NCBI GenBank assembly: GCA_902526165.1
Contig: CABZKA010000009.1
Location: forward strand, 1 to 59,281
Direction of reading: 5' to 3'
DNA: 59,281 nucleotides
Source: an uncultured Bacteroidota bacterium
Lineage (GTDB): Bacteria; Bacteroidota; Bacteroidia; Flavobacteriales; Flavobacteriaceae
How positions within the stretch are numbered: position 1 is the stretch's first letter; each line of letters begins with the position of its first letter. Below are positions 1 to 59,281 of this stretch, piece by piece. A program made the translations under genes and the position numbers. The notes beneath the pieces are model-generated. The model was given only the letters and a program-made list of their open reading frames with translations, searched no databases and was not told the DNA's origin.

Positions 1-1
1 T

Positions 2-256
2 GATCTTAATACAAAGTTGGATTTTAATATTAGAAAAAATATTACGGTAATAAGAAACTTAAATATTGATGACAATAAAGTTTCTGCAGGCCAGTCAGTA
101 TTTTCATTAAGAATTAGCGCTGACTATGCTTTAAATAGAAACTTTTCTACAATTTTCTTCTATGATCATTTATTTTCTAAATATGAAATTTCCACGGCTT
201 TTCCACAAACAAACATAAGATCAGGTTTCACACTTAGGTATAATTTTGGCAATTAG
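2..256 (+). CDS. sprA: C-terminal end of SprA-type gliding motility / type IX secretion protein (partial)
   Basis: The reading frame is open from the left edge, so this is the last 84 residues of a gene that starts outside the window; the TTG at 17 is internal, not a start. The fragment reads as the end of an outer-membrane beta-barrel: alternating polar and aromatic residues, the stretch ADYALNRNF and the terminal FTLRYNFGN. These resemble the end of SprA, the very large outer-membrane translocon of the Bacteroidetes type IX secretion system needed for gliding. SprA genes commonly lie directly upstream of gcvH in Flavobacteriia, as here. The assignment rests on this short tail and the context. 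Confidence 0.75.
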   Translation, partial: DLNTKLDFNIRKNITVIRNLNIDDNKVSAGQSVFSLRISADYALNRNFSTIFFYDHLFSKYEISTAFPQTNIRSGFTLRYNFGN

Positions 257-293
257 TTATTGTAAATATGTTAGTAAATTATAAATTAGAGAT

Positions 294-674
294 ATGGATG
301 TAAAAGAAAATTTTAGTTATACAAATGATCATGAATGGATCAAGATTGAAGGAAACATAGCCTTAGTTGGAATAACTGATTTTGCTCAAAGTGAATTGGG
401 GGATATTGTTTTTATTGAGGTTGAAACAATTGGCGAAAACTTAAATAAAAATGAGGTTTTTGGTACTGTCGAAGCTGTGAAAACTGTTTCTGATTTATTC
501 ATCCCTGTTTCAGGAAAAGTTTTGGAGTTTAATAATGCGCTTGAAGATAATCCCGAACTAGTCAACGATTCCCCATATGATGACGGTTGGATTGTTAAAA
601 TAGAAATTTCAAACACTAATGAGATTGCAGATTTATTGGATAGCGAAGCATATAAGTCTCTAATTGGTCAATAA
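294..674 (+). CDS. gcvH: Glycine cleavage system H protein
   Basis: GcvH is the small lipoyl carrier that shuttles the aminomethyl group between the P, T and L proteins of glycine cleavage. The 126-residue length is normal. It opens with the family signature YTNDHEWIK (residues 9-17). The lipoylation loop GTVEAVKTVSDLF has K63 as the lipoyl-lysine. The ATG is close downstream of sprA. A weak promoter may lie at 260-289 (TTG, 19 bases, TAAATTAG), but its predicted transcript start would fall at the ATG, so I do not list it separately. No other gcv gene is in the window, the usual dispersed arrangement in Flavobacteriia. Confidence 0.97.
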   Translation: MDVKENFSYTNDHEWIKIEGNIALVGITDFAQSELGDIVFIEVETIGENLNKNEVFGTVEAVKTVSDLFIPVSGKVLEFNNALEDNPELVNDSPYDDGWIVKIEISNTNEIADLLDSEAYKSLIGQ

Positions 675-676
675 TT

Positions 677-1012
677 TTGAGAATATTTACTTGGCTTTAC
701 ACCATTATAGTTTTGGTTTTATTTCTTTATCCATTTTCTTCCGCCAAAAATTTAAGTCCAATTTTAACTGATAAACTAATTCATTTTTTTGTATTTACGC
801 TTTTTACAATTTTATGGTGTCTTAGTTATGCCAACAAAAAAAATTACTTACTGATTTTAATTTTAATAGTTCTTTTTTCTGCTTTTGTAGAGTTATTACA
901 ATTTATTTCACCTTTTGGAAGGTCATTTAGTCTTATGGATATATTATCAAATATATTTGGTATTATATTTGGTTTTTTTATTTTGGTATCATTGAAAAAA
1001 AAATTATTTTAG
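677..1012 (+). CDS. VanZ-like small integral membrane protein
   Basis: This is a 111-residue protein of about four hydrophobic helices with short basic loops, and it ends in a lysine tail. The segment DKLIHFFVFTLF followed by ALVELLQ-like FVELLQFISPFGRSFSLMD matches the VanZ-like family, in which acidic and histidine residues lie in the membrane. The biochemical role of such single-domain VanZ proteins is unknown; glycopeptide resistance should not be inferred. The start is a TTG two bases after the gcvH stop, so it is probably co-transcribed with gcvH and followed closely by tonB. Confidence 0.8.
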   Translation: MRIFTWLYTIIVLVLFLYPFSSAKNLSPILTDKLIHFFVFTLFTILWCLSYANKKNYLLILILIVLFSAFVELLQFISPFGRSFSLMDILSNIFGIIFGFFILVSLKKKLF

Positions 1013-1018
1013 CCCGTC

Positions 1019-1720
1019 ATGAGGTCAAAAAAAAGTTCTAGTGCTGATTTAAATAAAAAAAGTACATTTTATCTATCTATTGGATTATTTCTGGTTTTAT
1101 TAATCTCATGGAGAGCTATTGAATGGAAAAATTATGATGATGATGGCTATGGTTATATAGCGCTTGATGTGGATGAAGATGATGATGAAGAAATACCTAT
1201 CACAGAACAACTAAAAACACCACCACCACCACCACCACCACCTGCACCTGAAATTATTGAAGTTGTTGAAGATGAAGAAGAAATTGAGGAAACTATAATT
1301 GAATCTACTGAGACTGATCAAGAGGAAATTGTCGAAGAAGTAGAAGTTATGGAAGAAGAACTGGATCTTGATGTACCTTTTGCTATTATTGAGGATGTTC
1401 CATTATTTCCAGGTTGTGAAAGAGTTCCAAAATCACAAAGAAGAGCCTGTTTTCAAACCAATATTCAAAAACATATTAATAAAAACTTTAGATACCCAGA
1501 GATTGCTCAAGAAATGGGTATTCAAGGAAGAGTATTTGTACAGTTTGTCATTGATAAAGATGGCTCTATTGTGGGAATCAGAACTAGAGGTCCTGATAAA
1601 AACCTTGAAAAAGAAGCTCAGCGAATAATTGGTAAGCTTCCAACTATGACACCTGGAAAACAAAGGGGTAGACCTGTGAGAGTTCCATTTAGTATACCTA
1701 TCACATTTAAGCTTCAATAA
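1019..1720 (+). CDS. tonB: TonB-type energy transducer
   Basis: TonB links the inner-membrane proton motive force, through ExbB/ExbD, to outer-membrane receptors. The layout is classical. A cytoplasmic basic N terminus is followed by one membrane helix at about residues 17-31. A periplasmic spacer comes next, with a run of eight prolines (68-75) and a very acidic Glu/Asp segment (81-118). A C-terminal TonB domain spans about residues 147-233 (RYPEIAQEMGIQGRVFVQF, then DKDGSI). Total length is 233. ExbB/ExbD are not in the window. It could serve the TonB-dependent receptor at 37283-39298, but Flavobacteriia carry several TonB paralogues. Confidence 0.93.
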   Translation: MRSKKSSSADLNKKSTFYLSIGLFLVLLISWRAIEWKNYDDDGYGYIALDVDEDDDEEIPITEQLKTPPPPPPPPAPEIIEVVEDEEEIEETIIESTETDQEEIVEEVEVMEEELDLDVPFAIIEDVPLFPGCERVPKSQRRACFQTNIQKHINKNFRYPEIAQEMGIQGRVFVQFVIDKDGSIVGIRTRGPDKNLEKEAQRIIGKLPTMTPGKQRGRPVRVPFSIPITFKLQ

Positions 1721-1725
1721 TTTTA

Positions 1726-1755
1726 TTGTTTTTTCTTTTATCTAGTTTAAATTTG
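1726..1755 (+). promoter_or_regulatory. Bacteroidetes-type promoter for the cytochrome oxidase block
   Basis: TTG at 1726-1728, a 19-base spacer, then TAAATTTG at 1748-1755. This matches the Bacteroidetes primary sigma consensus (TTG...TAnnTTTG). The predicted transcript start, around 1761, leaves only about 8 bases before the ctaB ATG at 1769. A 9-bp inverted repeat (TTTAAATTT, 6 bases, AAATTTAAA; 1746-1769) overlaps the -7 element and start codon. It could be an operator or chance in A/T-rich DNA. Confidence 0.6.
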
Positions 1756-1768
1756 CATCAAAATTTAA

Positions 1769-2632
1769 ATGACTTTTAACTCAAAGATATTCCTGTCTTT
1801 AACTAAATCCAGGTTAGCTATCAGTGTGGTTTTTTCTGCGCTCGCAGGCTATATTTTAGCAACTGACAACTTTAATTTTTTAAATATTTTTTTATTGCTT
1901 GTTGGAGGATATTGTATTGTTGGCGCATCAAATTCATTTAATCAAATCATTGAAAAAGATAAAGACTCAATGATGGACAGAACAAAAAACAGACCTTTAC
2001 CAAAAAATCATATTTCAAAATCAAAGGCATTTTGGATTTCTGTTTTTTTGACCTTGGTAGGTCTACTTTGCCTGTATTTAATTAATTACAAAACAGCATT
2101 TTTTGCAGCACTTTCTGTTTTTCTTTATACATGCATTTACACTCCACTTAAACCAATTACACCTCTTTCAGTTTTTGTAGGAGCAATTCCTGGAGCAATC
2201 CCCTTTATGCTTGGATGGGTTGCTGCAACTAACCAGTTTGGAATAGAGCCAGGTACTCTATTTATGATCCAATTTTTTTGGCAGTTTCCTCACTTTTGGT
2301 CTTTAGGTTGGATGTTGGATGATGATTATAAAAAAGCAGGATTTGTAATGTTGCCAACTGGAAAAAGAGACAGGAGAACAGCATTACAGATAATATTGTA
2401 CATAATTTGGATGATAATTATTTCTATTTTTCCAGCTACTGGATTAACTGGACTCCTTTATTTATCAATTGAATCTGCAATAATTATTTTTATTCTTGGG
2501 CTAATTATGCTTTTTATGGGTATTAATTTATACAATGGAATGAATATTGTATCTGCCAAAAGGTTATTTGTATACACAATATTTTATCTAACATTAGTAC
2601 AGTTAATTTATATAGTTGATAAGTTCTTATGA
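1769..2632 (+). CDS. ctaB: Protoheme IX farnesyltransferase (heme O synthase)
   Basis: CtaB (CyoE) is a polytopic UbiA-family prenyltransferase that adds farnesyl to heme b, giving heme O for heme-copper oxidases. The protein has 287 residues with about nine hydrophobic segments. The Mg-pyrophosphate-binding motif is clear: FNQIIEKDKDSMMDRTKNRP from residue 57, with the usual acidic residues and R71/R75. A second family element, WQFPHFWSLGWM, with the later DDDYKKAGF also fits. It opens the oxidase block and overlaps the next gene by 4 bases (ATGA), which suggests translational coupling. Its promoter is at 1726-1755. Confidence 0.96.
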   Translation: MTFNSKIFLSLTKSRLAISVVFSALAGYILATDNFNFLNIFLLLVGGYCIVGASNSFNQIIEKDKDSMMDRTKNRPLPKNHISKSKAFWISVFLTLVGLLCLYLINYKTAFFAALSVFLYTCIYTPLKPITPLSVFVGAIPGAIPFMLGWVAATNQFGIEPGTLFMIQFFWQFPHFWSLGWMLDDDYKKAGFVMLPTGKRDRRTALQIILYIIWMIIISIFPATGLTGLLYLSIESAIIIFILGLIMLFMGINLYNGMNIVSAKRLFVYTIFYLTLVQLIYIVDKFL

Positions 2633-3204
2633 TTGAAAATATAAAACAACAAAAATTAGCTAAGGCAAAAAAAATGATGCTATTGTTCGGCTTGTTAAGT
2701 ATAACAATGACATTTGCTGGATTAACTAGTGCTTATATTGTTAGTAAAGGTAGACCTGACTGGACCATGGACTTTAATCTGCCCTCTGAATTTTTTTACA
2801 GTACTTTTATCATCTTATTAAGTAGCCTTACTCTTTTCGTATCAAAACGTAAACTAAATTCTGGAAAATCTATAAATAGTGTTTTTAATTGGACTCTAGT
2901 AACATTCGTCTTAGGTATAGTATTTATTGTTTTTCAGTTCATTGGTTTTAACAACATTATTGATCAGGGTTATTATTTTGCAGGCGCTCAAAGTGCGATT
3001 AAAACCTCATTCATTTATGTCTTGTCATTCCTGCACATCGTTCATTTAGTGGCGGGTCTGATTGTATTAATTGTTCTAATGTTTAACATTAAAAAAGGTA
3101 AATATGTGGATAATAATCTAGGATTTAATTTAGGTTCAAATTTTTGGCATTTTCTAGATTTTTTATGGCTTTATTTGTTTTCCTTTTTCTACTTTTTTGG
3201 ATAA
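2629..3204 (+). CDS. Heme-copper oxidase subunit III, short form
   Basis: This 191-residue membrane protein has five hydrophobic helices. It ends with NFWHFLDFLWLYLFSFFYFFG, a conserved closing helix of cytochrome c oxidase subunit III, where the HFLDFLW histidine/acid pattern is typical. LSFLHIVHLVAGLIVLI is the helix before it. Subunit III stabilises the catalytic core and its proton uptake. Flavobacterial caa3-type clusters usually have two subunit III genes in tandem, and the second follows 33 bases later. Subunits I and II are not in the window and presumably lie elsewhere. Confidence 0.9.
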   Translation: MIENIKQQKLAKAKKMMLLFGLLSITMTFAGLTSAYIVSKGRPDWTMDFNLPSEFFYSTFIILLSSLTLFVSKRKLNSGKSINSVFNWTLVTFVLGIVFIVFQFIGFNNIIDQGYYFAGAQSAIKTSFIYVLSFLHIVHLVAGLIVLIVLMFNIKKGKYVDNNLGFNLGSNFWHFLDFLWLYLFSFFYFFG

Positions 3205-3237
3205 TTTTTTTTTAATTTTGTTTCAAATTTATAAGCG

Positions 3238-4218
3238 ATGAGTTCATCAATTTCCTCCTCGGAAATTCAAGACAATTGGGATGGCGGTTCAAAACCGCTT
3301 GATGCTAGTTATGGAAAGCTCATGATGTGGTTTTTTATTGTGTCTGATGCCCTAACATTTACAGGATTTTTAGTTGCTTATGGTTTTTCTAGATTCAAGA
3401 ATATAGACTCATGGCCAATTGCTGATGAGGTTTTTTATCACTTTCCTTTTTTGCATGGTGTTGACGCCCCTATGTATTATGTAGCATTGATGACCTTTAT
3501 ACTAATTTTTTCATCTGTAACCATGGTACTTGCAGTTGATGCTGGTCACAATAATAATAAAAATAAAGTCGCAGTTTATATGCTTTTGACAATTATTGGT
3601 GGTGCTGTTTTTGTGGGTTCACAGGGCTGGGAGTGGGTAAATTTCATAAAGGGAGAATATGGTGCTCTTGAGACAAAGGGTGGCCAAATTATACAATTTG
3701 TTGACTCAGGTAATTCTAATAAAAGAATAGCATTAAAAGATTTTGCCGTAGAAATTCCTGAATATAGGGAAAGACATCAAAAAAATAATGGTTTATGGTA
3801 TAGAACAGAGTCCTCACTTTCGACATATTCTTTGGAAGAGGTTAATCAGGGTTTCTTGGCTAATAAAAATATTCTAGTTAAATCTGAAAAAATTGATGAA
3901 AAAGGGCATAAAATTATTTTATCTCGCGAGGAGTCAGAGCAAAAGGTATCTCAGGCAGTTTTTGTTGTTGAAGGAGCAAACCTTATTAGAAATGAGTATG
4001 GCAATAGATTGTTCGCTGACTTTTTCTTTTTCATTACTGGTTTTCATGGTTTTCACGTATTTACTGGAGTGGTTATCAATATTATAATTTTTATAAACGT
4101 TCTATTAGGTACATATGAAAAAAGAGGTCATTATGAAATGGTAGAAAAAGTAGGGTTATATTGGCATTTCGTTGACTTGGTTTGGGTTTTTGTTTTTACA
4201 TTTTTTTATTTAGTTTAA
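3238..4218 (+). CDS. Cytochrome c oxidase subunit III, long form
   Basis: This 326-residue subunit III homologue has a hydrophobic N-terminal half (two helices before residue 100 plus one near 110-125). A soluble insertion of about 110 residues follows (about 140-250, starting at QGWEWVNFIKGEYG). Two C-terminal helices close it, with GFHGFHVFTGV and YWHFVDLVWVFVFTFFYLV, the family signature. The charged insertion is absent from the short paralogue upstream and would face the periplasm or cytoplasm between helices; in my experience it is typical of flavobacterial versions. A TAATTTTG at 3213-3220 could be a -7 element but lacks a well-spaced TTG. Confidence 0.92.
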   Translation: MSSSISSSEIQDNWDGGSKPLDASYGKLMMWFFIVSDALTFTGFLVAYGFSRFKNIDSWPIADEVFYHFPFLHGVDAPMYYVALMTFILIFSSVTMVLAVDAGHNNNKNKVAVYMLLTIIGGAVFVGSQGWEWVNFIKGEYGALETKGGQIIQFVDSGNSNKRIALKDFAVEIPEYRERHQKNNGLWYRTESSLSTYSLEEVNQGFLANKNILVKSEKIDEKGHKIILSREESEQKVSQAVFVVEGANLIRNEYGNRLFADFFFFITGFHGFHVFTGVVINIIIFINVLLGTYEKRGHYEMVEKVGLYWHFVDLVWVFVFTFFYLV

Positions 4219-4224
4219 GTTGTT

Positions 4225-4611
4225 ATGGGACAAGACAATCATCACAAGTTAGAAATTTTTAGGGGTATGATTAAGTTCAAATCTAATGTCCAAAAAATTT
4301 GGGGAGTTCTAATTTTTCTTTCTATTGTAACTGCTGTAGAGGTTGCTTTAGGAATCATCAAACCAGAGGTTTTAATGAATACGTTTCTTTCAATGAAATT
4401 AATTAACTGGATTTTTGTGATTCTTACACTTGTTAAAGCATATTATATTACATGGGATTTTATGCACATGAGAGACGAAACATTAGGTTTACAAGCTTCA
4501 GTCGTTATTACCTTAATATTTTTAATAGCATACGCCGCTTTTATATTTCTTGTCGAGGGCAATTACATTTATGATGTAATGTACGAAAGCTTCGTTAGTT
4601 GGAACTTTTAA
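4225..4611 (+). CDS. Cytochrome c oxidase subunit IV family protein
   Basis: A 128-residue protein with three hydrophobic helices separated by short loops, starting six bases after the subunit III stop. The order helix, WIFVILTLVKAYYITWDFMH, helix fits the small prokaryotic subunit IV (CtaF/CyoD-like), an accessory subunit that helps assemble the oxidase. The motif AYYITWDFMHMRDE is typical of Bacteroidetes members. The identification relies as much on gene order as on this motif. Confidence 0.88.
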   Translation: MGQDNHHKLEIFRGMIKFKSNVQKIWGVLIFLSIVTAVEVALGIIKPEVLMNTFLSMKLINWIFVILTLVKAYYITWDFMHMRDETLGLQASVVITLIFLIAYAAFIFLVEGNYIYDVMYESFVSWNF

Positions 4612-4622
4612 ATATTATTCCA

Positions 4623-5252
4623 TTGAAAAAGTATTTTGTTCTTACAATCCTTTTTGTGTTGCCTCTTGTGGCATATTTATTTTTTGCTTCCGGAATAAAT
4701 AATTTTGCTAAGCTTCCAATACTGGAAAAAGATGTTTTGAATGTTGATACATTCTCCGAAAAAACTTTTGATAATAAAATTTCAATTTTAATTTTTCTTG
4801 GAAATAACATTCAGAAAAAAAAAGGTGATATATTAAATCTGAATCAAAAAATTTATAAAAGATTTTATGAGTTTAATGATTTTCAATTCATTGCTTTAGG
4901 ACCAACTGAAATCAAGAAACAAATTGAGGATTTAGTTGGCCAATTGAGCACTGGTACAAATACAGAAATGACAAAATGGTTTTTCCTATTCCAGGATTCT
5001 GAAGACACAAAAAATATTTTCAAAAGTTTAAGAACAAATCTTGAACTTGATGAATTTGGGGGAACGCCCTATGTCTTTATAATTGATAAAAACGGTTTTC
5101 TAAGGGGAAGAAATGATTCGGATGGCATAAAGTTTGGTTATGATATTCGATCTGTAGCTGAATTAAATAATTATATGGTAGACGATATTAAAATTATATT
5201 AGCTGAATATAGACTTGCTCTCAAAAAGAATAATATTTTTAATAACCAGTGA
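4623..5252 (+). CDS. Membrane-anchored Sco-like thioredoxin-fold protein without cysteines
   Basis: I choose the TTG at 4623, giving MKKYFVLTILF, a clean N-terminal membrane anchor and 209 residues; the TTG at 4599 would overlap subunit IV. After the anchor comes a soluble domain. Its C-terminal part, PYVFIIDKNGFLRGRNDSDG, is plainly related to the neighbouring Sco protein (FFALIDKNGYIRSRRDSNG). The protein contains no cysteine at all, so the Sco copper-binding CxxxC is absent and it cannot do thiol-based copper delivery as Sco does. It probably helps oxidase assembly as a structural or heterodimer partner of Sco (inference). Its end overlaps the next start (GTGA). Confidence 0.75.
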   Translation: MKKYFVLTILFVLPLVAYLFFASGINNFAKLPILEKDVLNVDTFSEKTFDNKISILIFLGNNIQKKKGDILNLNQKIYKRFYEFNDFQFIALGPTEIKKQIEDLVGQLSTGTNTEMTKWFFLFQDSEDTKNIFKSLRTNLELDEFGGTPYVFIIDKNGFLRGRNDSDGIKFGYDIRSVAELNNYMVDDIKIILAEYRLALKKNNIFNNQ

Positions 5253-5956
5253 AGAAAAATTTAACCATAGTATCTTTCATAATTATTATTGTTTTTGGAT
5301 TTATTTTTTTTCCAAAAATTTATAATCGTTTAAAAACCGAAACTGTTATAGATTCCAGCAGAACTGAAGATGTTAGTAATGAGTCAAAATTGGCGTACGT
5401 AAAATTAAATGGAGAAGCTCGAAGAGTCCCAGATTTCTTGTTTAAAAATCAAGATAATTTATATATATCGAATGAAGATTACAATGGAAAAGTTTATGTT
5501 GCTGAGTTTTTTTTCACTACTTGCCCCTCAATATGTATTGAAATGAATCAAAATATGAGAATATTAGATGAACAGTTTGGGGCTAGAAGTGATTTTGGTA
5601 TTGCCTCTTTTACTATCGATCCAATCAATGATACGCCTGTTGTTTTAAAAGAATATGCTGAAAGATTAAGTGTTAAGTCAAAAAATTGGCATTTTTTAAC
5701 AGGTGCAATTGATTCTGTTTATGAATTATCAAACAGTGGATTTAATATTTTTTCAGGTGTAAATCCAGCTGTAGCAGGTGGTTTTGAACATCAAGGGTTT
5801 TTTGCATTAATTGATAAAAATGGATACATTCGTTCACGAAGAGATAGTAACGGTAATCCGATTGTTTATTACCTAGGAATTACGTCAGTTGGAAATGAGC
5901 TCCAAGGTATTGACATGATTAAAGAAGACATTAAAAGATTATTAAAAAATGGCTAA
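5249..5956 (+). CDS. SCO1/SenC copper chaperone for cytochrome oxidase
   Basis: Sco proteins deliver copper to, or reduce the cysteines of, the CuA site of oxidase subunit II. This 235-residue protein has a membrane anchor (about residues 5-22). A thioredoxin-fold domain follows, with the copper motif TTCPSIC (C92 and C96, a CxxxC) and the distal histidine ligand H181 in GGFEHQGFF. The start is a GTG overlapping the upstream stop as GTGA, and the stop overlaps the DUF420 start, so the block is read as one operon. Confidence 0.95.
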   Translation: MKKNLTIVSFIIIIVFGFIFFPKIYNRLKTETVIDSSRTEDVSNESKLAYVKLNGEARRVPDFLFKNQDNLYISNEDYNGKVYVAEFFFTTCPSICIEMNQNMRILDEQFGARSDFGIASFTIDPINDTPVVLKEYAERLSVKSKNWHFLTGAIDSVYELSNSGFNIFSGVNPAVAGGFEHQGFFALIDKNGYIRSRRDSNGNPIVYYLGITSVGNELQGIDMIKEDIKRLLKNG

Positions 5957-6536
5957 TGTAAATAAGGTTTATAATATATTGATTTGGATTGTTTCTGCTG
6001 TTGTTCCAATTGTTGTTGCATTACTGTTGTTTACAAAGTGGGATCAAAACAAACTAATTTTTGATATGCGAGTGCCGAATAATGATCCAATTATTTTACT
6101 TGATAATTTACCCTTTATTGAACCTTTAACTTTTCTACCACCTGTTTATGCCTTAATCAACGGATTAACTGCCGTATTATTAATAACTGCCGTCTATTAT
6201 ATTAAAAATGGTAATCGAAAAATTCATGAATACTTAATAAAAGTGTGTATTGCACTTTCTTTAATGTTTCTAGTAATGTATATAGCTTATCACATGACAA
6301 CAGATCCAACTTCATTTGGTGGAAAAGGATTTATTGCATATACCTATTACTTTATTTTAATCACACATATTATATTGTCTGTGGCTGTTATTCCCCTAGT
6401 CTTGACTAGCTACAGCAGAGCTGTTCAGGCAAACTTCAAATTGCATAAAAAAATTGCTAAAGTAACATTCCCTATTTGGTTATATGTTGCCATAACTGGT
6501 GTTATTGTTTATTTAATGATATCTCCATACTACTAA
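5949..6536 (+). CDS. DUF420 membrane protein (probable oxidase assembly factor)
   Basis: This 195-residue protein has five hydrophobic helices. Conserved membrane histidines are visible in YIAYHMTTD, ILITHIILS and FKLHKKIAK, as in the DUF420 family (YozB; related to CtaM, needed for cytochrome aa3 activity in Firmicutes). A role in heme or copper handling during oxidase maturation is inferred from the family and the position after Sco. It overlaps sco by 8 bases, and its stop overlaps the next gene by one base (TAATG). Confidence 0.88.
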   Translation: MANVNKVYNILIWIVSAVVPIVVALLLFTKWDQNKLIFDMRVPNNDPIILLDNLPFIEPLTFLPPVYALINGLTAVLLITAVYYIKNGNRKIHEYLIKVCIALSLMFLVMYIAYHMTTDPTSFGGKGFIAYTYYFILITHIILSVAVIPLVLTSYSRAVQANFKLHKKIAKVTFPIWLYVAITGVIVYLMISPYY

Positions 6537-6715
6537 TGCTTGAGTCAATACAATGTTCTATGTGTAAAGCTGTTTTAGAATCTGGAGCAGATGAAAAAAC
6601 TGCTGAAAGTTTAAACGATGGCATTATATACCTTATGGCTATCCCCTATGTTCTTGCTGCACTTACTGCTTATATTTTATACATTAAATTTTTTAAAAAA
6701 AATAAACCTTCTTAG
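6536..6715 (+). CDS. Small CxxC single-helix membrane protein at the end of the oxidase block
   Basis: The ATG at 6536 overlaps the DUF420 stop (TAATG) and gives 59 residues. A longer reading from 6476 lies wholly inside DUF420 and is not real. A short N-terminal part carries IQCSMCKAVLE, with C7 and C10 as a CxxC. The helix at about 31-51 (IIYLMAIPYVLAALTAYIL) follows, and the tail is lysine-rich. I recognise no named family; similar tiny CxxC proteins sit beside oxidase assembly genes in Bacteroidetes. The cysteine pair could bind metal or act in redox exchange, but nothing visible decides that. Confidence 0.75.
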   Translation: MLESIQCSMCKAVLESGADEKTAESLNDGIIYLMAIPYVLAALTAYILYIKFFKKNKPS

Positions 6716-6745
6716 TTTGGGTTTGTCTTAAATCAGGAAAAATAA

Positions 6746-6776
6746 AAGAATTTATTGATTTAAATTCTTAGTTTTG
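6746..6776 (+). promoter_or_regulatory. Promoter -7 element with overlapping inverted repeat before the export operon
   Basis: TAGTTTTG at 6769-6776 matches TAnnTTTG; the only nearby TTG (6755) is too close for a normal -33. Immediately upstream lies a perfect 9-bp inverted repeat (AAGAATTTA at 6746-6754, six bases, TAAATTCTT at 6761-6769). It touches the -7 element and could be an operator or a weak terminator for the oxidase genes. The element covers the TTG at 6774, which argues that translation starts at the ATG at 6789. Confidence 0.4.
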
Positions 6777-6788
6777 CTGCCTTACATT

Positions 6789-7577
6789 ATGTTAACAAAC
6801 ACAACCATTAGATCCAAAGCTTGGAACAATTTAAAGCAAGATTTAGGTGTTGCAGTTGGAGCAATAATTTTATTTTTTATTGTATCAATCGTAATGAGCT
6901 CATTACCCTTTATAGGTTTTTTATTGCAAATATTTCTTACAGGTGCTTTATATGTTGGTTACTGTTTCTTTTTTTTAAAAATTGCACGTAATGAAAAAGC
7001 AGAGATTGAAGATTTATTTATGGCTTTTAAATCCAAAAAAATCATAATTGACTCAATTATTGCTTATCTGTTAAGTAGTTTAATAATGGCTGTTATTTTT
7101 ATTATTTGTGTAGTATTCTGGGCATTTGTGATGTTTGGTGGTTTTGAACCAGTTAGCTCATTGATAGAAATGTTCAATTCGTTTATGAATTCCCTAAATC
7201 AAGCTGGCTCTGAGGTTTATTCATATGATTACAATTACAGTCTTGACCCTGAGCTCGCTAACTTTAGTGCAAGTTCCTTGTTTTTTTCTTTTCTGTTTAT
7301 TGTTATATTGCCGTGTACAATTGTTGCTTTAGGTATTTCCCAGGTCTATTATTTATTGGCGGATGGCAAACCAAAAAATGGCTTAGAAGCCATTACAATG
7401 AGTTGGAGTTTGATGTACACAAAAAAGATAAAATTTTTACTTCTTCAGCTTAGCTTTATTGGTTGGATTATACTTAGTATTTTCACACTATTTTTTGGAT
7501 TTTTGATTTTAGCTCCCCTCATATCAACCTCCTATGCTACTTTTTACGATAATTTGGAAATCAAAAATTTTAAATGA
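6789..7577 (+). CDS. DUF975-like integral membrane protein
   Basis: Using the ATG at 6789 the protein has 262 residues. It has paired N-terminal helices (about 15-60), a helix pair near 85-125, a short Tyr/Asp-rich extracytoplasmic loop (about 150-170) and three more C-terminal helices. The opening MLTNTTIRSKAWNNLKQD and the helix pattern resemble the DUF975/DUF4013-like families of unknown function. It overlaps the ABC transporter ATPase start by 4 bases (ATGA), so it is probably made with the exporter; whether it is a functional part is unknown. Confidence 0.65.
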   Translation: MLTNTTIRSKAWNNLKQDLGVAVGAIILFFIVSIVMSSLPFIGFLLQIFLTGALYVGYCFFFLKIARNEKAEIEDLFMAFKSKKIIIDSIIAYLLSSLIMAVIFIICVVFWAFVMFGGFEPVSSLIEMFNSFMNSLNQAGSEVYSYDYNYSLDPELANFSASSLFFSFLFIVILPCTIVALGISQVYYLLADGKPKNGLEAITMSWSLMYTKKIKFLLLQLSFIGWIILSIFTLFFGFLILAPLISTSYATFYDNLEIKNFK

Positions 7578-8263
7578 TTAACATTAAGGAATTACACAAA
7601 TCTTATAATATGGGTTCTAATACCCTTCACGTACTTAAAGGAATTAATTTTTCTGTCAATGAGGGAGAATTGGTTGCAATAATGGGCTCATCTGGTTCAG
7701 GTAAATCAACTTTATTAAACATTATTGGGATGTTGGATAATTATGATAAGGGTTCATATGAACTTGATAAAATTTTAATTAAAGATTTAGATGAAAATAA
7801 AGCTGCTAATTACAGAAATAAATTCTTGGGCTTTGTTTTTCAATCGTTCAATTTGATTAATTATAAATCAGCAGTTGATAATGTAATACTCCCTTTGTAT
7901 TATCAGGGTATAAAAAGAAAAGAACGAGAAAAAACAGCACTTGATTATTTAGATAGTGTTGGTCTAAAAAATTGGGCATCTCACTTACCCAGTGAGTTAT
8001 CTGGGGGTCAAAAACAAAGAGTAGCAATTGCTAGGGCAATGGTCTCAAAACCCAAAGTTTTATTAGCTGATGAACCTACGGGGGCACTAGATTCCAATAC
8101 ATCTGCAGATGTAATGTCTCTAATTCAAAAAATTAATAACTCTGGTAAAACAATTTTAGTAGTGACTCATGAGGAAGATATTGCCAAAATGTGTAAAAGA
8201 ATTGTTAAACTCAAAGATGGAGTTATTGTAGAGGATAAAAAAATAAAGCAAAAAGTTTTATAA
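7574..8263 (+). CDS. ABC transporter ATP-binding protein (MacB/LolD type)
   Basis: The 229-residue ATPase has all catalytic motifs: Walker A GSSGSGKST (38-46), Q-loop at Q90, signature LSGGQKQR (142-149), Walker B VLLADE (162-167) and the H-loop histidine in VVTHEED. The type matches the MacB/LolD/FtsE group, which drives mechanotransmission permeases rather than classical transport. Its partners are the two FtsX/MacB-type permeases immediately downstream; the gap to the first is zero bases. The cluster also contains adaptor and outer-membrane proteins, so the complex should span the whole envelope. Confidence 0.95.
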   Translation: MINIKELHKSYNMGSNTLHVLKGINFSVNEGELVAIMGSSGSGKSTLLNIIGMLDNYDKGSYELDKILIKDLDENKAANYRNKFLGFVFQSFNLINYKSAVDNVILPLYYQGIKRKEREKTALDYLDSVGLKNWASHLPSELSGGQKQRVAIARAMVSKPKVLLADEPTGALDSNTSADVMSLIQKINNSGKTILVVTHEEDIAKMCKRIVKLKDGVIVEDKKIKQKVL

Positions 8264-9496
8264 ATGTTTGATAAAGACCGTTGGATAGAAATTTTTGAAA
8301 CTATTAAAAAAAATAAATTAAGAACCTTTTTGGCCGGCTTTACTGTTGCTCTAGGGATTTTTATTTTTATCATGCTCTTTGGTCTCGCGAACGGATTAGA
8401 AAATACATTTGAAAAGTATTTTAAAGATGATCAATTGAATACGATATGGATTAATGGGAGTAGGACATCTAAACCTTACGCAGGATATGAATCAAATAGA
8501 AGAATTAGGTTTCAAAACGAGGATTTAGAAGATATTCAAAATAAGTTTAATTTTTTTATAAATGGTATTACACCTAGAATTACTATTTCTAGTGAGGTGG
8601 GATACAGATTAAAATCAAATAATTATACTGTTAGAGGTGTAGGTCCACACCATCAGTTTAATGAAATGACAGTTATTATGGATGGTAGATATATCAATGA
8701 AGCGGATATTTTTAACAAAGAAAGAAATGTTGTAATTGGAAGACTTGTTAAGCAAGATTTATTTGGAAATGAAGATCCAATTGGAAAATTTGTAAATGGA
8801 GGAGGTAGATCTTGGAAAGTTGTTGGAGTTTTTCAGGATGATGGAGGGGACAATGAGGAAAGAATCATTTATTGTTCTTATACCACACTTCAATCAATTT
8901 TAAAAAGTTCAGATGAGGTTGACCAAATTATAGTATCATACAATCCTGATATTGGTTATGATGGTGCAATTGAATTTGAAAAAAATATTAAAAAATATTT
9001 AAAGATTAAAAAAAAGATTGAACCTAATGATCCCAAAGGAATATCTATAAGAAGTGCTTCCAATGATATGCAACAAAATGAGCAATTTTCGGACGCCTTA
9101 AATTATATGATAATTTTTATAGGATTAGGTACTTTGTTTGCGGGAATAATTGGAATTTCTAATATTATGGTTTTTGTAATTAAAGAGAGAAATAAAGAAT
9201 TTGGGATAAGAAAAGCTATTGGAGCTACCCCAAATTCTATAATCGCACTTGTTCTGCAGGAATCAATTTTTATAACCACAATTTCAGGCTATGTGGGACT
9301 ATTTTTTGGCGTTCTACTTCTTTCATCCATTGGTGATAAATTAGAAAAAACATACTTCATTACCGACCCATATGTTGATTTTAATTTTGCTATTGTTGCA
9401 ACACTTATGTTAGTATTATTTGGAGCATTAGCTGGATATATTCCTGCAAAGAAAGCTGCAATGATCAAACCAATAAAAGCACTAAATGAAAAATAA
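8264..9496 (+). CDS. MacB-like ABC transporter permease, first copy
   Basis: This 410-residue permease has the MacB/FtsX layout. An N-terminal cytoplasmic helix (DRWIEIFETIKKNKLRTFLA) leads into the first membrane helix, then a large periplasmic domain (about 45-285). Three C-terminal helices follow, with the coupling segment KERNKEFGIRKAIGATPNSI. Such permeases do not form a substrate channel; they use ATP to drive periplasmic movements that push substrate into a TolC duct. It is paralogous to the next gene (shared GIRKA/GIRRA-GATP motif) and abuts it, so the transporter is probably a heterodimer. Confidence 0.93.
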   Translation: MFDKDRWIEIFETIKKNKLRTFLAGFTVALGIFIFIMLFGLANGLENTFEKYFKDDQLNTIWINGSRTSKPYAGYESNRRIRFQNEDLEDIQNKFNFFINGITPRITISSEVGYRLKSNNYTVRGVGPHHQFNEMTVIMDGRYINEADIFNKERNVVIGRLVKQDLFGNEDPIGKFVNGGGRSWKVVGVFQDDGGDNEERIIYCSYTTLQSILKSSDEVDQIIVSYNPDIGYDGAIEFEKNIKKYLKIKKKIEPNDPKGISIRSASNDMQQNEQFSDALNYMIIFIGLGTLFAGIIGISNIMVFVIKERNKEFGIRKAIGATPNSIIALVLQESIFITTISGYVGLFFGVLLLSSIGDKLEKTYFITDPYVDFNFAIVATLMLVLFGALAGYIPAKKAAMIKPIKALNEK

Positions 9497-10762
9497 ATGA
9501 AAGAATTGTTTGAGAAAGATACATGGCAAGAAATATTTGGATCTATCAGCAAAAATAGAGTTAGAACTGTAATTACCATGATTGGAGTTTTATGGGGAAT
9601 CTTTATTTTTATTGCACTCTCGGGAACTGCTAAAGGTTTAGACAATGGATTTGAAAAAGCTTTTGCATCAATTTCATCAAATAGTTTATTTGTCTGGGGA
9701 CAATATACATCACTACCATATAAAGGATATAAGGCTCGTAGGGGTATTCGACTTAAGGTTGGAGATGTTGAAATTATTAAAAAAAGAGTTCCAGAAATTG
9801 AATTTATTGCACCAAGAAATGTGAGAGGTGTTTTTGGATCTTCTGGTGGTAATGTGGTTCGCGGATCAAAGACAGGTACTTACGCCATTTATGGTGAATA
9901 TCCAGAATATATTAAGATTGCAACATCAAAAGTCTATGATGGAGGAAGATTTATAAATGAAAATGATATGACTTTTTCAAGAAAAGTGTGCGTAATAGGC
10001 GAAAGAACATTGAAAGAGCTTTTTGAAAAAGGTGAAAAACCAATTGGTAAATTTATTTCCATCAATAGCATTACTTTTAAAGTAATTGGTGTTCACAAAT
10101 TCGTTCAAGGAGGTGGATTTGGAGATGATGGTGATATATACGTTCCCTTTGTAACATTCAAGGATTTGTTTAACTCTGGAGATAATGTAGGTTTCTTTAT
10201 GATGTCTGCTTATAAAGATGCTGATGTTGTAAAAGTTGAAAAGGAAGTGAAAAGTGTTTTAAAAGACATTCATAATATAAACCCAGATGATGAAGAAGGT
10301 TTGGGAGCTTTTAATTTAGGTAAAGTTTTTAATGATACTCTAAATTTTGTTAATGGTTTGTCATTTCTTTCCTTAATAGTTGGATTGGTTACAATATTAG
10401 CTGGTGTAATAGGTATTGGAAATATATTATTGATATCTGTTAACGAAAGAACAAAGGAAATTGGCATTCGTAGGGCGTTGGGAGCTACACCTAGACAGGT
10501 TAGAAATCAGATTCTTATCGAATCCATATTTTTAACTTTGATAGCTGGAATAATTGGAATCATTTTAGCAACAATAGTCCTATTTTCAATAAATTATGGA
10601 ACGAAGGATCTAACAGATTTCCCATATACAAACCCTACAGTACCATTGAGATTTATTTTTGGAGCATTATTTCTTATGATTACTTTAGGATGTTTAATTG
10701 GGATGATACCAGCTCAAAAAGCAGTAAAAATTAGGCCAATTGAGGCATTGAGAGAAGAATAA
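9497..10762 (+). CDS. MacB-like ABC transporter permease, second copy
   Basis: This 421-residue paralogue of the upstream permease starts directly after its stop. It has the same order: amphipathic start (KDTWQEIFGSISKNRVRTVI), one membrane helix, a periplasmic MacB_PCD-like domain, then the coupling motif NERTKEIGIRRALGATP and three C-terminal helices. It ends with IRPIEALREE, the usual conserved tail. Substrate is not evident from sequence; homologues export peptides, macrolides, siderophores or lipopeptides. An adaptor and a TolC protein follow. Confidence 0.93.
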   Translation: MKELFEKDTWQEIFGSISKNRVRTVITMIGVLWGIFIFIALSGTAKGLDNGFEKAFASISSNSLFVWGQYTSLPYKGYKARRGIRLKVGDVEIIKKRVPEIEFIAPRNVRGVFGSSGGNVVRGSKTGTYAIYGEYPEYIKIATSKVYDGGRFINENDMTFSRKVCVIGERTLKELFEKGEKPIGKFISINSITFKVIGVHKFVQGGGFGDDGDIYVPFVTFKDLFNSGDNVGFFMMSAYKDADVVKVEKEVKSVLKDIHNINPDDEEGLGAFNLGKVFNDTLNFVNGLSFLSLIVGLVTILAGVIGIGNILLISVNERTKEIGIRRALGATPRQVRNQILIESIFLTLIAGIIGIILATIVLFSINYGTKDLTDFPYTNPTVPLRFIFGALFLMITLGCLIGMIPAQKAVKIRPIEALREE

Positions 10763-10781
10763 TTTTAATTTTGATAATTAT

Positions 10782-11924
10782 ATGAAAAATATAAAAAATA
10801 TTGGTTTCGTTTTAATAGGATTAGGCTTGTTATTTTCCATAGCCTACTATATTAAAACCAATAGTCGGTCAGCAATTACTTATGAAACAGAACAATTAAA
10901 AAATAAAACAATTGAAGATAAAATTGTAGCTACTGGAAGTGTAGTTCCCGAGGATGAAGTTAATATTGTTCCCCAAATTAGTGGTATTATTCAGGAAATA
11001 TATGTTGATGAGGGTGATCAAGTCCAAGCTGGGGATTTATTAGCAAAGATTAAAGTAATTCCTAATGAACAAACACTTAATAGTGCAGAGGGAAGAGTTA
11101 AAACAACCCAAATAATCCTACAAAACTCTGAAAAAGAATATTATAGAAATAAAAAGCTTTTTGAAAAGGGTATAATTTCAGAACAAGATTTTAATTCAAT
11201 TGAACTGAGATTTAATCAGGACAAACAAAATTTGGAGAATGCAAAATCAGACCTCCAAATAATTAGACTTGGGTCAATCGGAGGTTCCGCATTAACAAAC
11301 ACTAATGTTAGATCAACAATTTCTGGAACAATTTTACAAGTGCCTGTTAAAGAAGGTGATCAAGCAATTGAAGCCAATACATTTAATCCTGGAACTACAA
11401 TAGCCACTGTTGCAGATTTAAATAAAATGATATTTGAAGGTCGTGTTGATGAGGGAGAGGTTAGTAAGCTTAGAACAGGATTACCATTAAAAATAGAAAT
11501 TGGCGCAATTGAAGATAAAGTATATGATGCTAAGTTAACCCTAATAGCACCAAAAGGTATCGAGGTTGCAGGTGCAATTCAGTTCCAAATTGAGGGAGAG
11601 GTTTATTTGGATGATGAATATGTTATAAGAGCCGGCTACAGTGCAAATGCGACTATTGTTACTAAAGTAAAAAAAAATGTATTGGCAATAGATGAATATT
11701 TACTTCAGTTTGATAATAAAACAAAAGAAACCTTTGTAGAAATTGAAATCTCTGACCAAAATTTTGAAAAAAGAAAGATTGAAATAGGAATTTCAGATGG
11801 AGTATATGCTGAAGTTTTATCTGGGGTCAGTCTTAATGACAGAATTAAAGTTTGGAATAAGACTGAGCCTATAAAAAGAGGAGATGTTGAAGATGTTGAT
11901 GATGAATATAAGTTAGATAGATAG
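10782..11924 (+). CDS. MacA/HlyD-type periplasmic adaptor
   Basis: This is a 380-residue membrane-fusion protein. An N-terminal helix (about residues 7-23) anchors it in the inner membrane. The split biotinyl-lipoyl domain is visible in VPQISGIIQEIYVDEGDQVQ and STISGTILQVPVKEGDQ. A coiled-coil hairpin lies between them (about 105-160), and beta-barrel and membrane-proximal domains follow. It bridges the permeases to the outer-membrane duct encoded next. Four bases separate it from the TolC-like gene. A TAATTTTG at 10766-10773 may give an internal promoter. Confidence 0.92.
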   Translation: MKNIKNIGFVLIGLGLLFSIAYYIKTNSRSAITYETEQLKNKTIEDKIVATGSVVPEDEVNIVPQISGIIQEIYVDEGDQVQAGDLLAKIKVIPNEQTLNSAEGRVKTTQIILQNSEKEYYRNKKLFEKGIISEQDFNSIELRFNQDKQNLENAKSDLQIIRLGSIGGSALTNTNVRSTISGTILQVPVKEGDQAIEANTFNPGTTIATVADLNKMIFEGRVDEGEVSKLRTGLPLKIEIGAIEDKVYDAKLTLIAPKGIEVAGAIQFQIEGEVYLDDEYVIRAGYSANATIVTKVKKNVLAIDEYLLQFDNKTKETFVEIEISDQNFEKRKIEIGISDGVYAEVLSGVSLNDRIKVWNKTEPIKRGDVEDVDDEYKLDR

Positions 11925-11927
11925 AAA

Positions 11928-13340
11928 ATGAGAAAATTTTTATTATTATCATTATTACTTTTTACTACCAGTACAATTGCCCAGAAAAAGTGGACATTAA
12001 AAGAATGTGTTGAGAGAGCAATAGAAAAAAATATATCCATTAAGCAATCTGAGTTAAATTATGTGGAGTCAGAAATAAATAAAAAAAACGCAATTGGAAA
12101 TTTTATTCCAAACTTGAATATTGGTAGTTCTCACTCTTGGAATGTAGGTTTGAATCAAGATATTACAACAGGAATTTTAGAAAATATTACTACTCAGTTC
12201 ACATCAATGAACCTAAATGTTAATGTCGATGTTTTGAATGGTTTAAAAAACATCAAACAACTTCATTTGGCAAATTTAAATATCTTATCAAATAAGTTCC
12301 AATTGGATGATATGAGGGAAAATATTTCACTCTTAGTTGCCAATTCGTTTCTTCAAATTCTCTTTAATAAAGAACTTCTAAAGGTTCAAAAAATTCAATA
12401 TGATTTGTCAATCGAAGACTTGTTAAAGGCTCAGGAGCTAATTGAAAACGGTGTTTTACCATCTGGTGATTTATATGAAATCGAAGCCAATAAGTCAAGT
12501 GCTGAAAAATCTCTCATTGACGCTGAAAATGCACTTACTCTTGCAAAGCTATCATTGACCCAATTAATTCTAATTGAAGACTATCAAGAATTTGATATCG
12601 TGGATGAAAACTATAATTTACAGTTTAGTGAAATATTGAACAGATCACCAGATGATATTTATAATTATGCTATTGAAAACAAGAATGAAATTAGAGTTGC
12701 AGAGACGAATGTTGAAATTGCAAAAAAATCACTAGAGTTAAATAAAAGTTTTTTACAACCAAGATTATCAGCTTTTTACTCTTTTAGCTCCAGAATTGCA
12801 TACAGTGATAGGTTGGTAGGTACTGGCGATTTTGATTTTGTTCCAATTGGTTTTGTTCAAGGTACTAATCAACCAGTGGTTGCACCATTTCAACAAACCA
12901 TTATTAAGGGGCCAAGATCCTTCATTGATCAGTTTGATTCTAACAAAGGACAAAACTTTGGTCTAAATTTATCAATTCCAGTTCTTAATAATTTTTCAAC
13001 CAGAACAAATGTAAACAGAAGTAAGGTTAATGTTGAAAGATCTGAAAATCTTTTGTTTCAAACTAAGCTTGACCTACAAAACACAATTAATCAAGCTTAT
13101 AACGATGCAAAAGGTTCTTTGAAAGCCTATGAAGCCTCACAAAAGTCTTTAGAGTCAAGAAAAATATCTTTTGAATATGCTCAAGAGAAATTTAATCTTG
13201 GGGCAATAGATTCTTATGAGTTTTCATTAATCAAACAAAGATTTGAATCTGCTCAGTCTGATTTAATTATTTCTAAGTATGATCTTATATTTAAGATTAA
13301 AGTTTTAGAGTTCTATTTTGGCATACCCCTAAAAATTTGA
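11928..13340 (+). CDS. TolC-family outer-membrane efflux protein
   Basis: The 470-residue protein has a signal peptide (MRKFLLLSLLLFTTSTIAQ) and two OEP repeats. The first begins WTLKECVERAIEKNISIKQ and the second NKNEIRVAETNVEIAKKSL. Long helical regions form the periplasmic tunnel, and two beta-hairpin regions (near residues 50-90 and 275-340) form the outer-membrane barrel. It completes a full tripartite exporter of ATPase, two permeases, adaptor and duct. Its stop overlaps the TTG start of tsaB (TTGA), so tsaB rides on the same message. Confidence 0.94.
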   Translation: MRKFLLLSLLLFTTSTIAQKKWTLKECVERAIEKNISIKQSELNYVESEINKKNAIGNFIPNLNIGSSHSWNVGLNQDITTGILENITTQFTSMNLNVNVDVLNGLKNIKQLHLANLNILSNKFQLDDMRENISLLVANSFLQILFNKELLKVQKIQYDLSIEDLLKAQELIENGVLPSGDLYEIEANKSSAEKSLIDAENALTLAKLSLTQLILIEDYQEFDIVDENYNLQFSEILNRSPDDIYNYAIENKNEIRVAETNVEIAKKSLELNKSFLQPRLSAFYSFSSRIAYSDRLVGTGDFDFVPIGFVQGTNQPVVAPFQQTIIKGPRSFIDQFDSNKGQNFGLNLSIPVLNNFSTRTNVNRSKVNVERSENLLFQTKLDLQNTINQAYNDAKGSLKAYEASQKSLESRKISFEYAQEKFNLGAIDSYEFSLIKQRFESAQSDLIISKYDLIFKIKVLEFYFGIPLKI

Positions 13341-14002
13341 AACCAGATTTAATATTAAATATAGAAACCTCAACATCAAATTGCTCAGTTTCTTTATCAA
13401 GTAGAGAAGATTTAATTGATATAATTGAAGTAGATAAAAGTTCATATTCACACTCTGAGAATCTGCATAGCTTTATTCAAAAAATTTTAAAAAAAAATAA
13501 ATTTAAACCACAGGAATTGGCTTGCATTTCTGTGAGCAGAGGACCTGGCTCTTATACTGGACTCAGAATTGGTGTTTCAGCTGCAAAGGGATTATGTTTT
13601 GCAAATGATATCCCCTTAATTTCAGTTTCATCATTGGAAATACTAGCTAATTCAACTAGTTTTAAGGGAATTGTCATTCCAACAATAGATGCTAGACGTG
13701 AAGAAGTTTACTCATGTGTTTTTTTTGAAAATCATATTATAATTGAAGAAAAACCTGAAATAATAACCCAGGTATCATTTAAAGATCACTTAAAAAATAA
13801 TGAAATTCTAATAATTGGAAGTGGTCAATTTAAGTGTGAAAAAATTATAAAAAAAAATAAAAACCTTACTTTTAATAATGAGATAATAAATCCTTCATCT
13901 AGACATATGCCTATTTTATCATACAGAAAATTTATTAAAAAGGAGTTTGAAGATTTGGCATACTTTGAACCTAGGTATCTAAAAGAATTTAAATCCAGGT
14001 AG
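13337..14002 (+). CDS. tsaB: tRNA threonylcarbamoyladenosine biosynthesis protein TsaB
   Basis: TsaB (YeaZ) is the inactive paralogue and partner of TsaD in the complex that makes t6A37 on ANN-decoding tRNAs. The 221 residues begin with LILNIETSTSNCSVSL, the ASKHA-fold phosphate-1 region. They continue with SVSRGPGSYTGLRIGVSAAKGL, the diagnostic TsaB stretch. The TTG start overlaps the upstream stop. It converges with the Nfu gene, with one base between the stops. tsaD is not in the window. Confidence 0.95.
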   Translation: MKPDLILNIETSTSNCSVSLSSREDLIDIIEVDKSSYSHSENLHSFIQKILKKNKFKPQELACISVSRGPGSYTGLRIGVSAAKGLCFANDIPLISVSSLEILANSTSFKGIVIPTIDARREEVYSCVFFENHIIIEEKPEIITQVSFKDHLKNNEILIIGSGQFKCEKIIKKNKNLTFNNEIINPSSRHMPILSYRKFIKKEFEDLAYFEPRYLKEFKSR

Positions 14003-14003
14003 T

Positions 14004-14876
14004 TCACCCATTGATGGCAGTAACAGAACTAACCTTTTGAGGCAAATAGTTTTTCAACATAGTCTCAATTCCATTTTTTAATGTAACAGTTGAAGAAGGA
14101 CAACCACTGCATGCCCCTTGTAATAAAACTTTTACCTCCCCACTTTCATTGTCAAAGGATTGAAATATAATATTGCCACCATCCTGTGATACTGCTGGTT
14201 TTATTTGTTCATCAATTAGTTTTGCGATTTCTTTTGAAGTGTCATCTAATTCATCCAATGATATTGAATCAAACTTTTTTTCGATATCATATTTTTTTTC
14301 TATGACGGTATTACCATCTTTTATATAAGACAAAATGAATTCCCGAATATCCATAATATGGTTTTCCCAATCAAAGCCCAACTTTAAAGAAATTGATATG
14401 AAATTAAAATCAATATAGACTTCAGAAACAAATTTATGTATGAAAAGGGCTTCAGCTAACGGGCAATTTGAAGCATCTGTTTTACATTTAAACTCGTGAG
14501 GATTATTTACAAATTTTTTATTAGCAACAAACTTCATAACTTTAGGATTAGGAGTTCTTTCTGCATAAATGCTTATAGCTAAATTACTGTTTATAAATAC
14601 AGACATTCCATCATTAAGGTTTTTTGTAATTTCATCTAGTACTTCACCTTGAACATCCGACCACTCCAAGAAATCAAGTTTTTCAATTATAATCAAATGT
14701 TTATCAAGAGTAACCGACTTAACGAATGGTAGGAAAAATAATTGTTTAACAAGAGGATAATTATCTAAGTCTGAGTTTTCATCAAGTTTAATTCTCTTAG
14801 AATAAATAATTTTATTTGAAGATATAACAAGATGATCTTTATTTTCATTTTTTAATATTTCTAAAATATAATTCAT
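14004..14876 (-). CDS. NifU-family Fe-S scaffold with duplicated Nfu N-terminal domain
   Basis: Nfu proteins carry Fe-S clusters to client apoproteins. This 290-residue protein has a C-terminal NifU domain (about 215-285) with the cluster motif CSGC (C256 and C259). Upstream are two related segments. Residues 1-100 include YPLVKQLFFLPFVKSVTL and residues 105-205 include CPLAEALFIHKFVSEVYI. They look like a tandem copy of the Nfu N-terminal domain, the second retaining the family RTPNPKVMKFVAN. It lies two bases after murI on the minus strand. Confidence 0.9.
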   Translation of the reverse strand: MNYILEILKNENKDHLVISSNKIIYSKRIKLDENSDLDNYPLVKQLFFLPFVKSVTLDKHLIIIEKLDFLEWSDVQGEVLDEITKNLNDGMSVFINSNLAISIYAERTPNPKVMKFVANKKFVNNPHEFKCKTDASNCPLAEALFIHKFVSEVYIDFNFISISLKLGFDWENHIMDIREFILSYIKDGNTVIEKKYDIEKKFDSISLDELDDTSKEIAKLIDEQIKPAVSQDGGNIIFQSFDNESGEVKVLLQGACSGCPSSTVTLKNGIETMLKNYLPQKVSSVTAING

Positions 14877-14878
14877 AA

Positions 14879-15649
14879 TTAAATTGTATTCACTGATTTC
14901 TTATTACCAATTAAAAGTTTAATGGCAAATTTATTACCATTAGTAAAAAAATCATTGTAAATTTTATTTTTTTCAATGTTAACTATTTTCTCTACTTCTA
15001 AAATTCGTTTGACCTGAGTAGCAACAGCAACATTATAATTAGTTATAGTTATTTTGTTTCCAACTATTTTTTTAATTAAATCCTTTACTATAAAATAATG
15101 AGTACAACCCAAAACCAACTGATCAATCCCATAATCAATCATCGGATTTAAATATTTTTTCAATAATGATTCAAGCTCATTATTTTCAAATTCACCAGAC
15201 TCAATGATTTCTACTATCCCGTCCCCCTCTTTTTCAATTATATCAATTCCAAAAATACTTTGGCTGGTTTTTTCAAATAGTTCACTAGATAAAGTTCCTC
15301 TTGTTGCCAACACACCAATCTTGCCATTTTTTGATTCTTTAATAGCCGGTTTTATCCCAGGTTCAATACCAACAAATGGAATCTCAAATTTTTCTCTTAG
15401 TAATTTTATGGAGTTAGTTGTTGCTGTATTACAAGCAACTACAATCAATTTACATCCCCTTTCAATAAGCCATTTAGTATTTTTGAGACTTATATCTTGA
15501 ATTTCAGATATCGCTTTTGAGCCATAGGGTGAATTTTTTGAGTCAGCTAAATAAATGGTATTTTCACTTGGAAGTAACTTTATAACTTCTTTCCACACAC
15601 TAATTCCGCCTATACCAGAATCAAAAAAACCAATTGGAGAAATACTCAT
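14879..15649 (-). CDS. murI: Glutamate racemase
   Basis: MurI makes D-glutamate for peptidoglycan. The 256-residue protein opens with IGFFDSGIGGISV and has both catalytic cysteines in context: C73 in VACNTATTNS and C182 in VLGCTHYF. Standard length. A strong hairpin terminator lies directly before its ATG (15653-15684), so expression depends on read-through from the ompH genes or an unseen promoter. The link to the bamA/ompH cluster makes sense as envelope synthesis. Confidence 0.96.
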   Translation of the reverse strand: MSISPIGFFDSGIGGISVWKEVIKLLPSENTIYLADSKNSPYGSKAISEIQDISLKNTKWLIERGCKLIVVACNTATTNSIKLLREKFEIPFVGIEPGIKPAIKESKNGKIGVLATRGTLSSELFEKTSQSIFGIDIIEKEGDGIVEIIESGEFENNELESLLKKYLNPMIDYGIDQLVLGCTHYFIVKDLIKKIVGNKITITNYNVAVATQVKRILEVEKIVNIEKNKIYNDFFTNGNKFAIKLLIGNKKSVNTI

Positions 15650-15652
15650 AAA

Positions 15653-15684
15653 AAAAACTATCTATAAAATTATAGATAGTTTTT
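15653..15684 (-). terminator. Strong hairpin terminator between ompH and murI
   Basis: A perfect 15-bp inverted repeat (AAAAACTATCTATAA at 15653-15667, two bases, then TTATAGATAGTTTTT at 15670-15684). On the minus strand it is followed by a U-run that ends next to the murI ATG (15647-15649). It should stop most transcripts of the bamA-ompH operon and acts as a natural attenuator for murI. Confidence 0.8.
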
Positions 15685-15711
15685 AAAAAAAAAGTTAAAT
15701 AGGGTATAAAT

Positions 15712-16215
15712 CTAGAAACCAAGTTCTTTTTTTACATCTGCCATTAGGTCTTTTCCATCGGAAAGAATAACAGCTCCACCAGGAGTAGCATCAATGACGT
15801 AATCAAAGCCCTGCTCTCGTGCTACTTTTTGAATTGCTTCCTTTGCTTTTTCAATTAGTGGCCTTAGTAAATCAGCTTGCTTTTGTTGGATATCTTGAGC
15901 TGCTGTTTGTTGATATTGTTGAATATTTTGCTCCATTCCTTGCAACTCTTTAGCTCTTGCTTGATTTGTAACTTCTGTTTGATTTTGGGCATCTGCAGAA
16001 TAAGTCTGTGATTTGGTTTGATACTCTTTCATAGATGCTTCAATTTCAGTTTGATATGTCTTCTGAAGCTTTTCTAATTGTGCTTGAGCCTCCTTAACTT
16101 CTGGCATTTGGCTTATTAGTGATTGACTATCAATATGAGCAACTTTACTCTGTGAGTATGAAATTGTGCTAAAAGCTATAAATGCAACTGATACTAATAA
16201 TTTTATATAATTCAT
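15712..16215 (-). CDS. Skp/OmpH-family periplasmic chaperone
   Basis: This 167-residue protein has a signal peptide (MNYIKLLVSVAFIAFSTISYSQ) and then the Skp/OmpH fold. The start SKVAHIDSQSLISQMPEVK leads into a long helical tentacle rich in Gln, Glu, Lys and Ala (about 45-120), and the C-terminal strand region is GFDYVIDATPGGAVIL. Skp holds unfolded outer-membrane proteins on their way to BamA. It follows a second OmpH paralogue by 4 bases, and bamA is upstream in the same operon. Confidence 0.93.
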   Translation of the reverse strand: MNYIKLLVSVAFIAFSTISYSQSKVAHIDSQSLISQMPEVKEAQAQLEKLQKTYQTEIEASMKEYQTKSQTYSADAQNQTEVTNQARAKELQGMEQNIQQYQQTAAQDIQQKQADLLRPLIEKAKEAIQKVAREQGFDYVIDATPGGAVILSDGKDLMADVKKELGF

Positions 16216-16219
16216 TTTT

Positions 16220-16936
16220 TTAAGTTTTAATTTTTTTTCTTACGCTTATTAAACTATCTCTCTTTCTTTTTATTTCTATTTTTCTAAGTTCTCTCAATCT
16301 TGAAATCGAGTCCTTTTTCTTTTTATTTTTCTGTTCTGCTAATTTCTTTTTTTCTTCTAATTCTTTTTTCCTTTCATCCTCAAACTCAATTTCGAGGTTT
16401 TCAATTTTCTCTTGTCTTAAGATACTTCTCAAAACGAGCTCGCTAATATCGTATTTTTTTTCTGAATAAAGCATAATCACTGCACTAGATTTGTCAAAAA
16501 TAAAATCAAATTTATTTTTATCAGCTATTTTTTGAACAATCGCAAGAACCTCATCCTGAATTGGTTGTATTAAAATTTTTTCCTGTATTAACCAATCTCC
16601 CTCGGGTCCAAACCTCTTATTTCTGTAATTATCAAGTTCTTTAAAATCATATTCTAATTCTTTACTTCTTTTCAAATAAATTTGGTTGGGTATTAAATCC
16701 TTTTCAAACTCTAATTCTTCTCTCTTTGTCTTAATTTCAGTTTCTTTTTTTAAAATTTCATTTTTCCATTGATTAATTTTATATTCAAATTCTTTGTTGG
16801 CAACTTCAAAATCTTCAATATTACTTAATATGTAATCCATATTTATATAGCCAACCCTCAATTCTTTTTGGGCATTTAAAAGGTTACAAATTAAAATTAA
16901 AGGAAGTAAAAAATTAAATAGTTTAATTTTTATCAT
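16220..16936 (-). CDS. Skp/OmpH-family chaperone, long paralogue with charged tail
   Basis: I use the ATG at 16936, which gives MIKIKLFNFLLPLILICNLLNAQ, a proper signal peptide, and 238 residues; the longer reading to 16978 would run into bamA. The OmpH domain starts ELRVGYINMDYILSN and includes the helical tentacles and the closing segment FDFIFDKSSAVIMLYSEKKYD. After about residue 165 it carries an extra coiled, highly charged Lys/Glu/Arg tail absent from the shorter paralogue, perhaps a contact with partners. It starts six bases after the bamA stop. Confidence 0.9.
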   Translation of the reverse strand: MIKIKLFNFLLPLILICNLLNAQKELRVGYINMDYILSNIEDFEVANKEFEYKINQWKNEILKKETEIKTKREELEFEKDLIPNQIYLKRSKELEYDFKELDNYRNKRFGPEGDWLIQEKILIQPIQDEVLAIVQKIADKNKFDFIFDKSSAVIMLYSEKKYDISELVLRSILRQEKIENLEIEFEDERKKELEEKKKLAEQKNKKKKDSISRLRELRKIEIKRKRDSLISVRKKIKT

Positions 16937-16941
16937 AAATT

Positions 16942-19473
16942 TTAAAAGTTTTGACCGATCACAAAATGTGTTTCCCAACCATTTGCTCTTAGATCATTAT
17001 TGCTAACCCCGTCCAAACCATATCCAAAATCAATACCCAATAAACCAAAAGCAGGCATAAAAATTCTCAGACCAACTCCCATAGACCTTTTTGAATTAAA
17101 AGGGTTATAATCACGGAATTTATCAAACCCTTGTCCTGATTCCAAGAACGTAAGTCCAAAAATTGAAGCAGCAGGTTTTAGAGTTATAGGATACCTAAGC
17201 TCTAGTGAAAACTTATTGTAGATTGTAGAGCCATTTTGACTAGATAATGATTGGTTAGGGTAGCCTCTTAAAGAAATCATTTCTCTTCCATCCATTGCAT
17301 ATTGTGACATACCATCACCACCTAAGAAAAATCTGTCAAATGGTATAACTCCTCTATCATTATTGTAAGCACCCAAGAAACCAAACTCTGCGTGAGTTCT
17401 AAGTACCAATTTATCAAACAGTCTGGTATACCAAGATCCTTTAAATTTTATTTTGTAAAATTCTAACCATTTATATTTTTCTTGATCAATTTTAGACGCA
17501 TCCGGATCACCATTTGAATCTTGAAACTCAGGCTGATCCCCGAGGTTTGCATAATCAATCCCATTCCATAAAGAATATGGAAGTGAAAATCTCGCACTTA
17601 TTAAAAATTCTGAACCGCCTAATGGGAATATTGGGTTAGTAAAAGTGTTATTTCGAGATAGGGCTACTGTGTAAGAAACATTATTTGATTTGCCTTGCCC
17701 AAAAGTGAATAGTCCAGTAAAGTAATTCTGAAGATTGTAATATTGATATGAAAGCGATTGAGATAATGTGAAATAATCATCCGGAACTCTTAATCTTTTT
17801 GCCAGACCAATACTCGCACCAGTTATAGACACAAATTGCTCTTTATTGACATTTCCTGTAAAAAAGTTATATCTAAATTGTTTAGTGTGAGAAAATGAAG
17901 TTGAGAACTGTACAGGCTGCTCTCCACCAAACCAAGGATCAGACAGCGAAAAGCTATAAACTCTGTAGAACCTATTGGCTTGAAGACGAAGTGATAAGGA
18001 CTGGCCATCGCCCATTGGTACAGGTTTCCAGGCTTTCCTATCTTTTAATCCTTTTAGGGAAAAGTTATTAAATGATACGCCAATAGATCCAATAAATGAA
18101 TTACCACCATATCCACCCTGAAGTTCAACTTGGCTAGCTCCTTTTTCTACTAAGCCATATTCAATATCAACAGTTCCACCATTTGGATCAACATTTTTAA
18201 AATCTGGGCTGATTTGTTCAGGGTCAAAAAATCCAGTTTGACCAAGCTCACGTACTGTTCTTACAACTTTATCTTTACTGTATAAATCACCAGGTTTTGT
18301 TCTAAGTTCCCTATAAATCACGTGATCATTAGTTCTGGTGTTACCAACTACGGTTATTTTATTAAAATATGCAGGGTTGCCCTCAACAATTCTTATTTCA
18401 AAATCAATTGTATCATTAACTGCAGCTATTTCAACAGGGTTAATGCTTGAAAAAAGATATCCATTGTTTTGATATAAATTTGTTAAGTCTTCCCCGTCGG
18501 GTTTTGATGAATCAGCAATTCTTTTTTTAAGCAAAACACCGTTATAAGTGTCCCCTTTAAACAAGCCTAGTAATTTGGACAACTGATCATCACTGTAAAC
18601 TGTATTTCCTAAAAATTTAATATCTCCGAAATAATATTTTTTACCTTCATTTATATTAATATTTAATTTAATTAAATTATTATTTGTTATCACAGTATCA
18701 GAGATGATTCTTGCATCTCTGTAGCCTTTTTCTTTATAAAAATCAATTATTGAGGCAAGGTCTGTTTGATAATCATTTTCAATAAACTTTGACTTTTTCC
18801 AAAATCTACCAGGTAGTTTGGTTTTTGTCTTTTTCATCTTTTTCTTAAGCTGTTTTGATTTAAAAATCTCGTTTCCATTAAATTCAATTTCATTGACTTT
18901 TACTCTATCGCCTAAATCAACATTTATTACCATTTTTTCATTATTTAAACCTATTGAATCTTTGATGGTGTTAATATTAACTTTAGTATTTAAAAAACCA
19001 TTTTTTTGATACTTATTTACAATATAATTTTTGGTTGTTTCTATAAAATTTTCTGTAATTTTTTGTCCTCTTTTAATTTCAATTTCCTCTTCTACAGTTT
19101 CAGATTTTGATTTTTTTAGGCCAGTTATTTTGTATTCTGAAAGGGAGGGAAGCTCGATTATTGAAATTTCAAGATCCACTTTATCTCCAACAATATTTGT
19201 GATGTAAAAGTTAATGTCACTAAAAAGTTCAAGTTTCCAAAGTTTACTTATTATTTTACTGATATCTTCACCAGGAATTTGGACTTTTTTCCCAACAAAA
19301 AGACCAGTATAAGTTACCACGGTTTGTTCATTAAAACTTTTTATACCTGTGACTTTTATATCATTTACAATATATTCTTTGCCCTTTACATATGCATCAT
19401 CTTGTCCCAGGACAAAATTGCTAGACATTAGTAAAATCAAAAAGATATATTTTATATCAAGTAGTTTTCCCAA
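16942..19473 (-). CDS. bamA: Outer membrane protein assembly factor BamA
   Basis: BamA inserts beta-barrel proteins into the outer membrane. The 843 residues comprise a signal peptide (KYIFLILLMSSNFVLGQ) and POTRA repeats over about residues 30-430 (for example VNDIKVTGIKSFNEQTVV and FNKITVVGNTRTNDHVIYRE). A C-terminal 16-strand barrel follows, with the RGY-type loop motif SLRGYPN and terminal WETHFVIGQNF. The TTG at 19473 overlaps uppS by 17 bases; no in-frame ATG would retain the signal peptide. The following OmpH genes encode its substrate chaperones. Confidence 0.97.
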   Translation of the reverse strand: MGKLLDIKYIFLILLMSSNFVLGQDDAYVKGKEYIVNDIKVTGIKSFNEQTVVTYTGLFVGKKVQIPGEDISKIISKLWKLELFSDINFYITNIVGDKVDLEISIIELPSLSEYKITGLKKSKSETVEEEIEIKRGQKITENFIETTKNYIVNKYQKNGFLNTKVNINTIKDSIGLNNEKMVINVDLGDRVKVNEIEFNGNEIFKSKQLKKKMKKTKTKLPGRFWKKSKFIENDYQTDLASIIDFYKEKGYRDARIISDTVITNNNLIKLNININEGKKYYFGDIKFLGNTVYSDDQLSKLLGLFKGDTYNGVLLKKRIADSSKPDGEDLTNLYQNNGYLFSSINPVEIAAVNDTIDFEIRIVEGNPAYFNKITVVGNTRTNDHVIYRELRTKPGDLYSKDKVVRTVRELGQTGFFDPEQISPDFKNVDPNGGTVDIEYGLVEKGASQVELQGGYGGNSFIGSIGVSFNNFSLKGLKDRKAWKPVPMGDGQSLSLRLQANRFYRVYSFSLSDPWFGGEQPVQFSTSFSHTKQFRYNFFTGNVNKEQFVSITGASIGLAKRLRVPDDYFTLSQSLSYQYYNLQNYFTGLFTFGQGKSNNVSYTVALSRNNTFTNPIFPLGGSEFLISARFSLPYSLWNGIDYANLGDQPEFQDSNGDPDASKIDQEKYKWLEFYKIKFKGSWYTRLFDKLVLRTHAEFGFLGAYNNDRGVIPFDRFFLGGDGMSQYAMDGREMISLRGYPNQSLSSQNGSTIYNKFSLELRYPITLKPAASIFGLTFLESGQGFDKFRDYNPFNSKRSMGVGLRIFMPAFGLLGIDFGYGLDGVSNNDLRANGWETHFVIGQNF

Positions 19474-20203
19474 ATCTTCTATTTCTTTTTTGATATGTTA
19501 TAATTGAATTATAGAAATCTTTTTTTCTAAATTCAGGCCAGAGTAAATCATAAAATAATAATTCTGCATATGAATTTTGCCACAATAAAAAATTACTCAA
19601 CCTAAATTCGCCACCTGTTCTTATTAACAGATCAACATTTTTAGAATTTTTTGTGTAAAGATGCTCATTTATTAGCTTTTCATCAATATTTTCAATGGAA
19701 ATTATATTTTTTTTAACTTTTGAAGAAATCTTTATTATGGCATCAACTATTTCAGTCTTTGATCCATAACTTATAGCTAGATTTAAATTTAAACCATCAT
19801 TTTTGGTTGTTAAATCACTCGCTTTTATTAATTCACGTTCTATATTTTTAGAAAGTTTATTAACTGAACCAATAATTCTCATTCGTATATTATATTTATT
19901 GATGTTTTTAATTTCGTTATTAACAGATCTCACAAGTAATTTCATAAGAGCATTTACTTCGCTTTTTGGTCTTTTCCAATTGTCAATAGAAAAAACGTAC
20001 AATGTTAAGTTTTTTATACCTAATTCAACGCAAGATTCAATCGTTTCTCGGACAGAACTAATCCCGGAATTATGACCAAAAATTCTCTTTTTGCCTAAAG
20101 ATTTAGCCCATCTTCCATTTCCATCCATTATAACAGCAACGTGCTTAGGTAAATTTCCTAAGTCAATTTGTTTTATATGTTCGTTATTGACATTTACATT
20201 CAT
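19457..20203 (-). CDS. uppS: Isoprenyl transferase (undecaprenyl diphosphate synthase)
   Basis: UppS condenses isopentenyl diphosphate units in cis onto farnesyl diphosphate to make the lipid carrier for peptidoglycan and glycans. The ATG at 20203 (rather than the TTG at 20212) gives 248 residues. The active site HVAVIMDGNGRWAK has the catalytic Asp at 27. Other conserved blocks are LTLYVFSIDNWKRP, NLAISYGSKTEIVDA and the C-terminal DLLIRTGGEFRLSNFLLWQ. It overlaps DUF6089 by 20 bases and bamA by 17. Its isoprenoid substrate probably comes from the mevalonate route (see the right edge). Confidence 0.97.
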   Translation of the reverse strand: MNVNVNNEHIKQIDLGNLPKHVAVIMDGNGRWAKSLGKKRIFGHNSGISSVRETIESCVELGIKNLTLYVFSIDNWKRPKSEVNALMKLLVRSVNNEIKNINKYNIRMRIIGSVNKLSKNIERELIKASDLTTKNDGLNLNLAISYGSKTEIVDAIIKISSKVKKNIISIENIDEKLINEHLYTKNSKNVDLLIRTGGEFRLSNFLLWQNSYAELLFYDLLWPEFRKKDFYNSIITYQKRNRRFGKTT

Positions 20204-20897
20204 AATTTCCAAAAACGTAAGTTAATGTTAACCCTGAAAAAACAATCCAATCTTGACTCAATCCACTTCCAAATCTTTTTTCAGAATAAATTTCTGTATT
20301 TTCAAAGATTGGGTAACTCCCATCTAAATTTTCCGTAAACGTATGTCTTGCGGTAATTTCAATCCCAAATACCAAAGTTCGAAGTAGTTTAGATTTTATT
20401 CCAATTGTAATAGGTAAAGCAAAATCTGAACTTTTTCCATACGATTGTGCAATGGTTTGCCCTAAAGGATAATGAATTCCATCATACCTGAAATAACTTA
20501 AACCCGTACTTATGTAAGGAGAAAATTGAAATTTATCATCCTGAACATCGAATTCTGTAAAATTAAAATCAATACCAACAGTAACTTCTTGAATATTATT
20601 TTCAAAAGATTTGCCCCTTAATTTTCGGTATTCAGGTGAATTACTATTTAAATCACTCGACTGGATGTCTGAAATTGAAATTTGTGTTCTAACTGAAAAT
20701 CTATCTGAAAAATTATTTCTGTACAAAATACCGTAGCTATAGGTTCCATATGATAACGGATCGATGTAAGTGGTTGGACCAACATCACCAATATAATTCG
20801 ATCCTCCAAACAAAAAACCTATTTCGTTTCTCTGTGAATTTAATTGAAAAGAAATTAAAAGCAATAATAGAACAATGTATTTTAAAATTATTTTCAA
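20184..20897 (-). CDS. DUF6089 outer-membrane beta-barrel protein
   Basis: This 237-residue protein has a signal peptide (about 1-22, ending NSQ). An eight-strand-like barrel follows, with the Bacteroidetes DUF6089 signature NEIGFLFGGSNYIGDVG near the N terminus. FSPYISTGLSYF and the closing LTLTYVFGNY are outer-membrane strands. The function is unknown; the conserved position between nadK and uppS/bamA suggests a link to outer-membrane assembly. The start is a TTG one base after the nadK stop. Confidence 0.88.
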   Translation of the reverse strand: MKIILKYIVLLLLLISFQLNSQRNEIGFLFGGSNYIGDVGPTTYIDPLSYGTYSYGILYRNNFSDRFSVRTQISISDIQSSDLNSNSPEYRKLRGKSFENNIQEVTVGIDFNFTEFDVQDDKFQFSPYISTGLSYFRYDGIHYPLGQTIAQSYGKSSDFALPITIGIKSKLLRTLVFGIEITARHTFTENLDGSYPIFENTEIYSEKRFGSGLSQDWIVFSGLTLTYVFGNYECKCQ

Positions 20898-20898
20898 A

Positions 20899-21768
20899 TC
20901 AGTTCCTTTTATCTTTTCCCCAAAACAATTTTTCTCTCAATGTTTCATAATATGAGTTTCCATCCAACTTTGCAAGTTTAAACTTTATTGGAGATTTTTC
21001 AATTATAATTGAGTTACCATGTTTTAAACTTATAATGTTTGTATCAATAGATAATAAATGAAAATCTTCTCTTCCAGAAACATTAATTTCAATTCTTGTC
21101 TTATCTGAAATTACAATAGGCCTAGCATTCAGATTGTGGGGTGAAATGGGAGTAAGAATTAAAGAGTTGCTATTTGGAGAAACTATTGGCCCACCACAGC
21201 TTAGTGAGTATCCAGTTGATCCAGTTGGGGTTGAAACTATTAAACCATCTGACCAATATGAGTTTAAAAATTGATCATCTAATTTTGTTTGGATGTTTAT
21301 TAATGATGTTGTATTTTTTCGTAAAATACTTATCTCATTTAGTCCAACGCAAAAAATCTCATCAAGAATTTTTGAATTTAAAACTTTGACTTGAACGGTT
21401 GATCTTTCTTCAATTTCATAATTTGAATTTATAATATCAGAGTAAAATTCACTTATATTTTCATGGTTCATTGTTGAAAGAAAACCTAATCTTCCGGTAT
21501 TTATACCTAATACAGGAATTTCTTTGTCTCTGACTAAACCAAGGGTCCTCAAAAAGGTTCCATCACCACCTATACTAATCATCAAATCAAACTCAGAATT
21601 TAAGTCAAGATGATTGTTGTACAAACTATGACCTTTGAGTCCTGTAGATCTGTAAAGTTCTGAGTAAATGTGAAAAGAAATATTTTTATTTATTGAAAGT
21701 TTAAAAATCTTGTCAATTACACTTTTTACATCATCACTACTGTCGATTGAAAATATAGCTATTTTCAT
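20899..21768 (-). CDS. nadK: NAD kinase
   Basis: NadK phosphorylates NAD to NADP. The 289-residue sequence has the catalytic GGDGTFLRT (G67-T75), the following NTGRLGFLSTM, and the NAD-binding GYSLSCGGPIV and NLNARPIVIS blocks. It heads the minus-strand envelope cluster, with the promoter expected in the 74-base gap to pdxJ; no exact TAnnTTTG is visible on this strand there. Confidence 0.96.
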   Translation of the reverse strand: MKIAIFSIDSSDDVKSVIDKIFKLSINKNISFHIYSELYRSTGLKGHSLYNNHLDLNSEFDLMISIGGDGTFLRTLGLVRDKEIPVLGINTGRLGFLSTMNHENISEFYSDIINSNYEIEERSTVQVKVLNSKILDEIFCVGLNEISILRKNTTSLINIQTKLDDQFLNSYWSDGLIVSTPTGSTGYSLSCGGPIVSPNSNSLILTPISPHNLNARPIVISDKTRIEINVSGREDFHLLSIDTNIISLKHGNSIIIEKSPIKFKLAKLDGNSYYETLREKLFWGKDKRN

Positions 21769-21816
21769 AAAATATTATTAATGCAAATTAACTAAAAAAT
21801 GTAGATCGGTGAGGGT

Positions 21817-21824
21817 TATCTTTG
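21817..21824 (+). promoter_or_regulatory. Candidate -7 element upstream of pdxJ
   Basis: TATCTTTG matches the most common form of the Bacteroidetes TAnnTTTG element and lies 18 bases before the pdxJ ATG, so transcription would start near 21830. No TTG occurs at the expected 17-23 base distance upstream, so the -33 box is poor. Confidence 0.45.
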
Positions 21825-21842
21825 TATTTTTGATTTGAAAAA

Positions 21843-22559
21843 ATGATAAATTTAAGTGTTAATATTAACAAAATTGCAACATTAAGAAATGCAAGGGGAG
21901 GAAATAATCCAAACCTTATTCAAATGGCTATAGATATTCAGTCTTTTGGAGCTCATGGTATTACTGTACACCCACGGCCAGATGGAAGGCACATTAAATA
22001 CGAAGATGTTAGAAATTTAAAACCTGTAGTCGAAAAAGAGTTTAATATTGAGGGTTATCCAAATCCTAATTTTTTAAAACTAATAAGCGAAATTAAGCCA
22101 AATCAAGTAACGCTTGTCCCCGACGGACCTGAATCTATAACATCAAGTTATGGTTGGAACACAAAATCTAATTTAAATTATCTGAAAGAAATTATCACAC
22201 AGATTCATGATATTGGGGTTAGGACTTCAATATTTGTAGATCCAGATACTGAAATGGTAAAGTACGCATCTGAAACAGGTTGTAACAGGATTGAATTGTA
22301 TACTGAACCCTATGCTTCCAATTTTATTCATGATAACATGTTATTGATTGATAAGTATGTGGAATGTTCTTTGTTAGCCAATAAGTTAAGCATGGGTGTG
22401 AATGCTGGTCATGATTTGGATATTAAAAATATAGAATTTTTTTCCTCAAAAATGCCTTTTTTAGATGAAGTTTCAATAGGACATGCATTAATTTGTGAAT
22501 CCTTATATATGGGCATAGAAAATGTTATAAATATTTATATTGATAAGCTCAATAGATGA
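21843..22559 (+). CDS. pdxJ: Pyridoxine 5'-phosphate synthase
   Basis: PdxJ joins 1-deoxyxylulose 5-phosphate and 3-amino-2-oxopropyl phosphate to make pyridoxine 5'-phosphate, in the DXP-dependent B6 route. The 238-residue TIM barrel starts LSVNINKIATLRNARGG, with GAHGITVHPRPDGRHIKYED, VTLVPDGPE, VSIFVDPD and GVNAGHDLD in order. It overlaps the next start by 4 bases (ATGA). The DXP requirement implies a DXP synthase even though isoprenoids here seem to come from mevalonate. Confidence 0.97.
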   Translation: MINLSVNINKIATLRNARGGNNPNLIQMAIDIQSFGAHGITVHPRPDGRHIKYEDVRNLKPVVEKEFNIEGYPNPNFLKLISEIKPNQVTLVPDGPESITSSYGWNTKSNLNYLKEIITQIHDIGVRTSIFVDPDTEMVKYASETGCNRIELYTEPYASNFIHDNMLLIDKYVECSLLANKLSMGVNAGHDLDIKNIEFFSSKMPFLDEVSIGHALICESLYMGIENVINIYIDKLNR

Positions 22560-23326
22560 TTTTAAATCACAAAGTTTTTGGGTCTTCAGAACATAAAATA
22601 ATTATATTACACGGACTTTTAGGTTCATTGGATAATTGGGTAACCGTAGCAAAAAATCTCTCAAATCGTGGGTATGAAATAATTCTTATTGATCAAAGAA
22701 ATCATGGAAAAAGTTTTCATACTGATCAATTTGATTATGAAATTATGTCTATGGATTTGAAAAAATTCTTGGATAAGAAAAAAATTCAAAAAGTATCATT
22801 AATTGGTCACTCAATGGGTGGTAAAACGATTATGCACTTCATATCAAACTACCCTTTCTATGCCCAGAAAGTTATAATCGTTGATATTTTGCCAAAAGCT
22901 TATGCAAATAATTATGAAATAATATTTAATTCTTTTTCTCAAATTAATCTAGATAGTTTAAAATCTCGAAATGATATAAATAATTATTTCTCCAAATATT
23001 TTTCTGATCCAATTTTTATTTCTTTTCTATCGAAAAATATAAGTAGGGATAGTAATGGAAACTTTAAAATCAAATTCAACTTAAGTTCAATTAGCTCTAA
23101 TATATTAAAAATCACTTCCGCAATTAAAATAGATAAAGTTTATGATGGTAATATTTTATTTTTAAAAGGCGAAAACTCTGAATACATTGATGAGAATGGT
23201 TTAATTGAAGCAAAAAAGTTTTTTCCAAAGTTAAACCTTGTAACCATTAAAAATTCTTCTCACTGGATACATTATGAAAATCAAGAAAAGTTTTTGATTG
23301 AGACCTTAAATTATTTAAGAACTTGA
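22556..23326 (+). CDS. Alpha/beta hydrolase, YbfF-like esterase
   Basis: This 256-residue hydrolase has the oxyanion HGLLGSLDNW (19-28), DQRNHGKSFH and the nucleophile elbow GHSMGG with S86. A late aspartate and histidine (HWIHYENQEKF) complete the triad. The HGLLGS and RNHGKS patterns match the YbfF/acyl-CoA esterase group. The physiological substrate is unknown. It is translationally coupled to pdxJ, but a metabolic link is not obvious. Confidence 0.88.
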   Translation: MILNHKVFGSSEHKIIILHGLLGSLDNWVTVAKNLSNRGYEIILIDQRNHGKSFHTDQFDYEIMSMDLKKFLDKKKIQKVSLIGHSMGGKTIMHFISNYPFYAQKVIIVDILPKAYANNYEIIFNSFSQINLDSLKSRNDINNYFSKYFSDPIFISFLSKNISRDSNGNFKIKFNLSSISSNILKITSAIKIDKVYDGNILFLKGENSEYIDENGLIEAKKFFPKLNLVTIKNSSHWIHYENQEKFLIETLNYLRT

Positions 23327-23329
23327 ATT

Positions 23330-23359
23330 TTGAAGTAAGTTCTAAATAGTCTATTTTTG
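23330..23359 (+). promoter_or_regulatory. Bacteroidetes-type promoter for tig-clpP-clpX
   Basis: TTG at 23330-23332, exactly 19 bases, then TATTTTTG at 23352-23359. Predicted start around 23366, five bases before the tig ATG. Both elements and spacing match the Bacteroidetes consensus. Confidence 0.65.
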
Positions 23360-23370
23360 AGCTCATTTTT

Positions 23371-24693
23371 ATGAAAATATCTGAAAAAAAATCTAAATCT
23401 AACACCTCTTTGATTGATCTTTTAATTGAAAAAAAAGATTATGTTGAAAAAGTAGACATTTCACTTAAAGATTATAGAAAAAAAGCAAATATACCTGGCT
23501 TTCGAAAAGGTAACGTACCAGTTGGACTGATTAAAAAACAGTATGGAACAGCTATCAAAGTAGAGGAAATAAACAGAATAGTTCAAAAAGAAATTTCTAA
23601 ATATATTTCTGACAATGATATATCAATTTTAGGCTCACCATTACCTTTTGAAGATGGGGAAATAGATTGGACTAAAGATGAAATAAATTTAAAATTTGAA
23701 ATTGCTTACAAACCGAATTTCAAATTAAGTTACAAGCCAAAGAAGACATTAACTTACTTTATCATCGAAGCTGACAATGAAATGATTAACGCACAAGTCG
23801 AATCTATACAAAATCAATATGGTAAACTAATCAGTCTGCAATCGCCAGAGAAAAAATCAATAATTTCAGGTGATGTAAAAACAGCTGAATCTGAAAAACA
23901 GAAAAATTTAAGTCTGGATACAGAGAAATTTAAAAAAGCATTTTTTTCAAAGTATTTATCCAGTGCAAAAGTTGGATCTTTAATCAATATAAATACTAAG
24001 TCTTTTGATGAGGACAAGTATTTAAATTCATTATTCAATAGTGAAGAAAAGGATTTTATAAATAAGGATTTAATATTTCAGATCAATGAAATTACAAAAA
24101 GAGAAAAGGCAATATTAGATAAAGATTTATATAAAAAAGTTTATAAAAATGATGAGATTAAATCTCAGAAGCAGTTTAAAAATAAAGTTAAATCAGAAAT
24201 AGAAAAACAATTCATAAATCAATCTGATCAAAAGTTTTTTAACGATTGCGTAGAGTTTTTAATTTCTAATACCAAAATTGACTTACCTGAAAAATTTATA
24301 AAAAAACTAATTATTGCTAATCAAAAAGAAAAAATTAGTGAAGATGAAATTGACAAAGATTTTTCTCAATCAATTGAGGGTATTAAATATCAGTTAATTG
24401 AATCAGAGTTAATTGAAGAAAATGACATCGATGTTAAACCTGATGCTATTAAGTCTTACACTAAAGAAATGATTATTAAACAAATGGCAATGTATGGCCA
24501 AAATCAGTCTGATGATGAACAATTAAACTCTATTGTTAAAAGGGTTATGTCGAACGAGGACGAAGTAAAAAGAATGTATTCAATGCTTTTAAATGAAAAA
24601 ATTCTTTTTGTCTTTAAAAATAAAATTTCAAAAAAAGATTTAAAGGTGGATTACAAAAAATTTATTGAAACTGCCTATGATAAAAATGATTAA
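23371..24693 (+). CDS. tig: Trigger factor
   Basis: Trigger factor is the ribosome-bound chaperone for nascent chains. The 440 residues fit the family. The N-terminal ribosome-binding domain carries the signature GFRKGNVP (about residues 49-56, preceded by YRKKANIP). A degenerate central PPIase region follows, then the Lys/Glu-rich helical C-terminal chaperone domain. The order tig-clpP-clpX is the conserved bacterial one. Its own promoter is clear at 23330-23359. Confidence 0.94.
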   Translation: MKISEKKSKSNTSLIDLLIEKKDYVEKVDISLKDYRKKANIPGFRKGNVPVGLIKKQYGTAIKVEEINRIVQKEISKYISDNDISILGSPLPFEDGEIDWTKDEINLKFEIAYKPNFKLSYKPKKTLTYFIIEADNEMINAQVESIQNQYGKLISLQSPEKKSIISGDVKTAESEKQKNLSLDTEKFKKAFFSKYLSSAKVGSLININTKSFDEDKYLNSLFNSEEKDFINKDLIFQINEITKREKAILDKDLYKKVYKNDEIKSQKQFKNKVKSEIEKQFINQSDQKFFNDCVEFLISNTKIDLPEKFIKKLIIANQKEKISEDEIDKDFSQSIEGIKYQLIESELIEENDIDVKPDAIKSYTKEMIIKQMAMYGQNQSDDEQLNSIVKRVMSNEDEVKRMYSMLLNEKILFVFKNKISKKDLKVDYKKFIETAYDKND

Positions 24694-24702
24694 ATTTATA
24701 TT

Positions 24703-25365
24703 ATGAACTATCCTGAAGAATTCAAAAAGTATGCTATTAAGCACTATGGAATTAATTCCCTTTACTTTGATAAAATAGTAGGTAGTATGACACCCTACAT
24801 AATTGAGGAGAGGCAACTAAATGTCGCTCAAATGGATGTTTTTTCTAGATTGATGATGGACAGAATTATATTTATGGGAACTGCAATTAATGATTCAGTT
24901 GCAAATATAATACAGGCACAATTGCTTTTTTTGGAAAGTACAGATAAAGATAAGGACATTCAAATATATATTAATTCACCTGGCGGATCTGTGTATGCGG
25001 GATTAGGAATATATGACACAATGCAATTCATAAACCCTAATGTTGCAACAATTTGTACTGGAATAGCAGCATCTATGGCCGCAGTATTATTGTGCGCTGG
25101 TGAAAAGGGTAAAAGATCTGGACTAACTCACTCAAGGGTAATGATTCATCAACCACTTGGAGGCGCTCAAGGTCAAGCATCAGATATTGAAATTACAGCC
25201 AGAGAAATTATAAAATTAAAGAAAGAGCTTTACGAAATAATTGCTCACCACACAGGACAGAAATATGATAAGGTTTATTCTGACTCAGATCGAGATTATT
25301 GGATGAAGGCGCCTGAGGCAAAAAAGTATGGTATGATAGATGAAGTTCTGAAAAAAACTAAATAA
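24703..25365 (+). CDS. clpP: ATP-dependent Clp protease proteolytic subunit
   Basis: ClpP forms the tetradecameric protease chamber fed by ClpX. The 220 residues contain all motifs: RIIFMGTAIND, YINSPGGSVYAG, GIAASMAAVLL with nucleophile S124, and RVMIHQPLGGAQG with H149. The catalytic aspartate lies near residue 198 (YSDSDRDYWM). It follows tig by nine bases, and its stop overlaps clpX by one base (TAATG). Confidence 0.98.
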   Translation: MNYPEEFKKYAIKHYGINSLYFDKIVGSMTPYIIEERQLNVAQMDVFSRLMMDRIIFMGTAINDSVANIIQAQLLFLESTDKDKDIQIYINSPGGSVYAGLGIYDTMQFINPNVATICTGIAASMAAVLLCAGEKGKRSGLTHSRVMIHQPLGGAQGQASDIEITAREIIKLKKELYEIIAHHTGQKYDKVYSDSDRDYWMKAPEAKKYGMIDEVLKKTK

Positions 25366-26588
25366 TGTCTGAGGAAAATTTGTCGTGTTCATTTTGTGGT
25401 TTGAGTAAGCTCCAAACTAAAGTCTTAGTAGCAGGACAAGATGCGCATATTTGTGATCAATGTATTGAACAGGCATTCTCTATACTTAATCATCAAAAGA
25501 CAAGCGAAGATCTAAAAACATTATCAGATATTACCAACTTAAGTCCAAAAAAAATAAAGTTATTTCTTGACGATTATGTTGTTGGTCAAGAATATGCAAA
25601 AAAAATTATTTCTGTCAGTGTTTACAATCATTATAAAAGAATTTCTAACGAATCCCCCGATATTGAAATTGAAAAAAGTAATGTTATTCTTGTTGGTCCA
25701 ACAGGAACTGGAAAAACATTAATTGCGAAAACTATAGCTAAAATGCTAGATGTTCCAATTGCTATCGTAGATGCTACTGTTCTGACTGAGGCAGGTTATG
25801 TAGGTGAAGATGTAGAAAATATTTTAACAAGATTGCTTCAAGCCTCTGATTACAAAATTGAAAAAGCAGAAAAGGGAATAATTTTTATTGATGAAATTGA
25901 TAAGATTTCTAGAAAAAATGATAACCCGTCAATTACAAGAGATGTCTCAGGTGAAGGTGTACAACAAGCTTTACTAAAACTTATGGAAGGTTCAGTTGTT
26001 AATGTCCCACCTAAAGGCGGAAGAAAACACCCTGATCAAAACTTTATTAAGCTTAATACTGAAAATATTTTATTTATTGCTGGTGGAGCTTTTGCTGGGA
26101 TAGAAAAAATTATCTCTAATAGAATGAACATGAATGCAGTTGGATTTAAAAATTCAAAACTCAAATCATCTGTTAGTTCTGATCAAATAATTGAATTTAT
26201 TAAACCGAATGACTTAAAAGAATTTGGTCTAATTCCGGAAATTTTAGGAAGACTTCCAGTAATTTCTTATTTAAAAGATTTAAACTTTGATACTTTGAGA
26301 AGAATTTTGGTTGAACCAAAAAATGCATTAACCAAGCAATATGTCAAGTTATTTAAATACGATGATATTGATATTTTATTTAAGTCGGATGCTCTTGACT
26401 TTATTGTAAACAAGGCTCTAGAATATAAGTTGGGAGCAAGAGGTTTAAGATCTATTTGTGAATCTATACTTGTTGATTATATGTTTGAATCACCTGGTTC
26501 AGGAATTAAAAAAATAACAATTGATAAAAATTACGTTGATTCTAAGCTTTCTGATTCTCAGTTCTCGTCCATAAAAAAAGCTAGTTAA
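25365..26588 (+). CDS. clpX: ATP-dependent Clp protease ATP-binding subunit ClpX
   Basis: ClpX unfolds tagged proteins and feeds ClpP. The 407 residues start with the C4 zinc finger (C8, C11, C30, C33). The AAA+ core follows: [13 protein letters not shown], Walker A GPTGTGKT, the pore loop in [10 protein letters not shown], Walker [11 protein letters not shown] and the ClpP-docking IGF-type loop region. It ends with SLVDYMFE-like [11 protein letters not shown]. It converges with the GH3-like gene, overlapping it by 4 bases. Confidence 0.98.
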
Positions 26589-28093
26589 TTCATTTTAATT
26601 AGTTCACTAATAAAACTTCTGTCGTTAAGTAACCTGGGAATTTTATTTTGTCCACCTAATTTCTTTTTCTTTTTTAGCCAATCATAAAATAAGTTTTTTC
26701 TTGCTTTTATTATTGATGGTTTGTCTAGTGTTATATTTTTAAACCTTTTTGCTTTATAGTCTGAATTATTATTTTGTATTTGTAAATCAATTTCTCTCAT
26801 AAATTCGTTAATGTTGCTAGGTTCATTTACAAATTCTATCATCCATTCGTGTTTACCTTTTTTACCATTTTTCATGAAAAGTGGTGCTATTGTGAAGTCT
26901 TTTATTGAGCAATTATATTTTTTCAAAGCAATTTCTAATGATTTTTCAACATTTTCAATAATGACTTCTTCACCAAAAGTATTAATAAAGTGTTTGGTTC
27001 TGCCAGAGATTTTAATTCTGAACGGTTTTAAATTTGTAAATATTATTGTATCACCAATTTTATACCTCCACAACCCTGAATTTGTGGTAATTATCAAAGC
27101 ATAGTTTACGCCAACTTCTACCATAGATAGATCAATAATTTTTTCTGATTTAGTTGAATTATTTATTTCTATGAACTCATAAAAAATTCCATAATCCAAC
27201 ATTAATAGTAATTCATCACTATCATTCTGATCTTGAATTGCAAAGAAACCTTCACTTGCATTGTAGACCTCATAGTATTTAAACTGTTTGTTAGAAATTA
27301 TATTTTTGAATTCAGTTCTATAAGGCTTAAAGCTAACTCCACCGTGAAAATAAACCTCCAAATTTTTCCATATTTCGTCTATATATTTTTTTCCTGATGT
27401 TTCTAAAAGCTTATTCATCAAAGTTAACATCCATGAGGGTACACCTGCTATGCTTCGAACATCCTCTTGCAGAGTTCCTCTAATTATAGCTTCAATTTTT
27501 TCATCCCACTTTTCCATCAATGAAATTTCATTATTAGGTGTACTTATCAACTCAGCCCAAGCAGGTAAATTATCGATAAGAATTGCAGATAGATCTCCAA
27601 AGTAGTGATCATTATTCTCGTATATTTTTCTACTTCCCCCCAATCTTAGAGATTTGCCCAAGAACATGTTTGAATTTTCGTTGTTATTTAAATAAAGACA
27701 CAGCATGTCTTTTCCTCCTTTAAAATGACAATCATCTAAAGATGTATTACTTACAGGAATAAATTTACTTTTTGAATTAGTTGTACCACTGGATTGAGCA
27801 AACCATTTTATCTTTTCTGGCCAAAATATATTTTGATTACCATTAATAGTCTTATTAATGATTGGAAAATATTGTTCGTATGTGAAACTTGGAACCCTAC
27901 TTGCAAAGGTTTCATAGTTATCTATTGATGAAAATTCATATTGTTTACCAAATTCAGTGTTTTTTGAAATTTGAATTAGTTTTTTTAACTCCTCATTTTG
28001 AACATTTAAAGGATACTTTTCAAATAGTTCAATTTGATGTATTCTTTTTTTCAACATCCACGATGCAACGGTATTTATGAATGAAAATGGCAT
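26585..28093 (-). CDS. GH3 auxin-responsive promoter-like protein (adenylating amide synthetase fold)
   Basis: The 502 residues match the GH3 family, known in plants for ATP-dependent conjugation of acyl acids to amino acids. Visible blocks are WFAQSSGTTNSKSKFIPVS (the adenylate P-loop, near residues 100-118), YNASEGFFAIQ, YEFIEINN, and GLWRYKIGDTI with SGRTKHFINTFGEEV. These are the ATP and adenylate sites of the firefly-luciferase-like fold, apparently intact. The bacterial substrate is unknown. It is divergent from DUF2797, 33 bases apart. Confidence 0.9.
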   Translation of the reverse strand: MPFSFINTVASWMLKKRIHQIELFEKYPLNVQNEELKKLIQISKNTEFGKQYEFSSIDNYETFASRVPSFTYEQYFPIINKTINGNQNIFWPEKIKWFAQSSGTTNSKSKFIPVSNTSLDDCHFKGGKDMLCLYLNNNENSNMFLGKSLRLGGSRKIYENNDHYFGDLSAILIDNLPAWAELISTPNNEISLMEKWDEKIEAIIRGTLQEDVRSIAGVPSWMLTLMNKLLETSGKKYIDEIWKNLEVYFHGGVSFKPYRTEFKNIISNKQFKYYEVYNASEGFFAIQDQNDSDELLLMLDYGIFYEFIEINNSTKSEKIIDLSMVEVGVNYALIITTNSGLWRYKIGDTIIFTNLKPFRIKISGRTKHFINTFGEEVIIENVEKSLEIALKKYNCSIKDFTIAPLFMKNGKKGKHEWMIEFVNEPSNINEFMREIDLQIQNNNSDYKAKRFKNITLDKPSIIKARKNLFYDWLKKKKKLGGQNKIPRLLNDRSFISELIKMN

Positions 28094-28126
28094 TATATTT
28101 ATACTTATTATAAAATTAATATAAAA

Positions 28127-28918
28127 ATGTTCAATGGTGTTTTAAAAAAAATGATTACTGAGAATGATAGTGAAGTAAAATACTATTTAGGTATGGAAAA
28201 TGACTTTATTTTTTTTAATCCTCTTTTTGATAAAAATATTACCATAGAGTTTGATGGTTATAGTTGCTTAAATTGTGACTCTAGTGATGAAATTTACAGA
28301 CAGGGTAATTGTAAAAAGTGTTTTTTTGAACTACCCAGTACGGCTGAATGGGTAATTCGGCCAGAATTGAGCAAAGCACATTTGGATCTAGAGGAAAGAG
28401 ACCTTGAATATGAAAAACAAGTACAACTACAACCCCATGTTTTGTATTTAGCATACACAAGTGGTGTAAAAGTGGGAGTGACAAGAAAATCTCAAGTTCC
28501 AACTAGATGGATTGATCAAGGTGCAATAAAAGCCATCGAAATTATTGAGGTACCCAATAGGTATTTAGCCGGTATTAGCGAAATTAAGTTAAAAGAGAAA
28601 TATAATGATAAAACCAATTGGAGAGAAATGCTTAAAACAAATAGAACTGATATTGATCTTGAGTTTGAAAAAACGGAATGTTTAAGATTTCTCCCAAATG
28701 AAGTGCTTAAATATATTTCTGCTGAAAGTAATACTAGCGAAATTAAATATCCACTTTTTAAATCACCTCAAAAACCTAAAAGTCTAAACCTTGTTAAGTC
28801 CAAAAAATATACAGGAAAGATTATTGGAATTAAGGGTCAGTACTTGATTTTTGAAGATGATACTGTATTCAATATTCGTTCCAATGAAGGAGTTAAAGTA
28901 AGTATAGAGGTTGATTAA
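28127..28918 (+). CDS. DUF2797 zinc-ribbon protein
   Basis: The 263 residues carry a Cys4 ribbon at C47-x2-C50 and C62-x2-C65 (CLNC ... CKKC). A GIY-YIG-like core follows, HVLYLAYTSGVKVGVTRKSQ, with TRWIDQGAIKAI, the DUF2797 signature. A C-terminal beta domain lies after residue 215. No function is established; the layout suggests nucleic-acid binding. The same gene neighbours GH3-like genes in some Bacteroidetes, as I recall. Its stop overlaps the convergent transporter by 4 bases. Confidence 0.85.
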   Translation: MFNGVLKKMITENDSEVKYYLGMENDFIFFNPLFDKNITIEFDGYSCLNCDSSDEIYRQGNCKKCFFELPSTAEWVIRPELSKAHLDLEERDLEYEKQVQLQPHVLYLAYTSGVKVGVTRKSQVPTRWIDQGAIKAIEIIEVPNRYLAGISEIKLKEKYNDKTNWREMLKTNRTDIDLEFEKTECLRFLPNEVLKYISAESNTSEIKYPLFKSPQKPKSLNLVKSKKYTGKIIGIKGQYLIFEDDTVFNIRSNEGVKVSIEVD

Positions 28919-29625
28919 ATTTGAATTTCCTCATTAATTTTTAGATCAAACTTTTTTCTAAATAAGTACACACCTAAATATAATAATGGTGTATCAAATA
29001 GGGCTACCAGAACTTTAAAAATAAAGGCTGAGAGAAGAAGCCCTATGAACGAGTCCCAAGGAAGAGCCTCAAATGAACATAGTAAAAAAATTACAGTGAA
29101 GGAATCAATAAATTGAGATGTAAAGGTTGAAAAGTTATTTCTTAACCACAGTAATCTTCCTTTGGTTTTCTTTTTCCAAAAATGGTAGATTCTTATGTCA
29201 ATAAATTGTGCAAATAAATAAGCCAACATTGATGACAAAACAGCAACACCTGATAAATAAAATACTTGTGTAAAAGTTTCGTTATTAACAGGTGAAGCAT
29301 CAATTGCTGGAACCTCATTTGCAATATATATAATTGATAAAGAAAAAAAGGAAGCAAAAATCCCAGCAATAACTACTTCATTAGCTTTTCTCTTTCCATA
29401 AATTTCAGAAATAAGATCAGTTACTAAAAAAGTTATTGGGTAGGGTAAAATACCAACTGAAAGTTCGAATAATTTAAATCCAAAAATTTCCAATTCAAAT
29501 GGATGCCAAAAGAAAAATTTCTGAAAGATTAGATTTGAAACGACCAGTGAGGTAATAAAAATTGCCCCTAGATATAAATATATCTTTTTCGCAAATTCAA
29601 CTTTTTTAATATCGGTGTAATCCAT
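28915..29625 (-). CDS. Queuosine precursor transporter (YhhQ family)
   Basis: A 236-residue membrane protein with six to seven hydrophobic helices and the YhhQ blocks GILPYPITFLVTDLISEIYG (near 55-75) and FIDIRIYHFWKKKTKG. FTSQFIDSFTVIFLL is the later family element. YhhQ takes up preQ0/preQ1 for queuosine in tRNA. Queuosine synthesis genes are not in the window, so salvage of a base from outside is plausible. It is divergent from folK. Confidence 0.92.
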   Translation of the reverse strand: MDYTDIKKVEFAKKIYLYLGAIFITSLVVSNLIFQKFFFWHPFELEIFGFKLFELSVGILPYPITFLVTDLISEIYGKRKANEVVIAGIFASFFSLSIIYIANEVPAIDASPVNNETFTQVFYLSGVAVLSSMLAYLFAQFIDIRIYHFWKKKTKGRLLWLRNNFSTFTSQFIDSFTVIFLLCSFEALPWDSFIGLLLSAFIFKVLVALFDTPLLYLGVYLFRKKFDLKINEEIQI

Positions 29626-29665
29626 TATTTTTACTCAAATAAAATTAATCTTTAAGTTCAATATT

Positions 29666-30160
29666 TTGACAAAATCAACAATTTATTTTTCAATTGGAAC
29701 AAATGTTGGTAACCGAAAATTTAATCTAATAAACTGTATTTCCAGAATTAATAAAAATTTAGGAAATGTTGAGAAAATTTCTAGCATATATAAAAATCCA
29801 GCAGTTGGTTTTAAAGGAGCCTTTTTTTTTAATTGCTGTATTGAAGTATCAACTATTTTGGTAGTTGAAAATGTTTTGAGGGAGATATTAAATATTGAAA
29901 AAGAAATGGGGAGAAGAAATAGGTTGTCAAATAAATATGAATCAAGAATTATTGATATTGATATAATTTTTTTTGGTGATCAAATAGTTAACAAAAAAAA
30001 ATTAGTCATTCCCCACCCGAGATATAGTATTAGAGATTTTGTGCTAATTCCTTTGCTTGAAATTAATGGTACGTTAAGGGACCCTGAAACTGGAATATTA
30101 GTTTCAGATTTTTTGCTTAAGATTAAGAAAAACCAATCAATCAAAAAAATGGAGTTTTAA
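29666..30160 (+). CDS. folK: 2-amino-4-hydroxy-6-hydroxymethyldihydropteridine diphosphokinase
   Basis: HPPK transfers pyrophosphate from ATP to the pterin in folate synthesis. The 164 residues include IYFSIGTNVGNRKFNL, NPAVGFKGAFFFNC, and the catalytic ESRIIDIDIIFFGDQ, whose two aspartates bind Mg. LVIPHPRYSIRDFVLIPL follows. The start is a TTG at 29666. It converges with the methyltransferase gene, overlapping by 4 bases. Confidence 0.95.
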   Translation: MTKSTIYFSIGTNVGNRKFNLINCISRINKNLGNVEKISSIYKNPAVGFKGAFFFNCCIEVSTILVVENVLREILNIEKEMGRRNRLSNKYESRIIDIDIIFFGDQIVNKKKLVIPHPRYSIRDFVLIPLLEINGTLRDPETGILVSDFLLKIKKNQSIKKMEF

Positions 30161-30687
30161 TTCAAAGAATTGTAAAATTTCCAAACCACAATCCCAGCAG
30201 CCACTGTAACATTAAGAGAATGCTTGGTACCATACTGGTCAATCTCAATAGTATTATTTGAAATATCTATTATTTCTTGACTTACTCCCTTTATTTCATT
30301 TCCAAAAACAACAGCATGTTCAATCCCTTTATCTATTTCTTCAATTTCGTGAAGTTTTTTTGCATTTTCAACTTGCTCAATAGACCAAATTTTAACACCC
30401 TTAGATTTTAATTTTTCTATTATTTTTTTTGTTGATTTAAAATACTCCCATTCAACACTTTCAGTTGAGCCTAGTGCTGTTTTATTAATTTTTCTATTTG
30501 GTGGTTGAGCTGTAATCCCACACAAGTAAATTTTTGAAACCAGAAATGCATCACACGTTCTAAAAATTGATCCAATATTATTAAGACTTCTAATATTATC
30601 TAAAATAACAATTAATGGAGTTTTTTTAATAGATTTAAAGGACGTAACATCAATTCTGTTTAATTCAGAGTTTTTTAATTTTTTCAT
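30157..30687 (-). CDS. TrmH-family (SpoU) RNA 2'-O-methyltransferase
   Basis: The 176 residues form a single SPOUT domain without an extra RNA-binding domain. Motif 1 is LDNIRSLNNIGSIFRTCDAF, motif 2 AVVFGNEIKGVSQEIID, and motif 3 HSLNVTVAAGIVVW, which form the knot and the AdoMet pocket. The family 2'-O-methylates tRNA or rRNA riboses; the specific target cannot be told. It is divergent from mutS by 52 bases. Confidence 0.92.
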   Translation of the reverse strand: MKKLKNSELNRIDVTSFKSIKKTPLIVILDNIRSLNNIGSIFRTCDAFLVSKIYLCGITAQPPNRKINKTALGSTESVEWEYFKSTKKIIEKLKSKGVKIWSIEQVENAKKLHEIEEIDKGIEHAVVFGNEIKGVSQEIIDISNNTIEIDQYGTKHSLNVTVAAGIVVWKFYNSLN

Positions 30688-30739
30688 TTAATAATCCGTA
30701 AAATAAACTTATAAATAATTATTTTAATTAATGTAAAAT

Positions 30740-33331
30740 ATGAAAAAAGAAACTCCTTTAATGAAGCAATACAACGATATTAAATCAAAATATCCTAAGT
30801 CAATTTTGCTTTTTCGTGTTGGGGATTTTTACGAAACATTTCATGAAGATGCTGTAACCGCGTCACAAGTACTCGGAATTGTATTGACCAAAAGAGGATC
30901 TGGTGTAAATAAGGAAACAAAACTTGCAGGCTTTCCATACCATTCCCTAGACACTTACCTGCACAAATTAGTAAAGGCTGGTCACAGGGTCGCCATATGC
31001 GAACAGTTGGAAAACCCAAAATTGACAAAAAAAATTGTAAAAAGAGGAGTTACAGATCTTATAACACCTGGTGTTTCATTAAATGACGAAATCTTAACCT
31101 CAAAAAAGAATAATTTTCTTGGTGCTGTAAATGTTGTTGGAGATCAGATTGGATTATCATTGCTAGATGTGTCAACCGGAGACTTTTTTTTGAGTCAGGG
31201 TTCATTAAATTATATTTTAAGTTTAATAAAAAACTTTGATCCAAAAGAAATACTAATTTCTAAAAATGATTTAAAATTTTTTAGCGATGACTATGTTGAT
31301 AGATCTTATTTCTTTTATGTTGATGATTGGATGCTAAATTTCAATACTGCTTTAAAAAATATTTATGATCATTTTAATGTAAAGTCTGTAAAAGGATTTG
31401 GTATTCAAAAAAACAACATTGGTTTAATATCAGCTTCTATGATTTTATTTTATTTGAAAGACTCCCATCAAAAAAAATTATCTCACATTAATAAGTTAAC
31501 TGAAATTAATATCACTTCATCTTTGATGATGGATAGATTTACAATTTCAAACTTGGAAATTTTACAGAGTAAAAATGAAGGTGGCAAAAGTTTACTAGAA
31601 ATTATTGATAGAACAAAATCAGCAATGGGTTCTAGACTTTTGAGAAGATGGTTGTGTTTTCCCTCTGTTGATATAAAACAAATAAATAAAAGATATAGTA
31701 TTGTTGAAGAGTTAAAGAAAAATTATATTAATAATGATGATTTTATTAGTAAGTTCAAATCCATTTACGATATTGAAAGAATCGTATCTAAAATTATCAA
31801 TTTTAAAACCAACCCTCGTGAATTAATTTCTTTATCAAATTCACTCAAGAGTATAGATAATATAAAGAGCATTTTAAAAGGATCTAGAAATAAATATATA
31901 ATATCAGTTGAAAAAAAGTTAATAAGAGTTTCAAGTATCACTAAAATTTTAGATAATTATCTAAATCCTCAAGCTCCATCGTTATTAAATAAAGGTGGTG
32001 TAATTAATCGTGGAATAAACCAAGAATTAGATAACACTAGAGATATTTTAAACAACAACAAAAATATATTGAATGAGATATTAAAGAGAGAAATTAAAAA
32101 TACAGGAATATCATCCCTCAAAATAAGTTTTAATAATGTTTTTGGTTTTTATTTAGAAGTAACAAATTCACACAAAGATAAGGTTCCCAATGAGTGGATT
32201 AGAAAGCAAACCTTAGTAAGCGCTGAACGATATATTACAGATGAGTTGAAAATCCATGAGAATAAAATTTTGAATGCAGAGGAGAAAATTCTTGAAATTG
32301 AATTTATGGAGTTTAATAATCTCATTAGAAAAATTCAAAATAAAATTGATATAATTCAGAAAAATGCATCATGTATTGCATACCTGGATTGTTTATTGTC
32401 ATTTTCCCAATGTGCTGATGAGTTAAGCTATGTCAAACCAAATATTAATAATAAAAGTAAATTTTATGTAAAAAATTCACGACACCCTGTTATTGAGCAT
32501 ACATTGGATGATGGCAAGCATTATATTCCAAATGATATTGAGTTAAATGATCAAGATCATCAAATCTTAATGATCACAGGTCCAAACATGTCTGGAAAAT
32601 CAGCAATATTACGTCAAGTTGCATTGATAGCAATTCTTGCACAGATAGGATCTTTTGTTCCAGCAACAGAACTCGAAATGGGCTTTTTTGATCGAATTTT
32701 CACAAGAGTTGGTGCAAGTGATAATATTTCTCAAGGTGAATCAACATTTATGGTAGAAATGTTAGAATCTGCTTCCATAGTAAATAATATTAGTGATAAA
32801 AGTTTGGTAATATTAGACGAAATAGGTAGAGGAACAAGTACATACGATGGAATTTCAATTGCTTGGGGAATTACACATTTTTTACATGAAAATATTAAAA
32901 AACCCAAAACTCTCTTTGCTACCCATTATCATGAACTAAATATGATGGCAGATAAATTTAAAAGGATCAGAAATTACAACGTACAAGTAAAGGAGATTAA
33001 TAAAGATGTAATATTCTTAAGAAAACTCATTCCCGGGGGGAGTGCACACAGTTTTGGAATTCATGTAGCAAAAATGGCTGGAATGCCTGATAAAATCATA
33101 AATATTTCAAAACAAATTCTAAAAAAGTTAGAAAAATCACATAATGAAAAAAATAAGTTCGACATTGAAGAAAACTCCGATTTACAACTAAGTTTTTTTA
33201 GTTTAGAAAATGAAGCTTACCAAAACTTAAAGGGTGAGTTAGAATCAATAGATATGGACAATATGACCCCAATTGAAGCATTGGTTAAGCTCAGTGAACT
33301 AAAACAAAAAATTAATAAAGATGATACTTGA
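30740..33331 (+). CDS. mutS: DNA mismatch repair protein MutS
   Basis: The 863-residue protein has the full MutS order. The N-terminal mismatch-recognition domain contains FRVGDFYETFHEDA, with the Phe-x-Glu wedge. Connector, lever and clamp domains follow. The ATPase has Walker A GPNMSGKS (614-621), GESTFMVEM, Walker B LVILDEIGRGTST and TLFATHYHEL. The C-terminal helix-turn-helix dimer region includes GGSAHSFGIHVAKMAG. Normal length and no breaks. Confidence 0.98.
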   Translation: MKKETPLMKQYNDIKSKYPKSILLFRVGDFYETFHEDAVTASQVLGIVLTKRGSGVNKETKLAGFPYHSLDTYLHKLVKAGHRVAICEQLENPKLTKKIVKRGVTDLITPGVSLNDEILTSKKNNFLGAVNVVGDQIGLSLLDVSTGDFFLSQGSLNYILSLIKNFDPKEILISKNDLKFFSDDYVDRSYFFYVDDWMLNFNTALKNIYDHFNVKSVKGFGIQKNNIGLISASMILFYLKDSHQKKLSHINKLTEINITSSLMMDRFTISNLEILQSKNEGGKSLLEIIDRTKSAMGSRLLRRWLCFPSVDIKQINKRYSIVEELKKNYINNDDFISKFKSIYDIERIVSKIINFKTNPRELISLSNSLKSIDNIKSILKGSRNKYIISVEKKLIRVSSITKILDNYLNPQAPSLLNKGGVINRGINQELDNTRDILNNNKNILNEILKREIKNTGISSLKISFNNVFGFYLEVTNSHKDKVPNEWIRKQTLVSAERYITDELKIHENKILNAEEKILEIEFMEFNNLIRKIQNKIDIIQKNASCIAYLDCLLSFSQCADELSYVKPNINNKSKFYVKNSRHPVIEHTLDDGKHYIPNDIELNDQDHQILMITGPNMSGKSAILRQVALIAILAQIGSFVPATELEMGFFDRIFTRVGASDNISQGESTFMVEMLESASIVNNISDKSLVILDEIGRGTSTYDGISIAWGITHFLHENIKKPKTLFATHYHELNMMADKFKRIRNYNVQVKEINKDVIFLRKLIPGGSAHSFGIHVAKMAGMPDKIINISKQILKKLEKSHNEKNKFDIEENSDLQLSFFSLENEAYQNLKGELESIDMDNMTPIEALVKLSELKQKINKDDT

Positions 33332-33355
33332 GTTTATTTTTTTATTTTACATTTG
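33328..33355 (+). promoter_or_regulatory. Promoter for the tRNA-Gly/tRNA-Leu pair
   Basis: TTG at 33328-33330, 17 bases, then TACATTTG at 33348-33355. The predicted transcript start near 33362 lies seven bases before tRNA-Gly. It matches the Bacteroidetes consensus and begins inside the end of the mutS region. Confidence 0.6.
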
Positions 33356-33368
33356 CTATCCACTATTT

Positions 33369-33443
33369 GCGAAAGTAGCTCAGGGGTAGAGCATCACCTT
33401 GCCAAGGTGAGGGTCGCGGGTTCAAATCCCGTCTTTCGCTCCA
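33369..33443 (+). tRNA. tRNA-Gly (GCC)
   Basis: A complete cloverleaf: acceptor GCGAAAG pairs with CTTTCGC, discriminator T at 33440, and an encoded CCA at 33441-33443. The anticodon stem TCACC/GGTGA encloses loop TTGCCAA, anticodon GCC at 33401-33403. The T-arm GCGGGTTCAAATCCCGT is regular. A U73 discriminator is normal for glycine. Confidence 0.97.
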
Positions 33444-33445
33444 TT

Positions 33446-33531
33446 GCTCGGGTGGTGGAATTGGTAGACACGTTGGACTTAAAATCCAATGAGCAGTAAT
33501 GTTCGTGCGGGTTCAAGTCCCGCCCCGAGTA
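33446..33531 (+). tRNA. tRNA-Leu (TAA)
   Basis: A class II tRNA with a long variable arm (GAGCAGTAATGTTCGT). The acceptor GCTCGGG pairs with CCCGAGT (G1-U72 wobble), with discriminator A at 33531. The anticodon stem TTGGA/TCCAA holds loop CTTAAAA, anticodon TAA at 33480-33482. The CCA is not encoded, unlike the glycine tRNA two bases upstream, so one transcript mixes encoded and added CCA ends. Confidence 0.96.
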
Positions 33532-33537
33532 CTTAAA

Positions 33538-33569
33538 GGGAAGGGCCTTATAGGCTTTTCCCTTTTTTT
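33538..33569 (+). terminator. Rho-independent terminator after the tRNA pair
   Basis: A 10-bp stem GGGAAGGGCC (33538-33547), loop TTATA, GGCTTTTCCC (33553-33562), then seven T. The end touches the stop codon of the convergent sulfatase gene. Read in reverse the same hairpin is followed by a short U-run, so it may stop both transcripts and protect the tRNAs from antisense reading. Confidence 0.85.
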
Positions 33570-35025
33570 ATTTACCTTGGATATTTTCTTTGAATTTTAA
33601 GTGAAGAATATTACTAAGTTCCAAAACAATTTTACCGAATTCTTCTTTTTCAGCAACGTTTCTATTTTCAGTTTTATTTGATCTATGGTCGTACAACATT
33701 TTGTCTATAGTTTTATTATTTTTTGCATTTATAAATTCAGTGTAAGAATATTGTCTTGTTTTTAATGTAAATCCATTTTTTCTTTTAATGAAAACATGCT
33801 CTTTTCCCTTTGAATCAAGATTGTTAAAAATTCCAACTAAACTTTCTCCATCTAATTGATTTTTTGGCGGCTCTAGTTTACAAAGTTCCACCAAAGTCGG
33901 ATATACATCAACTAGTGAGACCAGTGCATTTGTAGTCCCTTTTGTATTTGTTAAAGGATCATATATTATTAATGGAACCTGTGTAGCTGTATTATAACTT
34001 GTAAACTTAGCCCATTGAGTATGTTCTTGTAACATGTAGCCATGATCAGAAACAAATATTATAATCGTATTTTTATCTAGACCTTCATCTTCCAATGTGA
34101 CCAAGATTTTGCCAATTAAAGCATCGGTATAGGAAATCGTTGCGTAGTATCCATGAATTAAACTAATTGCTAAACTGTCAGAAACTGGACCATTTTTTGG
34201 AATACCATTGTAACTTTTGAGTTCACCTGAATTACTAATACTCATTTTTGGAGCATCAATAGGAATCTGATTGTAATTTTGTGGTTGCTTAATTTCATTT
34301 CTTTGATATTGGTCCCAATATTTTTTTGGAGCATTGAAGGGTAAGTGTGGATTTATGAATCCAGCGGTTAGAAAAAAAGGTTTATTTTCTTTTTTTAATC
34401 TTTTAATATCTCTGATTACCTTTTCAGTCATTAAACCGTCTATATAAGTTGAATCGGACACATCAGGTTTTTCGTAAGCAGGTCCCTTGTCTGTTTTTTT
34501 ATAGATGGATGCATTTACTGGGTTTTTGTAATCTTTCCAAAGTGATTGCCAATAGTCTGTTGGTGCTAGATTATTATCATTCTCATCGAATGCATATGGC
34601 CTCCAGACCTCATCCCAGTCTTCCATTCTATCATCTAAATGATGATATATTTTTCCATTAGAAATTGTTGTGTATCCATTTTTTTTAAAAAGTTGAGGAA
34701 TCGTAACTGCTCCAGGTGTTTCTTTTTCAACAAACGTATTATAGTCTAAAAATCTATTTTTTGTTGGTAACATTCCAGTGAGCATACTTGCTCTAGATGC
34801 ACCACAAACAGGCACATTGCAATATGCGTTATTAAATTGTATGCCTTTTTCAGCTAACAGATTGATATTTGGAGATTTAATTTTTGAATATCCATATGAA
34901 AAAAGTTCTGGACGCAAATCATCAATGTATAACAATAATATGTTAGGTTTGTTTTGTGATTTTTGAACAGAAGTTTCAGAACATGCAATTAATAAAATAA
35001 ATACACAAAAGATTATTCTGGACAT
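33568..35025 (-). CDS. Lipoprotein sulfatase, iduronate-2-sulfatase-like
   Basis: Type I sulfatases remove sulfate esters using a formylglycine made from an active-site cysteine. The 485 residues start with a lipobox (LLIAC, C15), so it is exported and lipid-anchored. Metal ligands appear in YIDDLRPEL (D35, D36). The maturation motif is CGASRASMLTG, with C74 as formylglycine precursor; Ala replaces the usual Pro of CxPSR, the permitted CxAxR form. A later FVSDHGYMLQEHTQWAKF carries the metal-binding DHG and substrate lysine. The FGE at 56742-57758 could activate it. Substrate not determined; sulfated polysaccharide is likely. Confidence 0.93.
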   Translation of the reverse strand: MSRIIFCVFILLIACSETSVQKSQNKPNILLLYIDDLRPELFSYGYSKIKSPNINLLAEKGIQFNNAYCNVPVCGASRASMLTGMLPTKNRFLDYNTFVEKETPGAVTIPQLFKKNGYTTISNGKIYHHLDDRMEDWDEVWRPYAFDENDNNLAPTDYWQSLWKDYKNPVNASIYKKTDKGPAYEKPDVSDSTYIDGLMTEKVIRDIKRLKKENKPFFLTAGFINPHLPFNAPKKYWDQYQRNEIKQPQNYNQIPIDAPKMSISNSGELKSYNGIPKNGPVSDSLAISLIHGYYATISYTDALIGKILVTLEDEGLDKNTIIIFVSDHGYMLQEHTQWAKFTSYNTATQVPLIIYDPLTNTKGTTNALVSLVDVYPTLVELCKLEPPKNQLDGESLVGIFNNLDSKGKEHVFIKRKNGFTLKTRQYSYTEFINAKNNKTIDKMLYDHRSNKTENRNVAEKEEFGKIVLELSNILHLKFKENIQGK

Positions 35026-35042
35026 TTGCTAAGGTTATTTCG

Positions 35043-35050
35043 CAAAAGTA
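35043..35050 (-). promoter_or_regulatory. Candidate -7 element for the sulfatase
   Basis: Read on the minus strand the sequence is TACTTTTG, an exact TAnnTTTG, placed 17 bases before the sulfatase ATG. The position expected for TTG, 19 bases further up, reads TTA. This suggests the sulfatase has its own promoter separate from the gene upstream. Confidence 0.45.
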
Positions 35051-35075
35051 ATTACAAAAATCGTAGTCTTAAATT

Positions 35076-35726
35076 TTAATTATAAAATTTTCTGTTCCAA
35101 ATATATTCATTGAAATTTTTTCCAAGGGCAAAACCATAGTAAATAAAAATTGCAATAACAGATTTTAAAATAAAGAGATAAGTGATGAAAAATTCTGCAC
35201 CTGGATTATTTTCGTATTGGAATAAATCCTTAGGTATTATTAGTGTAAGAAATAAGGAAATTATACACATGAATATTATGATGTTGTAGAGACTTTTGAA
35301 AGGCCACATCATTATTTTTCTGAAAAAACTTAGATCGTTACCCCATTTGTGTATCAAATAAAAATAATCATTGCCTAGTGATGTGAACATTAAAGGATCA
35401 TCATAGTTTTCAAGTTGGAATAGACTTGATGGTGCCATCATTTTGATTTCTCTTTTAATTTCTTTATGGTTTGAGTAAAAAACCTTTAAATTTTTATATG
35501 CTTCATCTGGAACATGACCCTTAAATAAGTTAAAATCTAGAAATCTTAATCTGTAGTCAATACATATTTTTTTTATATCAGAAATATGAAATATTCTGTC
35601 AGAATTAATTTTATCAAGCTTAAAATCTAAGCTTAAATTAATATCAATATTCAGTTTTGCTGCTGACTTTGTTTTGGTCTTTAAAAGTTCAGCATGAAGG
35701 TCAGTACCAGGCATTTTTAATTCCAT
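35076..35726 (-). CDS. Unknown protein with two C-terminal membrane helices
   Basis: I do not recognise this 216-residue protein. Residues 1-130 are soluble, with no cysteine active-site pattern. One cysteine-containing stretch, IKKICIDYRLRFLDF, is visible. The helix MWPFKSLYNIIIFMCIISLFL (about 145-165) and a second at about 185-205 (YLFILKSVIAIFIYYGFAL) follow, and it ends in NEYIWNRKFYN. An alternative ATG four residues in (35714) is possible. It lies 51 bases after the FAD oxidoreductase and ends the minus-strand run that begins at rpsP. Confidence 0.7.
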   Translation of the reverse strand: MELKMPGTDLHAELLKTKTKSAAKLNIDINLSLDFKLDKINSDRIFHISDIKKICIDYRLRFLDFNLFKGHVPDEAYKNLKVFYSNHKEIKREIKMMAPSSLFQLENYDDPLMFTSLGNDYFYLIHKWGNDLSFFRKIMMWPFKSLYNIIIFMCIISLFLTLIIPKDLFQYENNPGAEFFITYLFILKSVIAIFIYYGFALGKNFNEYIWNRKFYN

Positions 35727-35777
35727 GGTCTAAAATAAACAAAATCTATACCAAAAGAAATAATTTCTTGAAAGTAT

Positions 35778-37286
35778 TTAGTTAAAATTAATTATGTGCT
35801 TTGCACACATATAACCTGGTGTTCCAGCTACACTCCCACAAGGAAATGATCCAGCTCCGCAGTAGTAAATATTATTGAAATCAAAATACCTAAAAAAGCT
35901 TTCTCCTGGACAATTTGAGAATGTTCTTTTATTAAAGTTTTGATCACCACTAAGAGTCATATGATCAATATTACCCTTCGGAAAATAAAATGATTTTTTT
36001 AGGTCTAATGGTGTCAAAAATTTTGTCTCAATTAAGTCACCAATATTCACTATATATTTTGAAAGAAGATTTAAAATATCTTCTTTACATTCAATCAGAT
36101 CTTTGGATTCTTTATTGAATGAAAAGTTTTTTGAAAAAAGAATCAGTTTTTCAATTCCTTCATCATTTCCCATTTTCCTTTGTGCAGAACCCTCAGGATA
36201 AATTTGGATGTAACCAGGTTCGTAATCTTTGCAATTTTTGTATACAATTTGACTTGATTTTTCAAATTCATCAAGATTTGAATTTGAAAAAATAAATCTA
36301 AACGATGTGTCTAATGAGTTATCATTAATTGGATATTTCCAAATCACGGGATTTTTAAAAAAAGCAGTCACCTTACCGCTTGTCCCAACAAACTCTTTGT
36401 TGTTAATAGTTTGAACTTTCTTGCTGTCTTGGAGCAATATAGATGGAGTCAATGGATCAGTCGCAAACAACAGGTAATCATAATCTAATTTTTTGTTTTC
36501 GAGATGTATTTTTTGGGATTTACTATTAATTTTTTTGATTGATACTGAGCAGTCAATTTTTACACCTAGTGATATATTGATTTTTTCTAAATTTTCAGTG
36601 ATTTCCCATATTCCATTTTTTACAAACCCCCAATAACCATTAAAAATCGAACCTGAATCCATCAATGGTATTGTGAATGCAGTACCCTTTTGAAAAATCG
36701 ATGCAGGACCACTTTCAGTAACAGTCATCCCCATGTATAATTTTGTTTTTTCAGATGTAAAATAATGGTTTAACAAGTCATATGCGGAGCCCTTAATCCA
36801 TAATTCTGTAGTTTTTTTTCCGAGTGTATTTTCAGCATCTGAAATACTTGGAATTGTACTTTTTTTATAGATGTTTTGCAAATAGTGGATTACTTTATTT
36901 TCGTCATTTCTAAAACCTGCTACATCTCCTTTTTCATTCCATTTATTTTTCAATTCATTTTGTAAAGAATCAATATTTTGAAAAATTCTAGTCGGCTCTA
37001 AATCATCTTGAAAATAAACCAATTTAGGACTCTTAGGATAATAAGTTTCTACAAATTTTGATAAATGAGTTTCTTCAAATATGAACTTTTGCATCATTCC
37101 TAATACTGTTGCACCTTTTGGATAATTAAAAACATTTTTTCCTATTACAGCTGTATCCTTTACACAAGCTCCACCAATATGATTGTTTTTTTCTAAAATA
37201 TGTACATTAAAGTTTCGCTTTTGTAAATAATTAGCAGCTGTTAAACCATTAATTCCCCCTCCAATAATAATTACCTTTTTTTTCAC
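35778..37286 (-). CDS. FAD-dependent oxidoreductase, phytoene desaturase / PYROXD2-like
   Basis: The 502 residues start with the FAD-binding VIIIGGGINGLTAANYLQK and EKNNHIGGACV, the GR2-type dinucleotide fold. They end with the second FAD motif YYCGAGSFPCGSVAGTPGYM. The family includes carotenoid desaturases and isomerases and PYROXD2-type proteins; no crt genes are in the window, so carotenoid work is not supported. Its start overlaps the TonB-dependent receptor stop by 4 bases (ATGA), which indicates coupled expression. An oxidation tied to a substrate brought in by that receptor is possible but unproven. Confidence 0.85.
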   Translation of the reverse strand: MKKKVIIIGGGINGLTAANYLQKRNFNVHILEKNNHIGGACVKDTAVIGKNVFNYPKGATVLGMMQKFIFEETHLSKFVETYYPKSPKLVYFQDDLEPTRIFQNIDSLQNELKNKWNEKGDVAGFRNDENKVIHYLQNIYKKSTIPSISDAENTLGKKTTELWIKGSAYDLLNHYFTSEKTKLYMGMTVTESGPASIFQKGTAFTIPLMDSGSIFNGYWGFVKNGIWEITENLEKINISLGVKIDCSVSIKKINSKSQKIHLENKKLDYDYLLFATDPLTPSILLQDSKKVQTINNKEFVGTSGKVTAFFKNPVIWKYPINDNSLDTSFRFIFSNSNLDEFEKSSQIVYKNCKDYEPGYIQIYPEGSAQRKMGNDEGIEKLILFSKNFSFNKESKDLIECKEDILNLLSKYIVNIGDLIETKFLTPLDLKKSFYFPKGNIDHMTLSGDQNFNKRTFSNCPGESFFRYFDFNNIYYCGAGSFPCGSVAGTPGYMCAKHIINFN

Positions 37287-39298
37287 AGATTGAATTTTAT
37301 TCCGGAAACAAAATTAATTTTGGGAGCTCCTTCGTAAAACCTTGATCCAAATGCATTTATCCTGATATTGTCAATATATTTTTCATTTAGTAAATTTCCA
37401 ATTGCCAAAAATGGTGTAACATCTAATCCAAATAAAAATACTTTCTTAGAAAAATTAAAGTTTACCAAGTTGTATCCAGTTACTGATGATGTATTAGAAT
37501 TATTAGCGTAAATTTTTCCAACCCTCTTCCAACTAATCACCAGATTCATGCCTTTATCATTAGTGTAATTTAGACTTAGTTTATGAAAACTATTAGGAAT
37601 TCCAGCGATATTATTTTTTGAGTAGTCAATTTCTCCGTTTGAAAAATTTTCAAATTTGTAACCGCCCATAGTTAATGAATAGTCAATTACAAAATTTGAA
37701 TTTAATTGGGCATTTAATTCTAATTCAGCTCCTTTTTTTGTTGTTTTTCCGGCATTTTGGTATAAAACTTGACCGGTGGTTGATTCAAAAGGTAAAATTT
37801 CATTTTCAGTCAAAATATTGAAAAATCTCAGGTTGTATTTTAACCTCGTTAGTTTTTGATAATTAGAAATTCCAATTTCAAAAGATTTAGATTTAACAGA
37901 ATTTAAATCACTATTAAATCCTGATTGATCAATTGTAGCAGATAACTCATTAAGAGTTGGTGTTTCATATCCAGTTGAAATATTTGAAAAAAAACCAAAA
38001 TTTTTAAATGTATAATTGAAATTAAATGAAGGGTTTACCGATTTGATCTTTTGTGAAATTTTTTCCGAATTTATCAATATATTATCCATAGTAATAGTAT
38101 TATCGTCGTATCTAATTCCAGCTGACAATGCAAGTTTTCCAATATTTTTTGATCCAAAAAAATAAAGTCCAATATTATCATATTTTTCAAATTGGTTCAT
38201 TACCATCTCTGATTTTATACCTAAATCATTGATAAATCTCTTTCTGTGATCATTTTGATTATTGTATGAAAAACCCAAATTGTAGTTCATAAAATTTTCA
38301 GATTCAAAATTAAGTTTATACCCCCAGAACGATTTATCTAAGTCTATAATTCCTCCATTTCTGAACGGAAGTTTTCCATCAAAAAGTCTTCTGTTATAAT
38401 AAATAGAGTTCGTTAATTTAAAATTACTAAAAGCGCTTTTTAAATTGAGTCCTAATTTAAATTGTCTGACACTCTCTCTTGCATCATATTCTAAATTTCG
38501 AGCCCTTGCTTGTCTTCTGTCTGATTCTAATTCCACTATGTTTAGACCGCCTGGATCCATAGCGTCTGGGCTGTCAAGGATATTCGCTATGATTTGTAAT
38601 TTATTTTTACCACCAAGTTTCGCCAAATATTTAAAATTTGCATTTAGGTTATTATACCCACTGTGAACTCTATATCCATCAGAATTAGTATTTGAAATAA
38701 AGAAAATCATTTTTTCATTTTCATTTCTTATCCCCACAGTTGTCTGAATTTTGCTCGTTGAAAATGACCCTAATGAGACACCAAGATTCACAAAATTTTT
38801 TTCAAAATCATCCAATGTTGTGATTGAAATAACTCCACCAGCAGAACTTCCAAAAAATGAGGAATTATTCCCCCTGTAAATCGAAATTCTATCAACTATT
38901 TCTAAGTTAATATTATCGATTTGAGATTGGCCATCCGGTGAGGTTTCTGGAATTCCATCTACAAAAATCTTAATACCCCTAATTCCAAAGTTTGCCCTAG
39001 TACCAAAACCTCTAATTGATATTCTTGCATCCTGGGCAAAGTTATTATTATTCATTATGAAAAGTCCAGGAACAGACTCAAGATATTCACTAATATTAAT
39101 TTGCTGTGTTAGGGTTTGAAATTTTTTAAACTTTAGGTTTGTTACTGGATAAACCAGCTCTTTATTTCCTAAAAATCTATTAATAGGTCCGACAACAATT
39201 TCATCTAACTTAATCGTATCACTAATGATTATTCTTTCTTGTGAAAAAACATGATTGCTAAAAAGAACAAATAAAAAAAGGAATTTTATATTTTTCAA
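37283..39298 (-). CDS. TonB-dependent outer-membrane receptor
   Basis: This is a 671-residue receptor. A signal peptide (about 1-19, ending VFSQ) leads to a TonB box-like DTIKLDEIVV. A plug domain follows (about 45-165; ISIRGFGTRANFGIRGIKIF and VDGIPETSPDGQSQIDNINL are classic plug motifs). A 22-strand barrel closes with KINFVSGIKFNL. There is no adjacent SusD, so it is not a SusCD polysaccharide system; it looks like the siderophore/cofactor type. It sits one base after rluF. Confidence 0.93.
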   Translation of the reverse strand: MKNIKFLFLFVLFSNHVFSQERIIISDTIKLDEIVVGPINRFLGNKELVYPVTNLKFKKFQTLTQQINISEYLESVPGLFIMNNNNFAQDARISIRGFGTRANFGIRGIKIFVDGIPETSPDGQSQIDNINLEIVDRISIYRGNNSSFFGSSAGGVISITTLDDFEKNFVNLGVSLGSFSTSKIQTTVGIRNENEKMIFFISNTNSDGYRVHSGYNNLNANFKYLAKLGGKNKLQIIANILDSPDAMDPGGLNIVELESDRRQARARNLEYDARESVRQFKLGLNLKSAFSNFKLTNSIYYNRRLFDGKLPFRNGGIIDLDKSFWGYKLNFESENFMNYNLGFSYNNQNDHRKRFINDLGIKSEMVMNQFEKYDNIGLYFFGSKNIGKLALSAGIRYDDNTITMDNILINSEKISQKIKSVNPSFNFNYTFKNFGFFSNISTGYETPTLNELSATIDQSGFNSDLNSVKSKSFEIGISNYQKLTRLKYNLRFFNILTENEILPFESTTGQVLYQNAGKTTKKGAELELNAQLNSNFVIDYSLTMGGYKFENFSNGEIDYSKNNIAGIPNSFHKLSLNYTNDKGMNLVISWKRVGKIYANNSNTSSVTGYNLVNFNFSKKVFLFGLDVTPFLAIGNLLNEKYIDNIRINAFGSRFYEGAPKINFVSGIKFNL

Positions 39299-39299
39299 T

Positions 39300-39995
39300 T
39301 TATAGATTTTTTAAATATTTAACTTCATCGTTTTTTAGATATCTCCACTTTCCTCTCGGAATGTCTAAATTTATATTTATTATTCGAACTCTCTCGAGTT
39401 TCTTTACCTTGTAGTCAAAATATTCACACATTCTTCTAATTTGTCTATTTAGTCCCTGCGTTAGAATTATTTTAAATTGATATTCATTAACATATTTTGT
39501 CTGACATTTTCTTGTGGTAGTATTTAAAATTGGAACACCATTTTCTAATTTTTTTAGAACAGGTTTGGTGATTTTTTTATCTGTTGTTACCAAATACTCT
39601 TTTTCATGGTTATTTCTGGATCTTAAAATTCTATTAACAATATCTCCATCATCAGTTAAAAAAATTAAACCTTCACTTAGCTTATCTAATCTTCCAATCG
39701 GGAAAATCCTTTTCTTATAATTAATAAAATCGATTATGTTTTTTTCTTCTCTTTCAGTATCAGTTGTACACACAATTCCTTTGGGTTTATTAAATGCCAT
39801 GTAGGTGAAATTTTTAATTTTATTTTTTATAATCTCACCATCAACTTTAACAATATCTTCTTCTTTAACTTTATATCCTGGGTCTATTAAATTATTATTT
39901 ACAGTAACTCTGCCCTCTATTATTAACTTATCAGCCTCTCTTCGTGAACAGAATCCTGATTGACTTAAAAACTTATTAACTCTTGTCTTGTCCAT
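39300..39995 (-). CDS. rluF: 23S rRNA pseudouridine synthase RluF-like
   Basis: The 231-residue enzyme has an N-terminal S4 RNA-binding domain (RVNKFLSQSGFCSRREADKL). The RsuA/RluF catalytic core carries the Asp in GRLDKLSEGLIFL (D104), then NHEKEYLVTTDK and GLNRQIRRMCEYFDYKV. RluF modifies U2604/U2605-type positions of 23S rRNA; the exact site here is inferred from similarity. It overlaps rimM by one base. Confidence 0.92.
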   Translation of the reverse strand: MDKTRVNKFLSQSGFCSRREADKLIIEGRVTVNNNLIDPGYKVKEEDIVKVDGEIIKNKIKNFTYMAFNKPKGIVCTTDTEREEKNIIDFINYKKRIFPIGRLDKLSEGLIFLTDDGDIVNRILRSRNNHEKEYLVTTDKKITKPVLKKLENGVPILNTTTRKCQTKYVNEYQFKIILTQGLNRQIRRMCEYFDYKVKKLERVRIININLDIPRGKWRYLKNDEVKYLKNL

Positions 39996-40489
39996 TAGAT
40001 TTCAAGTAGTCCAGTTGGGAGGTTCATAATTAAAATTTGTTTTTTTTTATCAATATCAGAAATTAAATCTTTAGCAAATGGAATTAAAATATTCTTATTG
40101 TTATAGTCAACAACAATTAAATCTTGTCCAACTTTTTTTACTGTTGCAATTATTGGTCCAACGAATGTTTTTTTGTTGTATAGATTAAAGCTTACCAAAA
40201 AATCTAAATCATTATCATTTTTTTCTAACTCATCTTTTTTTATATAAACCTCTTTCTTTACAAGACTTTTTGCCTTATTTTCATCATCAATATTAAAAAG
40301 ACTGAACTTAAAAAGTTTATTTTTGTAGGGGGTAGAGTTTTTAAGCTTGAAGGGTATATAACTGTCCTCAATTTTTATAAAGACTGTCTTAGATTTAATG
40401 ATATCAAAATCAGAGTAAACAATCAGTTGACCACCAAAACTAAATGGTTTGGAGATAGTTCCAAAAAAAACTAACTCGTCAATTTCCAT
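39995..40489 (-). CDS. rimM: Ribosome maturation factor RimM
   Basis: RimM binds S19 and helps assemble the 30S head. The 164 residues hold the N-terminal barrel (FFGTISKPFSFGGQLIVYSD) and a PRC-barrel C-terminal half ending DIDKKKQILIMNLPTGLLEI, the typical family end. It follows rpsP by six bases and overlaps rluF by one base, the standard rpsP-rimM order. Confidence 0.94.
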   Translation of the reverse strand: MEIDELVFFGTISKPFSFGGQLIVYSDFDIIKSKTVFIKIEDSYIPFKLKNSTPYKNKLFKFSLFNIDDENKAKSLVKKEVYIKKDELEKNDNDLDFLVSFNLYNKKTFVGPIIATVKKVGQDLIVVDYNNKNILIPFAKDLISDIDKKKQILIMNLPTGLLEI

Positions 40490-40495
40490 TAGAAA

Positions 40496-41212
40496 CTAAT
40501 CTTTTTTTTCTTCATCTATTTCAGAACCTGACTCTTCCTCACCAGGGGTTTCATCAGCAGGAGCTTCTTCAGTAGCTGGTTCTTCAGCAGGAGCATCATC
40601 AGTAGCGGGTTCTTCAGCAGGAGCTTCTTCAGCAGGAGCTTCTTCTGTAGCGGGTTCTTCAGCAGGAGCATCATCAGCAACGGGTTCTTCAGCAGGAGCT
40701 TCTTCAGCGGCAGGAGCTTCTTCAGCGGCAGCAGCTTCCTCAGCGGCAGCAGCTTCCTCGGCGGCAGCAATAGTAGCTAATTTTCTTTTTTCACTAGCTT
40801 CTTTTTCAAGAGCCAATTCTTTTTTCTTCTTCTCGGAAAGATCTTTTTGAATTTGAGAAAGCCTATCGTCTGTTTTTTTGTTTCTATCATTAATCCAATC
40901 CTCAAACTTTTTGTCAGCATCTTCTTGAGATAGGGCACCTTTTTTAACACCATTTAACAGATGATTTTTCAACAGTACACCTTCTTTAGACATTATAGAT
41001 TTTGCTGTATCTGAGGGTTGAGCGCCAAGTTGAATCCAATTTACAGATGCATCTATATTTAAATCAACAATTGGAGGGTTAAAGTTTGGGTCAAAAGTTC
41101 CTAATTTTTCAAGGTATTTTCCGTCTCTTTTTGATCTTTGGTCGGCTACGACAATCCAGTAAAAGGGTTTACCTTTTTTACCGTGCCTTTGAAGTCTTAT
41201 TCTTACTGACAT
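40496..41212 (-). CDS. rpsP: Ribosomal protein S16 with a long Ala/Glu/Pro-rich C-terminal extension
   Basis: The first 80 residues are ordinary S16: VRIRLQRHGKKGKPFYWIVV, then FDPNFNPP and WIQLGAQPSDTAKSIMSKEG. Usual bacterial S16 has 80-90 residues. This one has 238. A charged linker (about 85-145) is followed by a low-complexity acidic tail of AEEAPAEEPA-type repeats (about 148-232). The tail is encoded by the tandem repeats at 40547-40768. Bacteroidetes S16 proteins often carry such extensions; this one is long. Its promoter is at 41257-41286. Confidence 0.96.
   Translation of the reverse strand: MSVRIRLQRHGKKGKPFYWIVVADQRSKRDGKYLEKLGTFDPNFNPPIVDLNIDASVNWIQLGAQPSDTAKSIMSKEGVLLKNHLLNGVKKGALSQEDADKKFEDWINDRNKKTDDRLSQIQKDLSEKKKKELALEKEASEKRKLATIAAAEEAAAAEEAAAAEEAPAAEEAPAEEPVADDAPAEEPATEEAPAEEAPAEEPATDDAPAEEPATEEAPADETPGEEESGSEIDEEKKD
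40547..40768. repeat. Tandem GC-rich repeats within rpsP
   Basis: On the plus strand, imperfect units of about 15-30 bases built from gcaggagcttcttc, ttcttcagcaggagca and cagcggcagcagcttcc recur across the stretch. They encode the Ala/Glu/Pro tail of S16. The block is clearly richer in G and C than its surroundings. Such repeats can change copy number by slippage. Confidence 0.8.
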
Positions 41213-41256
41213 AATATTAAATTTTAGGGTTCGAAACCGATTTTATTAATGGGAAG

Positions 41257-41286
41257 CAAAAATAATAGAATTTGTCAAAAAATCAA
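41257..41286 (-). promoter_or_regulatory. Bacteroidetes-type promoter for rpsP
   Basis: On the minus strand: TTG (41284-41286), exactly 19 bases, then TATTTTTG (41257-41264). The predicted start near 41250 leaves a leader of about 38 bases before the rpsP ATG. Both boxes and the spacing match the consensus. Confidence 0.65.
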
Positions 41287-41347
41287 GAATAATTAATTTT
41301 TTTTTAAACCTGAATTGAATAAAAAGATAACTAAATTTAAAGGATAT

Positions 41348-44300
41348 ATGTTTTTAATTTTTGATACTGAAACAACAGGATTGCCTAAAAGGTGGGACGC
41401 CCCTATCAGTGATTTAAACAATTGGCCAAGAGTAGTACAGCTAGCATGGCAGCTTCACGATGAGGATGGAGGTTTAGTATCTAATAAAACCTACGTCATA
41501 AAACCAGTTGATTTTGATATTCCGTTCGAGTCTGAAAAGGTTCATGGAATTTCAACGCTGTTGGCAACTCAAATGGGAGAAAAAATTCAAACTGTTTTTA
41601 GCGAATTTTTAAAGGATCTTTCATCTGCGAGTTATATAGTTGGACACAATTTAAAGTTTGACATTAATGTTGTATCATCTGAGCTTTACAGACTTGATAT
41701 TGAAAATCAACTGCTAAATAAAAAAGTTTTAGATACTTGTACAGAAAATACGGCAAATGTTTGCAAATTATCTGGTGGTAAATCTGGTAAATTTAAGTTT
41801 CCAACACTTGTTGAACTTTATGAAAATCTCTTTAACAATCATTTTGAGAATGCACACAATGCGTCGGCAGATGTAGAAGCTAATGCGATGGTATTTTTCG
41901 AGCTAATTCGTCAAAAATTATTTGATAATAGTTTGATAGATGAACATGATGTTATATATCAAAAAGTTTCAGAAAAATTTTCAGGGCAAGTTTCAAATTT
42001 TGGGATTGTTCATACAAACTTAAAAGAAGAGTCAAAAAAACTAAAACATCTGAACTACACTGAACAGGAAACAAATAAAGACTCAGGTCATAATGATTTT
42101 AAATCTGACTATGTGCATCTTCATAATAATTCTCAATTTTCTATTTTACAATCAACAACAAAGATATCTGATCTAGTAAAAAAGACCTCTGAACAAAAAA
42201 TGAGTGCTGTAGCACTAACAGATAAAGCCAATATGATGGGGTGTTTTCATTTTTATAGAGCTGTAAAAAACTACAATGATGGTTTAAATAATCAAAATGA
42301 AAAAATCAAACCAATACTTGGATGTGAATTAAATGTTTGCGAGAACAGATTGGATAAATCTTACAGGGATGATGGTTATCAAATTGTTTTCCTAGCAAAA
42401 AACAAGGTGGGTTATGAAAACCTCATGAAAATGTGTTCGATTGGATACACTGAGGGGTTTTATTATGTGCCAAGAATTGATAAAGATTTAGTAAAAAAAT
42501 ATAGAGATGGATTGATTGTTCTTTCAGGCTCTAAATATGGTGAAATATCAAATAAAATAATTAATGTTGGAGAAAAACAAGCTTCAGATGCATGTCTTTG
42601 GTGGAAAGAAAATTTTTCAAATGATTTTTATTTAGAAATGAATAATCACGGGGAAGAGGAAAATGAAATAATTAATGCACAACTTTCAAAATTCTCAAAA
42701 ATTCACGGTGTTAAACTAATTGCCACGAACAACACTAAATATATTTGTAAAGAGGATGCTAATGCTCATGATATTTTACTTTGTGTAAAAGATGGACAAC
42801 AACAGTCAACACCAATAGGTCGAGGTAGAGGTTTTAGATATGGTCTTAAAAATCAGGAATACTATTTCAAGACAAAAGAAGAAATGTCCAAAATCTTTGA
42901 AAACTATCCTGACGCAATAAATAATATTTCTGAGTTAGTTGATAAGGTTGAGTTTTATGATTTAAGCAGAGAGGTTTTACTACCCAAGTTTTCAATTCCT
43001 GATAATTTTGAACCAAAATCAAATGATATTGAAAATGAATATTTAAAACATTTAACATATAAGGGTGCAGATGAAAAATATGAAAATATAAATAATGATC
43101 TTAAAGAAAAAATAGATTTTGAATTGGGAGTTATCAAAAACTCTGGTTATCCAGGCTATTTTTTGATTGTTCAAGACTTAATCAATGCAGCAAAGGAAAT
43201 GGGAGTTTCGGTCGGTCCTGGAAGAGGCTCAGTTGCAGGATCAATAGTAGCCTATTGCCTTGGAATAACTAAAGTTGATCCCATAAAATATGATTTACTT
43301 TTTGAAAGATTCTTAAATCCTGACAGAGTAAGTATGCCTGATATAGATATTGATTTTGACGATGATGGCAGGGGGAAAGTTATTGATTATGTTATTGAAA
43401 AGTATGGATCTAATCAAGTTGCACAAATTGTTACATATGGAAAAATGGCTGCAAAATCTTCAATACGAGATACAGCCCGAGTTTTGGACTTATCACTCTC
43501 TGACGCAGATTATTTGGCAAAGTTAGTTCCAAACATGACCAAGCTTTCTGATATATTCGAATCTGATAAAAAGAAATTGAGTTCATCGATGAGATCAGAT
43601 GATTTTTCAAATGCAGTTGAATTAAAAAATATTGCTGACGGAGATAATCTTCAGTCTGAAACAATTAATCAAGCAAGAGTGTTGGAGGGCAGTCTTAGAA
43701 ATGTTGGTGTTCATGCATGTGGAGTAATAATCACACCTGACGAGATAACAAAATTTGTCCCAATTGCAACCGCCAAAGACTCAGATTTAGTTGTAACACA
43801 ATATGATAATTCAGTAGTTGAAAATGCTGGGCTTTTAAAAATGGATTTTCTTGGGCTAAAAACTTTGACTCTGATAAAAGACACAATCAAATTAATAAAA
43901 TACAGACACAAAAAGGATATCGATATTGATAACATTTCTTTGGATGACCTAAAAACATATGAGTTATTTCAAAAAGGAGATACAGTTGGGATTTTTCAAT
44001 ATGAAAGTCTTGGAATGCAAAAATATTTAAGAGATTTAAAACCCACTGTATTTGAGGACTTAATTGCAATGAATGCTTTGTATAGACCAGGACCTCTCGA
44101 ATACATCCCATCATTTGTTCGTCGAAAAAATGGAACAGAGAAAATAAAATATGATATACCTGAAATGGAAGAGTTTCTTAAAGAAACTTATGGTATTACA
44201 GTTTATCAAGAGCAAGTAATGCAACTTTCTCAAAAGCTAGCTAATTTTTCAAAGGGTGATGCCGATACATTAAGAAAGGCTATGGGGAAAAAAATATTTT

Positions 44301-45658
44301 CATTACTAGAAAAATTAAAACCAAAATTTATTAAGGGTGGCAAATCAAATGGATATGACTCTGAAATATTAGAAAAAATATGGAAAGACTGGGAAGCATT
44401 CGCATCCTACGCATTTAATAAATCACATTCTACTTGTTATGCCTTAATTGCATATCAGACAGCATATTTAAAAGCACACTATCCCTCAGAATATATGGCT
44501 GCTGTTTTATCAAATAACATGAATGATATAAAACAAGTTAGTTTTTTTATGGAGGAGTGTAAATACATGTCAATTGATGTTCTTGGTCCAGATATTAATG
44601 AGTCAATTTTTAAATTTAACGTTAACGAAAATAATTCAATTCGTTTTGGAATGGGTGCTGTCAAAGGAGTGGGACAAGGTGCTGTTAAGGCTATTGTAGA
44701 GGGCAGGAAAAGTGGTAAGTACAAATCAATTTTTGATTTTGCAAAAAGAGTTGATTTAAGATCAGCAAATAAAAAAGCATTTGACAGCTTGGTTTTAGCA
44801 GGCGCTTTTGATTCAGTTGATAAAGCACACAGAGCCCAGTATTTTTATGAAAACGGAGATGGTGTGACTTTTGTTGAAAAGGCAATCAGGTTTGGTTCAA
44901 AATTCCAGCAAAGAGAAAATTCACCACAAACTAGTTTGTTTTCTGATGCTGATGAAATAAAAATAAGTGAACCAAATTTTCCTGAGTGCGATAAATGGTC
45001 TAAACTGGATCAGCTTAAAAAAGAGAAAGATGTAGTGGGGATTTACATTTCAGGCCATCCTTTGGATGATTATTTGGACACACTTAAATTCCTAACCAAT
45101 ATTCACTTGAACGATTTAAAAGATTTAAGAAAACTTATCGATAAAGAGGTAAGAATTGGTGGAATTATTGGGGAAGTTCAACATAAAATATCGAAGAATG
45201 GAAGAGGGTGGGCAACATTCATTATTGAAGATTATTTTGAGTCATATGAGTTGAGAATTTTTGGGGAAGATTATTTAAAATTTAAACATTTTCTTGTTGA
45301 AAACAATTTTGTTCATATCAAGATGTACATAAAAGAGGGATGGAAAAATGCTGATACTGGTAGACTAGGAGATCCAAGAATCCAATTCCTAAATTTCCAG
45401 CAGCTTCAAGATACCCTAAGTTCAAATACAAAAAAAATATCTATAAAAATAGATGCTCAATTAATTGAGGAAGATCATATTGATTATTTTAAAAAATTAG
45501 TAAAAAAACACAAGGGTGATCAAGAAATTGTATTTAATTTATCGGCAAATGGTAATGGATTGAATATTAACCTATATTCTGTAAAAAATAAGGTTAAAAT
45601 CACTGAGGAATTAATTAAATCTTTGAAAGAAAAAAAATTAGAATTTAGATTAAACTAG
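41348..45658 (+). CDS. dnaE: DNA polymerase III alpha subunit with fused N-terminal DEDDh exonuclease
   Basis: I choose the ATG at 41348 (MFLIFDTETTG), where Bacteroidetes homologues start, giving 1436 residues; the TTG at 41315 adds 11 residues. Residues 1-190 are a complete proofreading exonuclease (D6, E8, D105, H170, D175). The polymerase follows: a PHP domain, the catalytic PDIDIDFDDDGRG, SVGPGRGSVAGSIVAYCLG, the fingers QEQVMQLSQKLANFS, and an OB fold after GHPLDDY. The PHP region reads HLHNNSQFSIL and LTDKANMMG, so two usual metal histidines are Asn and Lys; its own nuclease activity is doubtful. It is divergent from rpsP. Confidence 0.97.
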   Translation: MFLIFDTETTGLPKRWDAPISDLNNWPRVVQLAWQLHDEDGGLVSNKTYVIKPVDFDIPFESEKVHGISTLLATQMGEKIQTVFSEFLKDLSSASYIVGHNLKFDINVVSSELYRLDIENQLLNKKVLDTCTENTANVCKLSGGKSGKFKFPTLVELYENLFNNHFENAHNASADVEANAMVFFELIRQKLFDNSLIDEHDVIYQKVSEKFSGQVSNFGIVHTNLKEESKKLKHLNYTEQETNKDSGHNDFKSDYVHLHNNSQFSILQSTTKISDLVKKTSEQKMSAVALTDKANMMGCFHFYRAVKNYNDGLNNQNEKIKPILGCELNVCENRLDKSYRDDGYQIVFLAKNKVGYENLMKMCSIGYTEGFYYVPRIDKDLVKKYRDGLIVLSGSKYGEISNKIINVGEKQASDACLWWKENFSNDFYLEMNNHGEEENEIINAQLSKFSKIHGVKLIATNNTKYICKEDANAHDILLCVKDGQQQSTPIGRGRGFRYGLKNQEYYFKTKEEMSKIFENYPDAINNISELVDKVEFYDLSREVLLPKFSIPDNFEPKSNDIENEYLKHLTYKGADEKYENINNDLKEKIDFELGVIKNSGYPGYFLIVQDLINAAKEMGVSVGPGRGSVAGSIVAYCLGITKVDPIKYDLLFERFLNPDRVSMPDIDIDFDDDGRGKVIDYVIEKYGSNQVAQIVTYGKMAAKSSIRDTARVLDLSLSDADYLAKLVPNMTKLSDIFESDKKKLSSSMRSDDFSNAVELKNIADGDNLQSETINQARVLEGSLRNVGVHACGVIITPDEITKFVPIATAKDSDLVVTQYDNSVVENAGLLKMDFLGLKTLTLIKDTIKLIKYRHKKDIDIDNISLDDLKTYELFQKGDTVGIFQYESLGMQKYLRDLKPTVFEDLIAMNALYRPGPLEYIPSFVRRKNGTEKIKYDIPEMEEFLKETYGITVYQEQVMQLSQKLANFSKGDADTLRKAMGKKIFSLLEKLKPKFIKGGKSNGYDSEILEKIWKDWEAFASYAFNKSHSTCYALIAYQTAYLKAHYPSEYMAAVLSNNMNDIKQVSFFMEECKYMSIDVLGPDINESIFKFNVNENNSIRFGMGAVKGVGQGAVKAIVEGRKSGKYKSIFDFAKRVDLRSANKKAFDSLVLAGAFDSVDKAHRAQYFYENGDGVTFVEKAIRFGSKFQQRENSPQTSLFSDADEIKISEPNFPECDKWSKLDQLKKEKDVVGIYISGHPLDDYLDTLKFLTNIHLNDLKDLRKLIDKEVRIGGIIGEVQHKISKNGRGWATFIIEDYFESYELRIFGEDYLKFKHFLVENNFVHIKMYIKEGWKNADTGRLGDPRIQFLNFQQLQDTLSSNTKKISIKIDAQLIEEDHIDYFKKLVKKHKGDQEIVFNLSANGNGLNINLYSVKNKVKITEELIKSLKEKKLEFRLN

Positions 45659-45677
45659 TTTTATAATTAATTATTTA

Positions 45678-45685
45678 TATTTTTG
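45678..45685 (+). promoter_or_regulatory. Candidate -7 element for trxA
   Basis: TATTTTTG, an exact TAnnTTTG, lies 13 bases before the trxA ATG. No TTG is found at the normal distance upstream, so the -33 box is weak. The same transcript probably includes tRNA-Asp, which starts five bases after trxA. Confidence 0.4.
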
Positions 45686-45698
45686 GCAAAAAAATTTT

Positions 45699-46016
45699 AT
45701 GGCAGTAGAAATAACAGATGCAAATTTTGAAGAAATAGTTTTAAAATCTGACAAGCCAGTTCTTGTAGATTTTTGGGCTGAGTGGTGTGGACCTTGTAGA
45801 ATGCTCGGTCCAATTATTGAGGATCTAAGCAATGATTTTGCTGATAAAGCAGTCATTGGTAAAGTTGATGTAGATTCAAGTCAACAATTTGCAGCACAAT
45901 TTGGAGTAAGGAATATACCTACTGTTTTAGTTTTTAAGGATGGTGAAATGGTCAATAGGCAAGTTGGGGTTGCCCAAAAAAGTGTCTATGCTGATTTTCT
46001 CAATGCCTTAGTATAA
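45699..46016 (+). CDS. trxA: Thioredoxin
   Basis: A 105-residue classical thioredoxin with VLVDFWAEWCGPCRM (C30, C33), the cis-proline segment RNIPTVLVFKDGE and the terminal helix. It is a general cytoplasmic disulfide reductant. Its message probably continues into tRNA-Asp, from which it would be cut. Confidence 0.98.
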   Translation: MAVEITDANFEEIVLKSDKPVLVDFWAEWCGPCRMLGPIIEDLSNDFADKAVIGKVDVDSSQQFAAQFGVRNIPTVLVFKDGEMVNRQVGVAQKSVYADFLNALV

Positions 46017-46021
46017 TTTTT

Positions 46022-46096
46022 GGTCTGGTAGTTCAGCTTGGTTAGAATACATGCCTGTCACGCATGGGGTCGCGGGTTCGAGTCCCGTCCAGACCG
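46022..46096 (+). tRNA. tRNA-Asp (GTC)
   Basis: Acceptor GGTCTGG pairs with CCAGACC, discriminator G at 46096, and no encoded CCA. The anticodon stem CATGC/GCATG surrounds loop CTGTCAC, anticodon GTC at 46057-46059. The T-arm is GCGGGTTCGAGTCCCGT. It follows the trxA stop by five bases. Confidence 0.97.
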
Positions 46097-46103
46097 CAAT
46101 ATT

Positions 46104-46125
46104 CCCTCTACAAAGAGGGTTTTTT
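46104..46125 (+). terminator. Rho-independent terminator after tRNA-Asp
   Basis: Stem CCCTC (46104-46108), loop TACAAA, stem GAGGG (46115-46119) and six T. It lies between the tRNA and yqaA, so yqaA is either read through or has a promoter in the few bases before its ATG. Confidence 0.75.
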
Positions 46126-46134
46126 ATTTATTTC

Positions 46135-46590
46135 ATGGATTATTTTGTAGAATTAGGGTATTTAGGTTTATTTATAGTTAGTTTTTTGACTGCTACTCTT
46201 GTCCCACTAAGTCCCGAGGTTATGCTGGGAATATTAATTGCGAAGGGCTTTAACCTTGAATTGTGTATTGTAATTGCTTGTATGGGTAATTGGTTGGGTG
46301 GAGTAACAACTTATTATATTGGAAGAATAGGTGACTGGAAGAAAATTGAAAAATTTTTTAGAATAAAAAAAGAAAAAGTTTATTCATTTAAAAAAAAAAT
46401 AGATCGCTGGGGTAGTGTTGCAGCATTTTTTACTTGGCTCCCATTAGGTGGAGATATTTTGGCTCTAGCATTAGGTGTTTTTAAGGTAGATGCCTTTAAG
46501 GTTTCATTATGGATGTTGATCGGAAAATCTATAAGATTTTTTGTTGTTGGAGCTTTGATTTATTATGGTATTGATTTATTCACTAACTAG
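46135..46590 (+). CDS. YqaA-family (SNARE-associated/DedA-like) membrane protein
   Basis: The ATG at 46135 gives 151 residues; a longer reading would start inside the tRNA. The pattern LGYLGLFIVSFLTATLVPLSPE (5-26), GNWLGGVTTYYIGRIGDW (near 55-72) and the RWGSVAAFFTWLPLGGDILA helix fits the small YqaA branch of the DedA/SNARE-associated family. The family is linked to lipid scrambling or membrane homeostasis. No partner is evident. It converges with the gene at 46604. Confidence 0.88.
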   Translation: MDYFVELGYLGLFIVSFLTATLVPLSPEVMLGILIAKGFNLELCIVIACMGNWLGGVTTYYIGRIGDWKKIEKFFRIKKEKVYSFKKKIDRWGSVAAFFTWLPLGGDILALALGVFKVDAFKVSLWMLIGKSIRFFVVGALIYYGIDLFTN

Positions 46591-46603
46591 CCAACTAAAA
46601 AAG

Positions 46604-47764
46604 TTATATACGTGTTCTTTCAAAAACTTCTTTTGCTTTTTTATTTGTGCTTGTAATAATTGTTGCATGCGGCTCATAAGCCTCTCCATTTTCTTTTATC
46701 ATACCTTGTTTTAATAAATTATTTATTGGTTCATATCTATCAATGTATTGACATCTATGATAACCGATTAAATAAGGTTCATTAACTGCATCAATAATAT
46801 ATTCACTGTGTTTCTTAGCCACATCTGTTTGATTATCTAATTGTTGCCACATTGTATATCGATACTTTTCGGTTGGAAAACTACACTGATGATCACAGAT
46901 TAAAATTGGTTTTTTTGTGATCTCATGTATCATTCTAAAATATTTTTTATTAAAACTACAATCATGTGGTTGAATTGAAACGACATCAATATAAGGTAAT
47001 GCTTCATCAAGAATATATAAAGGAATTCTGTGCATTGCATATCTTTCACCAAAAATAAGGGCATCAGGATCTAACCTTTTTGTTTCTTCACCAATAAGTT
47101 TATAATATTCTCTAGCAATTAGTTTCAAAAAATTCTCTTCAAATGTTAGAGAGCTATCAATTAATGGTTCATTTTTAAACTTATCATAACGAATCCTACC
47201 TGCTGAATTTTCAGGAAGACTTTCGATATAATCTACCCAATTAAAACCAAACTTTTCTTTTGATTTCTTCAAATTCCACATTGGCATATCCGTCCAAAAA
47301 TATCCGATTAAGTTAGGATTATCTTTTTCACTAGTCATATTCTTTATCTTAGTCAATATTTCTATCTTAACCTCGTTATCAAAAATATCGGAGAATAAAA
47401 ATTTTTCTTTTTCAAGCCATGATGAATTTTCAACAAGTGGTTGAGCAGGCATCATAAATGGGATTAATTTTCTTAATTCTTTTGGGGCCCCATAGCCTGC
47501 TGTATTAAATTCCCACGTGGTAAGATTTCTATATACGTCTTTAGATGCTTTGGACCAATCATTTTCATATTTATCAATGAATATATCCATTGGATCTGGA
47601 TAGCTTAGAGCTTGAGTGTGTGTTACACCTAGTGAAAAAAAAGGATCACCAGAATTTGAAATAAGTTTGAAACTATTGTTGTTTTTTAAAATTTTAAAGC
47701 GATCAGTTTCATTAAAATTAGAACTATTAAGTACGAAAATAATTATAATTGAAAGGTATTTCAT
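46604..47764 (-). CDS. Agarase-like TIM-barrel glycoside hydrolase (putative)
   Basis: The 386 residues start with a short hydrophobic leader (about 1-15). Distinct elements are PFFSLGVTHTQ (opening strand), LIGYFWTDMPMWN, LIFGERYAMHRIPLYILDEA, YIDVVSIQPHD and KPILICDHQCSF, a set seen in exported proteins annotated as agarase, often in marine Planctomycetes and Bacteroidetes. The E of FGERY and the D of ICDHQ are candidate catalytic or binding acids. I cannot assign a CAZy family with confidence; a GH50-like relation is a guess. It follows glmS by 28 bases and probably shares its transcript. Confidence 0.55.
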   Translation of the reverse strand: MKYLSIIIIFVLNSSNFNETDRFKILKNNNSFKLISNSGDPFFSLGVTHTQALSYPDPMDIFIDKYENDWSKASKDVYRNLTTWEFNTAGYGAPKELRKLIPFMMPAQPLVENSSWLEKEKFLFSDIFDNEVKIEILTKIKNMTSEKDNPNLIGYFWTDMPMWNLKKSKEKFGFNWVDYIESLPENSAGRIRYDKFKNEPLIDSSLTFEENFLKLIAREYYKLIGEETKRLDPDALIFGERYAMHRIPLYILDEALPYIDVVSIQPHDCSFNKKYFRMIHEITKKPILICDHQCSFPTEKYRYTMWQQLDNQTDVAKKHSEYIIDAVNEPYLIGYHRCQYIDRYEPINNLLKQGMIKENGEAYEPHATIITSTNKKAKEVFERTRI

Positions 47765-47792
47765 ATTAATTTAGTAGGCCATACTTAAATTA

Positions 47793-49640
47793 TTACTCCA
47801 CTGTAACAGACTTAGCTAAGTTTCTCGGCTGATCAATGCTACATCCCTTGAAATCTGCAATGTAATATGATAAAAGTTGTAATGGAATATTAGCGAGAAT
47901 AGGACTAATCAATTCGTGGCATTCAGGAATTTCAATAAAATCATCGGAAATTTTCTTAATTTCTTTATCACCCTCTGTAACAATAGAAATTACTTTACCT
48001 CCTCTTGCTTTAATTTCCATTACGTTACTTACAATTTTTTTGTAGTTACCTTTTTTTGTTGCAACAACAACAACAGGCATATTCTTATCTATGAGAGCGA
48101 TAGGTCCATGTTTCATTTCAGCTGCAGGATAACCTTCCGCATGTATATATGAAATCTCTTTTAACTTTAATGCACCCTCTAAAGCTACAGGAAAATTATA
48201 CCCTCTTCCCAGATACAAAAAGTTCTTAGATTTTGAGTAGTTTTTTGCGATTTCTTCAATCTTATCAGATTTTTTCAGAATTTTTTCTACATGATCTGAT
48301 AAGCTTTGAACTCCCTCAATAATTTCACTGTATTGGGATTTTGTAATTTTTTTTAGCTTATAACCAATTTCAGTTGCTATTATTAGCATGGTTACGGCTT
48401 GACAAGTAAAGGCTTTTGTTGACGCAACTCCAATCTCGGGTCCTGCGTGTGTATAAATTCCTGAGTTGGTCTCTCTTGCAATTGATGAACCAACAACATT
48501 ACAAATGCCATAAATAAATGCACTCATTTCTTTAGCCAATTTAAGCGCCGCTATAGTATCGGCGGTCTCACCAGACTGTGATACAGGGATAACAATATCA
48601 TCTTTATAAATAATAGGATTTCTATATCTAAATTCTGATGCATATTCGACTTCTACAGGGATTCTAGCCAATTCCTCAAAGTAATATTCACCAAGTAAGC
48701 TAGCGTGCCAGGATGTTCCACATGAAATAAAAATCAATCTGTTACTTTTCTTAAATTTTTCCCAGTATTCTTCTACTGAAGATATCTTAATTTTTGGTGG
48801 ATTTGAAAAAATTCTACCCCGTAAAGAATCATTGATACATTTTGGTTGTTCAAATATTTCCTTAAGCATAAAGTGTTTGAAACCACCTTTTTCTACCTGT
48901 TCAATTTGAAGCTTCAACTTTTCAATTTTTTGATCTTTTATACGATTAGTTCTAAAATCACGAAGTATAAGTCCTTTTTTTCTACTCAATATTGCGAGCT
49001 CATAATCATTTAAATACAGACAACGATTGGTTTCTTTAATAAATGGAGAAGGATCAGAGCCTACAAAAAAATCTTTTCCTTTTAAGCCAATTGCTAAGGG
49101 ACTACCCAACTTAGCTACAACAAGTTCATCAGGTGAATCCTTATCAAAAACAACAATCGCAAAAGCACCAACAACTTGATTTAATGCAATTTGTGTGGCC
49201 TTCCCAATTTTTAATGATGGATTACTTTTTTTTACCTCTTCAATTAAGTTAACAAGGACTTCAGTATCAGTTTCAGATTGAAAAGTATAACCCTTCCCAA
49301 TCAAAATTTGTTTAATGGAATCATAGTTTTCAATTATTCCATTATGAACAATAAATATTTTTCCATTGTTTGACGTATGTGGGTGTGAATTTTTAGTGTT
49401 GGGAATGCCATGTGTTGCCCATCGGGTGTGACCCATACCAATTGTACAAGAATTTAAATTATTATCACGCATTTTCTTTTCTAAATCAACAACCTTTCCT
49501 TTGCATTTTCTTAAATAACCTTTAGAATTAAATAAAAAAGCACCAGCTGAGTCATATCCCCTGTATTCAAGTTTTTTCAAACCATCAATTATAAAATCTT
49601 TGGTCGGTTTTTCCCCAATATATCCAACTATACCACACAT
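47793..49640 (-). CDS. glmS: Glutamine-fructose-6-phosphate aminotransferase (isomerizing)
   Basis: GlmS makes glucosamine-6-phosphate from fructose-6-phosphate and glutamine. The 615-residue protein has the N-terminal amidotransferase nucleophile at Cys2 (MCGIVGYIGEKP). Further blocks are EYRGYDSAGAFL, GHTRWATHG, and two SIS domains (SCGTSWHASLLGEYYFEE and later GRGYNFPVALEGALKLKE). The end DQPRNLAKSVTVE is the standard family terminus. It starts two bases after the acetyltransferase gene that may use its product. Confidence 0.98.
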   Translation of the reverse strand: MCGIVGYIGEKPTKDFIIDGLKKLEYRGYDSAGAFLFNSKGYLRKCKGKVVDLEKKMRDNNLNSCTIGMGHTRWATHGIPNTKNSHPHTSNNGKIFIVHNGIIENYDSIKQILIGKGYTFQSETDTEVLVNLIEEVKKSNPSLKIGKATQIALNQVVGAFAIVVFDKDSPDELVVAKLGSPLAIGLKGKDFFVGSDPSPFIKETNRCLYLNDYELAILSRKKGLILRDFRTNRIKDQKIEKLKLQIEQVEKGGFKHFMLKEIFEQPKCINDSLRGRIFSNPPKIKISSVEEYWEKFKKSNRLIFISCGTSWHASLLGEYYFEELARIPVEVEYASEFRYRNPIIYKDDIVIPVSQSGETADTIAALKLAKEMSAFIYGICNVVGSSIARETNSGIYTHAGPEIGVASTKAFTCQAVTMLIIATEIGYKLKKITKSQYSEIIEGVQSLSDHVEKILKKSDKIEEIAKNYSKSKNFLYLGRGYNFPVALEGALKLKEISYIHAEGYPAAEMKHGPIALIDKNMPVVVVATKKGNYKKIVSNVMEIKARGGKVISIVTEGDKEIKKISDDFIEIPECHELISPILANIPLQLLSYYIADFKGCSIDQPRNLAKSVTVE

Positions 49641-49642
49641 AA

Positions 49643-50044
49643 TTATATTCTCATTATCATTTCAAATTCATTTTTTTGGAATCCTAATTTTTCATAAAAT
49701 TTAAGATTTTTTTCACTAGAGCTCAAAATAATTTTATCACAATTATTCTTTTTAGCTTTTTCAATTAGATTCTTTACCAAAAGTTTACCAATACCTTTTC
49801 CTCTCTGATTTTCTTTAACAACAACATCCTCAATTATCCCACTCTTTCTGGTAATTTTTTTGATGTAATGAATAGAAGCATAACCTAATACATTACCTTC
49901 CTCCATAGCAACTATACCATCAACTTCATTACTAGAAAAAATTGATTCATTAATTTCTTTGTCATAGTTGTTACTAAAGGAATCAATCAGTATGTTGACA
50001 ACATCTGTTGAGTGCGACTTATCTAAGCTTTTTACAGTTATCAT
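49643..50044 (-). CDS. GNAT acetyltransferase resembling eukaryotic GNA1 (putative glucosamine-6-phosphate N-acetyltransferase)
   Basis: The 133-residue single GNAT domain contains GIIEDVVVKENQRGKGIGKL (69-88), with the acetyl-CoA pyrophosphate loop at QRGKGIG. It then has CDKIILSSSEKNLKFYEKLG (102-121). Eukaryotic GNA1 has the same run: EDVVV, RGKxLGKLL, a C-x-KI element, then a FYxKxGF end. The position fits: two bases upstream of glmS, whose product is the GNA1 substrate. Bacteria normally acetylate glucosamine-1-phosphate on GlmU. The function is inferred from these similarities; generic GNATs share part of the motif, so the specificity needs testing. Confidence 0.7.
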   Translation of the reverse strand: MITVKSLDKSHSTDVVNILIDSFSNNYDKEINESIFSSNEVDGIVAMEEGNVLGYASIHYIKKITRKSGIIEDVVVKENQRGKGIGKLLVKNLIEKAKKNNCDKIILSSSEKNLKFYEKLGFQKNEFEMIMRI

Positions 50045-50101
50045 TTTCTTTTGAATCGATGGTAAATATACCTAAACAACCAACCTTTAAAAAATTAATT
50101 G

Positions 50102-50180
50102 TAAATTTGTAATGTTGTGAATTCTCTTACAGAGAATTTGTAGAGACCAATGAAGAGCTTTCCAATAGGAGAGCTTTTTT
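50102..50180 (+). ncRNA. Candidate small RNA with promoter and terminator
   Basis: The -7 element TAAATTTG (50102-50109) has no clear TTG upstream. It would start a transcript near 50116. The RNA would contain an 8-bp hairpin (AATTCTCT 50120-50127, loop TAC, AGAGAATT 50131-50138). It ends in a strong terminator: AGCTTTCC (50156-50163), loop AATA, GGAGAGCT (50168-50175) and six T. No plus-strand gene precedes this terminator and its U-run is on the plus strand, so it cannot serve the minus-strand genes. The RNA would be about 60 bases, divergent from the GNA1-like/glmS operon. Confidence 0.5.
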
Positions 50181-50181
50181 A

Positions 50182-51561
50182 TTATATAACAATTCCTAAC
50201 TTCTCAGTTTCTTTCCATTTTCCTCTTGTAAAATCAGGAAACTCTTGTGGTTTTCCATCGTCCAAAATTGATTGTTTTGAAAGTGGAGCTACAGCAGACC
50301 AAAAACAACCTTCGTAAACATTTTGGTCGAGTGGCAATCCATTATTTAGACACTCTACAATTCTATACATCATGATCCCATCCATACCTCCATGACCACT
50401 TCTTACAGTTTTTTTATTGAGTTTTTTATAAAGTGGATGATCATATTTTTCATACAATCTCATTAAATCTTCATTTTCTATCCAGCTGTGGTGATCTTTT
50501 GTAATATCCTCAAAACCATTTTCTAAAGCAACTCTTACTGGAAAACCTGCAAGGGTTCCTCTTGTACCTTGAATTAAATTTAATCTGGTATATGGTCTGG
50601 GACTTGTTTCATCCCATTGTACTAATATTGTCCTTCCAATTTTTGTTTTAATTATTGAACTATTAATATCACCGTTTTCAAAAGATATATTTTTCCAGGA
50701 ATTGCTCTCACTCAAATTTTCTTGTGAGTATTGGTTTCTCCCAAGTGCAGGACTTGAATATGAAACAATTTTATGAAAATTATCGTCTGATCTACAAAGA
50801 TTCATGTATTGTGCAACTGGCCCTAGACCATGCGTAGGATATATATTCCCATTCTTTTCTCTGTAAAAATCTGTTCTCCAAGATCCCATCCTTGTCTGAT
50901 CGTGATCCATTTGCCAGCGAAGATCGTGTATATATGCAGCCTCCCCATGTAACAATTCGCCAATAACTCCTTTTCTACACATGTTTAAAAACATCAATTC
51001 ATCACGTCCATAATTTACATTTTCAAGCATCATACAGTGTTTCTGATATTTTTCAGAAATATTAATTATTTCCCATAGCTCATTGAGCTCAAGTGAAAAT
51101 GGAACCTCACAAAAAACATGGCAGCCTTTTTTAATGCATTCTTTAATCATTGGTGCATGACTTTCCCAGTCAGTGGAAATGAAAACAACATCTGGTTTAA
51201 CCTCATCAATCATTTTAATCCATTCTTTTTTTGAGCCCCAATAATTCTTGAGATTTTTTAAGTTATCAGTGATTTGATATAACCTTTCCAATTCTCTTTT
51301 CAGCGTCGATTCATATATATCACAAAGACCGACAACCTCAGTATTTTTAAGACTGGCAAAATTTCTTAAATGCGTTCCTCCTCGGTTGAGGCCAATGAAT
51401 GCAGCTTTGATATTTGAAATGGGGTTAGTTTTAAATCCACCGAGATATTTACCTTGATTAGATTGATTAAGATTGTTTTGACAATTAATACTTAAGGTAG
51501 ATGTTGCTATTGCACCTAATGAAGATGTTTTTATGAATTTCCTTCTATTTAAATTTGACAT
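50182..51561 (-). CDS. GH109-like glycosidase (putative alpha-N-acetylgalactosaminidase)
   Basis: The 459-residue protein has a Rossmann fold and looks like an oxidoreductase, but its details match glycoside hydrolase family 109, which uses bound NAD+ to hydrolyse alpha-GalNAc. Evidence: a twin-arginine signal (NRRKFIKTSS, R6-R7), an NAD motif GLNRGG (57-62), MLENVNYGRDELMFLNM, GELLHGEAAYIHDLRWQM and NIYPTHGLGPVAQYMN (family blocks). It is adjacent to the esterase gene and is the last of the symporter operon. Export through Tat with cofactor is usual for GH109. Confidence 0.85.
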   Translation of the reverse strand: MSNLNRRKFIKTSSLGAIATSTLSINCQNNLNQSNQGKYLGGFKTNPISNIKAAFIGLNRGGTHLRNFASLKNTEVVGLCDIYESTLKRELERLYQITDNLKNLKNYWGSKKEWIKMIDEVKPDVVFISTDWESHAPMIKECIKKGCHVFCEVPFSLELNELWEIINISEKYQKHCMMLENVNYGRDELMFLNMCRKGVIGELLHGEAAYIHDLRWQMDHDQTRMGSWRTDFYREKNGNIYPTHGLGPVAQYMNLCRSDDNFHKIVSYSSPALGRNQYSQENLSESNSWKNISFENGDINSSIIKTKIGRTILVQWDETSPRPYTRLNLIQGTRGTLAGFPVRVALENGFEDITKDHHSWIENEDLMRLYEKYDHPLYKKLNKKTVRSGHGGMDGIMMYRIVECLNNGLPLDQNVYEGCFWSAVAPLSKQSILDDGKPQEFPDFTRGKWKETEKLGIVI

Positions 51562-52470
51562 TTACTTCAAATATTTTTCAAAAAAAGACCAAATTTCTTC
51601 ACTAGCACTTATATCCATATTTCCCCAAGCACCAGGCCATGTATGTCCACCCCCATAGACAGTATATAACCATACTTCATTATGTTGGTTCTCATTGTAG
51701 TTTTTTTCTAAGACCACATATGAATTATCATTTTGATTAACATTAGCAATTCTTATAATTTCTTTTTTATCGCATGAATTCAAACTAGACCAGTATTCAA
51801 TAATTTTATTTATGTTAGGTGCACCTCCCCATCCTCCAGCATTTGACATCGAACCATCCATCGGGACTACATAATCAACAGTTCCCGAAAGCTGTAATAT
51901 TGGAATTGGTTTTTCTGGATCACAATTTCTCCAATCATAACCACTCATCGTTCCTGTAACACTTGCAATTGCACTGAAAACATTTGATTTTTCGCACGCG
52001 AGTGTATAACTCATAAATCCTCCATTTGACATTCCACTAACAAAGGTATTTTCTTTGCTTAAATTATGTTCAGCTTGCAAAAAAGTTGCAAGTTTTGATA
52101 AGAAGTCGGTATCTTTGACGTTACTCATTTCTTTAAGGTTTGCGTTCCAGTGAGTACTGCTAGTATAATAATTTATGGAGCCTTGGGGATAACAGACTGC
52201 AAATCCATTTCTATTAGCAATATCATTCATTTGAGAATATCTCATGATATTTTTTGAGTTACTTCCATATCCATGTAATACAAAAATCAGGGGTGCATCA
52301 TCTTTAAGATTGTTGGGCTTATATAGTGTATAACTTCGGTTAATTCCATCATGGTTGAATAAGTAATCTAATGGGTATGAAATTTCAATTTGATTATTTT
52401 CAATCTCATTATTTGTATTACAAGAAAATATAAAAAGTATTAAAAACAATAATTTAAAGAAATATCTCAA
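51562..52470 (-). CDS. Lipoprotein esterase of the PHB depolymerase / CE1-like family
   Basis: The 302 residues start with a lipobox (LFIFSC, C17). The alpha/beta hydrolase core has the oxyanion VLHGYGSN (H66, G67), the nucleophile elbow GMSNG with S148, D199 in GTVDYVV and H276 in GGGHTWPG. The GGGHTWPG ending is diagnostic of the LpqC / poly(3-hydroxybutyrate) depolymerase and feruloyl-esterase-like group. In this operon a role in deacylating a polysaccharide is more likely than PHB degradation (inference). Confidence 0.88.
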   Translation of the reverse strand: MRYFFKLLFLILFIFSCNTNNEIENNQIEISYPLDYLFNHDGINRSYTLYKPNNLKDDAPLIFVLHGYGSNSKNIMRYSQMNDIANRNGFAVCYPQGSINYYTSSTHWNANLKEMSNVKDTDFLSKLATFLQAEHNLSKENTFVSGMSNGGFMSYTLACEKSNVFSAIASVTGTMSGYDWRNCDPEKPIPILQLSGTVDYVVPMDGSMSNAGGWGGAPNINKIIEYWSSLNSCDKKEIIRIANVNQNDNSYVVLEKNYNENQHNEVWLYTVYGGGHTWPGAWGNMDISASEEIWSFFEKYLK

Positions 52471-52479
52471 AATAATAAA

Positions 52480-53772
52480 TTATGAAGAACCCGGTCTTGG
52501 TATTTTGTATAGTCCATTTGAATCAGGAAGGGTGGGGGGATTTGAATTCCAACTTAAATTTTTTGGAATCATATTATCATCTGCGCTCATGGCATCCTCC
52601 CAGTTTATAATTTTTCCTGTGTATGTTGCCATTCTTCCCATTATAGATGTCAATGTAGCTTTTGCTCCGTTTTCTCCGTCATTAATATACCCTCCACCTC
52701 TGAGGCTTTTAAAAAGTTCATTATGTTCAATTTGGTAAGGACTTTCATCTCCTCTTTGATTGTATTGAAACAATATATCACCATTATGGCTTTTTATGGT
52801 GGCGTTTCCATTTCCACTTATTTCTAAGATTCCTTTTGTCCCAATAATTGTTTCATTGACTTGTCTGTGTGTATTTGGCTGATGCCTGCATTGACTGGAA
52901 ACAATCGCACCACTTTTATATTTAAACTCTACGTAATGATGATCGAATATTTCTCCAAATTTTTTGTCTTTTCTAATCTCTCTCCCACCCATCCCTTGTG
53001 CTGTATCTGGATATTCGTTTAAAAACCAATTAGCAACATCAAGGTTATGAATATGTTGTTCGCATATATGATCACCACACAGCCAATTAAAATAATACCA
53101 GTTTCTCATCTGATACTCCATCTCAGTTTGACTCATTTCTCTTTCTTTGACCCAGACTCCTCCACTATTCCATCTCACATGAGCAGAAATTATCTTTCCA
53201 ATGATACCTCTATCAATTTGTTTTTTTGCACTTAGGTAACTTTTTTGATAACGCCTTTGTAGACCAACCACAACATTCAAGTTTTTTTCTTTTGCAATCT
53301 TAGCAGATTTTAAAACTTGTCTAACTCCATGAGCATCCGTTGCAACAGGCTTTTCCATAAAGACATGTTTATTTTTATTTATGGCATACTCAAATTGAGA
53401 AGGTCGAAATCCTGGTGGACTTGCAAGGATAACTACATCAGACTTATCAATTGCTTTTTTATAGGCATCAAAACCAACAAACTTATTTTTTTCTTTAATG
53501 TTAATTTCTTTTTCCCCGGCAAACTCATCTTTTATAGCATTTAAGCTCATTTCCAAGCGATCTTCAAATGCATCAGCCATAGCAATTAGCTCTGTGTTGT
53601 CATCAGCTCTGAGAGCTTCAACTGTCGCTCCTGAACCTCTTCCGCCACAACCAACCACAGCAATCTTAATTTTTTTTTGATTTGACTTTTTTGATTTAAA
53701 AGTTAATTTAGGTAGTACCAATCCACCTGCAATTAACGATGAACTTTTTATAAATGATCTTCTTCTAAACAT
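52480..53772 (-). CDS. Exported Gfo/Idh/MocA-family oxidoreductase
   Basis: The 430 residues start with a twin-arginine signal (FRRRSFIKSSSLIAGG). An NAD(P) fold follows, AVVGCGGRGSGATVEALRAD, with VILASPPGFRP and the EKPVATD block (EKP is the catalytic-lysine region). The C-terminal domain contains NWYYFNWLCGDHICEQHIHN. It belongs to the exported Bacteroidetes/Planctomycetes subgroup acting on sugars or inositols; substrate unknown. It is distinct from the GH109 two genes downstream, which lacks the EKP lysine (CEVPF). Confidence 0.88.
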   Translation of the reverse strand: MFRRRSFIKSSSLIAGGLVLPKLTFKSKKSNQKKIKIAVVGCGGRGSGATVEALRADDNTELIAMADAFEDRLEMSLNAIKDEFAGEKEINIKEKNKFVGFDAYKKAIDKSDVVILASPPGFRPSQFEYAINKNKHVFMEKPVATDAHGVRQVLKSAKIAKEKNLNVVVGLQRRYQKSYLSAKKQIDRGIIGKIISAHVRWNSGGVWVKEREMSQTEMEYQMRNWYYFNWLCGDHICEQHIHNLDVANWFLNEYPDTAQGMGGREIRKDKKFGEIFDHHYVEFKYKSGAIVSSQCRHQPNTHRQVNETIIGTKGILEISGNGNATIKSHNGDILFQYNQRGDESPYQIEHNELFKSLRGGGYINDGENGAKATLTSIMGRMATYTGKIINWEDAMSADDNMIPKNLSWNSNPPTLPDSNGLYKIPRPGSS

Positions 53773-53791
53773 GCCTTTAAATTAGTGAATT

Positions 53792-54763
53792 TTAATTAAT
53801 CCAATATTTGATTTTATCCTCATCACTTGGTACTTCAACTGGCCTAACAATTCTGAAACCTAAGAATTGTGCATCAGTGTGCCACCACCTACTTCTCGGT
53901 ATTTGTGGATCTTGTTTTTTCCATTGTTTATTGGATGAAAATCTGGTAGCACTTCTCACTCTGTAATCAGGATTCATAAATGAACCACCTTTTACCACTC
54001 TTGGATACAACTTCGTGGCATAATTATGTGGGTTATATAACACACTATCTGTTTGATTTGAATAAGATTTTGCATCATACTGATCCAATGTCCATTCAGA
54101 TACATTTCCGTGCATATCGAATAATCCAAAACCATTGGGTTTTTTGGATCCAACTTTTTGATACTTACCATCACTGTTATTACTATACCAAGCATATTCA
54201 TCAAGGCTTTCAGATTTTTCATCAAAATGGTATGGACCAGTTGAGCCTGCCCTGCATGCATATTCCCATTCAGCCTCAGTTGGGAGACGATAATAGTTGC
54301 CTGTCATTGCGGATAACCATTCACAAAATTTTGATGCTGAAAGCTGCGTCATTGAGATTGCAGGGTAACCATCTGTGCCCATACCAAAGCTCATTTCTAC
54401 ATATGGTGTAGTGGCTGAACTAACTCCATCAACATCAATGTTAACTTCATTAGAAGTATTTCTAACTTGATTTTCATCAATTTCTCTGTCCATGTATAGT
54501 TGAAACAAATTCCATGTTGTTTCATGTTTTGCCATCCAAAAGGAATCAACAACAACCTTTCTTTGTGGCCCTTCATCAGCTAGCCTATTTTTCTCATTGT
54601 TAGGACTTCCCATTGCAAACTCTCCGCCAGGTATTGCTGCCATCTCAATAGAAACATTAGTACCTGGTATTTTTTGTGAATATTCTAAAAAAATCTGTTG
54701 AGAATTAATATTAATTGCCAAAAAAATAAACGATAATCTAATAACTAAAATCAATTTATTCAT
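53792..54763 (-). CDS. SUMF1/FGE-fold protein without the active-site cysteines
   Basis: The 323-residue exported protein (signal peptide about 1-21) has the FGE-sulfatase domain: [60 protein letters not shown] and [20 protein letters not shown]. In true FGE the GGSF is followed by a C-x4-C pair; here it is MNPDY. It therefore cannot be a copper FGE and probably binds a ligand or glycan. It lies between the symporter and the Gfo/Idh gene. Confidence 0.9.
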
Positions 54764-56453
54764 CAGGTGTCCTTAAGTTTTCAACAAGCTTTTTGATTTC
54801 ATTTGGAGGTTCTTTGGTAAAATTAGATACTAAAATTGAAACAGCAAAGTTTAACATCATGGCTATTGTACCAAAACCCTCTGGTGAAACACCAAAAAAC
54901 CAATTTGTTTGATCACCACCACCAAACCATCCAAACTTAAATTTTAACATGTAGAATAGCATTGATGTGATTCCAATTATCATTCCACTTATTGCCCCTT
55001 CTTTATTCATTCTTTTATAAAAAATTCCCAATACAATTGCAGGAAAAAAAGAAGCTGCTGCCAAACCAAATGCAAGAGCTACAGTTGCTGCAACAAAATC
55101 TGGTGGGTTTATTCCAAAATAACCAGCTAAAAGAACTGCAAAAAAAGCTGATATTCTAGCTGCAATTAATTCACCTTTTTCTGAAATATCTTCTTTTAAA
55201 ATTTTTTTTCTAACTAATTTTGGACTAATAATTTTTTTTATCAAATCATGTGAAATTGAAGATGAAATTACCAATAAGAGGCCAGCTGCTGTAGATAGAG
55301 CTGCTGCCAGAGCACCCGCGGCAAGTAATGCAATAACCCAATTTGGTAACTGAGCAATTTCTGGATTTGCCATAACCATAATATCTTTATCAATGGTTAA
55401 CTCATTTAATTTCTCATCCTCTAAATACTGAATAATGCCATCGTTATTTTTGTCATTAAACTTTAGCAGTTCTGTTTCCTCCCATTTTTTAAACCATGAG
55501 GGCATATCGGAATAATTTTTTTCTGAAACCGTTTCAATTAAATTTGTTCTAGCAAAAACTGCAATTGCAGGTGCTGTTGTGTAAAGTATAGCAATAAATA
55601 AAAGTGCCCACCCAGCAGATTTTCTTGCATCACTAACTTTTTTTACGGTAAAAAATCTAACAATTACGTGAGGTAAACCAGCAGTTCCAATCATCAGAGC
55701 TGCAGTAATAAAAAAAACATCAATTTTTGACTTTTTTCCTGACGTATATTCACTAAAACCTAATTCTTTATGTAATTCATTCAACTTATCAAGCAGATAA
55801 ACTCCATCTTGTGTTTCAGATCCAAAACCAAACTGAGGTATTGGATTTCCAGTCATTTGAATCGATATAAAAATTGCTGGTACCATGAATGCAAAAATTA
55901 AGACGCAGTATTGTGCAACTTGTGTATAAGTTATTCCTTTCATACCACCTAAAATTGCATAAAATAGAACAATACCCATCCCTGTAAAAACTCCATTATT
56001 TATATCAACTTCGAGATATCTGGAAAATACAATACCAACTCCTCTCATCTGACCAGCAACATATGTGAATGATACAACTAGAGCACAAAATATCGCAACA
56101 GTTCTTGCAGTATTTGAGTAATACCTGTCACCAATAAAATCAGGAACAGTAAATTTTCCAAATTTTCTCAAATAGGGAGCTAGTAATAAAGCAAGTAAAA
56201 CATAACCGCCAGTCCAACCCATTAAATAAACTGAACCATCGTAGCCAACAAAAGAGATAATCCCGGCCATTGAAATAAAAGATGCAGCACTCATCCAATC
56301 AGCTGCTGTTGCCATTCCATTAGCTATAGGATTCACTCCTTTACCTGCTATGTAGAATTCACTAGTTGAGTTAGTTTTTGACCATATGGCTATACCAATA
56401 TATAGTGCGAAAGTAAGCCCAATAATTATCCATATTGATAGTTGAAGTGACAT
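54756..56453 (-). CDS. Sodium:solute symporter, VC_2705-type, with an EF-hand loop
   Basis: The 565-residue transporter has about 13 hydrophobic helices. SSS-family sequences include [33 protein letters not shown], and [20 protein letters not shown]. The type pairs with a DUF4212 small subunit, encoded just upstream, and takes up small carboxylates or similar organic compounds with Na+. Between helices (D334-E345) is [12 protein letters not shown], a complete 12-residue EF-hand calcium loop. It overlaps the SUMF1 gene by 8 bases. Confidence 0.93.
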
Positions 56454-56461
56454 AGAAACCG

Positions 56462-56707
56462 TTATGATTTAAACTCTTTATCTAGTTTATTCATCAAGTA
56501 GATGTAAATAAAAATGAGTATTACAAAAGTGTAAATTGATCCTTGCTGAGCAAACCAAAAACCTAATTTAAAACCATAAAATTCAATTAGATTCAGCTGA
56601 TCCACGAATAATATTCCAAATCCAAATGAAACGACAAACCAAATTGAAAGTAAAACTATTAAATAGCTCAAGTTCCTTTTCCAGTAAAGTTTATTTTTTT
56701 CTTTCAA
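56462..56707 (-). CDS. DUF4212 small subunit of the symporter
   Basis: An 81-residue protein with two membrane helices (about 10-30 and 45-70) and polar ends: [20 protein letters not shown] and a [20 protein letters not shown] stretch, the family signature. It starts with a TTG and precedes the large symporter subunit by eight bases, the standard arrangement. It is divergent from the FGE gene. Confidence 0.9.
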
Positions 56708-56741
56708 TTTAATTTAGATAATGTTTTGTTAAATTTAAACA

Positions 56742-57758
56742 ATGAATTTAAAATTTCTTGCTCACATATCCTTTTTGTTTGTTTTTTTAATTTCTTGTAA
56801 TAGAGATTCAAAAACAAATCATATTTCTAAAGATGGAATGGTTTTTATTGAAGGTGGTATATTTTTAATGGGAGCCGGTGATGATGAGTCTCGAGAAGAT
56901 GAATTTCCATCTCATGTCGTTGAAGTAAGTTCTTTTTGGATGGATATCAGTGAGGTGACTAATAAACAATTTAGACAATTTGTGGATGAAACGGGATATG
57001 TTACTACAGCTGAAAGAAAAATAAATTGGGAAGAAATTAAAGAATTTGTTCCCCCTGGAACTCAAAAGCCACATGATAGTTTATTGGAGCCTGCTTCCCT
57101 TGTTTTTCAAGAAGTAAAAACTGATAATTTACAGAATTATAGTAATTGGTGGTCATTAATTAGAAATGCTAATTGGAAACAACCGTTTGGACCCGGAAGC
57201 AATATCATAAATAAAGATGATTACCCGGTAGTTCATGTAAGCTGGGAAGATGCAGTAGCATATTGTAGCTGGTCAGGAAAAAGATTACCTACTGAAGCTG
57301 AGTTTGAATATGCTATAAGGTCCGGAAAAAAAAATACAAAATATAGTTGGGGAAACGAAGGAATTGAAGAAAATCAATTTAAGGCAAATAGTTGGAATGG
57401 AAATTTCCCATCTTTAAATACTAATAAAGATAAATTTTATTACTCTGCACCAGTGGGTTCGTTTTCTCCCAATGATTACGGAATTCATGATCTCGCAGGT
57501 AATGTATGGGAATGGTGCTCAGATTGGTATCATTCAAATTATTATTCAATGATTGGTGATAAAAAAATAAAAAATCCCAAAGGCCCAGAAACAAGTTATG
57601 ATCCAGCTGAACCTTTTAGTGAAAAAAAAGTTATTAGAGGGGGAAGTTTTTTGTGTAACGACTCATATTGCAGTGGATATAGAAATTCAGCGAGGATGAA
57701 AACTACGCCCGACTCAAGTTCAATACATACGGGGTTTAGGACTGTTGTTAGTGATTAA
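56742..57758 (+). CDS. Formylglycine-generating enzyme, lipoprotein, with both active-site cysteines
   Basis: FGE oxidises the sulfatase cysteine to formylglycine using O2 and copper. The 338-residue protein starts with a lipobox (LISC, C19), so it is exported and membrane-anchored. The FGE fold is intact: FIEGGIFLMGAGD, RLPTEAEFEYAIRSG, GNVWEWCSDWY, and the active site RGGSFLCNDSYCSGYRNSAR with C305 and C310. This matches the human enzyme's spaced pair. It is divergent from the symporter operon and could mature the sulfatase at 33568-35025 in the periplasm. No other sulfatase is in the window. Confidence 0.9.
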   Translation: MNLKFLAHISFLFVFLISCNRDSKTNHISKDGMVFIEGGIFLMGAGDDESREDEFPSHVVEVSSFWMDISEVTNKQFRQFVDETGYVTTAERKINWEEIKEFVPPGTQKPHDSLLEPASLVFQEVKTDNLQNYSNWWSLIRNANWKQPFGPGSNIINKDDYPVVHVSWEDAVAYCSWSGKRLPTEAEFEYAIRSGKKNTKYSWGNEGIEENQFKANSWNGNFPSLNTNKDKFYYSAPVGSFSPNDYGIHDLAGNVWEWCSDWYHSNYYSMIGDKKIKNPKGPETSYDPAEPFSEKKVIRGGSFLCNDSYCSGYRNSARMKTTPDSSSIHTGFRTVVSD

Positions 57759-57763
57759 AAAGA

Positions 57764-57798
57764 AAAATGCTCGCACGTTTGAGTTGTGCGAGCATTTT
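57764..57798 (+). terminator. Perfect hairpin between convergent FGE and GHMP kinase genes
   Basis: A 13-bp perfect inverted repeat (AAAATGCTCGCAC, 57764-57776; loop of nine; GTGCGAGCATTTT, 57786-57798) with flanking A and T runs on both sides. It should terminate the FGE transcript and, in reverse, the GHMP kinase transcript. The rest of the gap to 57877 shows nothing clear. Confidence 0.8.
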
Positions 57799-57877
57799 AA
57801 AACAACAACTAACCAAAAAATATTATTACTTTCTGTTATAATACAAATACATGAATCGTGCCAAACTTTTTTTAATA

Positions 57878-58783
57878 TTATGTTATTATTTCGTCAAAAC
57901 TAAATGATGTTTCAAATCCTTTTCTTTTAAAATAATTTTTAGAGTTATTTTTACTGCAAGCAAGTACAAAATCTCCACCCCAAGCACCTAAACTTTTTAC
58001 AGACCCTTCGAAATCATTGAAGAGTAGATTTTTAACTGGTTTCCTATTTATTTTATTTGAAATAATCTTTTCATGTTCATTAATTAAATAATTAAAATCA
58101 TCAATTGCCTTACAACTTAAAATTTCATTTGTGATTTGAGTTATTGAATTAATTTCACTGTAATTAATTTTTAATGATTTAAATTTTTCAACTTCTGCGG
58201 TGCTACTTTGTTTTTTGTTCAGGAAAACAAATAATAAGTTCTTTGAAAATTCTGGATTGAAATTTACATGCTTATACAATGGTTTTTTATTACTTAAAGA
58301 ATAAGTTATAGGTTTAGAGGTAACAACTGATGCAATATCAGCACAACTACTGTTCGTAACATTTTTTGAAACTTCAAATGGGTCTAATCCAAAATAATTT
58401 GATAAATTGTTAATTAGTATTGCAGAAGATCCAAGTCCCCAACTTCTTTGAAAATCCATTCTTGTTTTAATTTTTAAACCGATATTATTATCAAAAATTT
58501 TAGGTATTTTTTTGATCACAAAATCCAGAATTTTCTTTAAAAAAATTTTTTGTTCTGTTTTCTCACCCACAATTGTAATGCAAGGCAAATTAAACTCTAC
58601 AGAAAACCATTTTTTGTTATTGTGATCATAACTTTCCCATGAAATTATTGGTTTCTTATCAAGCTTAGATACTGTCATGTCTTGAAAAAATTTTGTAGGT
58701 AAGAGTAAGGATTTTGCTCCTCGAAAAACGAAATATTCACCAGTAATCATCAACTTGCCGTGGCTTTTGAAAATCTTAGCCAT
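57878..58783 (-). CDS. GHMP kinase of the mevalonate pathway type
   Basis: The 301 residues start with the GHMP opening FKSHGKLMITGEYFVFRGAKS and have the ATP motif SWGLGSSAILINNLS (W115, GLGSSA 116-121). Residues 147-151 are CADIA, where Bacteroidetes relatives usually have GYDIA. The position beside HMG-CoA reductase suggests a mevalonate or phosphomevalonate kinase role; I cannot decide between them. It overlaps the reductase gene by 8 bases. Confidence 0.85.
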   Translation of the reverse strand: MAKIFKSHGKLMITGEYFVFRGAKSLLLPTKFFQDMTVSKLDKKPIISWESYDHNNKKWFSVEFNLPCITIVGEKTEQKIFLKKILDFVIKKIPKIFDNNIGLKIKTRMDFQRSWGLGSSAILINNLSNYFGLDPFEVSKNVTNSSCADIASVVTSKPITYSLSNKKPLYKHVNFNPEFSKNLLFVFLNKKQSSTAEVEKFKSLKINYSEINSITQITNEILSCKAIDDFNYLINEHEKIISNKINRKPVKNLLFNDFEGSVKSLGAWGGDFVLACSKNNSKNYFKRKGFETSFSFDEIIT

Positions 58784-59281
58784 TTCTAATTTCTTTTAGT
58801 TTCTCTTTTACTAAACTATGGCTCACTAACTTTTCATTAAAGAATTCAATAAGTTGTGATTTTTCATGATCTTCAGTATCTAACGCATTTAAAATATTTG
58901 ATAAATGCATTTTCATGTGACCTTTCTGAATACCAGTTGTGATTAATGATTTTATAGCGGCAAAGTTTTGAGCAAGCCCTGAGACTGCAATTATTTTCAT
59001 CAACTCTTTTGAATTTGGATTGCCTAACAATTTAAGCGACCATTTTACAAGTGGGTGCAAGTTTGTCAATCCTCCAACTGTTCCAATTGAAATTGGTAAC
59101 TCAATCCAATATTTGAATTTATTTCCAATTATTTTTATGTGTGTCAAGCTTTTATAGTGCCCATCTTTAGATGCGTATGAATGGGCACAAGCCTCTACTG
59201 CCCTAAAATCATTTCCAGTAGCAATCACAACAGAATCTACTCCATTCATAATCCCCTTGTTATGAGTTACTGCCCTTAATT
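58776..59281 (-). CDS. Hydroxymethylglutaryl-CoA reductase, class II, C-terminal part (truncated by window edge)
   Basis: The frame continues past the apparent ATG at 59249 to the right edge, with AVTHNKGIMNG before VVIATGNDFRAVEACAHSYA. The start is therefore outside the window. The catalytic lysine (HNKG), aspartate (GNDFR) and C-terminal histidine (GIQKGHM) of the class II (Pseudomonas mevalonii type) reductase are all present. The enzyme converts HMG-CoA to mevalonate. With the kinase downstream it shows isoprenoids are made by the mevalonate route here. Confidence 0.93.
   Translation of the reverse strand, partial: LRAVTHNKGIMNGVDSVVIATGNDFRAVEACAHSYASKDGHYKSLTHIKIIGNKFKYWIELPISIGTVGGLTNLHPLVKWSLKLLGNPNSKELMKIIAVSGLAQNFAAIKSLITTGIQKGHMKMHLSNILNALDTEDHEKSQLIEFFNEKLVSHSLVKEKLKEIRNG

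Follow-up and report, generated by a model that had tools for sequence, protein, structure and literature searches.

A glmS-coupled, GNA1-like acetyltransferase as a possible substitute for GlmU acetylation in marine Flavobacteriaceae-type bacteria

Peptidoglycan and lipid A both depend on UDP-GlcNAc. The last two steps of its synthesis in bacteria are generally assigned to GlmU, which is also regarded as a drug target. GlmU is bifunctional, and its left-handed beta-helix acetyltransferase acts on GlcN-1-P after the mutase. The locus described here raises the question of whether the acetyl group may be added earlier in some bacteria, by an enzyme of another kind. The window, that is, the whole stretch of 59,281 nucleotides that was analysed, belongs to genome G000 (completeness 73%). 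Its minus strand carries a GNAT gene upstream of glmS. The first-pass annotation had described a 133-residue GNAT protein with GNA1-like motifs encoded two bases upstream of glmS, and these positions proved correct. The features of the locus are as follows:

49643..50044, minus strand: GNA1-like GNAT of 133 aa, proposed GlcN-6-P N-acetyltransferase (open reading frame from ATG; profile and structure matches)
49641..49642, minus strand: gap of two bases from the GNAT stop to the glmS start (read from the sequence)
47793..49640, minus strand: glmS, 615 aa, GlcN-6-P synthesis (open reading frame from ATG; TIGR01135, 771 bits, cut-off 418)
50182..51561, minus strand: GH109-like Gfo/Idh/MocA protein, context only (PF21252, 177 bits)

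The motifs IEDVVV, RGKGIGKLL, CDKIIL and FYEKLGF were all read in the 133-residue GNAT, and, by its profile match, the 615-residue product is unambiguously GlmS. The promoter and terminator scan gave signals no higher than those in shuffled sequences. Upstream of the pair, positions 50182-56453 of the window contain glycan-use genes, namely those of the GH109-like protein, an esterase, a Gfo/Idh/MocA protein, a sulfatase-modifying-factor-like protein and a sodium-solute symporter. The comparison of neighbourhoods indicated that the GH109-like gene is conserved beside the pair only among the window's kin. A DnaE-like protein of 1447 residues with an apparent N-terminal exonuclease-like domain (read by eye) is encoded at positions 41315-45658.

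The profile search matched the 133-residue protein to PF00583 (GNAT) at 72.3 bits against a cut-off of 20.7. No NCBIfam cut-off was passed among the 43 models reported, the best being rimI with 52.7 bits against 86.4. When solved structures were searched by sequence, the best nine rows for the protein and the best eight for the profile of its family were all GNA1 enzymes, with C. elegans GNA1 placed lower, amid other GNATs, in both searches. The GNA1 likeness proposed in the first-pass annotation was thus borne out, and unrelated GNATs did not come top. The codons of the residues that align with the substrate-binding and catalytic positions of GNA1 are located as follows:

49826..49831, minus strand: E72 and D73 (sugar hydroxyls; Glu104 and Asp105 in C. 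elegans GNA1)
49733..49735, minus strand: K104 (6-phosphate; Lys136 in C. elegans GNA1)
49694..49696, minus strand: Y117 (Tyr149 in C. elegans GNA1, Tyr143 in yeast GNA1)
49649..49651, minus strand: R132 (6-phosphate; Arg164 in C. elegans GNA1)

According to the published descriptions consulted, Glu104 and Asp105 of C. elegans GNA1 bind the 3- and 4-hydroxyls of the sugar, Lys136 and Arg164 bind the 6-phosphate, and Tyr149 (Tyr143 in yeast) stabilises the CoA thiolate. In the alignment of 21 family rows from 15 genomes, E72, D73, K104 and Y117 were kept in every row, while position 132 was occupied by R in 18 rows and by K in three (K in G162 and G020). As judged by this alignment, the GNAT keeps the sugar- and phosphate-binding residues of GNA1 together with its tyrosine. 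The acetyl-CoA P-loop R/Q-x-x-G-x-G/A is matched by RGKGIG, and the predicted model and the fold matches support the GNAT fold. The position of the GNA1 cysteine is occupied by Ser109 in the window protein and by S, T or A across the family rows. In the same descriptions, Cys141 of C. elegans GNA1 is called fully conserved and not essential for catalysis, and the C141S mutant is stated to retain ~20% of the efficiency. The alignment showed that T. brucei GNA1 likewise carries Ser there. Because this enzyme lacks the cysteine and the C141S mutant is active, we do not count the cysteine as GNA1-defining.

In the structural comparison suggested at first pass, generic GNATs were level with GNA1 by Z when compared with the predicted monomer model (1z4e, 18.4; 2dxq, 17.9). 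The function therefore cannot be read from the fold, and we rejected it as proof. The gene itself is under purifying selection, with dN/dS of 0.052-0.090 in nine of ten pairs among five genomes of the genus; the tenth pair, which is nearly identical (dS 0.041), gave 0.305.

An intact member of the GNAT family was found in 15 genomes, seven of them from one genus (G000, G155, G156, G160, G162, G166 and G169) and the others being G020, G186, G187, G189, G190, G191, G192 and G065. Genomes present in two collections were counted once (L122, L123, L124, L127 and L132 were judged to correspond to G160, G155, G169, G166 and G020). A glmS sequence directly follows the GNAT gene in 14 of the 15, which places the pairing beyond chance, and the spacing is 1-3 bases among the genomes with the pair. 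Some of these glmS sequences are partial: in G192 the contig ends after the first 32 glmS codons, and in G166 113 codons were matched. In G191 (L130:5397-5630), the short open reading frame beside the GNAT matches the last 69 residues of GlmS only, through either deletion or misassembly. In the fifteenth genome, G065, the GNAT is located elsewhere; glmS does not adjoin it and was not detected in the genome.

The pair is kept across at least three gene neighbourhoods and down to 32% identity. Its upstream flank consists of recQ, tatC and lptB in L128-L132 (read by eye), murF lies nearby, upstream of the pair, in L125-L126 (names mostly by eye), and the window and its close kin have the GH109-like gene there. 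The flanks differ among genomes; the two genes have thus stayed together in changing surroundings. Meanwhile, the 31 GNAT loci of other groups obtained by a shared motif scan (L133-L163) had no glmS within the fetched stretch and were set aside; IEDVVV is present in many of them by selection in that scan. Loci L133-L159 belong to a GNAT subfamily that occurs widely, in Clostridia, Synergistetes, Proteobacteria, Arcicella and others, and has IEDVVV and no nearby glmS, and the GNA1 profile gave up to 71 bits for these bacterial GNATs.

The first-pass annotation had left open whether such an enzyme would bypass the acetyltransferase of GlmU or run in parallel with it, and it had listed a normal GlmU in the genome among the findings that would speak against its reading. 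Neither the classical (TIGR01173) nor the Bacteroidota-type (TIGR03991) GlmU profile was over the cut-off in G000. TIGR01173 was over the cut-off in 0/40 genomes of a sample composed of the genus and the order, with G020 and G186-G192 lying outside it. TIGR03991 was over the cut-off in 13 of the 17 genomes of the order outside the genus versus 0/23 inside it, and in none of 15 chosen genomes. It was over the cut-off in none of the 14 genomes with the pair, in contrast to 8/10 tested relatives that have glmS and lack a GNAT of the window family (Fisher p 6e-5, uncorrected for kinship). It was likewise below the cut-off in G020, which is 99% complete and has the pair, and in G065. It should be noted that GlmU was also below the cut-off in 16 genus members without the GNAT and that two order relatives, G180 and G181 (both 99% complete), have glmS and neither GlmU over the cut-off nor a window-family GNAT. 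The loss of GlmU is therefore wider than the presence of the GNAT. G180 and G181 possibly use yet another route to UDP-GlcNAc.

The rpmE gene adjoins nine of 13 GlmU loci, as in the order rpmE-glmU-mtaB of G001. The corresponding site is sequenced in G000 (L237, G000:C7:53000-62500) and carries carB, mtaB, a binding-protein gene and rpmE, with about ten bases between the last two. No piece of GlmU was found at this site, the sole match under 1e-3 being 25 residues inside carB (2.9e-4). The ribosomal protein L31 reading frame there (L237:7146-7658) has a long C-terminal tail with PVEEPVAEV-like repeats. In G187, which has the pair, a decayed remnant of the C-terminal half of Bacteroidota-type GlmU lies beside rpmE in two frames (L235:5795-6389, G187:C5); its N-terminal domain is missing and conserved residues are altered. 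These results favour the absence of GlmU from G000, with a small chance of a copy elsewhere at 73% completeness, and they favour a bypass over a parallel route.

The same site holds a different GNA1-like GNAT, which we call type B, in three small relatives (L028, L031 and L041 in G136, G055 and G067; rpmE-site loci L234, L233 and L232, respectively). In G067 the order is rpmE-GNAT-mtaB, so that the type-B gene stands where relatives have glmU. Type-B proteins reached 69-80 bits with the GNA1 profile. Like the window GNAT, they are GNA1-like GNATs from the same family of bacteria, but type B adjoins rpmE and has Cys at the GNA1 cysteine position, whereas the window GNAT adjoins glmS and has Ser. 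The two also fall into separate groups of a 38-row tree built from short fragments with long branches, in which the window family forms one group (79/89) and type B clusters with the GNA1 of yeast and Arabidopsis (87/92). Given the same short fragments and long branches, a tree holding the window family together with eukaryotic GNA1 was not rejected (p-AU 0.19). Transfer of a eukaryotic gene was considered for the window family and is not supported by this tree, which neither establishes nor rejects a clade with eukaryotic GNA1; only type B is grouped with the yeast and Arabidopsis enzymes.

The other steps of the route were sought in the same genomes. G000 contains a piece of a GlmM-like mutase, which is cut by a contig end and hence stays under the cut-off of 439 (TIGR03990, 184 bits, 204 of 444 positions), and it also encodes a phosphoglucomutase-like protein. 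UAP1 (PF01704) matched 0/40 genomes in a search in which no positive control matched either. A nucleotidyltransferase of ~280-300 residues, named A5, is present in 16 of 17 GlmU-less genomes; in six genomes 12-18 kb part it from the GNAT. By fold it comes closest to UTP-dependent pyrophosphorylases, with Foldseek alone putting RmlA first. We regard A5 as the candidate uridylyltransferase. Its neighbours vary by genome and include sulfatase, symporter, NagB/PIG-L and GHMP kinase genes. In several genomes A5 adjoins the GHMP sugar kinase, and in the genus it sits between the sulfatase and the symporter (loci L216/L224, L220, L222, L225 and L227; L115, L221 and L228); a sugar-1-phosphate activation cassette is a possible description of this neighbourhood. 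LpxC and LpxD were recognised by eye in G000, which implies a need for UDP-GlcNAc in this organism.

We consider it likely, on genomic grounds, that the GNAT acetylates the GlcN-6-P made by GlmS to GlcNAc-6-P and so replaces the acetyltransferase of GlmU. Underlying this reading are the directly observed gene pair, GNA1-type residues, purifying selection, linkage, absence of GlmU over the cut-off and empty glmU site. In the proposed route, GlmS would convert fructose-6-P to GlcN-6-P, and the GNAT encoded beside it would use acetyl-CoA to form GlcNAc-6-P. A GlmM-type mutase would then yield GlcNAc-1-P, from which a stand-alone uridylyltransferase, presumably not GlmU and only putatively recognised, would make UDP-GlcNAc. 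GlmM normally acts on GlcN-6-P; here it would have to convert GlcNAc-6-P because its usual product would be a dead end in a cell without a GlcN-1-P acetyltransferase. Acetylation would thus precede the mutase step, as in eukaryotes, and stand in for the lost acetyltransferase half of GlmU. The suggestion made at first pass of a route to GlcNAc-6-P finds genomic support, and the glmM gene that it had asked after is represented by the GlmM-like piece. Its description of the route as eukaryote-type fits the proposed acetylation step only: the GlmM-like mutase suggests that the remainder is not eukaryotic, and the family is not firmly grouped with eukaryotic GNA1.

The retained GlmM-like mutase would also suit a GNAT acting on GlcN-1-P, in the bacterial order GlmS, GlmM, GNAT and uridylyltransferase with one enzyme swapped, and the type-B GNAT at the glmU site tells nothing about the sugar phosphate used. 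We regard this as unlikely, since the 6-phosphate-binding positions of GNA1 are kept in the family (K104 and R/K132) and its gene is coupled not to a mutase gene but to glmS, the gene of the enzyme that makes GlcN-6-P. Another substrate, such as free glucosamine, a different amino sugar from the nearby glycan-use genes or a protein, for instance GlmS itself, with the position beside glmS reflecting regulation or salvage, is also unlikely in our view. In its favour, the substrates of the large GNAT family are many, generic members tie in fold, and GH109-like, sulfatase-modifying-factor-like and transporter genes lie upstream in the window and its kin, yet these glycan-use neighbours are replaced by recQ, tatC and lptB in L128-L132 with the pair still there, the GNA1-specific residues are retained, and genomes without GlmU would be left without an acetylation step. 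It is very improbable that GlmU is present and was missed through incompleteness or divergence, the GNAT reaction being parallel or unrelated, because, even with G000 at 73%, most genomes being MAGs or single cells, and profile searches confined for TIGR01173 to the genus and order, TIGR03991 separates the genus from the rest of the order, fails in the nearly complete G020, and the rpmE site is empty in G000 and decayed in G187.

The proposed acetylation of GlcN-6-P by the GNAT also has to be seen beside the fate of glmS in the genus. The pair is present in 7/23 genomes of the genus, and the genome search found neither an intact GNAT of the window family nor glmS in the other 16 (G149-G154, G157-G159, G161, G163-G165, G167, G168 and G170); G159 has a 53-residue GNAT piece at a contig end. 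These genomes are up to 85% complete, and the chance that glmS was missed in all 16 through incompleteness is ~7e-10 if independence is assumed. Therefore, some members of the genus have truly lost glmS, and the GNAT is missing along with it. Salvage may be the source of amino sugars on which such members depend. In the genome of one, G165 (L228), a NagB/PIG-L protein is encoded near the candidate nucleotidyltransferase. Taken jointly, these data allow a broader interpretation, which we offer tentatively and hold at a little under an even chance. Both GlmU activities would have been replaced in marine Flavobacteriaceae-type bacteria: a GNA1-type GNAT would have taken over acetyl transfer, and a stand-alone nucleotidyltransferase of ~280-300 residues from an amino-sugar cluster would have taken over uridylyl transfer. 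The acetyltransferase would have been swapped twice (the glmS-coupled type A and type B at the glmU site), and glmS-less relatives would have lost the GNAT too and presumably salvage amino sugars.

In a 2020 survey, several FCB-group genomes are described as lacking GlmS or GlmU, and the group is suggested to be losing the pathway or taking GlcNAc from outside (PMC7725333). The locus offers a concrete alternative to pathway loss for one marine group, in which acetylation would be kept and moved earlier to a eukaryote-like enzyme. The published GlmU gap thereby becomes directly testable, and a GlmU missing from automatic pathway reconstruction need not equal auxotrophy. Among the titles and abstract openings of the open-licence literature, we found no report of a bacterial GNA1-type enzyme beside glmS or replacing GlmU.

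Compared with GlmU (TIGR01173; TIGR03991, alt_bact_glmU), the window protein would share the position in the pathway, supplying the N-acetyl group of UDP-GlcNAc, but it is a GNAT without a uridylyltransferase domain, and its proposed substrate is GlcN-6-P, ahead of the mutase step. A precedent for independent recruitment is reported from Apicomplexa, where the GNA1 family arose separately by recruitment of a GNAT to GNA1 activity (PMC5838249); that lineage differs in being a separate eukaryotic one, and C. parvum GNA1 (6YUG) is 28% identical to the window GNAT in the structural alignment. The present family would add a bacterial case. The closest likeness is to eukaryotic GNA1/GNPNAT1 (EC 2.3.1.4), nearest of all to the T. 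brucei enzyme (3FB3/3I3G), a fragment of which has the same residue at 40 of the 80 aligned core positions. In GNA1 two strand-swapped subunits form a homodimer, at whose interface the active site lies; the window GNAT was modelled as a monomer. The window GNAT differs in being bacterial, 133 residues long and glmS-coupled, with Ser for Cys as in T. brucei. Both share the GNAT fold, the sugar and phosphate residues, the tyrosine and the C-terminal arginine, and the substrate of GNA1 is the product of the gene next to the window GNAT.
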